The notes under the pieces were generated by a model. That model was not told the DNA's origin. It made no database searches and saw nothing but the letters and a program-made list of their open reading frames with translations. 64,000 nt of DNA from Pseudonocardia abyssalis. GTDB taxonomy: Bacteria; Actinomycetota; Actinomycetes; Mycobacteriales; Pseudonocardiaceae. The DNA lies in the NCBI RefSeq assembly GCF_019263705.2, contig NZ_JADQDK010000001.1, forward strand, positions 4,092,001-4,156,000. Direction: 5' to 3'. Positions within the stretch are counted from its first letter, which is position 1. Each line of letters starts with the position of its first letter. Of this stretch, positions 1 through 64,000 are shown in pieces. Made by a program: the position numbers and the translations under genes.

Positions 1-969
1 GGGGCCGTAGTTGAGCGCCGGGATGCCGAGTCCGGCGAAGCGCGAGACGTCCGTCCAGCCGTACTTCGCGCTCGGCACGGCACCGGTGGCGGCGACGAAC
101 TCCCGGGTCACCGGGGCCGTCAGACCGGGCAGTGCGCCCGGCGACAGGTCGGTGACCGCGAGGTCGAAGCCGTCGAACACCTCGCGGACGTGCCGCTCCG
201 CGGCCGCGGCGTCGCGGTCGGGGGCGAAGCGGAAGTTGACGGTGACGACGCACGCGTCCGGCACGACGTTGCCCGCCACCCCACCCGCGATCCGGACGGC
301 CTGCAGCCCCTCGCGGTAGACGCAGCCGTCGATGTCGACGTCGCGGGCGATGTACGCGGCGAGGCGCTGGAGCACCGGGGTCGCGTTGTGGATCGCGTTG
401 TCGCCCAGCCACGACCGTGCGGAGTGCGCCCGGCGCCCCGTGGTGGAGATCTCCGCACGCAGCGTGCCCTGGCAGCCCGCCTCGACCCCGACGTTGGTCG
501 GCTCCCCGAGGATCGCGAGGTCGGCGACGAGCCAGTCGCGGTGCTCCCGCTCGATGCGCCCGAGCCCGTTGCGCGCGGCCTCGACCTCCTCGCAGTCGTA
601 GAACACGAACGTCAGGTCGTGGCGCGGTTCCGGGAGCGTGGCGGCGAGGTGCAGGAAGACGGCGTCGCCCGCCTTCATGTCCGAGGTGCCGCAGCCGTGG
701 AGCAGGTGCCCGTCACGGCGGCTCGGCACGTTGTCGGCGATCGGGACGGTGTCGAGGTGCCCGGCCAGCAGCACCCGGTCCCCCCGGCCGAGGTGCGTGC
801 GCGCGAGCACCGCGTCTCCCGTTCGCAGGACCTCCAGGTGCGGCGCCTGTTCCCGCAGCGCCGTCTCCACCGCGTCGGCGAGCCCGGCCTCGTCACCGGA
901 GACGCTGGGGGTGTCGACGAGCGCGGCGCAGAGGTCGATCGGCGAGGCGGTGAGGTCGAGGGAGGTCAC
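1..969 (-). CDS. dapE: Succinyl-diaminopimelate desuccinylase (3' end cut by window)
   Basis: This is a zinc-dependent M20-family amidohydrolase that removes succinate from N-succinyl-L,L-diaminopimelate in the cytosol to give L,L-DAP for lysine and peptidoglycan. Translated from GTG at 969, it shows the metal-binding GHLDTVP motif (His71, Asp73), the CGTSDMKAG segment (Asp97), the catalytic-base pair in YDCEEVE and GEPTN. It runs off the window after [10 protein letters not shown], near the usual C-terminal signature, so 323 residues are visible. The start sits 7 nt after a TAGCCT hexamer, which suggests a leaderless mRNA. It is divergent from dapD, which acts earlier in the same pathway. 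Identity is secure; only the extreme C-terminus is missing. Confidence 0.95.
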
Positions 970-1010
970 GACGGCGAGGCTAGTCGCGACACGACGCGCG
1001 GCAGGGCACC

Positions 1011-1078
1011 GAGCCACCCCCGACCGTGCAGTGGGGTGGCTCTACCGCAACCAGGTCGGAGCGAAGCCACCCCACTGC
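1011..1078. repeat. Three alternating copies of a GC-rich inverted repeat between dapE and dapD
   Basis: GAGCCACCCC at 1011-1020 is the exact inverse of GGGGTGGCTC at 1033-1042. The overlapping arm GCAGTGGGGTGGCT (1028-1041) is the perfect inverse of 1065-1078 (14 bp, 23-nt spacer). The middle copy can pair with either neighbour, so two mutually exclusive hairpins are possible. It may be a REP-like element or a regulatory structure for the divergent dap genes. Confidence 0.6.
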
Positions 1079-1140
1079 CAGGCGGGCGGGGGGCCGTGGA
1101 CGCACGCGGCGGCGGCCGGCCGGTCGTGACCGGCACCGGA

Positions 1141-1152
1141 TAACGTCGTCGC
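1141..1152 (+). promoter_or_regulatory. -10 element of a leaderless dapD promoter
   Basis: TAACGT at 1141-1146 fits the actinobacterial TANNNT -10 consensus and ends exactly 6 nt before the GTG start at 1153, so transcription probably begins at the start codon. No Shine-Dalgarno sequence is visible and no clear -35 was found. Confidence 0.5.
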
Positions 1153-2091
1153 GTGAGCACCACACCGCGCCGCGAGGGCGCTTCCGGAACCGGCCTGGCC
1201 ACCGTCACCCTGACCACCGGAACGGTCCTCGACACCTGGTACCCCGCCCCCGCGCTCGGCCCCGACGCGACCGACGTCGCCGCCGACCTGGAGCCCATGG
1301 CCGGGGTCGACGACGCCCGCGGGGTCCGCACCGTCGTCGTGCGCACCGCGATCGGGTCCCTGGCCGACCCGCCCGTCGACGCCTCCGACGTCTACCTGCG
1401 CCTGCACCTGCTCAGCCACCGGCTCGTCGCCCCGCACGAGGTCAACCTCGACGGCCAGTTCGGGCTGCTCGCGAACGTCGTCTGGACCGACCGCGGCCCG
1501 TGTGGGGTCCCCGACTTCGAGCTGGCCCGGATGCGGATGCGCGCCCGCCGCCCCGTCACCGTCTACGGCGTCGACAAGTTCCCGCGGATGGTCGACTACG
1601 TGGTCCCGTCGGGCGTCCGGATCGCCGACGCCGACCGCGTGCGCCTGGGCGCGCACCTCGCCGAGGGCACCACCGTCATGCACGAGGGCTTCGTCAACTT
1701 CAACGCGGGCACGCTCGGCTCGTCGATGGTGGAGGGGCGGATCTCCGCGGGTGTGGTCGTCGGCGACGGTTCCGACGTCGGTGGCGGTGCGTCGATCATG
1801 GGGACGCTCTCCGGCGGCGGCAAGGAGACGATCGAGATCGGACGGCGCTGCCTGCTCGGCGCGAACGCGGGCATCGGCATCTCCCTCGGCGACGACTGCG
1901 TCGTCGAGGCGGGCCTCTACGTCACCGCGGGCACGAAGGTCACCCGCCCCGACGGCTCCACCACGCCCGCCCGCACCCTGTCCGGCCGGGACGGTCTGCT
2001 GTTCCGGCGCAACTCGGTGTCCGGCGCCGTCGAGGTGCTCCCCCGCACGGGCGAGGGCATCGCGCTCAACTCGGCGCTGCACGCCAACTAG
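1153..2091 (+). CDS. dapD: Tetrahydrodipicolinate N-succinyltransferase
   Basis: The 312-residue protein transfers succinyl from succinyl-CoA to tetrahydrodipicolinate, the committed step of the succinylase branch of lysine/DAP synthesis. It is the actinobacterial form: an N-terminal domain of about 150 residues precedes a left-handed beta-helix whose hexapeptide-like repeats run from about residue 170 ([20 protein letters not shown]) to about 265 ([20 protein letters not shown]). Length matches the mycobacterial enzyme (about 317 residues). GTG start 6 nt after a TAACGT hexamer. It is divergent from dapE; dapC lies about 2 kb downstream on the other strand, so three pathway genes are clustered. 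Confidence 0.95.
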
Positions 2092-2102
2092 GCTCTCCCG
2101 TC

Positions 2103-3056
2103 GTGCCCACTGCTGCCCCCCGCCGCCACCGATCGATGTCGGCCGAGGCGTTCGACCTGCCGGCCCCGCTCACCGCGGCGCCCTCGGACGCCCCTCCGCA
2201 CCACGTCCGCGCCGCCCTCGACCTGCGCCTGCGCGCCCTCCTGAAGCACGACCCGGGCACCCGCACCGGCGACGACATCGAGGACCTGCACCAGATGCGC
2301 GTGTCGGTGCGGCGGATGCGGGCCGCTCTCAAGGCCGCGCGTCCGCTGCTCGACCTCACCTGGGGCGACGGCCTGCGCGCCGAGCTGGGCTGGCTCGGCG
2401 GTGCACTCGGACCGGTCCGCGATCTCGACGTGATGCTGCTGCGCCTGCGCGGCGAGGTCGCCGCGCTGCCCGCCGCCGAGCAGGAGGCAGGGCAGGCGCT
2501 GGTCGCCGCTCTGGAGGCCGAGCACGTCGAGGCCCGGGCCGAGATGCTCGCCGCGCTCGACGCCCCGCGCTACCTCGCACTGGTGGAACGCATCGCGGAC
2601 GCGATCCGGCTGCCCCTGCCCACGCCGTCGGCCACGCAGGCGCAGCCCGAGCTGATCGACCTCATCCGCGCCGAGGCCGCGAAGATGACGAAGGCCGTGC
2701 GGAGGGCCGGGGAGGACCCGCCCGACGAGGTGCTGCACGCGCTGCGCATCCACGGCAAGCGCGTGCGCTACACCGGCGAGCTCGTGCAGCCGGCGTTCCG
2801 CGGCACCCCGACCGGGAAGTCGATCAAGGAGCTGCTCGGGGCCACCGAGGAGCTGCAGGAGGTCCTGGGCGACCACCAGGACGCCTGCGTCGCCGAGACC
2901 CGCATCCGCGAGCTGCTCGACGGCCTCGGCGACGATCTCGACGCCCACGTCGTGTTCGTCGCGGGCCGCCTGGTGGAACGTGAGCGCACCCGGGCCGAGG
3001 CGAAGCGCGCGCAGTGGTGGCCGGCGTGGGAGAAGGTCGCCGCGATCAGCCTGTGA
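2103..3056 (+). CDS. CHAD domain protein
   Basis: The 317-residue protein is almost entirely a CHAD domain (conserved histidine alpha-helical domain). The signature HQMRVSVRRMRAALK lies near residue 60, and further conserved His/Arg/Lys residues occur in HALRIHGKRVRY and GDHQDACVAE. CHAD domains bind inorganic polyphosphate in characterised family members, which fits the PPK2 gene 24 kb away, though no direct link is shown. The CYTH partner domain often fused to CHAD is absent. GTG 2103 (11 nt after dapD) or ATG 2136 could be the start; neither has a good ribosome site. The 3' end overlaps the converging MFS gene by 11 bp. Confidence 0.85.
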   Translation: MPTAAPRRHRSMSAEAFDLPAPLTAAPSDAPPHHVRAALDLRLRALLKHDPGTRTGDDIEDLHQMRVSVRRMRAALKAARPLLDLTWGDGLRAELGWLGGALGPVRDLDVMLLRLRGEVAALPAAEQEAGQALVAALEAEHVEARAEMLAALDAPRYLALVERIADAIRLPLPTPSATQAQPELIDLIRAEAAKMTKAVRRAGEDPPDEVLHALRIHGKRVRYTGELVQPAFRGTPTGKSIKELLGATEELQEVLGDHQDACVAETRIRELLDGLGDDLDAHVVFVAGRLVERERTRAEAKRAQWWPAWEKVAAISL

Positions 3057-4248
3057 CGGGCCGGTCGCCGATCTTCACGATCGCGAACGCCTGGAGCGCA
3101 CCTGCCGCGAGCAGGACGGCGATCGCGGCCGGGTACGCGCCCGTCACGTCGAGGAGCACGCCCATCAGCAGGGGGGTGAGCCCGGCCGCGGTGTAGCCGA
3201 CGCCGAGCGCGAACCCGGTGGTGGCGGAGCTCGCCGCGCCGTCGGGCGTACGCCAGGCGATCACCGTGAGACCGAGCGGGAACCCGGCGCCGACGCCGAC
3301 GCCCATCAGCACGACCCAGATCCACGGGCCGAGCAGCGGGGGCATCGGCAGGACCGCCGCCCCGACGGTGCCGGCCACCCCGCAGGCCAGCGTCAGCATC
3401 GCCCAGAACCGCCAGCGCCGACGCCGCTCGGCGAACGCGGGGGCCAGCAGCGCGGCCGGGATCTGCGTCACGCTCCACACCGCGAGCAGCAGCCCGGCCT
3501 GCGTCGGGCTCCAGCCCTGGCCCTCGTAGTAGGGCGCGAGCCAGGTCAGCCAGCCGTAGAACATCACCGAGGTGCCGGTCTGGTAGCAGGCCGACAGGCG
3601 GGTGAACGGGTCGCGCCACGGCAGCAGCGTGCGGTGGCCGGTTCGCTCGGGCACCGGCACGCGGCGCGCGATCGGCGTCCAGAGCGCGACGGCGAACACC
3701 GCGGGCACCGCCCACACCGCCAGTGAGAACGACCAGCCGCCCAGCGCCACCGACAGCGGTACCGCGACGGCGCTGGCGACCGTGGCCCCGACCATCATCG
3801 AGACGACGTACCCGCCGGTCGCCAGCCCGGCGCGTTCGGCGAGGTGCTCCTTGACGACCCCCGACAGCAGCACGCCGGCCAGCCCGATCCCGGCCCCGAC
3901 GACGAGGCTGCCGCCGATCAGCGACCACAGCGCCGTCGACGGACCCAGTTCGGGGACACCGCGGAGCAGCCCGCCCAGCGCGACCAGCCCGACCGCCCCG
4001 CCGAGCGCGCGTTCCCGGCCGAACCGGGCGCCGACCACGGGCCCGGCGAACGACCCGGCGCCCATCATCAGCACGGCGCCGGCCTGCACCAGCCCGGCGA
4101 CGCCCGCGGACGCATCCAGCTCGGCGCGCACGGACTCCAGCAGCGGCGGGTAGCCCGCCAGGGACGCACGGAGGTTCACGGCCAGCGCGAGCAGGCCGAG
4201 CAGGACCACCCACGGCCGCACCGCCGTGGGACGCACGACGGTGCTCAC
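3046..4248 (-). CDS. MFS transporter, CynX/NimT-like
   Basis: The 400-residue membrane protein has about 12 hydrophobic segments and the major-facilitator layout. The N-terminal AVNLRASLAGYPPLL segment, in which an Arg follows Asn in the first helix, is typical of the CynX/NimT (cyanate/2-nitroimidazole) branch. Its substrate cannot be read from sequence. The start overlaps the dapC stop by 4 nt (GTGA), making it the third gene of a ferredoxin-dapC-MFS operon. A role in amino-acid-related export is conceivable only from this context. Confidence 0.85.
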   Translation of the reverse strand: MSTVVRPTAVRPWVVLLGLLALAVNLRASLAGYPPLLESVRAELDASAGVAGLVQAGAVLMMGAGSFAGPVVGARFGRERALGGAVGLVALGGLLRGVPELGPSTALWSLIGGSLVVGAGIGLAGVLLSGVVKEHLAERAGLATGGYVVSMMVGATVASAVAVPLSVALGGWSFSLAVWAVPAVFAVALWTPIARRVPVPERTGHRTLLPWRDPFTRLSACYQTGTSVMFYGWLTWLAPYYEGQGWSPTQAGLLLAVWSVTQIPAALLAPAFAERRRRWRFWAMLTLACGVAGTVGAAVLPMPPLLGPWIWVVLMGVGVGAGFPLGLTVIAWRTPDGAASSATTGFALGVGYTAAGLTPLLMGVLLDVTGAYPAAIAVLLAAGALQAFAIVKIGDRPVTG

Positions 4249-5327
4249 GGAGCGAGCCGGGCCACCGCCGCGTCGATGCGCTCGTCCGTCGCGGTGAGCG
4301 CCACGCGCACGTGCTGCGCCCCCGCCGGTCCGTAGAACTCCCCCGGTGCCACCAGGACACCTTGCGCCGCGAACTCCCGCACCGTCAACCGGGAGGGCCG
4401 CCCCGCGGTGGCCCAGAGGTAGAGCCCGGCCCCGGAGTGGTCGACGCGCAGGCCCGCCTTCTCCAGCGCCACCCGCAGCCGCCCGCGCCGCGCCGCGTAG
4501 ACCGCGGCCTGCGCGGTGACGTGCGTGTCGTCGGACGCGGCGGCCTCCATCGCGGCCTGCACCGGCCGCGGGACGATCATTCCGGCGTGCTTGCGCACCT
4601 CGAGGAGGCCGGCCACCAGCGCCGGGTCACCCGTGACGAAGCCCGCGCGGTACCCGGCGAGCCCGGAGGACTTCGACATCGAGTGCACCGCGAGCAGTCC
4701 CTCGTGCGACCCGCCGCAGACGTCCGGGTGCAGGATGGAGGAGGCGCCGTCGCTCAGCGACAGGTAGCACTCGTCGGACGCGACGACCGTACCCCTCTCC
4801 CGGGCCCACGCCACGACCTTGCGCAGGTGCTCGGGCGGGAGCACCTGACCGGTCGGGTTGGACGGCGAGTTCACCCACACCAGCCCGACCCGAGCCGGGC
4901 CGAGCGCGGTGAGCCCGTCGGACCGCACGGGGGTGGCCCCGGCGATCCGCGCGCCGACCTCGTAGGTCGGGTAGGCCAGCTCCGGGATGACGACGGTGTC
5001 GCCCGCGCCCACGCCGAGCAGCGTGGGCAGCCAGGCGACGAGCTCCTTCGAGCCGATCGTCGGCAGCACCGCGACGGGGTCGACCGTGACGCCGAAGCGC
5101 CGCAGCAGCGAGCCCGCGATCGCGACGCGCAGCGACACGGGGCCGTGCGTCGTCGGGTAGCCGGGCTCGTCGGCGGCCGGACCCGACAGGGCGGCCCGCA
5201 CGACGGGCGCGATCGGGTCGACCGGGGTGCCGACGGAGAGGTCGACGATGCCGTCGGGGTGCGCGGCCGCGAGGGCCTTGTCCTCGGCGAGCGAGTCCCA
5301 GGGGAAGTCGGGTAGCTGCCCTATCAC
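4245..5327 (-). CDS. dapC: Succinyldiaminopimelate transaminase
   Basis: This 360-residue PLP-dependent class I/II aminotransferase converts N-succinyl-2-amino-6-ketopimelate plus glutamate to N-succinyl-L,L-DAP. Visible motifs are NSPSNPTG (around 153-160), VVASDECY with the PLP-contacting Asp185, and [15 protein letters not shown] with the Schiff-base Lys219. The GTG start at 5327 overlaps the ferredoxin TGA (GTGA), indicating translational coupling. The ferredoxin-dapC pair is the same as fdxC-dapC of mycobacteria, which strongly supports the assignment among otherwise similar aminotransferases. The reading frame stays open upstream, but the extension lies over the ferredoxin gene and lacks family similarity. 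Confidence 0.92.
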
Positions 5328-5650
5328 TCGTCGTGCTCTTGCGGGGGCAGGCTCTTGGCCGGCTCGACGTCCATCTCGGTCTTGCCGACCTTCGACGCGC
5401 CGCCGGGGCTGCCCAGGTCGTCGAAGAAGTCGACGTTGGCCTTGGTGTAGGCGGTCCACTGCTCGGGGACGTCGTCCTCGTAGTAGATGGCCTCGACCGG
5501 GCAGACCGGCTCGCAGGCACCGCAGTCGACGCACTCGTCGGGGTGGATGTACATCATCCGCCCGCCCTCGTAGATGCAGTCCACCGGACACTCTTCGATA
5601 CACGCCTTGTCGAGGAGGTCGACGCAGGGCTCGGCGATCACGTAGGTCAC
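5324..5650 (-). CDS. fdxC: 7Fe ferredoxin
   Basis: This 108-residue cytosolic electron carrier has eight cysteines at 9, 17, 21, 25, 40, 43, 46 and 50. In known 7Fe ferredoxins, positions equivalent to 9, 17 and 50 hold a [3Fe-4S] cluster and 21, 40, 43 and 46 a [4Fe-4S] cluster, with residue 25 free. The acidic C-terminal half ([15 protein letters not shown]) is typical of actinobacterial members. The GTG start follows a GGAGG ribosome site. It is the first gene of the dapC operon; its redox partner is not evident here. Confidence 0.95.
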
Positions 5651-5754
5651 GGGGGTCCTCCGGTCGGGCAGGTCGGGGCGTGGACAGTATGTATCGGGAA
5701 GGGACGTCGCACCCAGCCGGGGCGGTGTGACGCGCGTCGTCGGAGGATAGCCGA

Positions 5755-6720
5755 GTGGATCTCCTCGACTCGCTCGCCGGCCGCCGCGTGTCCCTGCGCC
5801 ACCGCGTCGGCGACCGCGACGGCCGGCCCCTGTTCAGCGACGCCGTGGGCGAGCTGACCCCGGGACCCGACACCGTCACCGTCGAGACGCGCCGTGGTCC
5901 GGTGCACGTCGCGCGGGACGCGGTCGTCGCCGTGCGCGCCGTCCCGCCCGCACCGCCGCGCCGGGCGTCGTGGGGAGCGGTGGTGCACCTGGAGGAGCTG
6001 TGCGCCGACGCCTGGCCCGCCCCCGCCGACGAGCGGCTCGGCGCGTGGCGGCTGCGCGCCGCGGGCGGGTACACCGGCCGCGCCAACGCGGCACTGGCCC
6101 TGGGCGACCCCGGGATGCCGGTCCCCGAGGCACTCGACGCCGTGCGTGCCTTCGCCGCGGCGCACGGGATCCCGCCGCGCGTCACGGTGCCGACGGGGTC
6201 GCCGTGGGACACCGCGGTGTCGGGGGCGGGCTGGGTGCTCGACACCGGGCACGCGGCGGGCGCGGAGGTCGCGGTGCTCGTCACCGGGTTGGCCGGCGTC
6301 ACCGCCGACGGGGGTCCCTGGACGATCACCACCCCGGACCGCCCCGACCCGGACTGGTGGGCGATGGGCCTGCACGGCGGCACCCCCACCCCTGTCCAGC
6401 GCCACGTCCTCGACCCCGCCGACGGCTCCACCGCGTTCGTGCTCGCGCGCGACCCGGCGGGCGCGGCGGTCGGGCAGGTCCGGGCCACCGTCGCGCAGGA
6501 CCACCTGCACCTGTCCTGGCTGGAGGTCGTGCCCGCCGCGCGCCGCCGGGGGCTCGGCGCGGCGCTGATGGCCGCCGCCGCGGGGTGGGCGCGGGCCCGG
6601 GGCACCCGCTTCGGTGTCCTGCAGGTGGCGCTGCACAACACCGGTGCCCGCGCCCTCTACGAGGGCACCGGTTGGACCGAGCACCACCGCTACCGGTACC
6701 TCGTACCCCCCGTCCGATAG
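5755..6720 (+). CDS. GNAT acetyltransferase, Rv0428c-like
   Basis: The 321-residue protein begins with an SH3-like barrel of about 60 residues ([20 protein letters not shown]), followed by a divergent GNAT half and a canonical C-terminal GNAT fold. The latter carries the acetyl-CoA loop [11 protein letters not shown] around residues 262-272 and a C-terminal [15 protein letters not shown]. This two-part architecture resembles mycobacterial Rv0428c; the acyl acceptor is unknown. GTG start at 5755 with a GGAGGA ribosome site 7 nt upstream. It is divergent from the ferredoxin operon and converges on the next gene with a 1-bp gap. Confidence 0.82.
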
Positions 6721-6721
6721 G

Positions 6722-7492
6722 TCAGGCGACCTTCAGGCGCTTCTCCGCCTCGCGGGCCGCGCGCTTGAGCCCGGACCACTCCCCCAGGTACTTCCCGACC
6801 ACCCCGACGACCGGGAGGTTGCTCAGGGCGGAGTGGAACCAGTTGCCGTGCGGGTGCTTGTCGAGCTCCGCCTCGACGGCGAACAGCGCCCGACCCAGCC
6901 GCCACACGGCCGATCCGATGCGCGGCAGCGTCGGGCGGCTGTCGGCCCCGTCGAGGTCACCGGTGAGCTCGGCGGCGCGGGCGTCGGCCACCTCGTCCGC
7001 CGCCGCGTCCGGTCGCTCGACGACGAGTTCGCGGCGGAACAGCACCGCACCGAGCAGCCCGATGAGCCGGTCCTCGTCGTGGACGCCGTGCTCGCCCGCG
7101 ATCGCGACCAGCACCAGCCCCTGCCCGGCCGCGCCGAGTGCCGAGGAGACCGGGAGCCGCTTCGCCAGGACCCCGCCGATGCCGGGGATCGCCGCGATCA
7201 GCGTCGTGAACCGGCCGACGCGGCGCACCCACCAGCGCGACCGCTGCGCGGGTTGCATCGACGCCCACGCCGCCGTGCCGGGGATCTCGACGGAGGCGAG
7301 GAAGTCGAGCACCTTCTCCCGCACGCCGCGCTCGTCGTCAGGACCCTGCACGGCCGCCACCCGCGCCCGCAGACCGAACGGGTCGGTCTCCCGCAGCCCG
7401 TCGAGCACCGGGCGCGTGGCCCGGACGAACGGCCGCAGCGCCGCCACCATCGCCCCGTCCGTGATCGGCCCGCTCGATGTCGTGTCAGCCAC
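6722..7492 (-). CDS. Conserved hypothetical protein
   Basis: I do not recognise a family for this 256-residue protein. It has one central hydrophobic stretch (TTLIAAIPGIGGVLA, about 105-120) flanked by charged segments and a second Gly-rich apolar stretch (SALGAAGQGLVLVAI). This suggests peripheral membrane contact rather than full transmembrane helices. It ends in a Lys/Arg-rich helix. ATG/GTG usage and GC match the neighbours. It starts 8 nt inside the end of the preceding membrane-protein gene, so it is probably the last gene of the mshB operon. Confidence 0.7.
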   Translation of the reverse strand: MADTTSSGPITDGAMVAALRPFVRATRPVLDGLRETDPFGLRARVAAVQGPDDERGVREKVLDFLASVEIPGTAAWASMQPAQRSRWWVRRVGRFTTLIAAIPGIGGVLAKRLPVSSALGAAGQGLVLVAIAGEHGVHDEDRLIGLLGAVLFRRELVVERPDAAADEVADARAAELTGDLDGADSRPTLPRIGSAVWRLGRALFAVEAELDKHPHGNWFHSALSNLPVVGVVGKYLGEWSGLKRAAREAEKRLKVA

Positions 7493-7898
7493 GGAACTCC
7501 CCGTTCATCACGCGCTGCAGGGCCCACAGCCCCGCCGCGATCCCACCGAGCACCAGCGCCCCGGACTGCCAGTTGATCGGCACCAGCACGTCGCCGCCCG
7601 GACCCGCTACGGCCAGCACCGCCACCACCGCGAACCACGCGACGATCGGTGCACCGGTGACCGCGGGCCGGTCGTCGATCTCCCCCGCGCGCAGCACCAG
7701 CCACGGCAGGATCAGCACCGTCAGCACCACACCCATCGGCACCGGGACGCCGCCGGTGTAGATCTGCGCGAACGCGACGCCGAACGCGCCGAGCAGCACG
7801 CCGTCGAGGACGAGCAGGACGAGTGCCCCGATCCCGGCCAGGCGCGACTCCGGCCGCGGGGAGATCTCGCGCGCGACCACGTTCCCGGGTGCGGTCAC
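7485..7898 (-). CDS. Small integral membrane protein downstream of mshB (possibly DUF6113)
   Basis: The 137-residue protein has four predicted membrane helices: roughly residues 20-42, 52-67, 82-100 and 110-128. A conserved-looking IYTGGVPVPMG loop follows helix 1. The GTG start at 7898 overlaps the mshB stop (GTGA), so it is translationally coupled. A small membrane gene directly after mshB is a recurring arrangement in actinobacteria, which I recall as DUF6113; that name is from memory and unverified. Function unknown. Confidence 0.75.
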   Translation of the reverse strand: MTAPGNVVAREISPRPESRLAGIGALVLLVLDGVLLGAFGVAFAQIYTGGVPVPMGVVLTVLILPWLVLRAGEIDDRPAVTGAPIVAWFAVVAVLAVAGPGGDVLVPINWQSGALVLGGIAAGLWALQRVMNGEFRG

Positions 7899-8755
7899 GA
7901 CCCGTCCCCGAACAGCCCGCCCGCCGGACCGGAGAACTCCTCCACGTCCAGCAGCGGCTGCGCCACCCCGTTGCTCATCGCGAGCGCCACGACACCACCC
8001 TGCTCCCACACCGAGATCTGCGTGGCGTGCGCCCGCATCGCCGCGATCCTCGCCGCCCGCACCCCGGACACGTCCACCCGGGTGGTCACCGCGGCGTCCG
8101 GGACGCTCGGCAGCTCGTCGGGCGCGGGGATCCGGAACGGCACGCCGGCGGTGCCGGCCAGCCCGGCGAGCCCGGCGTCGAGGGTGGAGCGCCCGATGAC
8201 CGTGTGGAACAGCCGCGCCGGGACCCGGGCCACCGCGGCCACGGTGATCTCGTGCGCGCGCACGTGGTCGGGATGGCCGTAGCCGCCGTCGGGGCCGTAG
8301 GTGACGACGACCTGCGGCGCGACGTCGGCCAGCACCGCGGCGAGCGCGCCGACCTGGTCGTCGAACGCCTCCGGGGCCGCGAACGCCCGGGGGTGCAGCA
8401 CCTCGGGCGTGGCGGCCCGCACGCCGTGACCCGCGAGTGCCATGCCCGAGTCGCGCCAGCGGCCGGCCCCGCCGAGGAAGCGGTGGTCGCTGACGCCGAG
8501 CGCCGCGCAGGCCCCGGCGAGCTCGCCGATGCGGTAGCCGCCGAGCTGGTCGGCGTCGTCCGGACCGAGCTGCGCGAGCTCCGGCGGGATCACCTCGCCC
8601 TGCTCGCCGAGCGTGCACGTCACCAGCGTGACGGCGGTGTCGGGACGGGCGGCGAGCGTCGCGAGGGTGCCTCCCGTCGCGAGCGTCTCGTCGTCGGGAT
8701 GGGCGTGCACGAACACGATCCGGCGCGCCCCTCGGTCCGTGGGGGAACGGGTCAC
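7895..8755 (-). CDS. mshB: GlcNAc-inositol deacetylase of mycothiol synthesis
   Basis: This 286-residue Zn-dependent LmbE/PIG-L family deacetylase removes acetate from GlcNAc-Ins, the second step in mycothiol synthesis. The AHPDDE motif (His19, Asp21, Asp22) binds metal and supplies the base, and YGHPDHVRAH holds the third metal ligand. I place the start at GTG 8755, because a TAGGCT -10-like hexamer lies 7 nt upstream and the protein then starts just before the conserved domain. An in-frame start at 8818 would add 21 residues with no visible role. First gene of a three-gene coupled operon, divergent from dppA. Confidence 0.93.
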   Translation of the reverse strand: MTRSPTDRGARRIVFVHAHPDDETLATGGTLATLAARPDTAVTLVTCTLGEQGEVIPPELAQLGPDDADQLGGYRIGELAGACAALGVSDHRFLGGAGRWRDSGMALAGHGVRAATPEVLHPRAFAAPEAFDDQVGALAAVLADVAPQVVVTYGPDGGYGHPDHVRAHEITVAAVARVPARLFHTVIGRSTLDAGLAGLAGTAGVPFRIPAPDELPSVPDAAVTTRVDVSGVRAARIAAMRAHATQISVWEQGGVVALAMSNGVAQPLLDVEEFSGPAGGLFGDGS

Positions 8756-8929
8756 GGAGTCGAGCCTAGGCGGTCCGCGCAGCTCACCGGGGTCGGACGA
8801 GCGAGGTCCGGCGCGCAACCGATTTGTTATCTTCCGCCGCCGGGACTGCGGTTACTGTGCGGTCACATTGCCCGGATCGCGGCTGAGGAGCGCCACCCGT
8901 TCCGCCGCGCCTGTCAGATTTGGAAACAC

Positions 8930-10579
8930 ATGCGATCACGTCGAGTTGCAGCCTCACTCGCCGTCGGTGTCTCCGTCGCGCTGTTCGCCAGCGCGTGCGG
9001 GGGCGGCGGGGGCGATTCCGCGGGCGGCGCAGGTGGCGACGGAGCCGCCGCCACCATCAGCGTCTACAGCACCGAGCCGGAGAACCCGCTCGTGCCGAGC
9101 AACACCAACGAGGTCGGCGGCGGGAAGGTCATCGACTCGCTGTTCAGCAACCTCGTCAGCTACGAGACCGAGGACGCCGCGCCGTACAACGAGGTCGCGG
9201 AGTCCATCGAGACCACCGACTCGCAGAACTACACGATCACGCTGAAGGACTGGACGTTCCACGACGGCACCCCCGTCACCTCCTCCAGCTTCGTCGACGC
9301 CTGGAACTTCGCGGCGTACGGGCCCAACGCCCAGCAGAACTCGTCGTTCTTCAGCCAGATCCAGGGCTTCGCCGACGTGAACCCGACCGACCCCGACGGC
9401 GAGTCCGGCCCCGCGGAGGCCCCGGCCCCCGCCGCCGAGACGATGTCCGGCCTGCAGATCGTCGACGACAAGACGTTCACCGTCGCGCTGACGGCGCCGT
9501 TCTCGGTGTTCCCGACGGTCCTCGGCTACTCGGCGTTCGCCCCGCTGCCCGCGTCGTTCTTCACCGACCAGGCCGGCTTCGAGGCCGCCCCGATCGGCAA
9601 CGGCCCGTTCCGCTACGTCGACCGCCAGCCCGGCGCCAACATCACGCTCGAGACCTGGGCCGACTGGCCGGGCGAGCGCAAGCCCAGCATCGGGGGCGTG
9701 GAGTACCGCTCGTACGCCTCGCCCGAGGCCGCCTACGCCGACCTGGTGTCCGGCAACCTCGACTACATGGAGCAGCTGCCGCCCTCGTCGCTGGTCGGCC
9801 GGCTCTTCGAGCAGGACCTCGCCGGCCGCAACTCGAACACGACCTACCTCGGCATCAACACGATCGCGTTCCCGGTCTACGACCCGAAGTACGCCGATCC
9901 CCGCGTGCGCCAGGCCCTCTCGGTCGCCATCGACCGCCGGGCCGTCAGCGACCAGGTCTACGACGGTCTGCGCGACCCGGCCGCCGGCGTCGTCCCGCCC
10001 GGCCTCGACGGCTTCGTCGAGGGCCAGTGCGGCGACCTGTGCACGTACAACCCGGACAAGGCCAAGCAGCTGCTCGCCGAGGCCGGCTTCACCGGTCCGA
10101 TCGAGCTGACCTCGAACGTCGACGGCGCGGGCAACCAGGAGGTCTTCCAGGCCTTCTGCATCTCCATCACCAACGCCACCGGCATCCCCTGCAACTTCGT
10201 GCCGGTGCCGACGTTCGCGGAGTTCCGCACCACGATCAACGCCCGTGAGGCCACCACGCCGTTCCGCACCGGCTGGTCCGCGGACTACCCGTCGATCGAG
10301 AACTTCCTCAACCCGCTCTACAGGAGCGGTGCGTCCTCCAACGACGGCGAGTACACCAACCCGCAGGTCGACGCGCTGCTCGCCCAGGGCGACTCGGCCC
10401 CGTCCACCGAGGAGAGCTTCGGCTTCTACCAGGAGGCGGAGCGCCTGATCCTGCAGGACATGCCCACCATCCCGACGTTCTACTCGACCACCCAGGCCGG
10501 CTGGTCGCCGCGGATGTCCACCGCGACCACCAACCAGTTCCGTGAGCTCGACCTGCTCACGGCGACGGTGTCCGAGTAA
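8930..10579 (+). CDS. dppA: Peptide-type ABC transporter substrate-binding lipoprotein
   Basis: The 549-residue exported lipoprotein of SBP family 5 has an N-terminal signal peptide (MRSRRVAASLAVGVSVALFA) with the lipobox ASAC, so it is anchored outside the membrane. The family signature follows: LSYEVRQALSVAIDR-type helix (RVRQALSVAIDRRAV) and a long alpha/beta body. It delivers oligopeptides or similar solutes to the DppBCDF machinery encoded downstream. Start ATG at 8930; alternative upstream starts would precede the signal peptide. The symbol is by analogy; dipeptide, oligopeptide or signalling-peptide substrates are all possible. Confidence 0.88.
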   Translation: MRSRRVAASLAVGVSVALFASACGGGGGDSAGGAGGDGAAATISVYSTEPENPLVPSNTNEVGGGKVIDSLFSNLVSYETEDAAPYNEVAESIETTDSQNYTITLKDWTFHDGTPVTSSSFVDAWNFAAYGPNAQQNSSFFSQIQGFADVNPTDPDGESGPAEAPAPAAETMSGLQIVDDKTFTVALTAPFSVFPTVLGYSAFAPLPASFFTDQAGFEAAPIGNGPFRYVDRQPGANITLETWADWPGERKPSIGGVEYRSYASPEAAYADLVSGNLDYMEQLPPSSLVGRLFEQDLAGRNSNTTYLGINTIAFPVYDPKYADPRVRQALSVAIDRRAVSDQVYDGLRDPAAGVVPPGLDGFVEGQCGDLCTYNPDKAKQLLAEAGFTGPIELTSNVDGAGNQEVFQAFCISITNATGIPCNFVPVPTFAEFRTTINAREATTPFRTGWSADYPSIENFLNPLYRSGASSNDGEYTNPQVDALLAQGDSAPSTEESFGFYQEAERLILQDMPTIPTFYSTTQAGWSPRMSTATTNQFRELDLLTATVSE

Positions 10580-10604
10580 CGACCAGCACGACCCACCACA
10601 GCTC

Positions 10605-10637
10605 AGGGCGGCGGCCGGGCACCCCGGTCGCCGCCCT
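10605..10637 (+). terminator. Hairpin between dppA and dppB
   Basis: AGGGCGGCGGCCG at 10605-10617 pairs with CGGTCGCCGCCCT at 10625-10637 (13 pairs with one G-T). There is no following T-run. It lies 25 nt after the dppA stop, where a partial terminator or mRNA-stabilising stem would give more binding protein than membrane components. Confidence 0.5.
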
Positions 10638-10713
10638 ACGCTGTGGATGTGGGTCAGACCGTGGCCTCGCGACCCCACCGGGCACGGGCCGCGCCGCACC
10701 CAGGAGGTGATTC

Positions 10714-11640
10714 GTGGGCCGCTACGTGCTGCGTCGGCTGCTCCAGCTCGTCCCCGTGTTCATCGGGACGACGTTCCTGATCTACGCACTCGTCTGGGCC
10801 ATCCCGGGCGACCCCTTCGCCGCCAAGTGCGGCGACCGTCCGTGCCCTCCGGCGTACGTCGCGGAGATGCGCGAGAAGTTCCACCTCGACGACAACATCT
10901 TCTCCCAGTACTTCCAGTACCTGGGCAACCTCCTCACCGGCGACTTCGGCGAGACGTTCTCCGGCCTGCAGGTCAGCGAGCTCATCGCCGACGCCTACCC
11001 GACGACCATCCGGCTGGCGCTGCTGGCGCTGCTCATCGAGGCCGTCATCGGCCTCGCCGCGGGAGTCTTCACCGGCCTGCGCGGCGGCGGCTTCCTGGAC
11101 AACCTCGTGCTGGTGTCCACCCTGTTCCTCATCGCGGTCCCGGTGTTCGTCACCGGCTTCGTCGTCCAGACGTTCCTCGGCCTGCGCTGGGGGATCATCA
11201 GCCCGACGGTGTCGATCGACCCGACGTGGGGCGAGCTGATCGCCCCGGCGTTCGTGCTCGGCAGCCTGTCGATGGCGTACGTGACCCGGCTGATGCGCAC
11301 GTCGATCGCGGAGAACCAGCGCGCCGACTACGTGCGCACCGCGGTCGCGAAGGGCCTCACCCCGCGCCGCGTCGTGGGCGTGCACCTGCTGCGCAACTCC
11401 GCGATCCCGGTGATCACGTTCCTGGGCACCGACCTGGGCGCGCTGATGGGTGGCGCGATCGTCACCGAGGGCATCTTCAACATCCGCGGCATCGGCGGGC
11501 TCGTCTTCCGTGCGATCGTCACCAAGGAGGGCATCACCGTGACCGGTGTGGTGGTCCTCCTCGTCATCGTCTACCTGCTGATGAACCTGCTGGTCGACGT
11601 GCTGTACGCCGTTCTCGACCCGAGGATCCGCCTTGACTGA
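10714..11640 (+). CDS. dppB: Peptide-type ABC transporter permease DppB
   Basis: The 308-residue inner-membrane permease of the BPD family has about six helices. It has the typical N-terminal helix (RRLLQLVPVFIGTTFLIYAL), a periplasmic domain with HLDDNIFSQYFQYL, and the EAA-like loop around RADYVRTAVAKGLTPRRV that contacts the ATPases. The GTG start is preceded by a strong AGGAGGTG ribosome site. Its stop overlaps dppC by 8 nt. Confidence 0.92.
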   Translation: MGRYVLRRLLQLVPVFIGTTFLIYALVWAIPGDPFAAKCGDRPCPPAYVAEMREKFHLDDNIFSQYFQYLGNLLTGDFGETFSGLQVSELIADAYPTTIRLALLALLIEAVIGLAAGVFTGLRGGGFLDNLVLVSTLFLIAVPVFVTGFVVQTFLGLRWGIISPTVSIDPTWGELIAPAFVLGSLSMAYVTRLMRTSIAENQRADYVRTAVAKGLTPRRVVGVHLLRNSAIPVITFLGTDLGALMGGAIVTEGIFNIRGIGGLVFRAIVTKEGITVTGVVVLLVIVYLLMNLLVDVLYAVLDPRIRLD

Positions 11641-12583
11641 CCCGCAGGCCATCGCCACCGCGAGCCCCACCCCGCTCAGCCAGGCCGGCGCCCCCGGCGA
11701 GCCCACCACCACCGACAGGCCCCGCAGCCTCACCTCCGACGCATGGCACGACCTGCGCCGCCGCCCGCTGTTCATCGTGTCCGCGGTGCTGATCGTGATC
11801 CTGCTGGTCATCGCGGCGTTCCCGCAGCTGTTCACCTCCGTCGACCCCGGTGTCGGCGAGCTGTCGCGCTCGCGCCGGGGTCCGTCGTCGGACGCGATCT
11901 TCGGCTACGACGCCCTGGGCCGCGACGTGTTCGCCCGGGCGATCTACGGCGCCCGCGTCTCGATCGTCGTCGGCGTGCTCGCCACCGTGCTGACCGTCCT
12001 CATCGGCGGCGTGCTCGGGCTGGTGTCCGGGTTCGCGGGCGGCCGGGTCGACTCGGTCATCTCCCGCTTCGCCGACGTGTTCTTCGGCCTGCCGTTCGTG
12101 CTCGGCGCCATCGTCATCCTCTCGACGTTCCGCGACGCCGTCGGCAACAACCCGATCGGGATCTCCGCGATCGTCATCGGCACCATGGCCGCACTCGGCT
12201 GGCCCGTGGTCATGCGGATCATGCGGTCGGCGGCGATCGCCGCGCGCAACCAGGACTACGTCCGCGCCGCGCGCGGGCTGGGGGCCGGGCCGCTGCGGAT
12301 CATCGTCAAGCACATGCTGCCCAACTGCGTGGCCCCGGTGCTGGTCTACGCCACGATCTCGCTCGGCGCGTTCATCGGGGCCGAGGCCACCCTGTCCTAC
12401 CTGGGCATCGGGCTGCGCGACCCCGTGGTCTCCTGGGGCGTGATGATCAGCGAGGCGCAGACCTCGCTGCGCGTCGCCCCCACCCTGCTCGTCTTCCCCG
12501 GCGCGTTCCTGATCGTCACCGTGCTCGCGTTCGTGATGCTCGGCGACGCCGTCCGCAGCGCGTTCGACCCGAAGGGCCGCTGA
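11633..12583 (+). CDS. dppC: Peptide-type ABC transporter permease DppC
   Basis: This 316-residue second permease starts at a TTG codon inside the end of dppB (8-nt overlap). A 35-residue cytoplasmic N-terminal tail leads to the first helix, followed by the DALGRDVFARAIYGARVS motif typical of DppC proteins and the EAA loop RNQDYVRAARGLGAGPLRI. It forms the heterodimeric channel with DppB. The soluble N-terminal extension rich in Thr/Pro is longer than in enterobacterial homologues but common in actinobacteria. Confidence 0.92.
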   Translation: MTDPQAIATASPTPLSQAGAPGEPTTTDRPRSLTSDAWHDLRRRPLFIVSAVLIVILLVIAAFPQLFTSVDPGVGELSRSRRGPSSDAIFGYDALGRDVFARAIYGARVSIVVGVLATVLTVLIGGVLGLVSGFAGGRVDSVISRFADVFFGLPFVLGAIVILSTFRDAVGNNPIGISAIVIGTMAALGWPVVMRIMRSAAIAARNQDYVRAARGLGAGPLRIIVKHMLPNCVAPVLVYATISLGAFIGAEATLSYLGIGLRDPVVSWGVMISEAQTSLRVAPTLLVFPGAFLIVTVLAFVMLGDAVRSAFDPKGR

Positions 12584-12584
12584 C

Positions 12585-13592
12585 GTGGACCTGAACAAGA
12601 ACGGCGACACCACGGGCCCCCTGCTGGAGGTCGACGGCCTGCACGTCGAGTTCCACACCCGCGACGGCGTGGCCAAGGTGCTCAACGGCGTCAGCTACTC
12701 GGTGGCGGCCGGCGAGACCCTGGCCGTGCTCGGCGAGTCCGGCTCCGGCAAGTCCGTCACCGCCAACACCGTCATGGGCATCCTGCCGATGCCGCCGGGG
12801 CGGATCACCGCGGGCTCGATCCGCTACCGCGGCGAGGAGCTGCTCACCGCGGAGGACGAGCGCCGCCGCGAGCTGCGCGGCGAGAACATCGCGATGATCT
12901 TCCAGGACGCGCTCTCCGCCCTGAACCCCGTCTACACCGTCGGGTTCCAGATCGGCGAGCAGCTGCGCACCCGGCGCGGGATGAGCAGGAAGGACGCCGA
13001 GAAGCGGGCCGTCGAGCTCCTCGACCAGGTCGGCATCCCCGGCGCGACGCAGCGGGTGCGCAACTACCCGCACGAGTTCTCCGGCGGCATGCGGCAGCGC
13101 GCGATGATCGCGATGTCGCTGGCCCTGGACCCCGACGTCCTCATCGCCGACGAGCCCACCACCGCCCTCGACGTCACCGTGCAGGCCCAGATCATGGACC
13201 TGCTCAAGGACATCCAGACCGAGCGCCACATGGGCCTGATCCTCATCACCCACGACCTCGGTGTGGTCGCGGAGGTCGCCGACCGGATCGCCGTGATGTA
13301 CGCGGGGCGGATCGTCGAGAACGCCGACGTCCACGCGCTCTACGCCAACCCGTGCCACCCGTACACGCGGGCGCTGCTGGAGTCGATCCCGCGCCTGGAC
13401 AGCAAGGGCACCGAGCTGCGGGCCATCAAGGGCCTGCCGCCGAACCTGACGAACATCCCGTCCGGCTGCCCGTTCCACCCCCGCTGCCCCATGGCCGTCG
13501 ACCGCTGCCGCGAGGTCGTGCCGTCGTTGGAGCCACTGCCCGGCGGCCGTTCGTCGGCCTGCCTGTTCGCCGAGGAGCTGGTGAGCGCGTGA
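12585..13592 (+). CDS. dppD: Peptide-type ABC transporter ATPase DppD
   Basis: The 335-residue ATPase shows Walker [11 protein letters not shown], signature [12 protein letters not shown] and Walker [16 protein letters not shown]. The C-terminal Cys-containing oligopeptide motif ([16 protein letters not shown]) is characteristic of DppD/OppD proteins, which can bind an Fe-S cluster there. It pairs with DppF to drive import. GTG start one base after the dppC stop; its own stop overlaps dppF. Confidence 0.93.
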
Positions 13593-14605
13593 CATCGCTG
13601 CAGAAGAACGAACCGATCCTCGAGGTCGAGAACCTCGTCAAGCACTTCCCGGTGCGGGTCGGCATCGCGATCAAGCGCACCGTCGGGCACGTGCGGGCCG
13701 TCGACGGGGTGTCGTTCACGCTCAACAAGGGCGAGACGCTCGGCGTCGTCGGCGAGTCCGGCTGCGGCAAGTCGACGCTCGCGCAGGTGCTGATGCGCCT
13801 GGAGCCGCCCACCGGCGGGTCCGTGCGGTTCCACGGCGAGGACATCTTCGGCAAGCGCGGCAAGGAGCTGAAGGCGCTGCGCCGGCAGATCCAGATCGTG
13901 CTGCAGGACCCGTACACCTCGCTCAACCCGCGCATGACGGTCGGCGACATCATCGGGGAGCCCTTCGAGATCCACCCCGAGGTCGCGCCGAAGGGTGAGC
14001 GCCGCAAGAAGGTGCAGGACCTGCTCGACGTCGTCGGCCTGAACCCCGACTTCATCAACCGGTACCCGCACCAGTTCTCCGGCGGCCAGCGCCAGCGCAT
14101 CGGCATCGCCCGCGCACTCGCGCTGCGGCCCGAGGTGATCATCTGCGACGAGCCGGTGTCGGCGCTCGACGTCTCCATCCAGGCGCAGGTGATGAACCTG
14201 CTCGGCGACCTGCAGCGCGACTTCGGACTGTCCTACGTCTTCATCGCCCACGACCTGTCGGTGGTGCGGCACCTGTCGGACCGCGTCGCCGTGATGTACC
14301 TGGGCAAGATCGTGGAGATCGGCACCGAGGACGAGATCTACACGCGCCCGTCGCACCCGTACACCCAGGCGCTGCTCTCGGCCGTGCCGGTGCCGGACCC
14401 GTCGGTCCGGGTCGGGCGCAAGCGGATCCGCCTCACCGGCGACGTCCCCAGCCCGGTCAACCCCCCGTCGGGGTGCCGGTTCCGGACACGGTGCTGGAAG
14501 GCGACGGACCTGTGCGCGGAGGAGGAGCCGGCCCTGGAGCTGCGCACCGGCGGCCACGCCAGCGCGTGCCACCACGCCGAGGAGCAGTACCTCCTGCCCA
14601 CCTGA
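13589..14605 (+). CDS. dppF: Peptide-type ABC transporter ATPase DppF
   Basis: The 338-residue partner ATPase has Walker [13 protein letters not shown], signature [12 protein letters not shown], Walker [16 protein letters not shown] and the family C-terminus [16 protein letters not shown]. The GTG start overlaps the dppD TGA (GTGA), so synthesis of the two ATPases is coupled. It closes the dpp operon; the next gene begins 21 nt downstream and may be co-transcribed. Confidence 0.93.
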
Positions 14606-14626
14606 TCCGGCTGCCCACCCGAGCCG

Positions 14627-15064
14627 ATGACGCCTCCCGTCGCACCCCTGGCGCCCGACGTCGAACTGCTGCGGGTGCAACGGGACGCGTACCTCGTCGA
14701 GGCCGCACTGCTCGGCACCGACGCCATCCCGGCCCTGCACGACACCCTGGACTCGCTCGCCACCGCGGGGCTCGCCTGGTACGGCTGCCGCGACGAGACC
14801 GGGTTGCTCGGGGCCGTCGCCACCACGGCCGCGGACGGGGTCGTCGACATCGACCGGCTCGTCGTCGCCCCACGCGCGTTCCGGCGGGGCGTCGGCACGG
14901 CGCTGGTCGCCCACGTCCTCGACCTCGCCCCCGGCGCGGTCACGGTGTCGACCGGTCGGGCGAACTACCCCGCCCGCATCCTCTACGAGCGGGCGGGGTT
15001 CCGGGTGACCGACGAGGCGGAGGTCGAGCCGGACCTGTGGGTGACGCGCTACCGGCGCCCCTGA
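14627..15064 (+). CDS. GNAT family N-acetyltransferase
   Basis: This 145-residue single-domain GNAT protein has the acetyl-CoA-binding segment RAFRRGVGTALVAHVL around residues 82-97, preceded by the DIDRLVVAP strand. NYPARILYERAGF forms the C-terminal part of the fold. The substrate is unknown. It lies 21 nt after dppF on the same strand and converges on the LpqW-like gene with a 1-bp gap. Confidence 0.85.
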   Translation: MTPPVAPLAPDVELLRVQRDAYLVEAALLGTDAIPALHDTLDSLATAGLAWYGCRDETGLLGAVATTAADGVVDIDRLVVAPRAFRRGVGTALVAHVLDLAPGAVTVSTGRANYPARILYERAGFRVTDEAEVEPDLWVTRYRRP

Positions 15065-15065
15065 T

Positions 15066-16823
15066 TCAGCGAGCCGGTTCGTTCCACCGGGCGGCCCCGG
15101 CGAGCGGGCCCTCGGTGAGCGGGCCCGGCGCGATGCCCGTCGCGGCGTCGGCGGCCGCGCTGCTGACCACCAGGCCCACCGGCTGGAACAGCGGGAGAGC
15201 GGGCAGCTGCATCCACAGCACCCGCTCCGCGGTGGCGAACCGGGCCGGGTCGTCCTCCCCGCTGCCCGCCGCGAGCGACTCCAGGAGCAGCTGCAGGGCC
15301 GGGAAGCAGAAGCCGGTGGGCGTCGACGGCGGATCGGGGACGACCGCGGTGGGCAGCGCGCAGCCGTAGTCGGAGGCGAGCTCCGTACCCGGTGCGCCGC
15401 CGACGGTGCGCGGGCCGACGATCACGTCGACCGCCACTCCCCCGCCGGGTGGCGGTGCCGTCGTCGGGGCGGCCGACGAAGTGGCGGGGGCCGCCGACGA
15501 CGTCGTGGCCGGCGCGGTCGTCGCGGTGATCTCGGTGGCGGGCGCACTGCCCTGCACGAACAGCTCCGCAGCGGGCGACTCGACTGCGGTGGTGTCGATC
15601 CCGGCCACGGTGAGCTGCGCCGCGACGAGCCGCGCCACGCGACCGTCCTCCGGCCGCTCGGCCGCCGAGCCGATCACCAGCGCGACCGGTTGCCCGTCGA
15701 CCGTCCAGTTCCCGGACGCGTCCCGGGCCCAGCCCGCGGACCGGAGCAGCTGCTCGGCCGCGATCGGGTCGGGCCGGGCGGGGGCGCCGTCGGGGGCGCT
15801 CGCCGCGTACCCGGGCTCGGAGGGGGCGAGGCCGAACGCGTCGGCCGGGAGGGCCTCGGGCGCGACGGAGAGCCGGATCGCCTCGCGGTCGAGCAGCGCG
15901 GCGAGGCCCTGGCGGGCGCGCGCGTCGCGCAGCGGCCCGTCGACGGAGCGCAGGCCGAGCTGGGTGACCGTCGGCAGCGGGGCGAGCTGCGTGCGCGGGA
16001 CCGGGCTCAGGCCGCCCAGCGCGGTGCGGATCGCGGGGTCGGCCTCGGAGAGCGCGACGTCGACGTCACCGGCGGCCAGCCCGGTGGCCATCGCGGCGTC
16101 GTCCAGGCGCCGCAGGACCAGGGTGTCGAGGACGGCGGGGGTGTCCCAGTAGGTGTCGTTGCGGGCGAGCACGACCTCGCCGCGGCCCGCGTCGACCGTC
16201 GCGATCCGGAACGGGCCGCCCGACGCCGGCAGGCCGCCCGTCGTCGCCCCGATCCAGGAGCCGGGGGCGTCCTTGAGCAGGTGGGCGGGCAGCAGGTCGG
16301 AGAACAGGCCCTGCCAGGCCGGGTACGGCTCGTCGAACACCACGTCGACGGCCTTGCCGCCCGCGCGCGACCGCACGTCGGTGATGAGGCGGTAACCCGC
16401 GGCGTCGGCGACGCCCGCGTCGGCGCGCATCTGCTCCCACAGGTAGACGAAGTCCTCCGCCGCGATCGGCGTGTTCGTCGACCAGGACGCCTCGAGGTTG
16501 AGCTCGTAGCTCACCGTGAACGGCTCGGTGGACACGACCTCGGCACTGGTGGCGATGGTGCGGTCGAGCTGCGGGACTCCGTCGGGGCCCGGGCGGAAGA
16601 CCGACGGCAGCACGAGCGCGGCCACGGCCGTGGTGAGCGACGAGGAGTGGGCCAGCAGGTGCGGGTTGAAGCCCGCACCCAGATCCTCGACGCCGACCAC
16701 CAGCTCGCTCGGCTCGGGCTGCGCGGTGGGCTCGGGCGCCACCGGGGGCGGCTCGGCCAGCGGCACCTGGGTGCAGGCGGCCAGCAGGACCGTCAGCAGA
16801 GCCAGGACCACGGCGCGCATCAC
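15066..16823 (-). CDS. lpqW: LpqW-like lipoprotein (SBP family 5 fold)
   Basis: The 585-residue lipoprotein has a short signal peptide and lipobox LLAAC (Cys17), a proline-rich linker, and a family-5 solute-binding fold (SELVVGVEDLGAGFNPHL start; WSTNTPIAAEDFVYLWEQM). No transporter genes adjoin it. It lies directly downstream of typA, as lpqW (Rv1166) does in M. tuberculosis, where LpqW helps channel mannosylated phosphoinositides toward lipoarabinomannan. I infer the same family from this synteny. An unusual Ala/Thr/Pro-rich insert lies at about residues 425-460. If not LpqW, it is an orphan peptide-binding lipoprotein. Start is GTG 16823 or the adjacent ATG 16820. Confidence 0.78.
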   Translation of the reverse strand: MMRAVVLALLTVLLAACTQVPLAEPPPVAPEPTAQPEPSELVVGVEDLGAGFNPHLLAHSSSLTTAVAALVLPSVFRPGPDGVPQLDRTIATSAEVVSTEPFTVSYELNLEASWSTNTPIAAEDFVYLWEQMRADAGVADAAGYRLITDVRSRAGGKAVDVVFDEPYPAWQGLFSDLLPAHLLKDAPGSWIGATTGGLPASGGPFRIATVDAGRGEVVLARNDTYWDTPAVLDTLVLRRLDDAAMATGLAAGDVDVALSEADPAIRTALGGLSPVPRTQLAPLPTVTQLGLRSVDGPLRDARARQGLAALLDREAIRLSVAPEALPADAFGLAPSEPGYAASAPDGAPARPDPIAAEQLLRSAGWARDASGNWTVDGQPVALVIGSAAERPEDGRVARLVAAQLTVAGIDTTAVESPAAELFVQGSAPATEITATTAPATTSSAAPATSSAAPTTAPPPGGGVAVDVIVGPRTVGGAPGTELASDYGCALPTAVVPDPPSTPTGFCFPALQLLLESLAAGSGEDDPARFATAERVLWMQLPALPLFQPVGLVVSSAAADAATGIAPGPLTEGPLAGAARWNEPAR

Positions 16824-16871
16824 CCGGTCATCCTGCCACTCGGTCGGGTGACCCGGTCCGCCCGCCGCCGA

Positions 16872-18791
16872 TCAGCCGGCCGCCGCCTTCGCCTTCGAGC
16901 GCTGACGCCCGCGCAGGTGCGAGTCGAGCTCGACCTTGCGGATCCGCACCGACTCGGGCGTCACCTCGACGCACTCGTCGTTGGCGCAGAACTCCAGGCT
17001 CTGCTCCAGGTTCAGCACCGTCGGCGGGGTGAGCTTGACCAGCTCGTCGCTCGTGGACTTCCGCATGTTCGTCAGCTTCTTCTCGCGGACGATGTTGACC
17101 TCGAGGTCCTCGGCGCGCGTGTACTCGCCGATGACCATTCCCGAGTACACCTGCGTGCCCGGGCCGATGAACAGCACGCCACGGTCGGCGAGCTGCTCCA
17201 CCGCGTAGCCGGTGACGGGGCCGGTGCGGTCGGCGATCAGCGAGCCGCGGAGGCGGTTGTTGATCTCGCCGACCCACGGGCCGTAGCCGTCGAAGACGTG
17301 GCTGACGATGCCCGCTCCGCGCGTGATCGTCAGGAACTCGGTGCGGAAGCCGATCAGGCCCCGCGACGGGACGCGGTAGTCGAGGCGGACGCGCGAGTCA
17401 CCGTGCACCATCTGGCTCATCTCACCCTTGCGGCCCGCGAGGAGCTGGGTGACGGCGCCGAGGTGCTCGGTGGGGACGTCGGCGGAGAGCTGCTCGAACG
17501 GCTCGTGCAGCTTGCCGTCGATGGTCTGGGTGACGACCTCGGGCTTGCCGACGGTCATCTCGAAGCCCTCGCGGCGCATCGTCTCGACCAGGATCGCCAG
17601 GGCCAGCTCACCTCGGCCCTGCACCTCCCAGGCGTCGGGGCGCTCGGTGGGGAGCACGCGCAGGGACACGTTGCCGATCAGCTCGGAATCGAGCCGGCCC
17701 TTCACCTGGCGGGCGGTGAGCTTGGTGCCCGGGTGCGGGTCGCGGCCGACGAGCGGGCTGGTGTTGATGCCGATCGTCACCGAGATCGCGGGCTCGTCCA
17801 CGTGGATGCGCGGCAGCGCGACCGGGGTCTCGGGGTCGGCGAGGGTGTCGCCGATCGTGACGTCCGGGATGCCCGCGACGGCGACGAGGTCACCGGCGTA
17901 CGCGGCGTCGGTGGGCACGCGGGTCAGCGCCTCGGTGCGCAGCAGCTCGGTGATCTTGACGCGGTTGACCTTGCCGCCGTCCTGCATCCACGCGACCTGC
18001 TGGCCGCGGCGGATGACGCCCGCGCGGACCCGGCACAGCGCGATCCGGCCGAGGAACGACGAGGCGTCGAGGTTGGTGACGTGGGCCTGCAGCGGCGCGT
18101 CGGCGTCGTCGGCGGGCGGCGGGACCGTCTCGGAGATGACGTCGAACAGGCTCTCCAGCCCCGGCTCGTCCGGGAGGTCGCCGTCGGCGGGGCGGTTGCG
18201 ACTGGCCCGGCCGGCGCGCCCGCTCGCGTAGACGACGGGGAGGTCGAGCAGGCGCGAGGTCATGGTCTCGTCGAGCTCGAGCTCGTCGGCCAGCTCCAGG
18301 AGCAGCTCGAGGCTCTCGTCGACGACCTCCTCGCAGCGGGCGTCGGGGCGGTCGGTCTTGTTGACGACCAGCACCACGGGCAGCCCGGCGATCAGGGTCT
18401 TGCGGAGGACGAAGCGGGTCTGCGGCAGCGGGCCCTCGGAGGCGTCGACGAGCAGCACGACGCCGTCGACCATCGACAGGCCGCGCTCGACCTCACCACC
18501 GAAGTCGGCGTGGCCGGGGGTGTCGACGACGTTGAGCGTCATCCCGTGCCAGTTGATCGCCGTGTGCTTCGCGAGGATCGTGATGCCCTTCTCGCGCTCG
18601 AGGTCGCCCGAGTCCATGATCCGGTCGACGACGGCCGCACGCTCACCGAACGCGCCCGAGGCGCGGAGCATGGCGTCGACGAGGGTGGTCTTCCCGTGGT
18701 CGACGTGCGCGACGATGGCGACGTTGCGCAGCGCGCCGTCCCCGCGGATCGCGCCGGGGCGTGCGGGGGCATCGGAGGTTGTGGTGCTCAC
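16872..18791 (-). CDS. typA: Translational GTPase TypA/BipA
   Basis: The 639-residue ribosome-binding GTPase acts in ribosome assembly and stress adaptation. G1 is AHVDHGKTTLVDAML, G3 is DTPGHADFGGEV and G4 is NKTDRPDAR. Elongation-factor domains 2, III and V follow, plus the TypA-specific C-terminal domain ending VEVTPESVRIRK. An insertion of about 20 residues between G4 and domain 2 (around 190-215) is common in actinobacteria. GTG start at 18791, 5 nt after a TACCGT hexamer, suggests a leaderless transcript. Upstream of lpqW in the same direction (48-bp gap). Confidence 0.96.
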   Translation of the reverse strand: MSTTTSDAPARPGAIRGDGALRNVAIVAHVDHGKTTLVDAMLRASGAFGERAAVVDRIMDSGDLEREKGITILAKHTAINWHGMTLNVVDTPGHADFGGEVERGLSMVDGVVLLVDASEGPLPQTRFVLRKTLIAGLPVVLVVNKTDRPDARCEEVVDESLELLLELADELELDETMTSRLLDLPVVYASGRAGRASRNRPADGDLPDEPGLESLFDVISETVPPPADDADAPLQAHVTNLDASSFLGRIALCRVRAGVIRRGQQVAWMQDGGKVNRVKITELLRTEALTRVPTDAAYAGDLVAVAGIPDVTIGDTLADPETPVALPRIHVDEPAISVTIGINTSPLVGRDPHPGTKLTARQVKGRLDSELIGNVSLRVLPTERPDAWEVQGRGELALAILVETMRREGFEMTVGKPEVVTQTIDGKLHEPFEQLSADVPTEHLGAVTQLLAGRKGEMSQMVHGDSRVRLDYRVPSRGLIGFRTEFLTITRGAGIVSHVFDGYGPWVGEINNRLRGSLIADRTGPVTGYAVEQLADRGVLFIGPGTQVYSGMVIGEYTRAEDLEVNIVREKKLTNMRKSTSDELVKLTPPTVLNLEQSLEFCANDECVEVTPESVRIRKVELDSHLRGRQRSKAKAAAG

Positions 18792-18854
18792 AGTTCACGG
18801 TAGCCCGTCCGGCTCCTGGCCCTCGCCCAGGTGTGAGCCTAGGCTCTCCTCATC

Positions 18855-19004
18855 ATGGGCAAGGTGAAGAAGAAGTGCTGCCGCTCGAAGCCGACGCGCT
18901 GCTCCAACTGCCCGGTGGTCGCACTGCGCCTGGACAAGATCGAGAGCCGGGGACTGCGGGGCAAGGAGCTCCGCCGGGCGGTCAAGGCCGCACGCGTCTA
19001 CTGA
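18855..19004 (+). CDS. Small Cys-rich basic protein, 49 aa
   Basis: An open frame from ATG 18855 to TGA 19002-19004 encodes 49 residues beginning MGKVKKKCCRSKPTRCSNCP. It has four cysteines (9, 10, 17, 20), the last pair as CSNC, and about a third of residues are Lys/Arg. This looks like half of a zinc ribbon or a ribosome/RNA-associated peptide. A TAGGCT hexamer ends 9 nt before the start. It is divergent from typA. I recall short actinobacterial proteins of this kind (KKCC...C..CPVVALRL) but know no assigned function. Confidence 0.75.
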   Translation: MGKVKKKCCRSKPTRCSNCPVVALRLDKIESRGLRGKELRRAVKAARVY

Positions 19005-19355
19005 ACCGATTCGCCCGTTCCGGTCCGATGAGCGGCGAAGATCGGGCGACGGGCGGTAGATCGGGCGTACTGTCATCCTCCCGGCCGTGACCCGGGTCTC
19101 GTGGACGCTCCGCCCGCCGTACCGGGCGCCGGAGCGCGATCCGTCGCGTCGACGACGGGTGGCGCCGCTCGCCCGCGGCCCGCTCCGTGGACCGCGCCCC
19201 CGCGGCGACACGTGTCCAAAATCACTCCTTGCCACCGCGTCCCGGTCCCGGGGAACGAGACGCAGGGTGCTCCCACGGGCAGGGCGGCACCGAGCATGAT
19301 CGCCGTCCCGGAACCGGGTGCGGGCCCCGACCCGCTCCCCGTTCCCAGTCCTCGA
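19005..19355. other. Intergenic region without a recognised gene
   Basis: This 351-bp stretch between the small Cys-rich gene and the DUF559 gene has no open frame with family similarity. It holds one recognisable element, the 64-bp hairpin repeat at 19296-19359. The rest is GC-rich sequence in which I see no promoter. Confidence 0.6.
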
Positions 19356-19359
19356 TCAT
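19296..19359. repeat. 64-bp hairpin element A at the end of the DUF559 gene
   Basis: Outer ends are ATGATC (19296) and GATCAT (19354-19359), with inner matching arms GGAAC/GTTCC; about 21 of 29 arm positions pair. It aligns without gaps to element B at 20304-20367 at roughly 73% identity. Its right end contains the TGA stop of the DUF559 gene (reverse strand). It may act as a terminator or REP-like element. Confidence 0.6.
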
Positions 19360-20225
19360 CGGGCGCGGCGGGCCCGGCGGACCTCCGACCCGATCTCCGC
19401 GAGCACCGCCCCCGGCCGCTCCACGAGGTCGTGCCAGGTGTAGCGCAGGACCGTCCAGCCGGCCCGGACCAGGACGTTCTGCCGGCGCTTGTCCGCCTGT
19501 GCCCGCACCGCGTCCATGTGCCACGCCCATCCGTCGATCTCGACGGCGACCATCGCCTCCGGGAACGCGATGTCGATCAGGAACCCCGAGGCGGGCAACC
19601 CGCAGTGCCAGCCCCGAGCACCCGATGCGCGCAGCATCCTCACCAGCAGCCGCTCCGCCTCCGACGCCGAGCGATCGGCGGCCGCGATCAGCAGCTGCCC
19701 GGCCCGCGCCGATCCCTGGGCACCGAGGTTGCGGCAGTGCGCCGCGTACACCGTGGGGAAGCGGACGGTGCGCTGCAGCGCCCGGTCGAGGAACCGGCCG
19801 CCGAGGTCGACCGAGGCTTCCACGACCGTGAGCGGCCGGGCGGTGACCGCGATCCCGCGGACCTCGGTGACGTCCACCGGGTCCAGCGCACGCCGCCGCA
19901 CGTCGACGGCGGGGCGGCCGCGCGGGTTGCGGTGCCGCGGCACCGTCACCCGGACCGCGGTCGGTGCGCGGTCGGCCATGCCGTGCCACCACGCGGCGGC
20001 GCACCCGGAGAGCACCGCGCCGTCACCGGCCCACAGGACGGCCCCGCGGACGGCGACCTCGTCGTCTAACCGGTGCCCGGCCGCCAGGTAGACGTGCGGG
20101 TGCAGCGGCCGCCAGCGCCTGCGGCGGACGAGGTGGTCGATCGCGTCGCGCGAGAGGCCCGCGCGGTGGGCCTGCTCACGGGAGATGACGCCCGCCTGGC
20201 GGGCCAGCAACGAGTCGATGGACAT
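19356..20225 (-). CDS. DUF559 protein with N-terminal winged-helix (AbiEi-like)
   Basis: The 289-residue protein begins with a helix-turn-helix-like region (LLARQAGVISREQAHRAGLSRDAIDHLV) of the kind found in AbiEi-type antitoxin N-termini. It ends with a DUF559/Vsr-like nuclease-fold domain (SGFLIDIAFPEAMVAVEIDGWAWHMD), which keeps the acidic D/E-hydrophobic-E residues of that fold. Such genes are abundant in actinobacteria, usually single, and their role is unknown. No toxin or antitoxin partner adjoins it. ATG start; both this gene and the next end inside related hairpin elements. Confidence 0.8.
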   Translation of the reverse strand: MSIDSLLARQAGVISREQAHRAGLSRDAIDHLVRRRRWRPLHPHVYLAAGHRLDDEVAVRGAVLWAGDGAVLSGCAAAWWHGMADRAPTAVRVTVPRHRNPRGRPAVDVRRRALDPVDVTEVRGIAVTARPLTVVEASVDLGGRFLDRALQRTVRFPTVYAAHCRNLGAQGSARAGQLLIAAADRSASEAERLLVRMLRASGARGWHCGLPASGFLIDIAFPEAMVAVEIDGWAWHMDAVRAQADKRRQNVLVRAGWTVLRYTWHDLVERPGAVLAEIGSEVRRARRAR

Positions 20226-20303
20226 GACCGACTTCGACGGATCCCGACGTCTCCCGGTTCCGTTCCGGCCCGGATCCGGTGCTCGTGCGAACGCCGGATC
20301 GCG

Positions 20304-20367
20304 GTGATCACCGTTTCGGAACCGTCCGCGGGCCCGGCCCCGCCGCCGGTTCCGATCCGCTGATCAT
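20304..20367. repeat. 64-bp hairpin element B at the end of the Nudix gene
   Basis: Second copy of the element at 19296-19359, same length and orientation, with ends GTGATC and GATCAT. Its right end contains the TGA stop of the SRPBCC-Nudix gene. Between them the two copies bracket the DUF559 gene. Confidence 0.6.
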
Positions 20368-21140
20368 GGTCGGAGCAGGTCCACCAGGTCGGCGACCACG
20401 GCGCGGTCGGCCGGCACCCAGTCGACGCCCGGCACCTCCGCCGCCGTGACCCACCGCAGCCCGGAGTGCTCCAGGGCCCGCGGCTCGGGCCCCCCGTCGG
20501 CGAGGTGGGCGGTGTGGACGCGCAGCACGCCTGCGTCGATGCGGAGGTCGGTGGCCAGCCGCCCGTCGACGACGACCTCCGTCCCGAGCTCCTCCCGGCA
20601 CTCGCGCACCACGGCGTCGGCATCGGACTCCCCCTCCTCGACCCGCCCGCCCGGCAGCTCCCACAGCCCGGCGAGCGCAGGCGGCCGGGTGCGCTGCGCG
20701 GCCAGCACCGAGCGGTCGCGGACCAGCGCGGTGGCGACGACGGCCCGCGCCGCGACGAGGGCCTCAGCGGCGGAGGTGACCGCGGCCGCGCGGGCGGACA
20801 GCAGCCGCCGGACCTGACCGTGCGGGACCGGGCCGCTCCAGCGCACCTCGCCGACCATCCGCGTCCCGCCGTCGACCGGGGCGAGGGTGACGGCGTGCGC
20901 CCCGCCCCGCCAGGTGACGCGCACCCCGGCCGGTGACACCGCCTCGACCCGCACCCGCAGCGACACCCCGGGGCGCAGCCGGATCCGCACCTCGTCCTCC
21001 GGTCCCAGCCACCGCGCCGGCGCACCGAGCCGGTGCCCGTACCGGCCCAGCGCCGCGGCGAGCACGTCGACGTCGCGAAGGACCCCGGCGACGGTCCGGG
21101 GCGGGGCGGTGATCAGGGTCGTCGAACGCAGCACCGGCAC
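20364..21140 (-). CDS. mutT2: SRPBCC-Nudix fusion hydrolase, MutT2-like
   Basis: This 258-residue protein has two domains. Residues 1-125 look like a SRPBCC (polyketide cyclase-like) ligand-binding domain (STTLITAPPRTVAGVLRDVD). Residues 132-258 are a Nudix hydrolase with the complete box GRVEEGE...RECREELG (165-186). M. tuberculosis mutT2 lies in the same neighbourhood of typA and hydrolyses modified nucleoside triphosphates, so (d)NTP sanitation is the likely activity of the Nudix half. The N-terminal domain is extra compared with a stand-alone MutT (about 140 residues); it could be a substrate or lipid sensor. GTG start. Confidence 0.82.
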   Translation of the reverse strand: MPVLRSTTLITAPPRTVAGVLRDVDVLAAALGRYGHRLGAPARWLGPEDEVRIRLRPGVSLRVRVEAVSPAGVRVTWRGGAHAVTLAPVDGGTRMVGEVRWSGPVPHGQVRRLLSARAAAVTSAAEALVAARAVVATALVRDRSVLAAQRTRPPALAGLWELPGGRVEEGESDADAVVRECREELGTEVVVDGRLATDLRIDAGVLRVHTAHLADGGPEPRALEHSGLRWVTAAEVPGVDWVPADRAVVADLVDLLRP

Positions 21141-21161
21141 CCGGCGATGGTGCCAGCACCC

Positions 21162-21205
21162 GCGACTCGTGGGCGTAGACCCGGCGACTCGCGGGCGTCA
21201 GCGGG
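21162..21205. repeat. Two 22-bp tandem repeat units (GCGACTCG family)
   Basis: Units start at 21162 and 21184 with GCGACTCGTGGGCG and GCGACTCGCGGGCG. The same 22-bp unit family recurs five times at 40528-40637. The second unit overlaps the stop codon of the downstream-facing histidine kinase. Confidence 0.6.
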
Positions 21206-22520
21206 TGGGGGTCGGGGTGGCGGCGGGCCAGCGGGCCTCCAGGCGCGCCCCGCCCCCCGTCGCCTCCCCGGCCACCACGTGCCCGCCCCGGCCCGTCACC
21301 AGTGCCGCGACCAGGGCCAGTCCCAGGCCCGCCCCTCCGCCGGCCTCCGGGTCCAGGCGGACGAAGCGGTCGAAGACCCGTTCGCGGTCGGCGGGCGGGA
21401 TACCGGGCCCGTCGTCCTCCACCACCAGACGCACCCAGCGCCCGGCGGGCAGCACCCCGATCCGGACGACGGAGCGGGCGTGGCGCCGCGCGTTGGCGAC
21501 CAGGTTGTCGAGCACCAGGTCGACCTCGGCGGGCCCGGCGGCGACGAGCGCCGGCGCGGGGGCGACCAGGTCGAGGGCCGGGGGCGGCGCACCGGCGCGG
21601 GCGAGGGCGGAACGGGCGGCCGCCACCAGGTCGACGGGGCGGGGGTCCGGGCGGCGACCGGCGTCGGCGCGGGCCAGTGCGAGCAGGTCCGACAGCAGGA
21701 CCGACAACCGCTCGGCCTCCACCGCGACCGCGCGCAGCGTCTCGTCGGCCAGGTCCGGGTCCGGGTGCGCGACCGCGACCTCCGCCTGCGCGCGGATCGC
21801 CGCCACCGGGGACCGCAGCTCGTGCGCCGCGTCGCCGGTGAACACCTGCAGCCGGGCCACCGCGTCGTCGCGGCGGGCGAGGAGCCGGTTCATCTCCTCG
21901 GCCAGCGCGCGCAGCTCGTCATGGGCGGGCGGTACGGGCAGCCGCTCCCCTGCCGGGAGCATCGACGCCGCCGAGCGCAGCCGCTCCACCGGGCGTAGCG
22001 CGGCCCGCGTCGCCGCCCACGACGCCGTCGCGACGACACCCGCGACCAGCAGCGCCCCGAGCACGAACGCCCCGGCCCCCCTGGCCAGCAGGACCGCCCC
22101 CCCGACGATGTCGCCGACGGCCACGACGAGTCGCGTCGATCCGTCGGGCAGCACGGCGGGCACCGCGAGGTAGCGGCGCAGTTCGTCGAAGGAGCCGACG
22201 ACGACCCCGTCGCCTGCGGCCAGCGTCCGGATCTCGCGCTGCTCCAGCGGCAACGCACGCCCGCCGTCGACCGGATCACCCGCGGTGTCGACGATCCGCA
22301 CCGTCGGGACGCGCAGCGACGCGGGCACCTCCCCCGCCTCCAGCCGCACGACGACGGCGGCGGCGTCGGCGCGCAGTTCCTCGTCGGCCGCGGCGAGCAG
22401 CGTCGAGTACAACAGCCCGACCCCGAGCCGGCTCAGCGCGAGCAGGGCCACCAGTGCCGCCCCGCCGACGACCACGGTGATCCGGAACCGCAGACCCCGG
22501 GCGGCCCACCAGGTCCTCAT
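21198..22520 (-). CDS. Sensor histidine kinase
   Basis: This 440-residue membrane sensor has two transmembrane helices (about 13-35 and 160-185) flanking an extracellular domain of about 125 residues. HAMP follows, then the H-box DAAHELRSPVAAIRAQAEV and the HATPase region (VDLVLDNLVANARRHA, DDGPGIP, GGGAGLGLALV). Its ATG overlaps the response-regulator TGA by 4 nt (ATGA). The signal is unknown; the divergent exported LolA/RseB-like gene and ABC exporter suggest an envelope-related stimulus. Confidence 0.92.
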   Translation of the reverse strand: MRTWWAARGLRFRITVVVGGAALVALLALSRLGVGLLYSTLLAAADEELRADAAAVVVRLEAGEVPASLRVPTVRIVDTAGDPVDGGRALPLEQREIRTLAAGDGVVVGSFDELRRYLAVPAVLPDGSTRLVVAVGDIVGGAVLLARGAGAFVLGALLVAGVVATASWAATRAALRPVERLRSAASMLPAGERLPVPPAHDELRALAEEMNRLLARRDDAVARLQVFTGDAAHELRSPVAAIRAQAEVAVAHPDPDLADETLRAVAVEAERLSVLLSDLLALARADAGRRPDPRPVDLVAAARSALARAGAPPPALDLVAPAPALVAAGPAEVDLVLDNLVANARRHARSVVRIGVLPAGRWVRLVVEDDGPGIPPADRERVFDRFVRLDPEAGGGAGLGLALVAALVTGRGGHVVAGEATGGGARLEARWPAATPTPTR

Positions 22521-23200
22521 GACGACGAGACGAGGTACCCGAACCCGCGCACGGTCCGCAGCACCTGCCCGGCGCCGACGGCGTCGAGCTTGCGGCGCAG
22601 GTACCCGACGTAGACCTCGACGACGTTGCGGCTCGCGGCCCCCTCGTCACCCCAGACGATGCGCAGCAGGTCGTCCTTGGCGACCGCGGTGTCGGGCCGG
22701 CTGGCCAGCGCGTGCAGGAGCGCGAACTCGCGCGGGGAGAGCTCCACCGGCTCGCCGTCCCAGCTCACGGCCCGCGCCACCGGGTCGACGACGAGCGACC
22801 CGAGCCGCACGCGCTGCCCGACCCGCCCGAGCGCGGCGTCACGGCGGCGCAGGATCGCCTTGAGCTGCGCGACGAGCACGACGAACGCGAACGGCTTGAC
22901 GAGGTAGCCGTCGGCCCCGAGGTCGAGGCCGTCGGCCTGGTCCCACTCGCCGTCCTTGGCCGACACGAGCAGCACCGGCGTGTCGACACCCGCCGACCGC
23001 AGCTGCTCGAGCACCCGGTAGCCGGACAGGCCCGGGAGGATGATGTCGAGGACGATCGCGTCGAAGCTGCCGGTGAGCGCGGCCTCGAGCGCCGAGTCGC
23101 CGTCGCCGCGCGCGACGACCTCCATGCCCTCGGAGGTGAGGCCTCTGGCCATGGCCGTGCGGATGCCGGGTTCGTCGTCGACCACCAGCACGCGCGCCAT
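22517..23200 (-). CDS. OmpR-family response regulator
   Basis: The 227-residue protein has a receiver domain with acidic pocket VDDE, phosphorylated Asp52 in LDIILPG and Lys in VSAKDG. Its C-terminal winged helix ends SRNVVEVYVGYLRRKL...VRGFGYLV, typical of OmpR/PhoB DNA-binding domains. It is the first gene of the kinase operon and probably autoregulates through CTCAG repeats in the divergent promoter region. Confidence 0.94.
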   Translation of the reverse strand: MARVLVVDDEPGIRTAMARGLTSEGMEVVARGDGDSALEAALTGSFDAIVLDIILPGLSGYRVLEQLRSAGVDTPVLLVSAKDGEWDQADGLDLGADGYLVKPFAFVVLVAQLKAILRRRDAALGRVGQRVRLGSLVVDPVARAVSWDGEPVELSPREFALLHALASRPDTAVAKDDLLRIVWGDEGAASRNVVEVYVGYLRRKLDAVGAGQVLRTVRGFGYLVSSS

Positions 23201-23236
23201 GTCCCCGGGAACGTACCGCCATCGACGGCGGCCGGC

Positions 23237-23271
23237 CTCAGGTTCCTCTCAGGCGCTGAGCCGCCTCTCAG
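23237..23271. promoter_or_regulatory. Candidate response-regulator box (CTCAG repeats)
   Basis: CTCAG occurs at 23237-23241 and 23248-23252, exactly 11 bp apart, and again at 23267-23271, with an inverted CTGAG at 23256-23260. Direct half-sites one helical turn apart are the usual target of OmpR-family dimers. The cluster lies between the divergent regulator and LolA-like genes. Confidence 0.5.
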
Positions 23272-23294
23272 CCGCCGTGCGTCAGGCTGTGTCC

Positions 23295-24332
23295 ATGGGA
23301 ACCGGACGATGGACGACGGGCCGCACGGCGGCCGCGGGGATCGCGGTCGCGGGAGTGGTCGGACTCGGGCTGCTGGCGCTGCCGGGAGGTGCGGGAGCGG
23401 CCCCGGAGCTGCCGCCCGTCACCCCGGAGGACCTGGTGGCCTCGGTGCTGGCGGCCGAACCGGACGCGTTCGCCGGCACCGTCGAGCTGGACAACTCCCT
23501 CGGCCTGCCCGTCCTGCCCGACGTGCCCCAGGCCGGCGACGGCACCAGCACCGCCCGGATCTGGTCGAACGGCGACGGCGGCGGGCGCGTGCAGCTCCCC
23601 ACCTCCGACGGCGAGAAGACGTTCGTCAGTGACGGCACCACGTTCTGGGCCTACGACTCGCAGGACCGCACGGTCACCGAGGGCACCCGCCAGGACGGCC
23701 GCGCGGACACCTCCGACATGACCGACCCGACCGCCGCGGCCACCGAGGCGATCCGGACGCTGCAGACCAGCAGCGTCGTCACCGTCGACGGCACGGCCGA
23801 GGTCGCCGGGCGCCCCGCCTACGAGCTGGTCCTCACCCCGGCCCCCGACGAGCGGACGCTGCTGCGCGAGGTGCGCATCGCCGTCGACTCCGAGCAGCGC
23901 GTGCCGCTGCGGATGACCGTGCTGGCCACCGGATCCTCCGACCCCGCGCTGCAGGTCGGGTTCACCGAGCTGACGTTCGGCGCGCAGGACCCGGCGCTGT
24001 TCACGTTCACCGCACCGCCCGGATCGACCGTGGTGGAGCCCGGCGCCGACCGTCCCGACGGCGCACCGGAGGGCCGTCCCGAGGGCGCCACCGCCCCGAG
24101 CATCGTCGGCGACGGCTGGGACACGGTGGTCCTCGCGACCGCCCCCGCCGTGCCCGAGGGCGACGACCCCGAGGGCTTCGACCTCACCGCGCTCGGCTCC
24201 CCGGTCAGTGGCCCGTGGGGCAGCGGGACGCTGATCAGCACCGCCGTGGCCAACGCGATCGTCACCGATGACGGCCGCGTCGCCGCCGGTGCCGTGCCCG
24301 AGCAGGTGCTCACCGAGGCCCTCGCGCAGTGA
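23295..24332 (+). CDS. Exported LolA/RseB-like protein
   Basis: The 345-residue secreted protein has a cleavable signal peptide (about residues 1-36, ending GGAGA). A lipoprotein-carrier-like beta fold follows: EDLVASVLAAEPDAFAGTVELDN, GEKTFVSDGTTFWAYDS, and a later TVDGTAEVAGRPAYELVLTP segment, the layout of LolA/RseB-like proteins. In actinobacteria these lack an outer-membrane Lol system and are thought to sense or carry lipids. It overlaps the ABC ATPase gene by 4 nt, suggesting the three act together. Divergent from the two-component operon. Confidence 0.75.
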   Translation: MGTGRWTTGRTAAAGIAVAGVVGLGLLALPGGAGAAPELPPVTPEDLVASVLAAEPDAFAGTVELDNSLGLPVLPDVPQAGDGTSTARIWSNGDGGGRVQLPTSDGEKTFVSDGTTFWAYDSQDRTVTEGTRQDGRADTSDMTDPTAAATEAIRTLQTSSVVTVDGTAEVAGRPAYELVLTPAPDERTLLREVRIAVDSEQRVPLRMTVLATGSSDPALQVGFTELTFGAQDPALFTFTAPPGSTVVEPGADRPDGAPEGRPEGATAPSIVGDGWDTVVLATAPAVPEGDDPEGFDLTALGSPVSGPWGSGTLISTAVANAIVTDDGRVAAGAVPEQVLTEALAQ

Positions 24333-25306
24333 CGACCCCCTCGACGCTGACCGCGGCGACACCCCCTCCGGCCGCCGCGGTCAGCCCCCTCGCCGCGCGC
24401 GCGGTGGGGCTGCGCAAGACGTTCGGCTCCACGGTGGCCGTCGACGGCATCGACCTCGACGTACCCGCCGGTTCCGTGCTCGGCATGCTGGGCCCCAACG
24501 GATCCGGCAAGACCACGCTGATCCGGATGCTGCTCGGGCTCACCCGGGCCGACTCCGGCACCGCGGAGCTGCTCGGCCACCCCATCCCCGACGACGCCGC
24601 CCGCGCGCTGCCGCACGTCGGCGCGCTCGTGGAGGGTCCGGGCTTCCACCCGTTCCTCTCCGGCCGCGACAACCTGCTGCGGGTGGCGGCCACCGAGCCG
24701 CTGCTGGGCTCGCGCGAGATGGCAGGGGCGGTCGACGCCGCGCTCGACCGTGTCGGGCTCTCCGCCGCCGCGGGCCGCCGGTTCCGCGGCTACTCCCTCG
24801 GCATGAAGCAGCGCCTGGGGCTGGCCGGGGCGCTGCTGCTGCCGCGCCGCCTGGTCGTCCTCGACGAACCGACCAACGGCCTCGACCCCGCCGGCACCCG
24901 CGACGTCCGGCGGATCATCGCCGAGCTGCACGCCGCCGGGTCGACGGTGATCGTGTCGTCGCACCTGCTCGACGAGGTCGAGGCGACGTGCACGCACGTC
25001 GCCGTGCTGCAGTCCGGGTCGCTGGTGGCCGCGGGCGAGCTCGCCGCGCTGCTGGAGTCGGGCACCGGCGGGCTCGACGTCGTCACCACCGACGTCGACC
25101 TCGCGCTCGACACCCTGCGCGCCGCGGGCGTGCCCGCGTACGCGGCTCCGGGTGACGAGCCCGGTGTCGTGGTCGGCGAGGACGGCCCGCCCACCGCCGA
25201 GACGATCGCGCTGCTCGTGCGCGCGGGCGTCGCGGTGCAGGAGGCCCGGCGCCGTCGCGCCCGGCTGGAGGAGCTGTTCGCGCGACTGACCGAGGAGACC
25301 CCGTGA
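24329..25306 (+). CDS. ABC exporter ATPase
   Basis: The 325-residue DrrA/CcmA-type ATPase has Walker A GPNGSGKTTLIRM, signature YSLGMKQRLGLA (S-L-G-M rather than S-G-G-Q, as in many exporters) and Walker B LVVLDEPTNGLDPAG. About 30 N-terminal and 80 C-terminal residues extend beyond the core. GTG start overlaps the LolA-like stop (GTGA). It pairs with the permease that follows; the substrate (lipid, drug or peptide) is unknown. Confidence 0.92.
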   Translation: MTTPSTLTAATPPPAAAVSPLAARAVGLRKTFGSTVAVDGIDLDVPAGSVLGMLGPNGSGKTTLIRMLLGLTRADSGTAELLGHPIPDDAARALPHVGALVEGPGFHPFLSGRDNLLRVAATEPLLGSREMAGAVDAALDRVGLSAAAGRRFRGYSLGMKQRLGLAGALLLPRRLVVLDEPTNGLDPAGTRDVRRIIAELHAAGSTVIVSSHLLDEVEATCTHVAVLQSGSLVAAGELAALLESGTGGLDVVTTDVDLALDTLRAAGVPAYAAPGDEPGVVVGEDGPPTAETIALLVRAGVAVQEARRRRARLEELFARLTEETP

Positions 25307-26139
25307 CGGTCCTGGACCCACCCCGCACCGCGCCACTGGGCCGGTTGCTCGGTGCCGAGCTGCGCTGGGTACTGCGCCGCCCGCGCACGCTCGTCGGGCT
25401 CGGCCTGTTCGCGCTGATCCCGATCCTCATCTCGATCGGCGTCGCCGTCGCCGGGTCCACCGGCCGCGGCCCCGGGTTGATCACCGCGATCGGTGGCAAC
25501 GGTCTCGTGCTCCCGATCGCGGCGATGACGCTGTCGCTCGCGCTGCTGCTGCCTCTGGCCGTCTCGATGGCCGCCGCCGACGCGATCGCCGGGGAGAGCG
25601 CCCACGGCACGCTGCGGGGGCTGCTGCTCTCGCCGGTGTCGCGGCTGCGGTTGGTGGCGATGAAGGCGTTCGGCGTGCTCGTCGTGGCCACGCTGGCCAC
25701 CCTCGTGGTCGCGGTCGTCGGCGTGATCGCCGGGCTCGTCGTGGTGGGCGGGGCCGAGGGCCAGCTCGTCACGCTGTCGGGCACCGCGGTCGGCCTGGGC
25801 GACGCGCTGCTGCGGGTCGGGCTCGTCGTCGTCTGGGTGGTGGGGCAGCTCGCGGCGGTCGGCGCGGTGGCGCTGGCCGTCTCCGCGGTCACCGAGCACC
25901 CGCTCGTCGTGCTGGCCTCGGTGCTGGGCGGGCTGATCGTGTTCGGCGTGCTGGCCGCGATCCCGGCTCTGGAGTGGCTCGGTCCGTGGCTGCTGACCAG
26001 CGGCTGGGGCGCCGGGGCCGATGCGCTGCGCGACCCCCTCCCGCTCGACGGCATGATCGAGAGCTCCCTGCGGGCCCTGTGCTACGTCGCCGTCGGCATG
26101 GGCCTGACGACCTACCGGATGCTGCGTCGAGACGCGTGA
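25303..26139 (+). CDS. ABC exporter permease (ABC-2 type)
   Basis: This 278-residue membrane protein has six hydrophobic helices arranged as in ABC-2 permeases. A cytoplasmic N-terminus (GAELRWVLRRPRTLVGLGLF) leads into helix 1, and the motif AGESAHGTLRGLLLSPVSRLR corresponds to the coupling region seen in ABC-2 proteins. GTG start overlaps the ATPase stop by 4 nt. Last gene of the LolA-like/ABC operon. Confidence 0.88.
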   Translation: MTVLDPPRTAPLGRLLGAELRWVLRRPRTLVGLGLFALIPILISIGVAVAGSTGRGPGLITAIGGNGLVLPIAAMTLSLALLLPLAVSMAAADAIAGESAHGTLRGLLLSPVSRLRLVAMKAFGVLVVATLATLVVAVVGVIAGLVVVGGAEGQLVTLSGTAVGLGDALLRVGLVVVWVVGQLAAVGAVALAVSAVTEHPLVVLASVLGGLIVFGVLAAIPALEWLGPWLLTSGWGAGADALRDPLPLDGMIESSLRALCYVAVGMGLTTYRMLRRDA

Positions 26140-26175
26140 CACGACGTTCGGACGTGCACGATATCTCTCGATGGT

Positions 26176-26186
26176 GAAGACTCTTC
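26176..26186. promoter_or_regulatory. Short palindrome before tspO
   Basis: GAAGACTCTTC is an 11-bp perfect palindrome ending 3 nt before the tspO GTG. It could be an operator or mask initiation; nothing else supports it. Confidence 0.25.
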
Positions 26187-26189
26187 ATC

Positions 26190-26681
26190 GTGAGCACATA
26201 CACCCGCCCCTCCCTGCCCGTCGCCGCCGTCGGACTCGCCGGATTCGGGGTCGCCGCCGCGGCCGCAGCCCTCGTCGGAGGTCTCGCCGCGGCGTCCGCC
26301 TCCGACCAGTACGGCGCGCTCGTGCAGCCCGCCTGGGCCCCGCCCGCATGGCTGTTCGGCCCGGTCTGGACCGTCCTCTATGTGACGATCGCCGTCGCCG
26401 GATGGCTGGTCTGGCGCACGGCGGGATGGAGCGGGGCCCGCTCGGCCCTGTCGGTGTTCGCCGCCCAGCTCGTCCTCAACGCCCTGTGGACGCCGCTGTT
26501 CTTCGGCGCCGGACTGTTCGGGGTGGCGTTCGTCGAGATCGTGCTGCTGTGGCTGACGATCGTCGCGACGATCGTCCTGTTCGCCCGGCACAGCCGCCCC
26601 GCGGCACTGCTCCTGGTCCCGTACCTGGCATGGGTCACGTTCGCCTCGACACTGAACCTCGCCATCTGGGTCCTCAACTAG
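26190..26681 (+). CDS. tspO: TspO/MBR family membrane protein
   Basis: The 163-residue protein has five transmembrane helices and TspO family landmarks: QPAWAPPAWLFGPVWTVLYV (loop 1/helix 2), LNALWTPLFF and a final NLAIWVLN. TspO proteins bind porphyrins and tryptophan-rich ligands and modulate tetrapyrrole and stress responses. Length is normal (about 160). GTG start. It lies 50 bp after the ABC operon and 12 bp before ppk2. Confidence 0.92.
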   Translation: MSTYTRPSLPVAAVGLAGFGVAAAAAALVGGLAAASASDQYGALVQPAWAPPAWLFGPVWTVLYVTIAVAGWLVWRTAGWSGARSALSVFAAQLVLNALWTPLFFGAGLFGVAFVEIVLLWLTIVATIVLFARHSRPAALLLVPYLAWVTFASTLNLAIWVLN

Positions 26682-26693
26682 CACGATGGCCCG

Positions 26694-27500
26694 ATGGCCC
26701 GGCTCCCGCGCATCCCGTACGAGACCGAGTTGCTGCGCCTGCAGGGCGAGCTGGTCCAGATGCAGGAGTGGGTACGGACGACCGGCGCACGGCTCGTCGT
26801 CGTGTTCGAGGGGCGGGACGCCGCGGGCAAGGGCGGGGCGATCAAGCGGGTCGCGGAGTACCTCAACCCGCGCATCTGCCGGATCGTGGCGCTGCCCGCG
26901 CCGTCGGAGCGCGAGCGCACGCAGTGGTACTTCCAGCGCTACACCGAGCACCTCCCGGCCGCCGGCGAGATCGTGCTGCTGGACCGCAGCTGGTACAACC
27001 GCGCCGGCGTCGAGCGCGTCATGGGGTTCTGCACCCCCGGGGAGCACGCCCGCTTCCTGCGCCAGGCACCGGTGTTCGAGGACCTGCTCGTCGAGGACGG
27101 GATCCTGCTCCGCAAGTACTGGTTCTCCGTCAGCGACGGCGAGCAGGAGCGTCGCTTCCGGGGCCGGATGAAGGACCCGATGCGACAGTGGAAGCTGTCG
27201 CCGATGGACCTCGAATCGATCACCCGCTGGGAGGACTACTCGCGGGCGAAGGACGAGATGTTCGCCCACACCGACACCGCGTCGTCGCCCTGGAACGTCG
27301 TCGAGGCCGAGGACAAGCGCCGCGCCCGGATCAACATGATCGCCCACCTGCTGGCCAGCGTGCCCTGGGAACCGATCCCGGGCCGGAGGCTGAAGCTGCC
27401 CAGGCGGCCGCCGCAGCGCGGTTACGAGCGCCCGCCACGGGAGCGGTTCCACGAGGTGCCCGACCACGCGGCCACGCTGCCCGCCGGCGGGCCCGGATGA
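26694..27500 (+). CDS. ppk2: Polyphosphate kinase 2
   Basis: The 268-residue PPK2-family kinase transfers phosphate between polyphosphate and nucleotides. It carries Walker A GRDAAGKGG (40-48), the lid segment ERTQWYFQRYTEHLP and Walker B LLDRSWYNRAGVERVMGF. The length matches single-domain class I enzymes, which favour NDP phosphorylation, though class cannot be fixed by eye. Its TGA overlaps the phosphatase ATG (ATGA), so the two are translationally coupled. An energy or stringency link is inferred. Confidence 0.93.
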   Translation: MARLPRIPYETELLRLQGELVQMQEWVRTTGARLVVVFEGRDAAGKGGAIKRVAEYLNPRICRIVALPAPSERERTQWYFQRYTEHLPAAGEIVLLDRSWYNRAGVERVMGFCTPGEHARFLRQAPVFEDLLVEDGILLRKYWFSVSDGEQERRFRGRMKDPMRQWKLSPMDLESITRWEDYSRAKDEMFAHTDTASSPWNVVEAEDKRRARINMIAHLLASVPWEPIPGRRLKLPRRPPQRGYERPPRERFHEVPDHAATLPAGGPG

Positions 27501-28660
27501 CGCGCCGGACCCTGCTCGGCCGCATCGACGCGGCCGCCCCCGTCGACGCGATCGACGTGGCCGAGAGCGAGCTCGGCGACGTGATCGGCGCGCGCGACGT
27601 CAACCTGCTGATCGCCGACTACTCCGGCCGGTACGTGGTGCGCTTCGACCGGTCGAGCTGGGCCCGCGCAGGCACGCGGCGCCGCGGCGAGGAGGTCGCG
27701 GAGACGATAACCCTCGCCGGCAGCGTGTACGAGAAGGTACTGCGGGCACAGATCACCGACGTGCGCGAGCAGCACGACGGCGTCGTGGTGACGGTGCCGG
27801 TCACCGTCCGCGGCGACGCGATCGGCGTACTGGAGCTGTGGCTCCCCCATGCGCCCGGTGACGCCGCACTCACCGAGATCGACGAGGTCGCGCAGGCGTT
27901 CGGGTACGTCGTCGTGGCCAACCGCCGTTACACCGACCTGTTCGAGTGGGGCCAGCGCACCGCCCCGTTCACCCTCGCCGCGGAGATCCAGCGGCGACTG
28001 CTGCCCGACGCGTTCAGCCTCGACGCCGAGGAGTTCAGCCTCGCGGCGTGGCTGGAGCCGGCCAGCACCGTCGGCGGCGACACGTTCGACTACGCGCTCG
28101 ACCGCGACACCCTGCACCTGTCGATCACCGACGCCGTCGGCAACGACGTGCGCGCGGCACTGCTGGCCACCGTGCTGGTGAGCAGCCTGCGCAACGGACG
28201 CCGACGCAACCTGGACCTGCAGGAACAGGTCGACACGGCCAACGACGCGCTGACCGAGCACTCCCCCGTCGGCGAGTTCGTGACCGGCCAGGTCGCCCGG
28301 ATCGACCTCGCGACGGGCCGCGCGACCCTCGTCAACGCCGGGCACCCGTTCCCGATCCTGCTGCGCGACGGGCGGGTGTCGGAGGTGGAGCTCGACATCG
28401 ACCTGCCGTTCGGGCTCTACGCCGGGTCCCACCACGGTGTGCAGGAGATCGCGCTGCGCCCCGGTGACCGGTTGCTGTTCGTCACCGACGGCGTGCTCGA
28501 CCGCAACAGCGCCCACGTCGACGTGCCCGCGGTGCTCGGCACGACGGTCGACCTGCACCCGCGCGAGGTCGTGCGCGCGCTCAGCGACTCCGTCATCGAG
28601 GCGACCGGCGGCGCGCTCAAGGACGACTCGACGGTGTTGTGCCTGGACTGGCGGGGTTGA
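27497..28660 (+). CDS. GAF-like/PP2C (SpoIIE-type) protein phosphatase
   Basis: This 387-residue cytosolic protein has an N-terminal GAF-like sensor (about 15-150) and a linker containing the LAAEIQRRLLPD motif typical of RsbU-class phosphatases. The C-terminal SpoIIE PP2C domain shows metal-binding Asp residues in TVGGDTFDY, DAVGNDVRAALLA and LFVTDGVLDRN. Such enzymes dephosphorylate anti-anti-sigma factors; no sigma, kinase or STAS gene adjoins it, so its partner is elsewhere. ATG start inside the ppk2 stop. Its own stop overlaps the -35 of the arsR promoter. Confidence 0.88.
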   Translation: MTRRTLLGRIDAAAPVDAIDVAESELGDVIGARDVNLLIADYSGRYVVRFDRSSWARAGTRRRGEEVAETITLAGSVYEKVLRAQITDVREQHDGVVVTVPVTVRGDAIGVLELWLPHAPGDAALTEIDEVAQAFGYVVVANRRYTDLFEWGQRTAPFTLAAEIQRRLLPDAFSLDAEEFSLAAWLEPASTVGGDTFDYALDRDTLHLSITDAVGNDVRAALLATVLVSSLRNGRRRNLDLQEQVDTANDALTEHSPVGEFVTGQVARIDLATGRATLVNAGHPFPILLRDGRVSEVELDIDLPFGLYAGSHHGVQEIALRPGDRLLFVTDGVLDRNSAHVDVPAVLGTTVDLHPREVVRALSDSVIEATGGALKDDSTVLCLDWRG

Positions 28661-28692
28661 CAGGCAAGTAGCTACTTGCCTATAAAGGTCGC
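28657..28692 (+). promoter_or_regulatory. Near-consensus arsR promoter with 20-bp palindromic operator
   Basis: TTGACA (28657-28662) and TATAAA (28681-28686) are separated by 18 bp. The perfect palindrome AGGCAAGTAGCTACTTGCCT (28662-28681) fills that spacer. The -10 ends 6 nt before the GTG of the arsR gene, so the mRNA is probably leaderless and the regulator bound at the palindrome would block RNA polymerase. Confidence 0.8.
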
Positions 28693-28971
28693 GTGGACGC
28701 CGTGTTCAAGGCGATCGGCGACCCGACCAGGCGGGCCGTCCTCGACGAGCTCGTCGACCGCGACGGCCAGACGCTGTTCGAGATCTGCTCACGCCTGACG
28801 ATGAAGCACGGGCTCACGTCGTCGCGGCAGGCGATCTCGCAGCACCTCGCCGTACTGGAGGAGGCCGGCCTGGTCACGACCCGTCGCGAGGGCCGCTACA
28901 AGTTCCACCACCTCGACACCACCCCGCTGCGCTCGATCACCGAGCGCTGGCCGATCCGGGAGCAGTCATGA
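28693..28971 (+). CDS. ArsR-family transcriptional regulator
   Basis: The 92-residue winged-helix repressor has FKAIGDPTRRAVLDELVDRD (first helices) and the recognition helix SSRQAISQHLAVLEEAGLV, then the wing RREGRYKFHHL. The CxC-type metal motif of classical ArsR/SmtB members is absent (its lone Cys is in the EICSRL helix), so it belongs to the non-metal subgroup often paired with VOC or SRPBCC genes. It overlaps the following VOC gene by 4 nt. Likely autorepressor through the palindrome directly upstream. Confidence 0.9.
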   Translation: MDAVFKAIGDPTRRAVLDELVDRDGQTLFEICSRLTMKHGLTSSRQAISQHLAVLEEAGLVTTRREGRYKFHHLDTTPLRSITERWPIREQS

Positions 28972-29360
28972 TCCGCATCACCGTCACCAGCGTGTTCGTC
29001 GACGACCAGGACAAGGCGCTCGCCTTCTACACCGACGTGCTCGGGTTCGTGAAGAAGCACGACGTCCCGATGGGCGAGTACCGCTGGCTCACCGTCGTCT
29101 CCGCGAAGGACCCCGAGGGCACCGAGCTGCTGCTGGAGCCATCCGCGCACCCGGCCGCCACCCCGTTCAAGGAGGCGCTGGTGGCCGACGGCATCCCGTT
29201 CACCTCCTTCGGCGTCGACGACGTGCACGCGGAGTTCGAGCGGCTCAGCGCGGCCGGGGTGCGGTTCGTGCAGGAACCGGCCGACATGGGGCCGGTCACC
29301 GTGGCCACGCTCGACGACACCTGCGGCAACCTCATCCAGATCGCGACCATGAACGGGTGA
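28968..29360 (+). CDS. VOC family protein (glyoxalase-like)
   Basis: This 130-residue vicinal-oxygen-chelate protein has two beta-alpha-beta-beta-beta modules (FVDDQDKALAFYTDVLGF; TSFGVDDVHAEFERLSAAG) and a C-terminal strand DDTCGNLIQIATM. Enzyme activity and metal cannot be assigned; relatives include glyoxalases, dioxygenases and antibiotic-binding proteins. The start ATG is coupled to the arsR stop, so it is almost certainly the target of that regulator. Confidence 0.88.
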   Translation: MIRITVTSVFVDDQDKALAFYTDVLGFVKKHDVPMGEYRWLTVVSAKDPEGTELLLEPSAHPAATPFKEALVADGIPFTSFGVDDVHAEFERLSAAGVRFVQEPADMGPVTVATLDDTCGNLIQIATMNG

Positions 29361-29369
29361 CCGGGCTGG

Positions 29370-29375
29370 TACGGT
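29370..29375 (+). promoter_or_regulatory. -10 element of the DAHP synthase leader transcript
   Basis: TACGGT ends exactly 6 nt before the GTG of the leader peptide at 29382, the spacing expected for a leaderless transcript. No clear -35 is seen. Confidence 0.5.
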
Positions 29376-29381
29376 CGCCCC

Positions 29382-29447
29382 GTGCAGCGCCAGTACTGGT
29401 TTACCGATCCGGCCCGTGTGGGGTCGGCGGTCGAACCGCTGCGCTGA
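29382..29447 (+). CDS. Leader peptide with Tyr-Trp-Phe codons
   Basis: A 21-codon open frame from GTG 29382 to TGA 29445-29447 begins MQRQYWFTDPAR. Tyr, Trp and Phe codons are consecutive at 29394-29402, and these are the three end products of the pathway begun by the DAHP synthase encoded 80 nt downstream. The start is 6 nt after a TACGGT -10 hexamer. The peptide itself probably has no function; ribosome stalling at the aromatic codons would set the fold of the RNA that follows. The frame is too short for ordinary gene calling. Confidence 0.75.
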   Translation: MQRQYWFTDPARVGSAVEPLR

Positions 29448-29513
29448 CCTCCTCCCCACGAGCCGGATCGAACGGCTCGGACGGGGACTTCTCGGCGGGC
29501 CGCTCCCCGGAGC
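29418..29513 (+). promoter_or_regulatory. Candidate four-segment attenuator before DAHP synthase
   Basis: Segment 1 GTGGGG (29418-29423) can pair with segment 2 CCCCAC (29454-29459). Segment 2 CGAGCCG (29459-29465) pairs perfectly with segment 3 CGGCTCG (29473-29479). Segment 3 CGGGGA (29482-29487) pairs with segment 4 TCCCCG (29504-29509). A small hairpin GCTCC/GGAGC (29502-29513) abuts the AAGGA ribosome site. A ribosome stalled at Tyr-Trp-Phe favours 2:3; one that reaches the stop at 29447 masks segment 2 and favours 3:4. There is no T-run, so segment 4 could act on termination or on translation. Confidence 0.6.
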
Positions 29514-29527
29514 AAGGACCGCCTCCC

Positions 29528-30601
29528 GTGCTCACCGTTCCCGCACTCGACGCGCACCGCACCACGCGCGTCAGCCCGCTGATCTCACCGTCGCTGCTGC
29601 GCCACGACCTCCCGGTCTCCGAGACCGTCGCCGACACCGTGACGCGGGCCCGCGCCCAGGTCGTCGACGTCCTCGACGGCCTCGACGACCGCCTGCTCGT
29701 CGTCGTCGGCCCCTGCTCGATCCACGACCCGGCCGCCGGGCTCGACTACGCCCACCGGCTCACCGCGGTCGCCGCCCGCCACGAGGGTGAGCTGCGGATC
29801 GTCATGCGCACCTACTTCGAGAAGCCGCGCTCGACCGTCGGGTGGAAGGGCCTGATCAACGACCCACACCTCGACGGCACGTTCGACGTGAACGCCGGAC
29901 TCCGGACCGCGCGCCGCCTGCTCCTCGAGATCTCCGCGCTCGGGCTGCCAGTGGGCTGCGAGTTCCTCGACCCGATCACGCCGCAGTACCTGGCCGACGT
30001 CGTGAGCTGGGGGTCGATCGGCGCGCGGACGGCGGCGAGCCAGGTGCACCGCCAGCTGTGCAGCGGGCTGTCGATGCCGGTGGGGATCAAGAACGGCACC
30101 GACGGGGACGTGCAGGTCGCCGTCGACGGGGTGGGCGCGGCGGCCGCGAGCCACGTGTTCATGGGCATCAACCCCGACGGCCTCGCCGCCCTGATCACCA
30201 CCGCGGGCAACCCCGACTGCCACGTCATCCTGCGCGGCGGCTCCGGCGGCCCCAACCACGACACCGACTCGGTGACGGCCGCGCTCGCACGGATGCGCAA
30301 GGCCGGGCTGCCCGAGCGCGTGATCGTCGACGCCAGCCACGCCAACAGCGGCAAGGACCACGTGCGGCAGGCCGGGGTGGCCCGCGAGGTCGCCACCCGG
30401 ATCGCCGGCGGGGAGCGCGGCGTCGTGGGCGTGATGCTGGAGAGCTTCCTCGTCGGTGGACGCCAGGAGCTCGGGGCCGACATGACCTACGGGCAGTCGG
30501 TCACCGACGCCTGCATGGGCTGGGACACCACCGCCGAAGTCCTGGACGAGCTGGCGTCGGCCGTGGCGGGGCGTCGGGGCCGGTCGTCCGTCACGGGGTG
30601 A
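29528..30601 (+). CDS. aroG: 3-deoxy-7-phosphoheptulonate (DAHP) synthase, class I
   Basis: This 357-residue cytosolic enzyme condenses phosphoenolpyruvate and erythrose 4-phosphate, the first step of aromatic amino acid synthesis. The AroF/G/H class is shown by LLVVVGPCSIHDP, MRTYFEKPRSTVGWKGLINDPHL split over residues 92-115, GARTAASQVHRQLCSGLSMPVG, GIKNGTDG and VIVDASHANSGKDH. Many actinobacteria rely instead on the class II enzyme, so this is possibly a second isozyme. GTG start with AAGGA upstream. It sits behind the Tyr-Trp-Phe leader, implying attenuation control. Its 3' end overlaps an opposing gene by 115 bp. Symbol is by class only. Confidence 0.93.
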   Translation: MLTVPALDAHRTTRVSPLISPSLLRHDLPVSETVADTVTRARAQVVDVLDGLDDRLLVVVGPCSIHDPAAGLDYAHRLTAVAARHEGELRIVMRTYFEKPRSTVGWKGLINDPHLDGTFDVNAGLRTARRLLLEISALGLPVGCEFLDPITPQYLADVVSWGSIGARTAASQVHRQLCSGLSMPVGIKNGTDGDVQVAVDGVGAAAASHVFMGINPDGLAALITTAGNPDCHVILRGGSGGPNHDTDSVTAALARMRKAGLPERVIVDASHANSGKDHVRQAGVAREVATRIAGGERGVVGVMLESFLVGGRQELGADMTYGQSVTDACMGWDTTAEVLDELASAVAGRRGRSSVTG

Positions 30602-30867
30602 CCGACCCCGGCGACCGGGGCCGGCACGGTGTGCAGCCGGACCACCCGTACCGAGACGCTCTGCAGTTCCTCGTCCCGCAGCCCTCGCAGGACCTGGTCG
30701 GCCTCGTGGACGGCCTGCTCGGCGCCCAGCGGGCCGTAGGCGTCGATCTCGTGGGTGACGCGGTCGGCCACGGTGACGACGTAGGCCGTGCAGTCGTCGA
30801 GCTCGGTCGTCAGCGAGGCCAGTACGTCCGGCCAGTCGTCCGGCCGCCTCGACCGGTGGGCGGTCAC
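30487..30867 (-). CDS. Hypothetical protein coupled to the sortase gene
   Basis: This is a 126-residue protein of unrecognised family. The first 85 residues look structured (PDDWPDVLASLTTELDDCTAYVV and EIDAYGPLGAEQAVHEADQVL); the last 40 are Arg/Ser/Thr-rich and are encoded antisense to the end of the DAHP synthase gene. The GTG start overlaps the sortase TGA (GTGA), which supports real translation. The 115-bp antisense overlap is unusually long, so the true functional part may be the N-terminal two thirds. Confidence 0.6.
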   Translation of the reverse strand: MTAHRSRRPDDWPDVLASLTTELDDCTAYVVTVADRVTHEIDAYGPLGAEQAVHEADQVLRGLRDEELQSVSVRVVRLHTVPAPVAGVGHPVTDDRPRRPATADASSSRTSAVVSQPMQASVTDCP

Positions 30868-31511
30868 GCCGGGACGGTGTCGAGCAGGGTCGCGTAGACG
30901 ACGACGTTCGACTCGTAGTGGCCGGCCACGGGATCGAACTCACCGCCGCAGGTCACCAGCCGCAGGTCCCGCGACCCGGCGGACGTGTAGACCCGCCGGG
31001 CCGGGAACTCCTCCTTCGGGTACGTCTCGACCGACCCGACCGCGAACCGCGCCACGGTCCCGTCGGCCAGCCCCACGTCCACCTGGTCGCCCGCCTCCAG
31101 GGAGCGCAGGCGGAAGAACACGGCCGGACCGGTGGTGGAGTCGACGTGCCCGAGGATGACGGAGGCCCCGACCTGACCGGGTGTGGGCCCGAGGTCGAAC
31201 CACCCCGCCATGGAGTAGTCGACGGGCACCTCGACGGTCCCGTCGGTGTTGAGCCCCAGCTCCCCCAGCGGGGAGCCGGCCAGCTCGATCGCGGGGATGT
31301 CGAGGCTGACGGGCCGCGACACCGGGACGACGGCGACCGGGACGACGGCCGGAACCGCCGCCGGAGCGGAGGCGTCCCCGGCCGCCGGGACCGGCCGGTC
31401 GAGCACCCACGGCAGCACGACCGCCGCACCGAGCAGCAGGACCAGCCCGGCGGCCACGGCGACCCACCGCTCCCGCCCGATCCGGGGTACCCGCCACCGA
31501 CCGGGCCTCAC
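30864..31511 (-). CDS. Class F sortase
   Basis: The 215-residue membrane-anchored transpeptidase has a single N-terminal helix (about 17-37), an Ala/Val/Pro-rich spacer, then the sortase barrel. Catalytic His122 lies in ILGHVDS and Cys188 in LVTCGGEFD. The C-terminal NVVVYATLL strand is typical of class F. The gene lies 88 bp downstream of a reverse-strand gene encoding a large exported protein ending in FPATG-helix-Arg, its probable substrate. It would join the Thr of that motif to cell-wall peptide. Confidence 0.9.
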
Positions 31512-31583
31512 CGGCGTACGCCGGGTCGACGGTCCCGCGGTCGCGTGCAGGCAGGTGCGACGGGCCGCCCGCCCGGCCGGAAC

Positions 31584-31598
31584 CGCCGCCCGGCGGCG
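31584..31598 (-). terminator. GC-rich palindrome after the adhesin gene
   Basis: CGCCGCC and GGCGGCG (31584-31590, 31592-31598) form a tight hairpin beginning 2 bp past the adhesin stop codon. Without a T-run it may slow rather than stop transcription into the sortase gene. Confidence 0.35.
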
Positions 31599-31599
31599 A

Positions 31600-33192
31600 T
31601 CACCGGACGTTCCGGCGACGGTGGAACCGCAGGGCCAGCGCGGTGGAGCCGAGGAGCACCAACCCGCCGGCGAGCACCCAGGCCACGTCGTCGGGGCCGG
31701 CCGTGCCGCCCGCGCCGGTGGCCGGGAAACCGAGCGGGACCACGACGTCGGAACCGGATCCGTTGCCCCCGGTCACGCCGCCGTCACCGCCGCCGCTACC
31801 GGAACCGCTCCCGGCGGCCGGGGTGGTCACGTCCCCCCGGTCCTCGGAGTCACCGTTGTCGGTGTCGTCGCCGTTCTCGACACCTTCGCCGCTGCCGGAG
31901 TCCTCACCGTTGTCGACGCCCTCGCCGTTGTCGGAGTTGTCCTCGTCACCGGGAACGTCGGACTCATCAGAGTCTCCGGGGTTGCCCGGGTTTCCGGGGT
32001 TGCCCGGGTTTCCGGGGTTACCGGGGCTTCCAGGGTTGCCCGGGTTACCGGGGTTGCCCGGGTTACCGGGGCTTCCAGGGTTGCCCGGGTTTCCGGGGTT
32101 GCCCGGGTTTCCGGGGTTGCCCGGGTTTCCGGGGTTGCCCGGGTTACCGGGGTTGCCCGGGTTACCGGGGTTGCCCGGGTTCCCAGGATTGCCCGGGTTC
32201 CCAGGATTGCCCGGGTTCCCAGGATTGCCGGGGTTGCCGGGGTTGCCCGTCGTCGTCGTCGGCGGGGCCGTGGTCGTCGTCGGCGGGGCCGTCGTGGTCG
32301 TCGTCGGCGGGGCCGTGGTCGTCGTCGGCGGGGCCGTCGTGGTCGTCGTCGGCGGGGCCGTCGTGGTCGTCGTCGGCGGGGCCGTCGTGGTCGTCGTCGG
32401 CGGGGCCGTCGTCGTGGTCGGCGGCGTCGTGGTCGGCTCGGGAGCGGGGGTGGCCGCGCAGCCCGTCCGGTTGATCACGTTGTTGTCGAGGGTGACGGCG
32501 CCGTTGCGGGCGAGCAGACGGCCCTGCACGGTCGCGCCGGTGTTGGCGGAGATCGAGGTCAGCGCCATGACCGTTCCGCGGAACGTGGTGCCGGTACCCA
32601 GCGTCGCGGAGCTGCCGACCTGCCAGAACACGTTGCAGGCGTTCGCGCCGTTGATGAGGGCGACCGTGCTGTTCGACGCGGTGATCAGGGTGGAACCTGC
32701 CTGGAAGACGAACACCGCGCCGGGGTCCCCCTGGGCGTCCAGGGTCACGGTGCCGGTCAGGCCCAGCGGTCCGGCGTCGCCGTACACACCCGCGACGAAC
32801 GTCTGCCCGCCGAGCTCGGTGCCCGACGCGGCGTCGCGGGGCTGACCGGCCGCGTTGTCGTAGGCGATCGTCAGGTCCGACTGGGCCTGCAGCGCGACGG
32901 AGTTGGCGACCTGCTGCGTGCCGCCGCTGACCAGACCGGGCGGGAACCCGGTCACGGCGGAGCCCGGGCTGAGTCCGAGGTCACCGGACACCTGGGTCGG
33001 ACCGGTGTTGGTCACGGTCGAGCCCGCGAGCACGGCGAAGCTCGCCGCGGTGCCGAGCGGCACCGCCGTCGCGGCCAGCGCGGTACCCGCGGCCAGCAGC
33101 ATCAGCGTGGTCACGAGCAGCGCGACGGTGGCCGTGACGGCGGCACCGATGCGGGCCCGTCTCGTGCCGGCCGGCGGCACGGGTTGGTTCAT
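31600..33192 (-). CDS. Ice-binding-domain (DUF3494) cell-wall adhesin with collagen-like stalk
   Basis: This is a 530-residue exported wall protein. Residues 1-40 are a signal peptide ending GTALA. Residues 42-245 form a DUF3494/ice-binding-like beta-solenoid ([48 protein letters not shown]). Residues 254-314 are Thr-rich repeats (TTTTAPP) and 315-405 are about 30 Gly-Asn/Ser-Pro triplets resembling a collagen-like stalk. An Asp/Glu/Asn-rich region follows. The C-terminus is a sorting signal: FPATG near 486, a hydrophobic helix and an Arg-rich tail. The domain in non-polar bacteria more likely mediates adhesion than ice binding. ATG 33192; GTG 33201 is possible. Confidence 0.88.
31978..32248 (-). 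repeat. 9-bp coding minisatellite (Gly-Asn/Ser-Pro triplets)
   Basis: About 30 tandem 9-bp units encode the collagen-like stalk of the adhesin. Units differ at silent positions in a patchwork, which points to repeated unequal exchange and likely length variation between strains. Confidence 0.85.
32250..32430 (-). repeat. Thr/Pro-rich coding repeats of the adhesin
   Basis: Seven or so units of 18-21 bp encode TTTTAPP or TTTTTAPP. They form a flexible, probably glycosylated spacer between the folded domain and the collagen-like stalk. Confidence 0.8.
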
Positions 33193-33570
33193 GGTGGGCA
33201 CGTCGTCTCCAGACAGGGGTCGGCCACCCCGTCCAGGGCGTGCCGAGATGAGCCGGCGGGCGCGCCGGAAGGGGATGTGCGCCGCGGAGGCGGCGGGGAG
33301 CGGCCTCGAGCAGCCGGGGACACGTCGCACCGGGACGCGTGCGGCCTCGGGGGCCGCGGGCCGGGCGTCCGGACGACGTGATGGCGTCACCGACGCCGGT
33401 GACGGCCTGTACGCTCACGCGACCGAGTGATCGACCCGTGACCGTCTTCTATTGCTTGACAAACAACAGCCTGCGCCTTGCACTACGGTCTGTCAAGCGG
33501 TGATGCACCAAGCGTCAAGGGCGACGGCCGGTCGACTGTGAGCGAGTCCCACGAGGAGCGAGGCCGACGC
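33193..33570. promoter_or_regulatory. Intergenic control region between adhesin and HTH genes
   Basis: The 378-bp region has a local drop in GC around 33440-33500. TTGACA occurs on the + strand at 33456-33461 and on the - strand at 33491-33496, as an inverted CTTGACA/TGTCAAG pair separated by 29 bp. A further GTCAAG lies at 33514-33519. The two -35-like boxes face each other and point toward the HTH gene and the adhesin gene respectively. A TACGGT -10-like hexamer lies at 33484-33489. No additional gene is seen. Confidence 0.45.
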
Positions 33571-34080
33571 GTGACGGGACCGACCGGACCGGGCGACGTG
33601 CCGGTGATGCTGAACCAGCTCATCCGCAACCGGATGGCGGAGCACGGCTGGTCCTACACCGACCTCGAGAACCGCTCGGCGCACGCACTCACCCGCGGCC
33701 GGTGGCAGCAACTGGGTTCCGGCACACCGCAGAAGAGGTTCCCCGACCCCGCGTCCCTGACGGTCATCGCCACCGTGCTCGACGTCGACATCACCACCGT
33801 GGTGCTCGCCGCCGCCCGTGCGGTCGGACTGGACGTCCGTTCGCAGGCCAGCGCGCTCGCGGCGCTGCTGCCGGAGGGCACGGAGCGGCTGCCGGACGTC
33901 ATGCGCGACGCCATCCTGGCCCTGGTCCGCGCGGCGGTCGCCGACTCCGCACAGGACCGCGACGGGGCGGTGCCGGCGGCCCGCGCGGCGGACACGGCCG
34001 TCGACTGGCCGAAGTCGGCTGCCCCCTCCCGCCGCCGTCACAACGGCCCAACCGGTGAGCCGCGCGCTGACAGCCGGTGA
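33571..34080 (+). CDS. XRE-like helix-turn-helix protein
   Basis: The 169-residue protein has an N-terminal HTH (LNQLIRNRMAEHGWSYTDLENRS...DPASLTVIATVLDVDITTVVLAAARAVGLDV), resembling Cro/CI-type domains, and a helical, Arg/Ala-rich C-terminus. Start is uncertain: GTG 33571 has GAGGAG 12 nt upstream; GTG 33538 would add 11 residues without a ribosome site. It is divergent from the ice-binding adhesin gene and close to an inverted TGTCAAG repeat it could bind. Confidence 0.7.
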   Translation: MTGPTGPGDVPVMLNQLIRNRMAEHGWSYTDLENRSAHALTRGRWQQLGSGTPQKRFPDPASLTVIATVLDVDITTVVLAAARAVGLDVRSQASALAALLPEGTERLPDVMRDAILALVRAAVADSAQDRDGAVPAARAADTAVDWPKSAAPSRRRHNGPTGEPRADSR

Positions 34081-34304
34081 TCGGGACCCCGTGCCGTTGC
34101 ACTGATCCGGTGCAGTCGGCCCGGGCGTGCAACACCGGCGACCCGGTCACCGCTATGAGGGACGTACCCCGAGACCCGGCCAGGACCAGTGGCCCGGGCC
34201 CGCACTGTGCTGACCCCGCCCTGACCTCGCGTCGCAGCGCACTACCGCACGAGGAGTCGTAGCGTGCCCTGTGAACGCCCCGCCCCGCCCACGGTCGGCC
34301 GGCC

Positions 34305-34562
34305 ATGGGAATGAGGACGTCGGCCGCAGCCGAGGAGCTCGTCGAGGGCGTCCGCACACTCGCCGGCGTCGTCTACACGTCGATGCGCGACTCCGTGGCC
34401 CGCCTGGAGTCGACCGAGAACGGCTGGGTGCTCTACATCGACACCGACAGCTCCCACGAGGACCGGTGCTGGGCGATGGCCGGCGTGCTGCGCCTGCTGG
34501 CCTCCGGATCGGCCGAGCCCGTCTGCACCATCCCCCGCCAGGGGATCCGCCTCGTCCGCTGA
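34305..34562 (+). CDS. Small hypothetical protein
   Basis: The 85-residue protein of unknown family appears to have an alpha helix (AAEELVEGVRTLAGVVYTSMR) followed by beta strands (VARLESTENGWVLYIDTDS) and a second helix. The strand-rich centre loosely recalls gas-vesicle GvpO-type proteins but is not close enough to name. It converges on the M1 peptidase gene with a 6-bp gap. The 224 bp upstream hold no visible gene. Confidence 0.55.
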   Translation: MGMRTSAAAEELVEGVRTLAGVVYTSMRDSVARLESTENGWVLYIDTDSSHEDRCWAMAGVLRLLASGSAEPVCTIPRQGIRLVR

Positions 34563-34568
34563 CTCCCG

Positions 34569-35981
34569 TCAGCCGAGCCCGGCGGGCCTCTGCGGCGTCG
34601 CGAGCCAGATGGTGAACAGCTCGTCGAGCTCCTGGCCGGAGACCTCCTCGGCGAACGCGACGAAGTCGGCGGTCGCGACGTTCGTCCCGGCGCGGGTCGC
34701 CGCCCACCCGGGGAGGATGCGGAAGAACGCCTCGTCGCCGACGGCGGTGCGCAACGCGTGCAGGGTCATCGCGCCGCGGACGTAGACGGCCTCGTCGAAG
34801 ATCCGCTCGGACCCGGGGTCGCCGATCGTCACCGACCAGAACGGGTCGGCAGCCGGGAGCGCGGCGGCCTCGTCGAACTGCTGCCGGACGGTGGCGGTGC
34901 CCTCGCGCTCGGCCCACAGCCACTCGGCGTAGGTCGCGAAGCCCTCGTTGAGCCAGATGTCGCTCCACCGGGCGAGCGGCAGGCCGTCACCGAACCACTG
35001 GTGGGCCAGCTCGTGCACGACGACCGAATCGCCCGAGACCGCGTCGGCGAAGAAGCTCGGCGAGTAGATCGGGCGGGTCTGGTTCTCCAGCGCGAACTCC
35101 AGCCGCGGCTCGTCGTCGACGATGCCGCCCGCCGCGTCGAACGGGTAGGGCCCGAACACCTCCTGCAGGTAGCCCAGCACCTCGGGCTGGCGCGCGAGCG
35201 AGGCGCGGGCCACCGCGTCGGCCGCGCCGAGACCGGGTGCGAACGCGTCCCAGTAGCGGATGCCGTCCCGCTCGTACGCCTGTACGTCGAACGCCCCGAT
35301 CGCCATGCCCGCCAGGTACGGCGCCATCGGCTCATCGGCGATCCAGGTGGTGGTGGTCAGGCCGCCGCTGCTGGTCGTGGAGTCGAGCACGCCGTTGGCG
35401 ATCGCGGCCAGGCCGTCGGGCGCGGTGATCCGGAACGTGAAGGCGGCCGGGTCGAGCGGGTGGTCGTTGACGGGGAACCAGGTCGCGGCGACGTCGGGCT
35501 GCCCGACGACGAGCGCCCCGTCGTCCGTGGCGAAGAACCCGGCCGAACCGAAGCTGTCCACGACGAGCCGCGGCACCCCGTCGTAGGTGACGACGGTGGT
35601 GAACGGGGCCCCGTCGGCGATCGGTTCCGCGGGGGTGACGGTGAGTTCGCCGGCGTCGCGGGCGAAGGCGGCGTCGACGCCGTCGACGGTGATCGCGCGG
35701 ACCTCCAGCCCGGACAGGTCGAGATTGAACGCGGAGAGCCCCTGCGTCGCGCGCGCCGACACCTGCGCGACGCCCGTGAGGACGTCGGTGGGCGGGTCGT
35801 AGGTGACGTCGAGGTCGTAGCGGTCGACGTCGTAGCCGCCGTTGCCGTCGAGCGGGAAGTACGGGTCGCCGATGCCGGGCGCACCGGGAGCCGCCTCCGG
35901 TTGAGCCGTCGCCGCGGCCGGCGCGCAGGCCGGGAGCACCGCCAGTCCGGCCGCCACCATCAGCACCGCGATCCGCCTCAT
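34569..35981 (-). CDS. M1 family zinc metallopeptidase lipoprotein
   Basis: This 470-residue exported aminopeptidase-like enzyme has a signal peptide with lipobox LPAC (Cys18 region). The M1 beta-sandwich follows (YDVDRYDLDVTYDPPTDVLTG), then the catalytic domain with HELAHQWFGD, in which two His and a Glu bind and activate zinc, and the downstream LNEGFATYAEWL Glu ligand. It lacks the large C-terminal domain of PepN (about 850 residues), as usual for short secreted actinobacterial members. It begins 11 nt after the Clp-N/HTH gene, so the two may form an operon. No ribosome site is visible. Confidence 0.92.
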   Translation of the reverse strand: MRRIAVLMVAAGLAVLPACAPAAATAQPEAAPGAPGIGDPYFPLDGNGGYDVDRYDLDVTYDPPTDVLTGVAQVSARATQGLSAFNLDLSGLEVRAITVDGVDAAFARDAGELTVTPAEPIADGAPFTTVVTYDGVPRLVVDSFGSAGFFATDDGALVVGQPDVAATWFPVNDHPLDPAAFTFRITAPDGLAAIANGVLDSTTSSGGLTTTTWIADEPMAPYLAGMAIGAFDVQAYERDGIRYWDAFAPGLGAADAVARASLARQPEVLGYLQEVFGPYPFDAAGGIVDDEPRLEFALENQTRPIYSPSFFADAVSGDSVVVHELAHQWFGDGLPLARWSDIWLNEGFATYAEWLWAEREGTATVRQQFDEAAALPAADPFWSVTIGDPGSERIFDEAVYVRGAMTLHALRTAVGDEAFFRILPGWAATRAGTNVATADFVAFAEEVSGQELDELFTIWLATPQRPAGLG

Positions 35982-35992
35982 GGGAGAGGAGG

Positions 35993-36682
35993 TTACGACT
36001 CCAGCTCCCCGTCCGGGGTCGCGTCCACGACGGACTTGCGGAGGCCGAGACCCGACAGCGGTCCGTCGCCGTCCTCCACCTCCAGCAGCGCGAGCAGGAC
36101 GTGCCCGGTGCCGACGGTCTCGTGCTCCAGCCGCAGCGCCTCCCGGAACGTCAGCTCCAGCGCCTTGCGGGCCGGGGCGTCGAAGGGGATCAGGGCGGGG
36201 ACCTCCGCGGCCGGTGGCGGCAGCACCGCGGTCGCCGCGGCGCGCACGGCAGCGGGCTCCACCCCCTGTGCGGCGAACGCCGCAGCGGCCACCGAGCCGG
36301 GTTCGGCGAGCAGCCCCAGCACGAGGTGGGCGGGGGTGATCGAGTCGTTGCCCGCCGCGTGCGCCGCGTTCTGCGCCGCCACCACGGCACCGCGGGCGAG
36401 TGCGGTGAAGCGGCTGAAGTTCTCCGCCGTGTCGGCCTTCGGCACGAACCGTTTCTGCACGGCCTGCTTCGTGACACCCATACTCGCGCCGATCTCCGTC
36501 CACGACGCCCCGGAGCGGCGGGCCTGGTCGACGAAGTGGCCGATGAGGTGGTCGGCGACGTCACCGAGGGCATCGGCGGCGATCACCGCACCGGAGAGGC
36601 GTTCGAGCGGTTCCTCGTGGACCGAGGAGATGGCCGCGATCAGGTCGTCGAGGCGGACGGGGTTGTCCATGCGGATCGTCAT
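35993..36682 (-). CDS. Clp-N repeat protein with HTH (putative autoregulator)
   Basis: In this 229-residue protein, residues 40-75 contain an HTH-like segment (SGASWTEIGASMGVTKQAVQKRF). Residues 85-229 carry two Clp N-terminal repeats (FSRFTALARGAVVAAQNAAH; ARKALELTFREALRLEHETVGTGHVLLALL) like the peptide-recognition domain of ClpA/ClpC, but with no AAA+ ATPase. It could sense misfolded substrates and control transcription. ATG start 6 nt after a -10 (TACGGT) that lies inside a perfect operator. Divergent from a VOC gene and upstream of the M1 peptidase. Confidence 0.85.
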   Translation of the reverse strand: MTIRMDNPVRLDDLIAAISSVHEEPLERLSGAVIAADALGDVADHLIGHFVDQARRSGASWTEIGASMGVTKQAVQKRFVPKADTAENFSRFTALARGAVVAAQNAAHAAGNDSITPAHLVLGLLAEPGSVAAAAFAAQGVEPAAVRAAATAVLPPPAAEVPALIPFDAPARKALELTFREALRLEHETVGTGHVLLALLEVEDGDGPLSGLGLRKSVVDATPDGELES

Positions 36683-36683
36683 G

Positions 36684-36730
36684 CGTCAACCGTAGGTTGA
36701 CGATCGAGTGTCGTCAACCCCGGGTTGACG
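36684..36730. promoter_or_regulatory. Two 19-bp operators overlaying the Clp-N/HTH promoter
   Basis: CGTCAACC-N3-GGTTGACG occurs perfectly at 36684-36702 and 36712-36730, starts 28 bp apart. On the reverse strand TTGACG of the distal copy and TACGGT of the proximal copy are separated by 17 bp, a near-consensus promoter. The divergent VOC gene has TAAAGT at 36732-36737, 6 nt before its GTG. A dimer bound at both sites would cover both promoters. Confidence 0.85.
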
Positions 36731-36743
36731 CTAAAGTCCGGCG

Positions 36744-37133
36744 GTGCACATCGAGCTGGTCACGCTGGTCGTCGACGACTACGACCCCGCCATCGCCTTC
36801 TACGTCGACGTCCTCGGGTTCGACCTCGTCGACGACTCCCCCTCGCTCACGAACGACGGCCGGCCGAAGCGCTGGGTGGTGGTGCGACCACCCGGGGCGC
36901 AGACCGGGCTGCTGCTGGCCCGAGCCGACGGGCCGACGCAGTCCGCGGCCGTCGGCGCACAGGCCGCCGGCCGGGTGGGCTTCTTCCTGCGGGTCGACGA
37001 CTTCGCCGCCGCGCACGACCGGATGACGGCTGCCGGGGTGGAGTTCGTGACGGACCCCCGCACCGAGCCCTACGGCCGGATCGCCGTGTTCCTCGACGTC
37101 GCGGGCAACCGCTGGGACCTGCTCGGACCGTGA
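36744..37133 (+). CDS. VOC family protein (glyoxalase-like)
   Basis: The 129-residue VOC protein has a first module VTLVVDDYDPAIAFYVDVLGF, a second GRVGFFLRVDDFAAAHDRMTAAG and a final FLDVAGNRWDLLGP. It resembles small bleomycin-resistance/glyoxalase relatives of unknown substrate. GTG start, probably leaderless (TAAAGT 6 nt upstream). Divergent from the Clp-N/HTH regulator, whose operators adjoin its promoter, so co-regulation is likely. Converges on the next gene with a 4-bp gap. Confidence 0.9.
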   Translation: MHIELVTLVVDDYDPAIAFYVDVLGFDLVDDSPSLTNDGRPKRWVVVRPPGAQTGLLLARADGPTQSAAVGAQAAGRVGFFLRVDDFAAAHDRMTAAGVEFVTDPRTEPYGRIAVFLDVAGNRWDLLGP

Positions 37134-37137
37134 GCGG

Positions 37138-37770
37138 TCAGGCCCGACCCCGCAGCGTCTCGACGCCGGGGCCCTCGAGGTCGTCGCAGAACGCCGCCCG
37201 GCCGGACATCGCCATCACCAGCGCGACGGTGGTGCCGCGCACGAGCGGGCCCTCGCCCGTCGCGAACTCCCCGTCGACGGCTTCCAGCCGCAGCCCGGCG
37301 ATCGCCGTCCGGCTGTTCACGGTGAAGTCGCGGGAGGCGAAGAAGCGGGCGACCTCCGTGGCCGCTTCGACCGACGGGGAGTGCGGCAGCCTGAGCGGGC
37401 GGCGGAGGTCACCGGCGTGGACCACCACCTCCCCGAGCCACGCGGGCGTGTGCCCGGACGCGGCCGTCGTGCTCGGGACGACCGCGCGGAACCGGGCCAG
37501 CGTCTCCGCGGGTGTCGCACCGCGGTGCTCGGCGAGGCGTCGGGCGTTGTGCAGCTCGGCGTCGAACCGGGCGCCCGCCATGCTGCGGATCCAGCGGAAC
37601 GGGCCCAGGCTCGCCGCCGCCGTCAGGTGGGCGACGACCTCCTCCACAGACCACCGACCGCACAGCGACGGCACGGCCCACTGCTCGGGCGCGAGGTCGG
37701 CGAGGTCGGCGGCCAGGGCGGCGCGCTCGTCGTGGACGAGCGACCACACGGTCTCGCGGGACGACTGCAC
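37138..37770 (-). CDS. Maleylpyruvate isomerase-family mycothiol-dependent protein
   Basis: The 210-residue DinB-like four-helix bundle belongs to the TIGR03083 group: the WSLVHDERAALAADLADL start, PEQWAVPSLCGRWSVEEVVAHL (with the metal-binding His) and the later WLGEVVVHAGDLRRPL His/Asp segment. These proteins use mycothiol as thiol cofactor in some cases. The GTG start at 37770 is chosen because AGGAGGT lies 5 nt upstream. The substrate is unknown. Fits a mycothiol-producing host (mshB in this window). Confidence 0.85.
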   Translation of the reverse strand: MQSSRETVWSLVHDERAALAADLADLAPEQWAVPSLCGRWSVEEVVAHLTAAASLGPFRWIRSMAGARFDAELHNARRLAEHRGATPAETLARFRAVVPSTTAASGHTPAWLGEVVVHAGDLRRPLRLPHSPSVEAATEVARFFASRDFTVNSRTAIAGLRLEAVDGEFATGEGPLVRGTTVALVMAMSGRAAFCDDLEGPGVETLRGRA

Positions 37771-37879
37771 GGGGTACCTCCTGCGTCGGACGGGCTGACG
37801 GGGAGGAGACCCGCCCGCCGCCGGGGAATCATCGCTCCGGCCGCCGGAGAATGTCAGGGGGCGGCGATACGGTCGGTCC

Positions 37880-38482
37880 GTGACCACCTGGCCGGACCGC
37901 CCGCACACCGCACTGCTCGTCGTCGACGTCCAGAACGGTGTCGTCGTCGAGGCGCACGATCGCGACGCCGTCGTCGGCAAGGTCGCCGCGCTCGTCGCCC
38001 GCGCCCGCCACGAGCAGGTGCCGGTGGTGTGGGTGCAACAGACCGACGACGAGTTCCCTCGGGGGAGCGACACGTGGGGCGTCGTGCCGGAGCTGGACCC
38101 CGCCGACCACGAGCCGCGCATCGAGAAGGAGCACGGCGACTCCTTCGAGGCCACCGAACTGGCCGAGGTCCTCGCCGGGTTGGGGGTCGGCCGGGTCGTC
38201 GTCGCGGGCGCCCAGACCGACGCCTGCATCCGCGCCACGCTGCACGGCGCGTTCGTCCGCGGTTACGACACCGTCCTCGTCACCGACGCCCACACCACGG
38301 AGGACCTCACGGCCTACGGCGCCCCGCCGCCCCCGCAGGTCATCGCGCACACCAACCTGTACTGGGGGTTCCAGAGCGGCCCCGGCCGCACCGCCACCAC
38401 CGCGACGGCCGCGGAGGTCGATCTCACGGGCGCGCGGGCCGGGGAAGGTACCGGGGGGCTCCGGCCGTGGAGCGCGCAGTAG
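37880..38482 (+). CDS. Isochorismatase-family cysteine hydrolase
   Basis: The 200-residue alpha/beta hydrolase of the nicotinamidase/isochorismatase family has catalytic Asp in LLVVDVQNGV, Lys in EPRIEKEHGDSF and Cys in VVVAGAQTDACIRATL, all present, so it is expected to be active. Substrate unknown (amide or isochorismate-like). GTG start exactly 6 nt after TACGGT (37868-37873), implying a leaderless mRNA. Divergent from the mycothiol-dependent gene. Confidence 0.9.
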   Translation: MTTWPDRPHTALLVVDVQNGVVVEAHDRDAVVGKVAALVARARHEQVPVVWVQQTDDEFPRGSDTWGVVPELDPADHEPRIEKEHGDSFEATELAEVLAGLGVGRVVVAGAQTDACIRATLHGAFVRGYDTVLVTDAHTTEDLTAYGAPPPPQVIAHTNLYWGFQSGPGRTATTATAAEVDLTGARAGEGTGGLRPWSAQ

Positions 38483-38575
38483 GCCCGAGCCCTTCCGCGC
38501 GCTCCCGGCAGATCGCGGGGCACACAGGACCGGCCCGGACCGATGAGTCCGGGGCACCCACGACGTCGGAGGAGC

Positions 38576-39409
38576 ATGACCGCCACGACGACCGCCCGCC
38601 GCATGTTCGAGCTCCTCGAGCCGATCTGCCTGGTCACCTACCTCGCCGGCGAGTCCGCCGAGGAGCTGACCGCGCTCGGCCACCGCACCTACTGGGACGG
38701 CTACTTCGCCAGCCGCGCCGCGCCGCTGGGACGGGTGCCGGCGGAGGTCGTGGACGCGGCCTTCTACAGCTTCGCCGACGGGGAGGTCGCACGCCACATC
38801 CCGAGTGCGTGGGAGACGGTCCCGCCGGAGACGTCCTTCGCCTCGTGGCGCCGGGGCAGCGCGGCCTCCGTGCGGCGGATCCTCGGCGACGGGCTGGCCG
38901 ACTCGCCCGGCCTGGCACGCGCCGCCGACCTGGTCACCGTGGCGGCCACGAGCGCGCCCGTGCAGGGGCGGGTGCTGTACGCCGGATGGCGCGCCCTCCC
39001 CGTGCCGAGCGACCCGGTCACCCGGCTGTGGCACTCCGCGACCATGCTGCGCGAGCACCGCGGTGACGGGCACGTCGCCGTCCTGCTCGGCACCGGCATC
39101 GGCGGGGCGGAGGCCCACGTACTGTCCGCGCTCGAGATGGGCATCCACCCGCCGGAGTCGTTCGGGCGCATCCACCACCTGCCGAGGGAGCGGCTGGTCG
39201 AGGTCATGGACGGGCTGCGCGAGCGCGGGCTCGTCGACGCCGGGGGCCACTTCACCGACGCCGGCCGCGAGACCAAACAGCGCATCGAGGACCTCACCGA
39301 CGAACTCGCCGCCGCGCCGTACGACGCCCTGTCCCCCGCCGAGCTCGACGAGCTGTTCGCCGCGCTCGAGCCCCTCACGGCGAGGCTGGTGGCCGCGGGA
39401 TCGCGGTGA
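38576..39409 (+). CDS. SCO6745-family protein
   Basis: This 277-residue protein is widespread in actinobacteria. It starts ARRMFELLEPICLVTY and has the conserved LTALGHRTYWDGYFASRAAPLG and YSFADGEVARHIPSAW segments; the C-terminal part (RLVEVMDGLRERGLVD...FTDAGRE) looks like a winged helix. Function is not established. ATG at 38576 follows a GGAGGAG ribosome site. It converges on ychF with a 3-bp gap. Confidence 0.85.
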   Translation: MTATTTARRMFELLEPICLVTYLAGESAEELTALGHRTYWDGYFASRAAPLGRVPAEVVDAAFYSFADGEVARHIPSAWETVPPETSFASWRRGSAASVRRILGDGLADSPGLARAADLVTVAATSAPVQGRVLYAGWRALPVPSDPVTRLWHSATMLREHRGDGHVAVLLGTGIGGAEAHVLSALEMGIHPPESFGRIHHLPRERLVEVMDGLRERGLVDAGGHFTDAGRETKQRIEDLTDELAAAPYDALSPAELDELFAALEPLTARLVAAGSR

Positions 39410-39412
39410 CGG

Positions 39413-40486
<1,074 letters not shown>

Positions 40487-40527
40487 GAGGTACCAGCGTA
40501 GTCGCCGCCACCGGACCGGTCGCAGGC

Positions 40528-40637
40528 GCGACTCGGGGGCGGGAATCCCGCGACTCGCGGGCTGAGGAACAGCGACTCGCGGGCGGAGGAACAGCGACTC
40601 GCGGGCTGAGGAACAGCGACTCGGGGGCGGGGAGGGA
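40528..40637. repeat. Five 22-bp tandem repeats upstream of ychF
   Basis: Units start at 40528, 40550, 40572, 40594 and 40616, each opening GCGACTCG(C/G)GGGC; the middle three share the tail TGAGGAACA or GGAGGAACA. The same unit family occurs at 21162-21205. The 22-bp spacing equals two helical turns, so proteins bound to the repeats would sit on one face. Confidence 0.85.
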
Positions 40638-40726
40638 GGGGCTCGCGCGGCGTGGGTACCCACCGTTCGCCACGCTAGGCCGATCGGCGGTACCGTCTGC
40701 CCGCCAGACATCGCAGGCGACCGGGG

Positions 40727-41326
40727 GTGGGGCTCGTGCGCGGAATCGTCCGGACGTTGCTCGCGGCGGCGGCCGGGGCGGCGCTCGTCGCGAGCGGGAC
40801 GACGGTGGTCCGGCTCTCCGATGAGGCCGTCGCCGACACCGCCGCGGCGCAGGCGGTCGACGCCGACGCCACGGCCCGGGAGGGTCTGGTGCCGCAGCTG
40901 CCCGCCAGCGAGGTCCAGCCCGAGCCGGCGGCGGCCGCCCCCGCACCGGTCCTCGTGGAGCCCGTGGCCGAGCCCGCCCGCCGCGCCCCGGGCCGCGCCG
41001 CCGAACCGGCCCCGCGCCGGGCACCCGTCGCCGCGCCCGCGCCCGCGCCGACCCCTGCTCCGGTCGCGGTCCCGGCGGAAGGCCCGGCCGCGCCGGCGCC
41101 CGCGCCGCGCCTCGAGGAACCCACCCGGGACGCACCCCCCGCGGACCAGCCGTCGCGGGAGCCCGACGGCGGGTCGGCCGACGCCGACACCGGCTCCGAC
41201 ACCGGCTCCGGGGCCGGATCCGACGCCGGGACGGAGGCCGGGGACCGGCCGGACTCCCTGCTCGGACGCGTCACCGAACCGCTCGGGGCGTCCTGCGGCG
41301 GGGTGCTCGGAGCGGTCTGCGGCTGA
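40727..41326 (+). CDS. Exported Ala/Pro-rich protein
   Basis: The 199-residue protein has an N-terminal signal or anchor helix (RTLLAAAAGAALVASGT), a long Ala/Pro/Glu-rich low-complexity middle, a Gly/Ser/Asp stretch and a C-terminal end with two cysteines (GASCGGVLGAVCG) that could form a disulfide. No family recognised; probably a wall-spanning or surface protein. GTG 40727 or GTG 40736 could start it. A TACCGT -10 lies at 40691. It converges on the second response regulator (6 bp). Confidence 0.55.
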   Translation: MGLVRGIVRTLLAAAAGAALVASGTTVVRLSDEAVADTAAAQAVDADATAREGLVPQLPASEVQPEPAAAAPAPVLVEPVAEPARRAPGRAAEPAPRRAPVAAPAPAPTPAPVAVPAEGPAAPAPAPRLEEPTRDAPPADQPSREPDGGSADADTGSDTGSGAGSDAGTEAGDRPDSLLGRVTEPLGASCGGVLGAVCG

Positions 41327-41332
41327 GGCCGC

Positions 41333-41998
41333 TCAGTCGATCGCGTCGAGTCGGTAGCCCATCCCCCGCACCGTGACGATGCGCTCCGCACCGAGCTTGC
41401 GGCGCAGGTAGCGCACGTAGACGTCGACGACGTTGGAGCCGGGGTCGAAGTCGTAGCCCCACACGTGCGAGAGCAGCTGCTCGCGGGAGAGCACCTGCCC
41501 CGCGTGGCGCAGGAACGTCTCGGCGAGCGCGAACTCGCGGGCCGACAGGTCCACGGTGCGCCCCTCGACCTGCGCGCGGCGCGTGCGCAGGTCGAGCTGC
41601 AGGCCGCCGTGGGTGAGCACGGTCAGCTCGGCGGAGCGCTCGGTGGTCAGCCGCAGCCGGACGCGCGCGAGCAGCTCCTCGAACCGGAACGGCTTGGGCA
41701 TGTAGTCGTCGGCGCCGCCCTCCAGCCCGGCGACGGTGTCCTGCACGCTGTCGCGGGCCGTCAGCACGATCACCGGGATCGCGCAGCGGTCGGAGCGCAG
41801 CGTGCGCAACACCTCGAACCCGTCCATGCCGGGCAGGCCGATGTCGAGGACCAGCAGGTCGTAGGCCCCGGTCACGGCGTGGTCGAAGGCCGAGAGGCCG
41901 TCGGCGACGACCGTGGTGACGAAGCCGTTGGCCGTCAGCCCCTTCTCGACGAACGCGGAGATCCGCGGCTCGTCCTCGGCGATCAGGATGCGACTCAC
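41333..41998 (-). CDS. OmpR-family response regulator
   Basis: The 221-residue protein has a receiver domain (AEDE pocket, phosphorylated Asp52 in LDIGLPGMDG, TARD, Lys in YMPKPF) and a winged-helix effector (REQLLSHVWGYDFDPGSNVVDVYVRYLRRKLG, VRGMGYRL). GTG start overlaps the kinase stop (GTGA). Last gene of a three-gene operon with the kinase and an Asp-rich exported protein. Confidence 0.94.
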   Translation of the reverse strand: MSRILIAEDEPRISAFVEKGLTANGFVTTVVADGLSAFDHAVTGAYDLLVLDIGLPGMDGFEVLRTLRSDRCAIPVIVLTARDSVQDTVAGLEGGADDYMPKPFRFEELLARVRLRLTTERSAELTVLTHGGLQLDLRTRRAQVEGRTVDLSAREFALAETFLRHAGQVLSREQLLSHVWGYDFDPGSNVVDVYVRYLRRKLGAERIVTVRGMGYRLDAID

Positions 41999-43464
41999 GT
42001 CGGGTTCTCCTCGGGAAGGATCGCCGGGACGGCGATGGTGAACGTGGCGCCCCGGCCGACGACGCTGTCGAGCAGCACCTGGCCCCCGTGGGCGACCGCG
42101 ATGGCGCGGATGATGGACAGACCCAGCCCGGCGCCCTCGGAGCGCGGGCCGGTGGACGTGCCGCGGGCGAACCGCTCGAAGATGCGCGCGCGGTCGCCCT
42201 CGGCGATGCCGGGTCCGGAGTCGGCGACCCAGAACCGCAGCTGGCCACCGGCGAGCTGCGAACCGATCGCGATGCGGTCGCCGGGGCGGGTGTAGCGGAC
42301 GGCGTTGTCGGCGAGCGCGACGATCGCCTGCGTGACGCGCTGCGGGTCGACGACGGCGGCGACGCGCGCGGCGGTCTCCAGCACCCACTCCCGCTCCCCC
42401 AGTTTGACGATCTTGCCGAACACGTCCTCGGTGAGCTCGCCGACGTCGGCCTGCTCGGGGTGCAGGAACGTCGGCTGCTCGGAGCGGGCGAGCAGCAGCA
42501 GGTCCGACACCATCCGGTTCATCCGCTCCAGCTCGTCGTCGACGAGCTCGACGGTGGAGGTGACGTCGGCCGGGTCATGGGCGTCGAGCACCTCGAGGTG
42601 CCCGCGGACGATCGTGATGGGCGTGCGCAGCTCGTGGCCCGCGTCGTCGACGAAGCGGCGCTGGACGTCGACCCCGGTCTCGACGCGGTCGAGCATGGCG
42701 TTGACGGTGCGGACGAGGTCCCGCAGCTCGTCGCGGTCGCTCGACCCGTCCCGCCCACCCGGGCCGAGCGGGATGCGACGCGAGAGGTCGGTCTCGGTGA
42801 TGGAGCGCGCGGTGTCGGCGACGTCGCGCAGCGGGCGCAGGATCCGGCCCGCCACGAGCCAGGCCCCGCCCGCGGCGAGCAGCGCCGTCAGCGCACCGAC
42901 CAGCAGCATCACGCGCGCCGCGGAGTGGGCGGCCTCGCGCTCCGCATCGGCGAGGTAGGCCGCGACGATGACGCCGGTACTGCCCTGCGGGTCCGGGAAC
43001 TCGATCGGCACGGCCAGGTAGAGCACCTCGCCGGCACTGCTCCCGTAGGTGTCCTGCACCGGCTCGGTGACGCCGCCGACGAGCGCGGTGAACGCGGGAT
43101 CGTTCTGCAGCACGGCGGGGGCGGCGTCGGCGCGGCGGCTCTGGTAGGCGAACGCACCGTCGACGTAGCCGAGGAACTTCTCGTTGGGCCGCGCCTGGTT
43201 GTAGGCGATCGCGGCGTCCAGCACGTCGCCGACGGACAGGAACGGGGCGCCGTCGCGCGGGTTGACGCCGTCGGCGACGACGGAGCCGAACTCCTGCACC
43301 TCGTTGAGCAGCGCCCCGCGCATCCGGGCGTCGGTGTCCTGGATCAGCAGCCGCCACGTGACGACCGTGACGACCCCGAGGGCGAGCAGGACGAGCGCGA
43401 GCACCCACCCGACGATCCGGGTGCGCGCGGTGCCCGGCAGGCGCAGGCGCGGCGTGCTCGTCAT
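41995..43464 (-). CDS. Sensor histidine kinase
   Basis: This 489-residue membrane kinase has TM1 at about 15-37, an extracellular sensor of about 130 residues, TM2 at about 170-190 and HAMP (RILRPLRDVADTARSITETDLSRRIP). H-box is VDDAGHELRTPITIVRGH and ATP-binding motifs are ALADNAVRYTRPG, DSGPGIA and EGAGLGLSII. ATG 43464 has a GAGGA ribosome site. The frame stays open upstream to 43650 through 15-bp repeats encoding TPLPT units, but that extension lacks a start signal. The ligand is unknown; the linked Asp-rich protein suggests cations or envelope charge. Confidence 0.92.
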   Translation of the reverse strand: MTSTPRLRLPGTARTRIVGWVLALVLLALGVVTVVTWRLLIQDTDARMRGALLNEVQEFGSVVADGVNPRDGAPFLSVGDVLDAAIAYNQARPNEKFLGYVDGAFAYQSRRADAAPAVLQNDPAFTALVGGVTEPVQDTYGSSAGEVLYLAVPIEFPDPQGSTGVIVAAYLADAEREAAHSAARVMLLVGALTALLAAGGAWLVAGRILRPLRDVADTARSITETDLSRRIPLGPGGRDGSSDRDELRDLVRTVNAMLDRVETGVDVQRRFVDDAGHELRTPITIVRGHLEVLDAHDPADVTSTVELVDDELERMNRMVSDLLLLARSEQPTFLHPEQADVGELTEDVFGKIVKLGEREWVLETAARVAAVVDPQRVTQAIVALADNAVRYTRPGDRIAIGSQLAGGQLRFWVADSGPGIAEGDRARIFERFARGTSTGPRSEGAGLGLSIIRAIAVAHGGQVLLDSVVGRGATFTIAVPAILPEENPT

Positions 43465-43515
43465 GGGGTCCTCGGGGAACGGGGGGCGGGCCGGGCCGGC
43501 GGTCGCCCGCCGCAG

Positions 43516-43583
43516 TGTCGTCGGGAGCGGTGTCGTCGGGAGCGGTGTCGTCGGGCGCTGTGTCGTCGGGAGCGGTGTCATCG
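43516..43583. repeat. Four 15-bp tandem repeats before the kinase gene
   Basis: Units TGTCGTCGGGAGCGG start at 43516, 43531, 43546 (two changes) and 43561, followed by a partial copy. The period is a multiple of three and the reverse-strand frame in phase with the kinase reads Thr-Pro-Leu-Pro-Thr, so an N-terminal extension of the kinase cannot be excluded. Confidence 0.75.
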
Positions 43584-43603
43584 ACCGGCGCAGCGTCGCA
43601 GGG

Positions 43604-43906
43604 TCAGCCGTCGTCGTCATCGTCGAGGTCGTCGTCGGGTCCGTCGTCATCGTCGTCGTCGGCCGGAGGGGGTGCGACGTAGCCGTCCGGGTCCCGGGAC
43701 ACGTCCTGCGGCGCGGCCGGGGCCTGCGGGGTGGGATCCTGTGGGGCCACCGGGACGGGGGCCGCGGGGTCGACCGCGTCGGGCGCCTCGACGCGGATGG
43801 GCTGGACGGATACGGGGTCCTCGGTCGCGGCCTGCACGGAGCCGACGCCGACCGCGACCCCGGCGACGACGAGCACGCCGATCGCCACGGTCAGGGGGGT
43901 TCGCAT
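43604..43906 (-). CDS. Small exported Asp-rich protein of the two-component operon
   Basis: The 100-residue protein has a signal peptide (TPLTVAIGVLVVAGVAVGVGSVQA, split near residue 27), a Pro/Ala/Val-rich middle and a C-terminal tail that is almost all Asp (14 Asp in the last 18 residues). The tail should bind Ca or Mg ions or basic envelope components. It is the first gene ahead of the kinase and regulator, after the candidate regulator box, so it may be an accessory sensor or target. No family recognised. Confidence 0.75.
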   Translation of the reverse strand: MRTPLTVAIGVLVVAGVAVGVGSVQAATEDPVSVQPIRVEAPDAVDPAAPVPVAPQDPTPQAPAAPQDVSRDPDGYVAPPPADDDDDDGPDDDLDDDDDG

Positions 43907-43941
43907 GTCGACGATCCTGGGCGACCGGGGTGACCGGACCG

Positions 43942-43966
43942 TGAGAGTCCGATGAGACGGCTCTCA
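43942..43966. promoter_or_regulatory. Candidate response-regulator box (TGAGA repeats)
   Basis: TGAGA occurs at 43942-43946 and 43953-43957, 11 bp apart, followed by an inverted TCTCA at 43962-43966. The arrangement mirrors the CTCAG cluster before the other two-component system and lies just upstream of the Asp-rich protein/kinase/regulator operon. Confidence 0.5.
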
Positions 43967-44033
43967 TCTGCGCGCCGGAGCCACGTCCGATTCCCGCCAG
44001 TGCGCGCCGGCCGACGGTGGCAGAGTCGCTCCC

Positions 44034-45506
44034 GTGCCCCTCGACCACGACCGTTGCTACAACGCCCTCGCCTCCCGCGACGCGCGGTTCGACGGTCACT
44101 TCATCGCCGCCGTGCGGACCACCCGGATCTACTGCCGCCCGTCCTGCCCGGCCATGAAGCCCAAGCGCACCAACGTCGAGTTCCTGCCGACGGCCGCCGC
44201 GGCCCAGCTGCGCGGCTACCGTGCGTGCCGCCGCTGCCGCCCCGACGCCGTGCCCGGCTCGCCGGACTGGAACCTCCGCGCCGACCTGGCCGCCCGCGCG
44301 ATGCGACTGATCACCGACGGCCTCGTGGAGCGCGACGGCGTCGGCGGGCTCGCGTCCTCGCTGGGTTACTCGACGCGCCAGCTCACGCGCGTGCTGACCG
44401 CGGAACTGGGCGCGGGGCCGCTCGCGCTCGCCCGCGCGCACCGCGCACACACCGCGCGCCTGCTGATCGAGACGACGCCGCTCGGCATGGCCGACGTCGC
44501 GTTCGCGGCCGGGTTCACGAGCGTGCGGCAGTTCAACGACACGGTGCGCGAGGTCTACGGCGTCGCGCCGACCGTGCTGCGCACCGAGGCCGGGCGGCGC
44601 CATCCCGCGCCCGTCGCGGGCACGCTCGTGCTGCGGCTGCCCCACCGCGCGCCCTTCGACGCCGACGGCCTGCTCGCGCACTTCGCGGCCCGGGCGCTGC
44701 CGGACGTCGAGCAGGTGACCGACGGGCACTACGCCCGCACGCTGCGCCTGCCGCACGGTGCCGCGACCGTCGACCTGGCGCCGTCGGACGCACACGTCCG
44801 CGCCACACTCCGCCTCGCCGACCCTCGCGACCTCGGCCCCGCGGTCGCCCGGCTGCGCCGGCTGCTCGACCTCGACGCCGACCCCGTGGCCGTCGACGAG
44901 GTGCTCGGCGCCGACCCGGCGCTCGCACCGCGGGTGGCGGCCGTGCCCGGGATCCGGGTGCCCGGCACCGTCGACGGGCTGGAGACGGCCGTGCGCGCGG
45001 TGCTGGGTCAGCAGGTCTCGCTGGCCGCAGGCGTCACCGCGACGGCCCGGCTCGCGGCGGCACTCGGCACCCGGCTCCCACCGGCACTCGCCGCGGACGG
45101 CCCGGACCTGCTGTTCCCGACGGCGGAGGCGATCGCCGAGCACGGCGGGTCCGTGCTGACCGGGCCGGCGCGGCGGATCGCGACGGTCGTCGGGCTGGCC
45201 GCGGCCGTCGCCGACGGCTCGCTCGTGCTCGACCCCGGCCGCGACGCCGTCGGGCTGCGGGAGTCGCTCGTCGCGCTCCCCGGCGTCGGCCCGTGGACGG
45301 CCGGCTACCTCGCGATGCGGCTCGTCGGCGATCCCGACGAGCTGCTCGCCACCGACCTCGCCGTGCGCCACGGCGCCGCCGCACTCGGGCTCCCGTCCGA
45401 TGCCGACGGCCTCACCGTGCGCGCGGAGACCTGGAAACCCTGGCGTTCCTACGCCGCGACCCACCTGTGGCGGGCAGCCGCAGCGACTCCCCGGAGGAGA
45501 TCATGA
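44034..45506 (+). CDS. alkA: Ada-AlkA fusion: methyl-sensing regulator and DNA glycosylase
   Basis: This 490-residue protein combines three modules. The Ada Zn domain has Cys34, Cys38, Cys65 and Cys68 (YCRPSC, ACRRC), where Cys34 accepts methyl groups from phosphotriesters. An AraC HTH follows (about 95-190, DVAFAAGFTSVRQFNDTVR). The C-terminal AlkA glycosylase has the helix-hairpin-helix LPGVGPWTAGYLAMR and a downstream catalytic Asp (LLATDLAVR). It senses alkylation and excises 3-methyladenine-type bases. The stop overlaps ogt, so the adaptive response genes are coupled. GTG start. Confidence 0.93.
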   Translation: MPLDHDRCYNALASRDARFDGHFIAAVRTTRIYCRPSCPAMKPKRTNVEFLPTAAAAQLRGYRACRRCRPDAVPGSPDWNLRADLAARAMRLITDGLVERDGVGGLASSLGYSTRQLTRVLTAELGAGPLALARAHRAHTARLLIETTPLGMADVAFAAGFTSVRQFNDTVREVYGVAPTVLRTEAGRRHPAPVAGTLVLRLPHRAPFDADGLLAHFAARALPDVEQVTDGHYARTLRLPHGAATVDLAPSDAHVRATLRLADPRDLGPAVARLRRLLDLDADPVAVDEVLGADPALAPRVAAVPGIRVPGTVDGLETAVRAVLGQQVSLAAGVTATARLAAALGTRLPPALAADGPDLLFPTAEAIAEHGGSVLTGPARRIATVVGLAAAVADGSLVLDPGRDAVGLRESLVALPGVGPWTAGYLAMRLVGDPDELLATDLAVRHGAAALGLPSDADGLTVRAETWKPWRSYAATHLWRAAAATPRRRS

Positions 45507-45991
45507 GTACGCACTCCACGCTGGACACCTCCATCGGACCGTTCACCGCCGTCGTCGACGACACCGGGGCCGTGCTGGCCTCGGGTTGGACGGCGTCGCT
45601 CGACGACCTGTTGCCCCTGATCCATTCCTCGCTGCGCCCGGCGACGACGACCGAGGGCGACCTCGGCGCCGTCGGCGAGGCGATCACCCGGTACCACGAG
45701 GGCGACCTCTCGGCCATCGACGACGTGCCGGTGCGCCAGCGGTCCGGCGAGTTCCTGGAGCACGCCTGGGACGTGCTGCGCACCGTGCCGGCGGGCGCGC
45801 CGGTGACCTACACCGAGTACGCCGCGAGGTCCGGCCGCCCCGCGGCGGTGCGGGCGGCGGCGTCGGCCTGTGCCCGCAACGCCGCGGCGCTGTTCGTGCC
45901 GTGCCACCGGGTGCTGCGCACCGACGGCACGCTCGGCGGGTTCCGTTGGGGGGTCGAGGTCAAGCAGCGGCTGCTCGACCACGAGTCCTGA
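45503..45991 (+). CDS. ogt: Methylated-DNA-protein cysteine methyltransferase
   Basis: The 162-residue suicide enzyme repairs O6-methylguanine by transferring the methyl group to the Cys of FVPCHRVLRTDGTLGGFRWG, the canonical PCHRV motif. The helix-turn-helix preceding it (TYTEYAARSGRPAAVRAAASAC) binds DNA. ATG 45503 overlaps the Ada-AlkA stop and has a GGAGGAG ribosome site. It converges on a lipoprotein gene (6 bp). Confidence 0.95.
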   Translation: MSTHSTLDTSIGPFTAVVDDTGAVLASGWTASLDDLLPLIHSSLRPATTTEGDLGAVGEAITRYHEGDLSAIDDVPVRQRSGEFLEHAWDVLRTVPAGAPVTYTEYAARSGRPAAVRAAASACARNAAALFVPCHRVLRTDGTLGGFRWGVEVKQRLLDHES

Positions 45992-45997
45992 GCGAGC

Positions 45998-46591
45998 TCA
46001 GCCGATGCCGGCCGCGCCCTTCAGCTGCAGCTGGTTGAAGATCGTGTTCGACTCGTCGAGCGTGGCGGTCCGGATCTCCCACGTGTAGGGCAGGTTCTCG
46101 TAGACGCCGGTGGAGATGACCACGTCGTTGGCGTTCCGGGCGGTGTAGAGCGGTCCCTCGTCGACGCCGCCGACCTGCCACTTGTCGAAGTTCTCGACCC
46201 GTGCACCGAGGTCCACGGTGTCCTGGTACCAGGCCTGCGCGGCCGTCTGGTCCGGCCACTGCGCGAAGATCACCGTGGCGTTGGGGGCGACGGAGGAGTA
46301 GTCGCACGTGTACGCCTCGGTCGGGACCGCGCCGGTGCCGGTGCGCACGTCGCCGCCCGAGGGGACGCACGTGGCGTCGTCCACGTTCGGGAAGACCTGC
46401 GCCAGCGCCCGTCCGGCGGCGGGTGCGCCGGTCGCCGCCGCCTCGGTGGTGGCCGCGGCGCTCGCCGTGGTGGTCGGAGCCGCGGCCGGTGGCGCCTGGG
46501 CCGGGGTCGTGCCGCCGCACCCGGTCGCACCCGCCAGGACGAACGCCCCGACCATCGCACGGACACCGATCGAGCGCGTGCGCTCTCCCAT
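45998..46591 (-). CDS. Hypothetical lipoprotein
   Basis: The 197-residue lipoprotein has a signal peptide with lipobox GATGC (Cys25), a Thr/Ala/Pro-rich linker and a small domain with two further cysteines (DDATCVPSGGDV, TEAYTCDYSS) likely paired. It has aromatic-rich strands (VIFAQWPDQTAAQAWYQD). No family recognised; it resembles small extracellular ligand-binding lipoproteins. ATG 46591 with AAGGAG ribosome site. Probably a single transcription unit, since a hairpin lies upstream. Confidence 0.75.
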   Translation of the reverse strand: MGERTRSIGVRAMVGAFVLAGATGCGGTTPAQAPPAAAPTTTASAAATTEAAATGAPAAGRALAQVFPNVDDATCVPSGGDVRTGTGAVPTEAYTCDYSSVAPNATVIFAQWPDQTAAQAWYQDTVDLGARVENFDKWQVGGVDEGPLYTARNANDVVISTGVYENLPYTWEIRTATLDESNTIFNQLQLKGAAGIG

Positions 46592-46645
46592 GACTTCTCC
46601 TTCTTCCGCCGCCGTCCCGGCCCGCTGATGGACGACCACCCCGCA

Positions 46646-46670
46646 CCCCGCCGTCGTCGGGACGGCGGGG
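46646..46670 (-). terminator. Perfect 10-bp hairpin after the glycosyltransferase gene
   Basis: CCCCGCCGTC (46646-46655) and GACGGCGGGG (46661-46670) flank a 5-nt loop. It lies 84 nt beyond the glycosyltransferase stop and 55 nt before the lipoprotein start, both on the reverse strand, as expected for a terminator separating them. No T-run. Confidence 0.55.
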
Positions 46671-46753
46671 CGATGTCGATCGCATTCTCGGTGGCGCACG
46701 GGCGGTCGTTACGCGTGTGCCGCAACGGTGACCGTGCTGCAACCGGTCCCGCG

Positions 46754-47845
46754 TCAGGTGAACGCGAGCAGCGGGCCGACCAGGTCCTCGGGGACCGGCA
46801 TGGCCGCGATCTCGGCGGCGACGCGTTCCGCCGCCACCAGGAGCGCCGGATCGGTGAGCAGGCGGGTCAGCACCTCGGCGGTGATCCCGCGCACCGGCTC
46901 GGCGAGCCCGGCGCCCGCCGCCGCGACGGCCTCGGCGTTGCCCCGGCGGTCACCGATCCCGGGCAGCAGGAGCTGCGGGCGCCCCGCGGCGAGCGCGCCG
47001 AGAGTCGTGCCCGCGCCGCCATGGTGCACGATCGCCGTCGCGGCGGGGAGTGCGGCGTCCAGGGGGATCCAGCCGGTCGTCGTGACGTTGGCGGGCAGGG
47101 GCCCCGCGGCGATCCTCGGCGCGGGCCGCACGAGCACGACGTCGGCGTCGAGGCCGTCCGCGGCGGCCAGGACCGCCCGGGTCGGATCCCCCGCACCGGG
47201 CCCGGGCACCGTGCTGCGGCTGACCAGCAGCCGCGGTCGCGGCCCGGGGACGTCCAGCCCGGCGGGCAGGTCAGGACTCCCGGACCAGCCGGTGGCCGGG
47301 CGCATCGGCAGATGGTCGGGCGAGGCGCCCAGGGAGGGCGGCCGGACGGTGACGACCGCGGCGGGGGCCGGCAGCTCCCCGTCGAACGCGCGGAACGCGG
47401 TCCGCGCGGCCCATCCGCCGTCGAACAGCCCGTTCTCCAGCAGCACCGACGGCACGCCCGCGGCGGCAGCGGCCAGCGCGCCCACGGCGGCCCACGGCTC
47501 GTAGACGACCAGGTCGGGGCGGGTGCGGCGGACCAGCTCCGCGAGCGGGTCGGCCATCCGCCGGTTCAGCGCACCGAACAGGTGCCGCGCGAACTCCTCG
47601 CCGCCCCGGCCCGCGACCTCCGCCCACGCCGCACGCGGGTGCCGCAGCGACACCGCCGCGCCGACCCGGCCGAACCGCAGGCCCGGGGTCACGTCGTGGG
47701 TCTCGATGCCCCCGCTGTCGACGCCGAGCGCGGTGTCGCCGGTGGCGATCGCGACAACGTGACCGGCGGCGCGCACGGCGGCGGCCAACGGCAGCAGGGC
47801 CGTCAGGTGCCCGGCGAGCGGGGCCGCGACGATGAGGACGCGCAC
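46754..47845 (-). CDS. GT1-type (MGT/UGT-like) glycosyltransferase
   Basis: This 363-residue GT-B enzyme has an N-terminal acceptor half with VLIVAAPLAGHLTALLPLA and a C-terminal donor half with the family signature VHHGGAGTTLGALAAGRPQLLLPGIGDRRGNAEAV. The latter binds the nucleotide sugar. Relatives glycosylate macrolides, polyketides or lipids, but no biosynthetic cluster surrounds it, so the acceptor is unknown. GTG start at 47845; upstream in-frame sequence lacks a start signal. Divergent from rmuC. Confidence 0.88.
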   Translation of the reverse strand: MRVLIVAAPLAGHLTALLPLAAAVRAAGHVVAIATGDTALGVDSGGIETHDVTPGLRFGRVGAAVSLRHPRAAWAEVAGRGGEEFARHLFGALNRRMADPLAELVRRTRPDLVVYEPWAAVGALAAAAAGVPSVLLENGLFDGGWAARTAFRAFDGELPAPAAVVTVRPPSLGASPDHLPMRPATGWSGSPDLPAGLDVPGPRPRLLVSRSTVPGPGAGDPTRAVLAAADGLDADVVLVRPAPRIAAGPLPANVTTTGWIPLDAALPAATAIVHHGGAGTTLGALAAGRPQLLLPGIGDRRGNAEAVAAAGAGLAEPVRGITAEVLTRLLTDPALLVAAERVAAEIAAMPVPEDLVGPLLAFT

Positions 47846-47955
47846 GCGCCCAGGATAGCGGCTCGCACATGCGTTCGACCGTTCGCCGATTGGTGCGCGC
47901 CGCCGGTCCCCGCGCGGGCGTGTCCGCCACGGATCCGTCGGGGCCGCGTTGCAGG

Positions 47956-49473
47956 GTGGACGCCGTGGACACCGCCGTGCTTCTCCTCGGCCTGCTCGTC
48001 GGGCTGGCGCTGGGCGCCGCAGCCGCGTGGGCGCTGGTCTCCGCCCGGGCGCGGGCCACGGTCGCGGAGGCCGCGCGCACCGCGGCCGACCAGAGCGCCA
48101 TGGCCCGGGCCGATGCCGCGGGCGTGCGGGCCGAGCGGGCCGGGCTCGTCGCCCGGGTCGACGCGCTCGACGGTCAGCTGCAGCAGGCACTCGACCGGCT
48201 CCGCACCGCCGAGTCCGAGGCCGCGGGCGCGCACGCCGCCCTGCGCAGCGAGCGCGCGGCGGCCGGGCAGCGCGAGGAGCTGCTCACCCGCCGCGACGCC
48301 GAGCTGAAGCAGGCGTTCGGCGCGCTGTCGGCCGACGCGCTGGCCCGCAACAACGAGCAGTTCGTCGCGCTCGCGGAGGGCAGGCTCAAGGAGGCCACCG
48401 CCGCGCTGCACGCCAAGGCCGACGGTGACGCCGCCGCCCGCGCGCACGCGATCAGCGCCCTGCTCGACCCGATGACGTCCACGCTGCAGCGCGTCGAGGG
48501 GCAGCTGCGCGACGTCGAGAAGGACCGCGAGTCGGCCTACGCGGGCCTGCGCGAGCAGGTCGCCACCATGCACCGCAGCTCCGAGCAGCTCCAGCACGAG
48601 ACGAAGTCGCTGGTCAACGCGCTGCGCGCGCCGCAGGTCCGGGGCCGCTGGGGCGAGCTGCAGCTGGAGCGGATCGTGCAGCTCGCGGGCATGGTGGAGC
48701 ACTGCGACTTCTCCACGCAGGTCACCGCCCAGGGCGAGGACGGCGGCGTCCGGCCGGACATGGTGGTGCACCTCGCGGGCGGCAAGCAGGTCGTCGTCGA
48801 CGCGAAGGTGCCGTTCGCGGCGTACCTGGAGGCGGTGGAGAGCCGCGACGAGGCCACCCACAAGGAGCGCCTCACCGCGCACGCCCGGCAGCTGCGCCAG
48901 CACGTCGACACGCTCTCGGCGAAGGCCTACTGGGCCGCGTTCCAGCCGTCGCCGGAGTTCGTGGTGCTGTTCGTGCCGGGCGACCCGTTCCTGGAGGCGG
49001 CGCTGCAGGCCGACCCGTCGCTGATGGAGCACGCGTTCTCCCGCGACGTCGTGATCGCCACCCCCACCACGCTGATCGCGCTGCTGCGCACCGTCGCGTA
49101 CTCGTGGCGGCAGGAGGCGCTGGCCCGCAACGCCGCCCAGGTCCACCAGCTCGGCAAGGAACTGCACGGGCGCCTGGCCACGATGGGCACGCACGTCGCG
49201 AAGCTCGGCCGCAGCCTCGACGCCGCGGTCGGCAGCTACAACCAGACCGTCAGCTCGTTGGAGGCGCGCGTACTGGTCACGGCGCGCAAGCTCACCGACC
49301 TGGAGGTCGCCGACGACGAGCTCGCGGCGCCCGGGCAGATCGAGCGTGCACCGCGGGTCATCGCGGCGCCGGAGCTGGTGGCCTCGGCCGCCGACGCCCT
49401 GGTGGCCCTGCACGAACGTGAGCGGCGTCAGTACGAGGAGGACGACCAGCCCCGGGCTAACCTGGGCCGATGA
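47956..49473 (+). CDS. rmuC: DNA recombination protein RmuC
   Basis: The 505-residue protein has an N-terminal membrane helix (TAVLLLGLLVGLALGAAAAW), a long coiled coil (about 30-190, Ala/Arg/Glu-rich), and the RmuC nuclease-fold domain (GRWGELQLERIVQLAGM, VDAKVPFAAYLEAVE, FVPGDPFLEAAL). RmuC limits inversions and helps process aberrant DNA structures. GTG 47956 is used because it directly precedes the membrane helix; an open frame continues upstream to 47869. Its stop overlaps the next gene. Confidence 0.92.
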   Translation: MDAVDTAVLLLGLLVGLALGAAAAWALVSARARATVAEAARTAADQSAMARADAAGVRAERAGLVARVDALDGQLQQALDRLRTAESEAAGAHAALRSERAAAGQREELLTRRDAELKQAFGALSADALARNNEQFVALAEGRLKEATAALHAKADGDAAARAHAISALLDPMTSTLQRVEGQLRDVEKDRESAYAGLREQVATMHRSSEQLQHETKSLVNALRAPQVRGRWGELQLERIVQLAGMVEHCDFSTQVTAQGEDGGVRPDMVVHLAGGKQVVVDAKVPFAAYLEAVESRDEATHKERLTAHARQLRQHVDTLSAKAYWAAFQPSPEFVVLFVPGDPFLEAALQADPSLMEHAFSRDVVIATPTTLIALLRTVAYSWRQEALARNAAQVHQLGKELHGRLATMGTHVAKLGRSLDAAVGSYNQTVSSLEARVLVTARKLTDLEVADDELAAPGQIERAPRVIAAPELVASAADALVALHERERRQYEEDDQPRANLGR

Positions 49474-50096
49474 CCGAGGCCCCGGTGCGGACCCTTGACG
49501 TGGCCGAGCGCGGAGCCGGTGGACGTTGGCCGGTGCCCGACCGCTCGGTGATCGCCACCGTGCTCGGCGTTCCGCCGCTCGCCGCGGTCGGCCTGGCCGC
49601 CGGGCTCACGTTGCTCGGCGTCGTCGTCGACCTGTTCCGGATCGGCACGCTCGGCGCCGTCTTCACCGTCTGCTACCTCGGCGGCTGCGTGCTCGCGGTC
49701 GCGTGGGTGCGTCGGCGGAGCCTGTTCGGGCCGATGGTGTCGCCGCCGCTGCTGCTCGCCGTCGCCGTGCCGGTGGTGGTGCTGCTCGCGGGATCGCCGC
49801 GGCCGGGAACGGGTATCTCCGAGCGGCTCATCACGATCGGTGCACCGCTGGTCAACAGCTTCCCGACGATGGCGTGGACCACCGCGGTCGTGCTGTCGCT
49901 GGGGGTCGGGCGGATCCTCGCCCAGCGCGCGGCCGTGGAGGCCGCGCGGCCGGCCGAGGGCAAGCGCAGCGCCACCGGGCGGCGCGGATCGGTCCGCTCC
50001 CCCACGCCCGTCAAGGCCCGGAAGGTCAGCGCGACGCGCGGGAAGGGCGCAGCTCGCGGGGCAGCGAGAAGGTCAGCGTCTCCTCCGCCGTCGTGA
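49470..50096 (+). CDS. DUF6542-type membrane protein
   Basis: This 208-residue protein has four hydrophobic helices between about residues 27 and 150 ([72 protein letters not shown]). A basic cytoplasmic tail of about 55 residues follows. It corresponds to the gene next to ispH in mycobacteria (Rv1111c-like); function unknown. ATG overlaps the rmuC stop. The last 71 bp overlap the 3' end of ispH on the opposite strand. Confidence 0.8.
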
Positions 50097-50982
50097 TCTC
50101 CTCGACGGAGCCGAAGCCGTCCTCGGCGAGGCGGTCGAGCACCCCGCGCACGAGGACCTCCGGCACCGACGCGCCGCTCGTGACGCCGACGGTCCGCACG
50201 CCGTCGAGCCAGGTGGCGTCGATCTCGCGGGCGTAGTCGATCAGGTAGGACGCCCCGGCCCCGGCCTGCAGCGCGACCTCGACGAGCCGCACCGAGTTCG
50301 ACGAGTTCGTGGAGCCGACGACCAGCACCAGGTCGCACTGCGCCGCCATCGCCTTGACGGCCACCTGACGGTTCTGCGTGGCGTAGCAGATGTCGTCGCT
50401 CGGCGGGTTCTGCAGCGCGGGGAAGCGCTCGCGCAGCGCGTGCACCGTCTGCATCGTCTCGTCGACGCTCAGCGTGGTCTGCGAGAGCCAGATGACCTTC
50501 TCGGGGTCGCGGACCGTCACGTTGGCGACGTCCTCCGCGGTCTCCACGAGCTGGATGTGCTCGGGCGCCTCCCCCGCGGTGCCCTCGACCTCCTCGTGGC
50601 CGTGGTGCCCGACCAGCAGGATGTCGTAGTCCTCGCGGGCGAACCGCTTCGCCTCGTGGTGCACCTTCGTAACCAGCGGGCACGTGGCGTCGATGGTGCG
50701 CAGCTCGCGGGCCGCGGCCTGGGCGTGGACGGCGGGCGACACCCCGTGCGCGGAGAACACGACGAGCGCGCCCGGCGGCACCTCGTCGGTCTCGTCGACG
50801 AAGATCGCGCCGCGCTCCTCGAGGGTCTCGACGACGTGGCGGTTGTGCACGATCTGCTTGCGGACGTACACCGGTGCGCCGTGCTGCTCCAGCGCGAGTT
50901 CGACGGCCTCGACGGCACGGTCGACGCCGGCGCAGTAGCCGCGGGGCGCAGCGAGCAGGACGCGCTTCGGGAGAGCAGACAT
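50026..50982 (-). CDS. ispH: 4-hydroxy-3-methylbut-2-enyl diphosphate reductase
   Basis: The 318-residue [4Fe-4S] enzyme catalyses the last step of the MEP pathway, giving IPP and DMAPP. Cluster cysteines are in [12 protein letters not shown] (Cys17), [13 protein letters not shown] and [11 protein letters not shown] context with the earlier [10 protein letters not shown]. Substrate His is in [15 protein letters not shown] start exactly 6 nt after TAGGCT, indicating a leaderless transcript. Length is normal (about 320). The order DUF6542-ispH-Rv1109c-like-xseAB matches mycobacteria. Confidence 0.96.
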
Positions 50983-51083
50983 ATCGCCAGCCTACGGACG
51001 GCACCCCGACGGGGCCGCTCATCGTGTCCCGTCGCACCCACCCCGGGCTGCCGCGAGCGCGGGAGCAGGCGAGACTGTGCAGC

Positions 51084-51689
51084 ATGAAGCTGCTTCCCCT
51101 GCCGGTGCGCCTCGCCGCCGGCATCGTCGCCCTCGCCGTGGAGCAGGCCCGGGACCTGCCGCGGCTCGTCGTCGAGTTCCCGGTCACGGCCGTCAGCCAG
51201 GCGCTGCAGGCGTCGATGCGGGTGCAGCAGAAGGTCACCGAGGTGGCGATCAAGGGCGACCGCGCGCTCGGCGCACTGCGCCCGGTCGAGGAGAAGCCGA
51301 GCTGGGCCACCTTCGACGAGGACGAGCCGCGCACCAACGGCTCCGTCACCGCGCTGCGTCCGCAGGGCCGGGTCGCCGAACCGCCCACGCGACCGGCGGG
51401 CACCCGCGTCACCGACCCGCCCGCGCCGGGACCGGCCCCGCGCGTCTCGCGGTCGGTGCCGGTCGTCCGGGAGAAGCCGGTGCCCACCCCCGAGCAGACC
51501 ACCACGGCCGACGCCCCGTCCGCGCTGCCGGAGTACCCCGGGCTGTCGATCCCGCAGCTCCGCGCGAAGCTGCGCACGCTCTCGCTCGGCGACCTGCGCG
51601 TGCTGCTGGCGTGGGAGCAGGCCCACGAGGCCCGCCCGCCGTTCGTCACCATGCTGTCGAACCGGATCACCACGGTCTCGGAGGCGTGA
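51084..51689 (+). CDS. Lipid droplet-associated protein (Rv1109c-like)
   Basis: The 201-residue protein has an N-terminal amphipathic region ([38 protein letters not shown]) resembling proteins found on actinobacterial lipid droplets. A long Pro/Thr/Arg-rich linker follows, then a C-terminal helical motif ([37 protein letters not shown], read in two halves) that probably mediates an interaction. Upstream of xseA with a 4-nt overlap, as in mycobacteria. ATG start. Confidence 0.82.
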
Positions 51690-52978
51690 CCCCCTCCACG
51701 TCGCCCGAGCAGCCGTGGCCGGTCCGCACGGTGGCGCGCAAGATCGCCGAGTGGGTCGACCGGCTCGGTGCGGTGTGGGTCGAGGGCCAGCTCGCGCAGG
51801 TCACCGCGCGTGCCGGCACCGGCACAGCGTTCCTCGTGCTGCGCGACCCGGCGGCCGACGTGTCGTTGCAGCTCACCGCCCCGATCGGGCTCGTCCGTGA
51901 CGGCGTGGGCGGGCGGGGCGACCTCACTGTCGCCGAGGGCGACCGCGTCGTCGTGCACGGCAGGCCGTCGTTCTTCCTGGGCCGCGGCACGCTGAGCCTG
52001 CGGGTCAACGAGATCCGCGCCGTCGGCGTCGGGGAGCTGCTGGCGCGCATCGAGCGGCTGCGCAAGCTGCTCGCCGCCGAGGGCCTGTTCGACGTCGCCC
52101 GCAAGCGCCGCCCCCCGTTCCTGCCGCGCCGCATCGGCCTGGTGACCGGCCGCGCGTCGGCCGCGGAGCACGACGTCGTCTCCAACGCGACCGCCCGCTG
52201 GCCCGCCGCCCGCTTCCGCATCGAGCACGTCGCGACGCAGGGAGCGCTGTCGGTGCCGCAGATCGTCGATGCGCTGGCCCGGCTCGACCGCGACGCCGAG
52301 GTCGACGTGATCGTGCTCGCCCGCGGCGGAGGCAGCGTCGAGGACCTGCTGCCGTTCTCCGACGAGACGCTCTGCCGCGCCGTCGCCGACTGCCGCACGC
52401 CCGTCGTCTCCGCGATCGGGCACGAGCCCGACACCCCGCTCGTCGACCACGTCGCCGACGTCCGCTGCTCCACCCCCACCGAGGCGGGCCGCAGGCTGGT
52501 GCCCGACCTCGCCGAGGAGACCGCGCGCATCGCCGGGATGCGCGACCGCGCCCGCCGCGCCCTCGCCGGCTGGGTCGACCGCGAGGAGCGCCTGCTGACG
52601 GCGCTGCGCGGGCGCCCGGTCCTCGCCGACCCGCTACGCACCCTCGACGCGCGGCACACCGAGGTCGAGCGGCTGCGCGACGCGACCCGCGGGTCGGTGG
52701 AGCGCGGGCTCGACCGGCGCCGCGTCGAGATCGGGCACCTGCGCGCCCGCCTCACGACGCTCGGCCCGGCCGCCACGCTGGCCCGCGGCTACGCGGTGGT
52801 GCAACGCATCGACGACGCCACCGAGCCGCCGCCGGTGCTGCGGTCGGTGGGCGAGGTGGTCGACGGCGTACGACTACGTATCCGCGTCGCCGACGGGGCG
52901 GTGCTGGCGACGGTGACCGCCGACGCACCCGCGAAGAAGAGGACGACACGGAAGCGAGCGGTGAAGGCCGATGGCTGA
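51686..52978 (+). CDS. xseA: Exodeoxyribonuclease VII large subunit
   Basis: This 430-residue subunit of the single-strand exonuclease VII has an N-terminal OB fold ([24 protein letters not shown]), a catalytic domain with [48 protein letters not shown] and [17 protein letters not shown], and a C-terminal coiled coil. The Lys/Arg tail is typical of actinobacteria. GTG start overlaps the upstream stop (GTGA); its end overlaps xseB by 8 bp. Confidence 0.96.
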
Positions 52979-53186
52979 GCAGGCGGCAGTGGGGACGTTG
53001 GGCTACGAGCAGGCCCGCGACGAGCTGGTCGAGGTGGTCCGCGCGCTGGAGGCCGGCGGGCTGTCACTGGACGACTCGGTGGCGCTCTGGGAGCGCGGCG
53101 AGGCGCTCGCCACCCGGTGCGAGGAGCAGCTCGCGGGCGCCCGCGAGCGCGTCGAGACCGCGCTGGCCGCCCGCACCGACGACTGA
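52971..53186 (+). CDS. xseB: Exodeoxyribonuclease VII small subunit
   Basis: The 71-residue helical subunit binds the XseA coiled coil. The conserved core is [33 protein letters not shown], read over residues 8-40, followed by the ARCEEQL-like [13 protein letters not shown] helix. ATG lies inside the xseA end. Normal length for the family. Confidence 0.96.
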
Positions 53187-53195
53187 CCGCGCCCC

Positions 53196-53257
53196 GCGCG
53201 CACCGAGCCGCGCCACGCGCACCGTCGAGCGGGCGCGCGGCGGCTCGGGGTGCGCGC
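53196..53257. terminator. Bidirectional hairpin between xseB and the DUF4245 gene
   Basis: GCGCGCACCGAGCCGC (53196-53211) pairs with 53240-53257 (16 bp, 2-nt bulge), with further GC-rich pairing possible in the loop. It fills the gap between two converging genes, so it probably terminates both transcripts. Confidence 0.6.
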
Positions 53258-53261
53258 CGGG

Positions 53262-53873
53262 TCAGCCCGGGGCGGTGCCCGCGGGGAGGGCCTCCCCGGT
53301 CAGCACCGCGCCGGCGAGCGCCTGGAAGTCGGCCTCCGCACCGCTGCCGGTGATCAGGATGCGCACGCCGTCGAGGTCGGCGATCCAGATCGGTTCGTCG
53401 TCGGGCGCGCCGTAGACGACGAACTCCAGCCCCCCGACGTCCGTGACGCCCTGCGCGGGCACGACCACGGCCCCGGCCTCGGAGGCGAGCACCGCCTCCT
53501 CCGCGCCGTCGCTCTGGACGAGGCGCAGGTACCGGCCCTCCGTCGTCAGGTACCCGGTGCGGACGGCCCGGCCGGCCGCGGGATCCGCCGGGTCGAGGCG
53601 GTCCTGGTCGACGGCGTTGGAGCGCCAGCCCGGCGGCACCGCGGGCACGCGCAGCGAGAACGGGACGTCGGGGGCGAGGGCCCGCAGCTCGGTCGGGGCG
53701 TCGACGACGGGCAGCGCGCTCGGGTCGACCGACGGCCCGCCCGGGCTGAACGAGCAGCCGCGGGACATGCCGCCGATCACGACGACGATGAGCGCGAGCA
53801 CCCCGATGGCGACGATCATGTCGCGCACCGTCATCGCCGAGCGAGGTGGCTTGCGGGGAGCGGGATCGGTCAC
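53262..53873 (-). CDS. DUF4245 membrane-anchored protein
   Basis: The 203-residue protein has a short cytoplasmic N-terminus, one membrane helix ([18 protein letters not shown]) and an extracellular DUF4245 domain ([28 protein letters not shown], read in two parts; [33 protein letters not shown]). Always found beside glpX in mycobacteria (Rv1100-like); function unknown. GTG 53873 gives the usual N-terminus; ATG 53882 is possible. Divergent from glpX. Confidence 0.85.
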
Positions 53874-53988
53874 GCCGACCATCATCCCCGCCCCGGTGAG
53901 CGACCGCCGTCTCACCTCGACGGAGCCCCACGACCGCGGGCGATCTGCGAGGATCGGAGCTCCCCGACCGCCTGCAGGAGGCCCAACG

Positions 53989-55053
53989 ATGACCAGCCCC
54001 GCGAACGCCACGCCGAGGCGCCGGGAGGCGCCCGACCGCAACCTCGCGATGGAGCTGGTCCGCGTCACGGAGGCGGCGGCGATGGCGGCCGGTCGCTGGG
54101 TCGGGCGGGGCGACAAGAACGGCGGCGACGGCGCGGCCGTCGACGCGATGCGCCAGCTCATCGGCAGCGTGTCGATGCGCGGCGTCGTGGTGATCGGCGA
54201 GGGCGAGAAGGACGAGGCGCCCATGCTGTTCAACGGCGAGGAGGTCGGCAACGGCGAGGGCCCGTGGTGCGACGTCGCGGTCGACCCGATCGACGGCACC
54301 ACGCTGATGGCCAAGGGCATCGCCAACTCCGTCGCGGTGCTCGCGGTGGCCGAGCGCGGCGCGATGTTCGACCCGTCGGCCGTGTTCTACATGGAGAAGC
54401 TGGCCGTCGGGCCGGAGGCGGCCGACGTCATCGACCTCACCGCGCCCGTCGCGGAGAACATCCGCCGGGTCGCCGCGGCGAAGCACCTCGACGTCACCGA
54501 CGTCACCGTCTGCGTGCTCGACCGCCCCCGCCACGACCAGCTCGTCGCCGACATCCGGCGCACCGGTGCCCGCATCCACTTCCTCACCGACGGCGACGTG
54601 GCCGGCGCGATCTCCGCGGCCCGCCCGAACACCGGCGTCGACATGCTCTACGGCATCGGCGGCACGCCCGAGGGGATCATCACCGCGGCCGCGCTCAAGT
54701 GCATGGGCGGCGCGATGCAGGGCCGGCTGTGGCCCAAGGACGACCAGGAGCGCGCCCGCGCCATCGCCGCGGGCCACGACCTCGACCGCGTCCTGACCGC
54801 CGACGAGCTGGTGCGCGGCGACAACGTGTTCTTCTGCGCCACCGGCATCACCGACGGCGACCTGCTGCGCGGCGTCCAGTACCGCGGCGGCGGCTGCACC
54901 ACGCAGTCGATCGTGATGCGCTCCAAGTCGGGCACCGTCCGCATGATCGACGGCTACCACCGCCTCACGAAGCTGCGGGAGTACTCCACCGTCGACTTCG
55001 ACCTCTCCGAGCAGCAGATCGCCGCACTCGACTCTGCCCCACCCCTGCCCTGA
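53989..55053 (+). CDS. glpX: Class II fructose-1,6-bisphosphatase
   Basis: The 354-residue gluconeogenic phosphatase has metal-binding residues in [15 protein letters not shown] and [15 protein letters not shown], with the family segments [20 protein letters not shown] and [21 protein letters not shown], each kept separate here. It is the sole FBPase type in many actinobacteria. ATG at 53989 follows AGGAGG. Sits between DUF4245 and fumC as in mycobacteria. Confidence 0.95.
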
Positions 55054-55179
55054 CCTGCTCCGCCACGTGATCGAATCGTGAGCCCGGGTCCACCCGATCG
55101 GGGTTGATCGTGGTGGGGAAGGGGCGGATGCTACGCCTGGGGATCGATCCGTGACGGTCGGTCAGGTACGGGGGTGGCC

Positions 55180-55800
55180 ATGCGGGTCCGTCGGGTGTTG
55201 GCGCTGGTGGTGGTCGTCGCGCTGACGGGCCTGCTCAGCGGTGCCGCGGGCGGCGCGGCCCCCACGGCGGAGGCCGCGGTCACCGCCGCGGTCGGCCTGC
55301 TCCCCGCGCGCCTGCAGGAAGCGGTGACCGCCCCGGCCGCGCCGGCACCGGCCGCCCCCGCCGTGCCTGATGCCGCCCCTGCCGCGCCCGTCGTGCTGCA
55401 GCAGTCGCGCCAGCAGGTGACGTCGGTCCGCGTCGCGCCGGTGGACGTCCCCGGCACGCCCTGTACGTCGATCGCGCGGGCGTGCGTCGACCTGTCGGGC
55501 GACCAGGCCTGGCTCCTCGACGACGGCGGGATCACCTACGGGCCGGTGCCGATCACGAGCGGGCGCGCGGGCTTCCGCACCCCGCCCGGCACGTTCCCGG
55601 TCACCTTCCACAGCCGCGACCACGTCAGCTCGATCTACGACGCCCCGATGCCCTACTCGGTGTTCTTCAACGGCGGCATCGCGTTCCACCAGGGCAGCCT
55701 CAGCCAGCTCTCGCACGGCTGCATCCACCTGTCCCGCACCGCGGCGCAGGAGTTCTTCGGCTCGCTCGACCGGGGCGACCTCGTGCAGGTCGTCGCCTGA
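55180..55800 (+). CDS. L,D-transpeptidase (YkuD domain)
   Basis: The 206-residue exported enzyme has a signal peptide (RRVLALVVVVALTGLLSGAAG), an Ala/Pro linker and a YkuD domain with the catalytic motif SHGCIHLSR (His and Cys about residues 179-182) and the upstream HSRDHVSSIYDAPMPY substrate-loop segment. It would form 3-3 crosslinks or attach proteins in peptidoglycan. ATG 55180 (GTG 55174 also possible). Two extra cysteines (TPCTSIARACVD) may form a disulfide. Confidence 0.9.
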   Translation: MRVRRVLALVVVVALTGLLSGAAGGAAPTAEAAVTAAVGLLPARLQEAVTAPAAPAPAAPAVPDAAPAAPVVLQQSRQQVTSVRVAPVDVPGTPCTSIARACVDLSGDQAWLLDDGGITYGPVPITSGRAGFRTPPGTFPVTFHSRDHVSSIYDAPMPYSVFFNGGIAFHQGSLSQLSHGCIHLSRTAAQEFFGSLDRGDLVQVVA

Positions 55801-56165
55801 GGTCCCGACGTTGCGGTGGAACGTTCTGCGGGTCGTAGGCCGACTTCACGGCGGCCGGCCGGGCGCACGTCGGACCGTCGGCGAGCAGGCCGAGCACGGC
55901 GAACCGCCGGGCGGTGAGCCGCCGGGCGGTGAGCCCGAGGCCGCGGGCCACCGCGGCGCTCGCGCCCCGGCCGGCGTGCTGGCCACCCGCCGGCTCGGTC
56001 CAGGTGAGGTCCGGGTGCCACCGCGACGGCACGGTGGGGATGTCGCCGCACCCGAAGGCCTCGCAGCAGGCGCGGACGACCTGCGGGGCGGTGTTCTGGG
56101 TGGTGGTCACCGGGCGAGCGTCCCGCCGGGCCGCGGCGGTGAGCGGTCGCAGAACTGCGTACTTC
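55801..56165. other. Decayed intergenic stretch
   Basis: This 365-bp region contains no intact recognisable gene. It holds a truncated SnoaL-like fragment (55966-56110, reverse) and, in the same open frame further on (about 55815-55853), a short AVKSAYDPQNV-like segment resembling the C-terminus of FAD-linked oxidases. The frame runs antisense into the L,D-transpeptidase gene. It looks like gene remnants. Confidence 0.5.
55966..56110 (-). pseudogene. SnoaL/NTF2-like domain fragment
   Basis: From GTG 56110 the frame reads about 48 residues with strong likeness to the first third of SnoaL-like proteins: APQVVRACCEAFGCGDIPTV and WHPDLTWTEPAGGQHAG, where intact relatives have VRAFYEAFGRGDIPAVL and LHPDVEWTEPAGG. 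The remaining two thirds of the fold are missing and unrelated sequence follows. Two Cys substitutions at normally aromatic or Arg positions also suggest decay. It is truncated rather than frameshifted. Confidence 0.6.
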
Positions 56166-56432
56166 TCAGCCGACCTCGATCGCCAGCTCGGGCGGGCCGT
56201 CGTTCGGGACGCCGCGGGGCGCTGCGCCGTCCACCACACGTCTCGTAGTCGTGACCGTCGGAGAGCACCCCGTTTCCCGCCGACCCCCACCCGTCCGATA
56301 CCCCGACTCCGCGGCCCGGATGCCCACCCCGCGGTTGATCCGGGAGACCACCTCCCGACGGTCGAACGCCGGATCCGTCTCGTACACCACCCCGTCCGCG
56401 GTGATGCGCGGGATCGCGACGTGAGCCGTCAT
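56166..56432 (-). CDS. Small hypothetical protein
   Basis: The 88-residue frame starts at ATG 56432 with TAHVAIPRITADGVVYETDP and continues FDRREVVSRINRGVGIRAAES; the second half is Arg/Gly/Thr-rich. The first 40 residues look like a folded motif and the rest less so. No family recognised. It lies between gene remnants and fumC, so it could itself be part of a decayed locus. Confidence 0.35.
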   Translation of the reverse strand: MTAHVAIPRITADGVVYETDPAFDRREVVSRINRGVGIRAAESGYRTGGGRRETGCSPTVTTTRRVVDGAAPRGVPNDGPPELAIEVG

Positions 56433-56490
56433 GGCCGCACTGTGACAGGGGGCACCGACAGTATCCGGCGGCGCGGGGAACACTGAGGTC

Positions 56491-57888
56491 ATGACCGACG
56501 AGGGTTACCGCATCGAGCACGACACCATGGGCGAGATCCGGGTCCCCGCCGACGCCTTGTGGCGCGCGCAGACCCAGCGGGCCGTCGAGAACTTCCCGAT
56601 CTCCGGGCGCGGGCTGGAGCGCTCCCAGATCCGGGCGCTCGGCCTGGTGAAGGGCGCGGCCGCCCGCGTCAACAAGAAGATCGGGGTGCTCGACGCCGAG
56701 CGGGCGGACGCCATCGCCGACGCCGCCGACGCGGTGGCCGCCGGTGGGCACGACGACCAGTTCCCCGTCGACGTGTTCCAGACCGGCTCGGGCACCAGCT
56801 CCAACATGAACGCGAACGAGGTGATCGCCTCGCTGGCGCTGCGCGCCGGGGTGCAGGTGCACCCGAACGACCACGTCAACGCGTCGCAGTCGTCGAACGA
56901 CGTCTTCCCGACCACGATCCACCTGGCCGCGACCGAGGCGCTGGCCACCGACGTCGCCCCGGCGCTCGACCACCTCGCCGCCGCGCTGAACCGCCGCGCC
57001 GCGGAGTGGGCCGACGTCGTGACGGCCGGTCGCACCCACCTGATGGACGCCGTGCCGATCACGCTCGGGCAGGAGGCGGGCGGCTGGGCCACGCAGGCCA
57101 CGTACGGCGCCGCCCGCGTCCGCGACGCACTCCCGCGCCTGGGCCAGCTCCCGATCGGCGGCACCGCGGTCGGCACCGGGCTCAACGCGCCCGAGGGCTT
57201 CGGCTCCGGGGTCGTCGACGAGCTGCGCGCGGCCACCGGCCTCGACGTGCTCACCGAGGCCCCCGACCACATCGAGGCCCAGGGCGCCCGCGACGCGCTG
57301 GTGGAGGCATCCGGCGCGCTGCGCACCGCCGCCGTCAGCCTGTTCAAGATCGCCAACGACATCCGCTGGCTCGGGTCCGGCCCGCGCACCGGCCTGGCCG
57401 AGCTGCATCTGCCCGACCTGCAGCCGGGGAGCTCGATCATGCCCGGCAAGGTCAACCCGGTGATCTGCGAGGCCGCGATGATGGTGGCCGCGCAGGTGAT
57501 CGGCAACGACGCGACGGTCGCGTTCTCCGGCACCCAGGGCAACCTGCAGCTCAACGTGATGATGCCGGTGATGGCGCGCAACGTCCTGGAGTCGGCGCGG
57601 CTGCTCGCCAACGCCGCCCGCCTGCTCGCCGACAAGGTCGTCGACGGGATGGCGGCCGACGTCGAGCGGACGCGCGAGCTGGCGGAGTCGAGCCCCGCGA
57701 TCGTGACGCCGCTGAACACGTACCTCGGCTACGAGGAGACGGCGTCGATCGCGAAGCAGTCGCTGAAGGAGAAGCGCACCATCCGCGAGGTCGTGCTGGA
57801 GCGCGGGCACGTCGAGAGCGGCAAGCTCACGGCGGAGCAGCTCGACAAGGCCCTCGACGTCCTCGCGATGGCCCGCGGCGGGCGCTGA
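56491..57888 (+). CDS. fumC: Class II fumarate hydratase
   Basis: The 465-residue TCA-cycle enzyme interconverts fumarate and malate. Family regions are [32 protein letters not shown] (substrate-site Asn/Ser) and the signature [12 protein letters not shown], with the catalytic Ser in the SSIMPGK loop. Length matches oxygen-stable homotetrameric fumarases. ATG start. Adjacent to glpX at the usual actinobacterial position. Confidence 0.96.
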
Positions 57889-57942
57889 CCGACCCGGTCG
57901 GCGGATTGTCGGTTACCGTAGGTAGCAGTTCATCCATCGTTC

Positions 57943-59160
57943 ATGCGCAGACTGGGCCGTCCGTGGTTTCGTGGAGCGGTGAGTGACCACGGGCGGTTCG
58001 CGTTCGAGCCACTGCTGAACCTGGTCACCGGCCGCCCGGTCGGGATGGAGGTCGTGCGGCAGCAGGCCCGCGACCAGATGACGCGCGTCGCCGCGAACGC
58101 CGTGTGGGGCACCCGCCAGCTCGCCGAGTTCGACTCCGGGATCGCGATCGCCTCGGTGCTGCACGGCACCGGGTACGACGCCTCCGTGCCACTGCACGTC
58201 GACGTCCTCGCCGACTCCGTGGTGGCCGCACGGCGTCGGGTGCTGCAGATCCGGTCGTCGCTGCAGCGGCGCGACACGGGACTCCCGACGCCGCCGATGC
58301 TGCTCGGCATCAACCCGGCGTTGTCCGCCGCTCCCCCTGACGCGCTCGCCGCGGGGCTCGCCGAGCTGCGCGCGGAGGGCTTCGGCATCGGGTTCGACGG
58401 CGTCGGTCGCGGTTTCGGCCTCGATCTCGTCGCCGAGCTGGAGCCCGACCTGGTCACGATCGACGCCCACCTCGTCGCCCGCCTGCCCGCCGACCCGCGG
58501 GCCCGGACCGTCGTCACCGCCCTGTGCGACGTGGCCAGAGCTGTCGGGGTGCGGGTCTGCGCGTCCGGGATCGGCACCGCCGACCAGCTCGCCGCGGTGC
58601 GCGACCACGGCATCCCGTGGGGTCAGGGGCCGCTGCTCGCCGCGCCGCAGCGCCGCCCGTCGACGGCGGGGGTCCTGCTGGCCCCCGACCTCCTGCCCCG
58701 TGCGGTGCGGCCACCGTCGCCCGTCCCGCGGGCGGTGCGCCAGCCCGTTCGCACGGCTCTCGCGGACCTGGCGCAGGCGGCGGTGAGCCTGCCCGAGCAG
58801 GCCACGGCGGAGAGCGTCCGGCAGGCGTTCGCCGACCATCCGCAGGCCGGCAGCGTCGTGCTGCTCGACCCGCACCGGCGCCCCACCGGCTTCCTCGACC
58901 GCAACCGGTTCCTGCTCGCGATCTCCGGGCCCTTCGGCCGCGCCCTGTACGCCAACCGCCCGGCCACCTCGCTCGCCGAGCCCCCGCGCACGCACCCGGC
59001 CGCCGCCGACCTGCACACCGCGGTGACGGCCTGCCTCGACGGCGACCGCACCCGCAGCTACGACGACCTCGTGCTGGTCGACGGCCACGGCACCTGCACG
59101 GGCGTCGTCCGCGTCACCGACCTGCTCTCCGAGGCCACCGGCGGCACGTCGGCGGCCTGA
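57943..59160 (+). CDS. Degenerate EAL domain protein with C-terminal CBS-like region
   Basis: In this 405-residue protein, residues 15-235 follow the EAL fold (FAFEPLLNLVTGRPVGMEVVRQQ), but key residues are altered. The E-A-L motif reads E-V-V, the DDFG metal loop reads FDGVG, and the conserved Glu of the AEGVE motif is Ser (VCASGIGTADQL). The terminal QG...P is kept. It probably does not hydrolyse c-di-GMP and may bind it or another ligand. Residues 265-400 resemble a CBS pair (SVVLLDPHRRPTGFLDRNRFL; DLVLVDGHGTCTGVVRVTDLL). ATG 57943 or GTG 57979 could start it. Confidence 0.8.
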   Translation: MRRLGRPWFRGAVSDHGRFAFEPLLNLVTGRPVGMEVVRQQARDQMTRVAANAVWGTRQLAEFDSGIAIASVLHGTGYDASVPLHVDVLADSVVAARRRVLQIRSSLQRRDTGLPTPPMLLGINPALSAAPPDALAAGLAELRAEGFGIGFDGVGRGFGLDLVAELEPDLVTIDAHLVARLPADPRARTVVTALCDVARAVGVRVCASGIGTADQLAAVRDHGIPWGQGPLLAAPQRRPSTAGVLLAPDLLPRAVRPPSPVPRAVRQPVRTALADLAQAAVSLPEQATAESVRQAFADHPQAGSVVLLDPHRRPTGFLDRNRFLLAISGPFGRALYANRPATSLAEPPRTHPAAADLHTAVTACLDGDRTRSYDDLVLVDGHGTCTGVVRVTDLLSEATGGTSAA

Positions 59161-59213
59161 CCGGTGACATCCGTCAATGGCCACGCGGCGCTCCCGCGCC
59201 CTACCGTCGGTCC

Positions 59214-59738
59214 GTGCCCACCACCCACCTCGCCCCCGCACCGGTCGGGCGGCGGGTGCGGGCGTCGCTGGACGACCTGCTGTTCGTCGCGGCCTGGTTC
59301 GCGCTGCTCACGCTCCTCGGGGTCGCCGTCCGGGCGATCGCGCCACCGGCCGGGCCGCCGTCGCTGCCCGCCACCGACCTCACGGTCCTCGCGTCCACCG
59401 TGCTGCCGGTCGCGGCCTTCCTCGCCGCGGGCGACGCTGGGGTGCGCTGGGCCGCCCGGGGCAAGCGCCGGGCCGGGCTGCGGGTCGTCACGCCGGACGG
59501 GGCCCGGCCGTCGGTGGGCCGCAGCGTCGTGCGCGCCGCGGTGAAGATCGCTCCGTGGCAGCTCGCGCACATCGCCGTCGCGCGGCTGATCCTCGGGGCG
59601 GACGACCCCGTCGTCACCTGGACGACGTACGCACTGTCGCTGGCCGTCCCGGTCGTCAGCGTGGTGACGGCCCTGCGGGACCCCCGCCAGCGGGCCCTGC
59701 ACGACCGCGTGGCGGGCACGCGGGTCGTCACGTTCTGA
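59214..59738 (+). CDS. RDD family membrane protein
   Basis: The 174-residue protein has the RDD hallmark pattern: VRASLDDLLFVAAWF (Arg-x-x-x-Asp-Asp) in the first helix and a late DPRQRALHDRVAGTRVV segment, with four membrane helices between. RDD proteins are proposed transporters or membrane stress factors; function here is unknown. GTG start exactly 6 nt after TACCGT (59202-59207), implying leaderless transcription. Confidence 0.88.
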   Translation: MPTTHLAPAPVGRRVRASLDDLLFVAAWFALLTLLGVAVRAIAPPAGPPSLPATDLTVLASTVLPVAAFLAAGDAGVRWAARGKRRAGLRVVTPDGARPSVGRSVVRAAVKIAPWQLAHIAVARLILGADDPVVTWTTYALSLAVPVVSVVTALRDPRQRALHDRVAGTRVVTF

Positions 59739-59861
59739 CGTCGAAACGGGCCGGACGGCAGCAGGACGCTCCCGGGACGGGTGATCGTCGCGCTACGGTC
59801 ACCTACCCACTGGATGCTGCGCCGGTCCGGACTTCGCCGGCACCCTCGAAGGAGTCTCGAG

Positions 59862-60998
59862 ATGACCGTGATGCAACGCCTGTTCGCCGTGGCCGCCATC
59901 GGCGCCACCCTGGCTGTGAGCGGCTGCGTCAGCTCCGGTGGTTCCGGCGCGGCCCCGGCCGCCGACGGCACCGACTGGTCCACCGCCACCTCCGCCGAGG
60001 CGGGCGGTGGCTTCGACGCACTCGTCGCGGCCGCGCAGGCGGAGGGCACGCTCAACGTCATCGCGCTGCCGCCGGACTGGGCCAACTACGGCGAGATGAT
60101 CTCCACGTTCGAGGAGACCTACGGGATCACCGTCGAGTCCGCCAACCCCGAGGGCTCCAGCCAGGACGAGATCAACGCGGTGCAGCAGCTCGGCACGCAG
60201 GACCGCGCGCCCGACGTCCTCGACCTCGGCCAGTCCTTCGCCAACTCCAACGTCGACCTGTTCGCGCCCTACCAGGTGCAGACCTGGGACTCGATCCCCG
60301 AGGGCAACAAGGCCGCCGACGGGGCGTGGGTCAACGACTACGGCGGTTTCGTGTCGATCGGCTGCAACGCCGGCCTCGTCGCGACCTGCCCGCAGACCTT
60401 CGCCGACCTGACCAAGCCCGAGTACGCCGGGCAGGTCGCGCTCAACGGCGACCCGACGTCGTCGGCGTCGGCGTTCGCGGGCGTGTGGGCGGCGGCGCTG
60501 GCAGGAGGCGGCTCGCTCGACGACATCACCCCTGGACTGACCTTCTTCGGGCAGCTCGCCGACAGCGGCAACCTGCTCCTCGTCGACCCGACGCCGGCCA
60601 CGATCGAGAGCGGCCAGACCCCGATCGTCCTCGACTGGGACTACCTGAACCTCACGCAGGCCGACAAGGTCGCGGCGTCGTTCGAGTGGCAGGTCGCCGT
60701 CCCGTCGGACGGGCTGTTCGCGCAGTACTACGCGCAGGCGATCAACAAGAACGCCCCGCACCCCGCCGCCGCGCGGCTGTGGCAGGAGTTCCTCTACTCC
60801 GACGTGGGCCAGAACCTGTGGCTGGCCGGCAAGGCCCGCCCGGCGCGCCTGACCGCGATGACGGAGGCGGGCACGGCCGACGCCGCACTGGTCGCCGTGC
60901 TGCCGCCGGTCGCCGGGGAGCCGGCCTTCCCGACGCAGGAGCAGACCGACGCCGCGAACGCGGTGGTGGCCCAGGGCTGGGCCGCGGCGACCTCCTGA
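59862..60998 (+). CDS. ABC importer substrate-binding lipoprotein (family 1)
   Basis: This 378-residue lipoprotein has a signal peptide with lipobox VSGC (Cys21) and a PotD/FbpA-like periplasmic-binding fold (GTLNVIALPPDWANYGEMISTFEETYGI, read in parts; IVLDWDYLNLTQ; PHPAAARLWQEFLYSD). Ligand could be a polyamine, ferric iron, thiamine or phosphonate; contact residues cannot be settled by eye. ATG 59862 with GAAGGAG ribosome site. First gene of a four-gene operon. Confidence 0.88.
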   Translation: MTVMQRLFAVAAIGATLAVSGCVSSGGSGAAPAADGTDWSTATSAEAGGGFDALVAAAQAEGTLNVIALPPDWANYGEMISTFEETYGITVESANPEGSSQDEINAVQQLGTQDRAPDVLDLGQSFANSNVDLFAPYQVQTWDSIPEGNKAADGAWVNDYGGFVSIGCNAGLVATCPQTFADLTKPEYAGQVALNGDPTSSASAFAGVWAAALAGGGSLDDITPGLTFFGQLADSGNLLLVDPTPATIESGQTPIVLDWDYLNLTQADKVAASFEWQVAVPSDGLFAQYYAQAINKNAPHPAAARLWQEFLYSDVGQNLWLAGKARPARLTAMTEAGTADAALVAVLPPVAGEPAFPTQEQTDAANAVVAQGWAAATS

Positions 60999-60999
60999 G

Positions 61000-61914
61000 A
61001 TGACCCTCCTGGAAGCTCCGGCCGCGCCCCGCGAGGCGGTGCGGTCGGAGCGGTCCTGGCGGGCCGCGCTGGGCCTGGTGCCCTTCGTCGCCTACCTGCT
61101 GGTCTTCCTCGGCGGCCCGCTGTACTTCGTGGTCAGCGGCGCGCTCTCGGACCCCGACGGGCTCCCGACGCTCGACAACGTGATCGCCTCGGTGACGCAG
61201 CCGCAGTACCGGGCGGCGTTCACCTCCAGCATCGTGCTGTCGGCGGGCACGGCGCTCGTGGGCGCGGTCGCGGGCGCGTTCCTGGCCCAGGCGGTGCTGA
61301 CGAGCAGGCCGACCAGGGCGGGCGGGGAACCGGTACTGCGCCGGATCGTCTCGACGGCGTCGGGCGTGCTCGCCTACTTCGGCGGCGTGCCGCTGGCGTT
61401 CGCGTTCATCGCCGCGCTCGGCCAGACGGGGCTCGCGACACAGTTCCTGCGGGCGGCCGGCGTCGACCTCTACGCGTCCGGGTTCCGCATCGACTCGCTC
61501 ACCGGCCTCGCGCTGACCTACGTCTACTTCCAGATCCCGCTCATGGTCATCCTGATCACCCCGGCGCTGGAGGGCCTGCTGCCGCAGTGGCGGGAGGCCG
61601 CGGAGAACCTCGGCGCGTCGGCGTGGACGTACTGGCGGCGGATCGCGCTGCCCGTGCTCGCGCCCGCGCTCGGCGGGGCCGCGCTCGTGCTGTTCGGCAA
61701 CGCGTTCGCCGCGTACGCCACCGCGCTCGCCCTGACCAGCGGCTCGATCCCGCTGCTGCCCACCGCGATCGCGTCGGCGCTCTCGGGCAACGTGCTCGCC
61801 GGGGCGCAGAACGTCGGCCTCGCGCTCGGGCTCGACATGGTGCTCGTCATCGCCGTCGTGATGGTCGGCTACGTACTCCTGCAGCGCAGGGCGTCGCGCT
61901 GGCAGGCGCGATGA
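61000..61914 (+). CDS. ABC importer permease 1
   Basis: The 304-residue permease of the PotB/FbpB type has six helices, with the EAA loop WREAAENLGASAWTYWRRIALP that contacts the ATPase. The first periplasmic loop is about 60 residues. ATG start one base after the binding-protein stop; its end overlaps the second permease by 4 nt. Confidence 0.92.
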   Translation: MTLLEAPAAPREAVRSERSWRAALGLVPFVAYLLVFLGGPLYFVVSGALSDPDGLPTLDNVIASVTQPQYRAAFTSSIVLSAGTALVGAVAGAFLAQAVLTSRPTRAGGEPVLRRIVSTASGVLAYFGGVPLAFAFIAALGQTGLATQFLRAAGVDLYASGFRIDSLTGLALTYVYFQIPLMVILITPALEGLLPQWREAAENLGASAWTYWRRIALPVLAPALGGAALVLFGNAFAAYATALALTSGSIPLLPTAIASALSGNVLAGAQNVGLALGLDMVLVIAVVMVGYVLLQRRASRWQAR

Positions 61915-62690
61915 GACGGCGCCGCTGGCGGGTCGTGGTCCTCGGCCTCGCGCTCGTCTACTTCCTGGTGCCGCTGCTCTCCGCCGCGGAGTTCAGCCTG
62001 CGCGTCCCCGGCGGCGGGTACGGCGTCGCCAACTACCTGACGATCGCCTCCGACGAGGTGCTGCTGTCGGCGCTGCTGGTGTCGCTGCAGATCGCCGTCG
62101 TCACCGCGGTGCTGGTGCTGCTGCTCGTCGTCCCGACGGCGGTGTGGGTGCGGCTGCGCTTCCCGGCCGCCGCGGCGCTGCTGGAGAGCGCGACGATCCT
62201 GCCGATCGTCGTGCCGCCCGTCGTCATGGCGGCGGGCATCGCCTTCGTGCAGGCCAACCTGGACGGGCCGGTGTTCCGCACGCTGTTCGCGTCGTCGTTC
62301 ACCGCACTCACCCCGTTCTACGTGGTGCTCGCGCTGCCGTTCGCCTACCGCTCGGTCGACAACGGGCTCGCCGCGATCCCGCTGCGCACGCTGGTGGAGG
62401 CGGCTCGCAACCTCGGGGCGTCGCTGCCCGTCACGCTGCTGCGGGTGGTGCTGCCCGCGATCCGCAGCGCGGTGCTCGGAGCCGCGTTCCTCACGCTCGC
62501 GCTCGTGCTGGGCGAGATCGTCATCGCCCGGCTCCTGCTCTACGGCGACACGTTCCCCGTGGCGATCGTCGAGGTCGGGCGCAGCCAGGCCGGCGTCGCC
62601 GTCGCACTGACGCTGGCCAGCCTCGTCCTCACCTGGGTGCTGCTGCTCGCGGTGTCCTTCGCCGGAAACGCCCGTAGGAGTGCTCGATGA
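61911..62690 (+). CDS. ABC importer permease 2
   Basis: The 259-residue permease of the PotC type has six helices and the EAA loop LVEAARNLGASLPVTLLRVVLP. It forms a heterodimer with the preceding permease. ATG overlaps the upstream TGA (ATGA), and its own end overlaps the ATPase ATG the same way, so the three proteins are translationally coupled. Confidence 0.92.
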   Translation: MRRRRWRVVVLGLALVYFLVPLLSAAEFSLRVPGGGYGVANYLTIASDEVLLSALLVSLQIAVVTAVLVLLLVVPTAVWVRLRFPAAAALLESATILPIVVPPVVMAAGIAFVQANLDGPVFRTLFASSFTALTPFYVVLALPFAYRSVDNGLAAIPLRTLVEAARNLGASLPVTLLRVVLPAIRSAVLGAAFLTLALVLGEIVIARLLLYGDTFPVAIVEVGRSQAGVAVALTLASLVLTWVLLLAVSFAGNARRSAR

Positions 62691-63646
62691 CCGGTACGAC
62701 CGTCGAGTTCCGCGGCGTGCGGCGCAGCTACGGGGCGACGCACGCCCTCGACGGGCTCGACCTGACGCTGGCGCCGGGCGAGCTGCTGGCGCTGCTCGGC
62801 CCGTCGGGCTGCGGCAAGACCACCGCGCTGCGCCTGCTCGCCGGGTTCGACGAGCCGACGTCCGGCTCGATCCTGGTGGGCGGCACGGACGTCATCGGCG
62901 TCCCGGCCGCGAAGCGCGACACCGGCATGGTGTTCCAGGCGTACTCGCTGTTCCCGACGATGACCGCGGCGGAGAACGTCGCGTTCGGGCTGCGGGTGCG
63001 CCGCGTGGCCCCCGCGAAGCGCCGGGCGCGGGCCGGGGAACTGCTGGAGCTCGTCGGGCTCGGGTCCCGCGGTGACTCCTACCCGCACCAGCTCTCCGGC
63101 GGGCAGCAGCAGCGGGTCGCGCTCGCGCGGGCCCTGGCCGTCTCCCCCGCCGTCCTGCTGCTCGACGAACCGCTCTCCGCGCTCGACGCCCGCGTCCGCG
63201 TCCAGCTGCGCGAGGAGATCCGCAGGCTGCAGCTCGCGGAGGGCATCACCACGCTGTTCGTCACGCACGACCAGGCCGAGGCGCTCGCCGTCGCCGACCG
63301 GGTGGCGGTGCTCAACGCGGGCCGGCTGGAGCAGGTGGGCACGCCGCAGGAGGTCTACTCCACCCCGTCGACGCCGTTCGTCGCCGAGTTCGTGGGGATC
63401 ATGAACGCGGTGCCGCTGGCCGACGGCGTGATCACCCCGGGCGCCCCGGAGCGGGCGATGCGACCGGAGGAGCTGACGGTCGGCGACGACGGCCTGCCCG
63501 GCACCGTCCTGACGACCACGTTCCTCGGCCCGGTGACCCGCCTCGTCGTGACCACCGGGGTGGGCGAGCTGACCGTCGACGTCGTCAGCCGCGCCGGCCT
63601 GCCCGGCATCGGCGAGCCGACGGCGGTGGCCCCGGTCCGTCCATGA
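62687..63646 (+). CDS. ABC importer ATPase (PotA/FbpC type)
   Basis: The 319-residue ATPase shows Walker A GPSGCGKTTALRLL, Q-loop FQAYSLFPTMTA, signature LSGGQQQRVALARALA, Walker B LLLDEPLSALDAR and H-loop VTHDQAEALA. A C-terminal TOBE-like domain follows (AMRPEELTVGDDGLPGTVL), which often regulates uptake. The stop codon TGA is embedded in the left end of a 66-bp hairpin repeat. Confidence 0.93.
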   Translation: MTGTTVEFRGVRRSYGATHALDGLDLTLAPGELLALLGPSGCGKTTALRLLAGFDEPTSGSILVGGTDVIGVPAAKRDTGMVFQAYSLFPTMTAAENVAFGLRVRRVAPAKRRARAGELLELVGLGSRGDSYPHQLSGGQQQRVALARALAVSPAVLLLDEPLSALDARVRVQLREEIRRLQLAEGITTLFVTHDQAEALAVADRVAVLNAGRLEQVGTPQEVYSTPSTPFVAEFVGIMNAVPLADGVITPGAPERAMRPEELTVGDDGLPGTVLTTTFLGPVTRLVVTTGVGELTVDVVSRAGLPGIGEPTAVAPVRP

Positions 63647-63708
63647 TCGCGACCAGCCGCACCGGAGCGCCCCGCCGAGGGCCATAGCGTGCGGCCAGGA
63701 CCGACCAC
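63643..63708. repeat. 66-bp hairpin repeat, copy 1
   Basis: The arm ATGATCGCGACCAGCCGCAC pairs imperfectly with GTGCGGCCAGGACCGACCAC (13 of 20 pairs), around a middle of about 26 bp. The left end contains the stop codon of the ABC ATPase. About 80% identical to copy 2, whose start is 84 bp away. Confidence 0.65.
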
Positions 63709-63726
63709 CGAGCGGCCGGACCCGAC

Positions 63727-63792
63727 ATGATCGGGATCAGCCGCACGGAGGCGCCCTGCCGAGGGCCGCGGCGTGCGGCCGGCGCCGATCAC
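63727..63792. repeat. 66-bp hairpin repeat, copy 2
   Basis: The arm ATGATCGGGATCAGCCGCAC pairs with GTGCGGCCGGCGCCGATCAC (15 of 20 pairs). The right end contains the stop codon of the converging WYL gene, so the two copies together fill the space between two converging genes and may terminate both. Confidence 0.65.
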
Positions 63793-64000
63793 CCCGCCGC
63801 CCGGCGGAACCGCTCCCCCCACTCGCGCAGCAGGTCGGCCAGCTCGGGCGGGGACCGCACCTCGAACTCCGCCCCCACCGCCCCCAGCCCCATCGCGGGC
63901 CAGTCGAGGGAGTCGGTGGTCATCCGCAGCACGCAGCTCGTGGCGTCGACCTCCTCGATCTCGGCCCACCTCGCCAGCCGCTCGCGCACCCGGTCGGCCG
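63789..64000 (-). CDS. WYL-domain transcriptional regulator (C-terminal part)
   Basis: Only the last 70 codons are in the window; the 5' end lies beyond 64000. The visible RLARWAEIEEVDATSCVLRM and MTTDSLDWPAMGLGAVGAEFEV followed by SPPELADLLREWGERFRRAA are the usual C-terminus of YafY/PafBC-like proteins. These have an N-terminal HTH and central WYL ligand-sensing domain. It converges on the ABC importer operon. Confidence 0.8.
   Translation of the reverse strand, partial: ADRVRERLARWAEIEEVDATSCVLRMTTDSLDWPAMGLGAVGAEFEVRSPPELADLLREWGERFRRAAG

Follow-up and report, generated by a model that had tools for sequence, protein, structure and literature searches.

The aroF gene of Pseudonocardia abyssalis, located in the 64,000 nt stretch of DNA analysed here (the window), is preceded by a short leader ORF in which Tyr, Trp and Phe codons stand side by side. 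We find it probable that this leader and the RNA behind it act as a ribosome-mediated translational attenuator, where a stalled ribosome would free the Shine-Dalgarno (SD) sequence of aroF and a ribosome finishing the leader would leave it closed. As judged from sequence comparison, the aromatic leader before DAHP synthase (DAHPS) genes is real and strongly conserved. The comparison further shows that the aromatic residues of the leader, a -10 hexamer fixed relative to its start codon, and helices 1:2, 3:4 and 4:5 of the RNA have been kept along with it. DAHP synthase controls the entry of carbon to the shikimate pathway, from which many natural products of actinobacteria are also derived.

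The leader ORF (29382..29447, plus strand) runs over 21 codons from a GTG start to a TGA stop at 29445-29447 and encodes VQRQYWFTDPARVGSAVEPLR, beginning VQRQYWF; the sensing codons TAC (Tyr), TGG (Trp) and TTT (Phe) occupy 29394..29402 on the same strand. The stop lies 80 nt before aroF (29528..30601, plus strand, GTG start), the product of which is a class I 3-deoxy-7-phosphoheptulonate synthase (DAHP synthase) with a TIGR00034 score of 499.8 bits against a cut-off of 173.2, and this assignment bears out the placing of the leader before the first enzyme of the pathway. As expected of an attenuator, a short ORF rich in codons for the products of a pathway is found upstream of a biosynthetic gene. 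No second relative of the AroF protein was found in the P. abyssalis genome; a class II DAHP synthase is present elsewhere in it, and the 600 bases around the start of that gene (L205) showed no aromatic leader.

An aromatic-run leader was judged by eye to stand upstream in 68 of 80 DAHPS loci taken from named genomes, and is therefore not due to chance. The leader-bearing genera include, among others, Pseudonocardia, Amycolatopsis, Rhodococcus, Kutzneria, Kribbella, Actinoplanes, Glycomyces, Streptomyces, Mycolicibacterium, Gordonia, Tsukamurella and Paenarthrobacter. The 12 loci without a leader peptide (L035, L038, L042, L047, L049, L057, L059, L064, L068, L072, L073 and L079) are four from non-actinobacterial MAGs, six from Nocardiopsis or Thermobifida and two from actinobacterial MAGs. 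A covariance model built from the window and 37 of the 80 loci gave a single match per genome in 88 of 200 sampled Pseudonocardiaceae genomes, a scan run with the stricter filters that apply to more than 40 genomes; 87 of the matches adjoin a DAHPS gene and one (G116) lies at a contig end. A class-wide scan matched 17 of 394 genomes, a figure we do not use as a distribution because the model was tuned to class B (the elements without a terminator, see below) and the same stricter filters applied.

In the 200-genome set 86 DAHPS proteins are at least 64% identical to that of the window, and the element stands just upstream in 85 of these cases; the exception is G063, whose upstream DNA (L186) we read as an eroded element. 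Two model matches lie adjacent to less similar DAHPS genes (G018, 61% identity; G029, 58%). Among 17 DAHPS of at most 62% identity (L187-L203) the upstream DNA gave one leader that we counted, the clear MTITYRWFEWPAA belonging to a DAHPS of 61% identity (L197, genome G066). Short ORFs with an aromatic pair at L187-L189, L198 (VSYWA) and L199 were left out of the count, and no aromatic leader was seen in the upstream DNA of the remaining loci of this series. L187 and L189 (genomes G107 and G085) are second DAHPS genes, and the short ORF upstream of them ends GWWEIS(K/T), possibly a separate Trp-type leader.

From 168 sequences a parser, which required F with W or Y nearby, extracted 150 elements, 149 of them with DAHPS directly downstream (the exception, L114, is at a contig end). 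The 18 unparsed sequences are the 12 without a leader, four missed leaders (L041, L046, L061, L074) and two lost ones (L165, L168). At L165, L168 and L186, which come from one genus (genomes G091, G197 and G063), the leader peptide has disappeared or can no longer be recognised, but a -10-like hexamer is still present together with segment 4, the SD region and a large part of the 2:3 hairpin; on the face of the DNA these are natural losses of the sensor.

Tyr, Trp and Phe were found together in the leader of 83 of the 88 model matches (82 of 87 fetched and read in the best-scoring frame, plus the window), which upholds the aromatic leader peptide of the preliminary description. In the stretch of seven codons that closes with the last Phe, all three residues are present in 137 of 140 unique parsed elements, and Trp and Phe in the other three; the count on model matches is the cleaner one, as the parser itself required F plus W or Y. 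The leaders of L124, L130 and L138, with FAFWF and RSFWF, are without Tyr and retain Trp and Phe. The order of the run varies (QYWF, YFWF, WYRF, YYWF), RYFWF being found 38 times, RQYWF and AYFWF nine times each, FYFWF eight, TYFWF seven, RWYRF six and RYYWF five, in addition to others. Since the run is rearranged between species, it is the residues that are kept and not the bases. Aromatic residues are rare 3' of the run (20 of 1944 residues), and in 92 of the 103 class B elements the last Phe codon is separated from the stop by 14 codons.

TTT encodes the last Phe in 138 of 140 leaders and TAT encodes Tyr in 110 of 150, whereas aligned parts of the DAHPS genes at the same loci have TTT in 1 of 359 and TAT in 0 of 409; for these residues the codon preference in the run is opposite to that of the downstream gene. 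Elsewhere in the run Phe is mostly encoded by TTC (81 of 87). The U-ending codons may give slow decoding when charged tRNA is low, another reading being that they keep an A/U-rich stretch unstructured.

A putative promoter -10 hexamer, TACGGT, is located at 29370..29375 (plus strand), 6 nt 5' of the leader start. Its position suggests that the mRNA has its 5' end at the leader GTG, and supports the earlier proposal that the leader ORF, which is presumably translated, is itself leaderless. In 138 elements a TANNNT starts at -13 from the leader start codon in 100 and at -12 in 29, and falls within -14..-11 in 130. An SD-like string precedes the leader in 8 of the 138, against an SD before the DAHPS gene in 97 of 101 class B elements. 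The sigma-70 scan of the window, which also demands a -35, gave no promoter at the aroF leader. The positions previously given for these features, including 29370-29375 for TACGGT, all proved correct, and the observation as a whole is confirmed.

Five RNA segments can be drawn behind the sensing codons, all on the plus strand. Segment 1 (29405..29423) lies within the leader and consists of GATCCGGC (29406-29413) and GTGGGG (29418-29423), and segment 2 (29454..29469) comprises 2a, CCCCAC (29454-29459), and 2b, GAGCCGGATC (29460-29469, with GAGCCG from 29460). Segment 3, CGAACGGCTCG (29469..29479, including CGGCTCG at 29473-29479), can pair with 2b or with 4; segment 4, GGCGGGCCGCTCC (29494..29506), can pair with 3 or with 5; and segment 5, GAGCAAGGACCGCC (29510..29523), includes the aroF SD AAGGA at 29514-29518. 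Segments 3 and 5 resemble each other because both pair with 4. Segments 1, 2 and 3 of the four-segment scheme first put forward are retained here, but its segment 4, with CGGGGA (29482-29487) paired to TCCCCG (29504-29509), was rejected, as this pairing is confined to the window and its closest kin, and L001 (89% protein identity) already has TCACCG.

The five segments were extracted from each of the 103 class B elements, and the duplex energy of each pair was compared with that of partners swapped between species in 2000 permutations, a procedure that corrects for ancestry only in part. Co-adaptation was seen for 1:2 (own -27.3, swapped -25.4 kcal/mol, z -8.4), 3:4 (-15.0 and -12.7 kcal/mol, z -9.6) and 4:5 (-12.4 and -10.7 kcal/mol, z -8.3), with 0/2000 in each case. 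Three control pairs in class B showed none (z 2.4, 0.4 and 3.0), nor did 2b:3 (z 1.0). In a reduced set of 29 sequences with similarity score below 0.75 the corresponding values were -3.8 for 1:2, -6.8 for 3:4 and -4.4 for 4:5 (0/5000 each), five controls giving z of 1.4, 0.2, 2.4, 0.4 and 0.7.

Helix 2b:3 is paired in 99.6% of cells without variation, and GAGCCGG is unchanged in 38 of 38 aligned sequences. The helix being invariant, covariation is uninformative on 2:3; of the alternative pairings proposed earlier, both 1:2 and 2:3 are supported, the latter without covariation. The extension of 2:3 through 2a is weak (z -2.2 in class B, -1.2 in the reduced set). For 3:4 the alignment columns hold 29 double-changed cells against 15.4 when shuffled (0/500) and are 87% paired against 23-56% when slid, with changes across species such as AAGCC with GGCTT, AGACC with GGTCT and GGACC with GGTCC. 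This column test beats the shuffles on three of five measures, the numbers of pairs with a double change and of those with further pair types being no better than shuffles.

Duplex energies in the window are -35.0 kcal/mol for 1:2 and -18.2 kcal/mol for 4:5. In isolation the window RNA folds only slightly more stably than shuffled sequence (z -1.75; 12 of 200 shuffles equally stable), hence the case rests on comparison and not on folding energy. Two structures that look stable were discarded for showing no co-adaptation, namely a stem between the 5' end and the stop (CAGCGC:GCGCTG; z 0.3, reduced set 0.6) and a hairpin inside the leader (z -1.3, reduced set -1.2). The conserved pairings are mutually exclusive and have a set position with respect to the sensing and stop codons, as in an attenuator, and one of the alternative structures (4:5) sequesters the aroF SD, as in a translational attenuator. 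The check put forward in the preliminary description, conservation of codons and of pairing in related genomes, has thereby come out in its favour.

From this arrangement we infer the ribosome positions, the direction of the switch and the response to each amino acid. The transcript would begin at the leader GTG, which would be translated without an SD. If charged tRNA for Tyr or Trp is short (Phe is more doubtful in the window), the ribosome would wait on 29394-29402, its front edge then standing where segment 1 begins, so that 1:2 could form, 3 would be left for 4, and the SD in segment 5 would be free (ON). A ribosome at the stop would cover most of 2a and not 2b, in agreement with the stop placement suggested earlier, and once the leader is completed 2:3 and 4:5 would form and bury the SD (OFF). 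In the trp attenuator of E. coli the position of the ribosome likewise sets overlapping alternative hairpins, with four segments and a terminator; the aroF element differs in having five segments, the last hairpin lying over the SD, and with five segments the formation of 1:2 would go with ON.

We calculated the cost of opening the SD in 100 elements, placing the front edge of the ribosome at a distance of 16 nt, counted from the first P-codon base. With the A-site codon 5, 4, 3, 2, 1 and 0 codons before the last Phe the median costs were 2.5, 2.2, 2.1, 2.4, 3.6 and 4.8 kcal/mol; past the last Phe and up to the stop the medians were 4.5-5.8 kcal/mol (about 5 at the stop itself), and untranslated RNA, with a median of 4.7, was closed too. 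In this calculation the SD is open at the first aromatic codons and also at some codons upstream, and so not at the sensing codons alone; it is intermediate at codon -1 (Trp in most leaders) and closed at the last Phe. The SD was harder to open (>0.5) at the stop than with aromatic codon -2 waiting in 67 of 97 elements and easier in 5; against aromatic codon -1 it was harder in 52 of 94 and easier in 5, and against the last Phe harder in 33 of 100 and easier in 12. Allowing the RNA upstream of the finishing ribosome to pair changed these numbers to 66 (7), 46 (10) and 29 (25), respectively.

For the window itself the opening costs were 1.1 at Tyr, 0.9 at Trp, 2.9 at Phe, 2.6 at the stop and 2.5 for free RNA. 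As the value at Phe is not below that at the stop, sensing of Phe is unsupported there by the calculation, and the lowest-energy stalled fold differs from the ON fold as drawn. L004 and L013 gave no change in SD opening between ribosome positions. Chimeras combining the leader and the post-stop part of different species had much the same opening curve, which therefore reflects a common core.

No site resembling an intrinsic terminator and no U-tract was found at 29300-29700 of the window, and the terminator of the earlier scheme is accordingly abandoned; in class B a hairpin followed by TTT was present in 3 of 103 elements, as compared with 1 of 309 shuffles. Since the conserved segment 4 would control the aroF SD, the output is most likely translation. 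The missing U-tract would also fit Rho-dependent premature termination, in which the leader ribosome and the translation of aroF would set the loading of Rho on the untranslated stretch. Rho has been weakly proposed for mycobacterial cys leaders (PMC1262725, in the excerpts available) and could act along with the SD switch, but alone it leaves the co-adapted 4:5 helix over the SD unexplained, and we hold this explanation to be unlikely. We consider it quite unlikely that the element is a classical transcription attenuator, with the ribosome governing an intrinsic terminator made of CGGGGA and TCCCCG: both arms exist in the window and relatives from other groups have U-tract terminators in the same interval, but the window has no terminator-like site, such sites are rare in class B, and the arm is broken in L001.

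Those relatives are found among the 37 elements outside class B, where U-tract terminators lie in the interval between segment 2 and the gene in 21 by a strict rule and in 28 by a relaxed one. A strong hairpin with a U-tract is seen here in L043, L051, L055, L157, L160-L162, L164 and others. Helix 1:2 is co-adapted in this group as well (z -6.9, 31 of 37 usable). The idea of an antiterminator in these relatives was given up, since the terminator arm showed no co-adapted pairing with the leader (z 0.8), the stop region (z 2.7) or segment 2 (z 1.5). A U-tract terminator before the gene, as in the trp type, is found only in these terminator-class relatives and not in the window. As the same kind of leader occurs with SD control or with a terminator, it seems to be one sensor with two outputs. 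We lean slightly towards the full reading, in which one leaderless ORF reads three aromatic tRNAs, an exchange among five segments (1:2 and 3:4, or else 2:3 and 4:5) acts on the aroF SD with the parity of the trp attenuator inverted, and in other Actinobacteria this sensor with its 1:2 helix is followed by a U-tract terminator, as one sensor family with two outputs.

The leader might instead mainly boost aroF translation via ribosome reinitiation, without sensing amino acids. In bacteria, leader genes have been proposed as sites of reinitiation (PMC4833913, as excerpted), but the distance of 80 nt from the leader stop to aroF and an aromatic run kept in changing order and with rare codons make this very improbable. 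That the leader ORF is incidental to a riboswitch-like RNA binding a metabolite directly is hardly credible: the RNA is conserved, and in one genus (L165, L168, L186) its 3' half remains although no leader can be recognised, but the aromatic residues are kept despite changing bases, the -10 is fixed relative to the start codon, and an Rfam search of 28800-30000 gave three matches with E 3.8 to 4.3, all below gathering.

Among known systems, as far as the available excerpts of the sources describe them, AroR of C. glutamicum is the nearest to the proposed translational attenuator; our sample of 80 loci holds no Corynebacterium. AroR has a Phe-Tyr-Phe leader before aroF and responds to Phe and not to Tyr (Neshat et al. 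2014, as treated in PMC11802643; predicted in PMC4046766). The two share a short aromatic-run leader before a class I DAHPS aroF, and ribosome stalling; AroR is without Trp and is described as acting on transcription, whereas the P. abyssalis leader includes Trp and its output looks translational. The Mycobacterium tuberculosis ilvB1 uORF reads LVVI (PMC13236596), likewise with several amino acids in one run and, as proposed there, a ribosome at the stop masking an anti-structure, but it reads branched-chain amino acids and has an intrinsic terminator. Judging by these excerpts (PMC11802643, PMC13236596), the preliminary remark that attenuators normally read one amino acid was too strong. The leaderless polycysteine ORFs of Mycobacterium smegmatis (Canestrari et al. 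2020, cited in PMC9031893 and PMC13236596) also represent translation attenuation by a leaderless sensing ORF in an actinobacterium, and differ in reading one amino acid and in the genes concerned. The uORFC-13-1 motif of Acholeplasma aroF has a uORF with at least one Phe codon (PMC8632094), a likeness to the present leader, but it comes with an intrinsic terminator and its own ribosome-binding site, with no Tyr or Trp described in the excerpt.

Of the broader surveys, again as excerpted, PMC1262725 reports other amino acid pathways to be without conserved structures in the actinobacteria that it examined, PMC8079986 has eight S. lividans leaders with none at DAHPS, and for the terms searched aromatic leaders do not come up in PMC4633059. 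Multi-residue leaders are already known; neither a Tyr-Trp-Phe leader, alone or together with an SD output, nor a translational aroF switch was found in the literature searched, which held few subscription papers. If the attenuator is true, sensing of Tyr, Trp and Phe together would explain how DAHPS is set by its end products collectively, and a widespread aroF switch would be a direct engineering target. Further, a single sensor joined to SD control in some species and to termination in others would offer a natural comparison, and the rare U-ending codons kept at sensing positions a testable case.

The aroF frame stays open 5' to a GTG at 29357 (29357-29527; a 414-aa ORF), so automatic annotation could begin the protein before the leader and thereby hide it. 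Directly 5' of the aroF promoter, at 28693-29360, an ArsR/SmtB-type regulator overlaps (28968-28971) a small VOC/glyoxalase-like gene, the latter scoring under its family cut-offs. On the minus strand at 30864-33390 a class F sortase is located beside a protein with long T/P-rich and GNPGNPG repeats.
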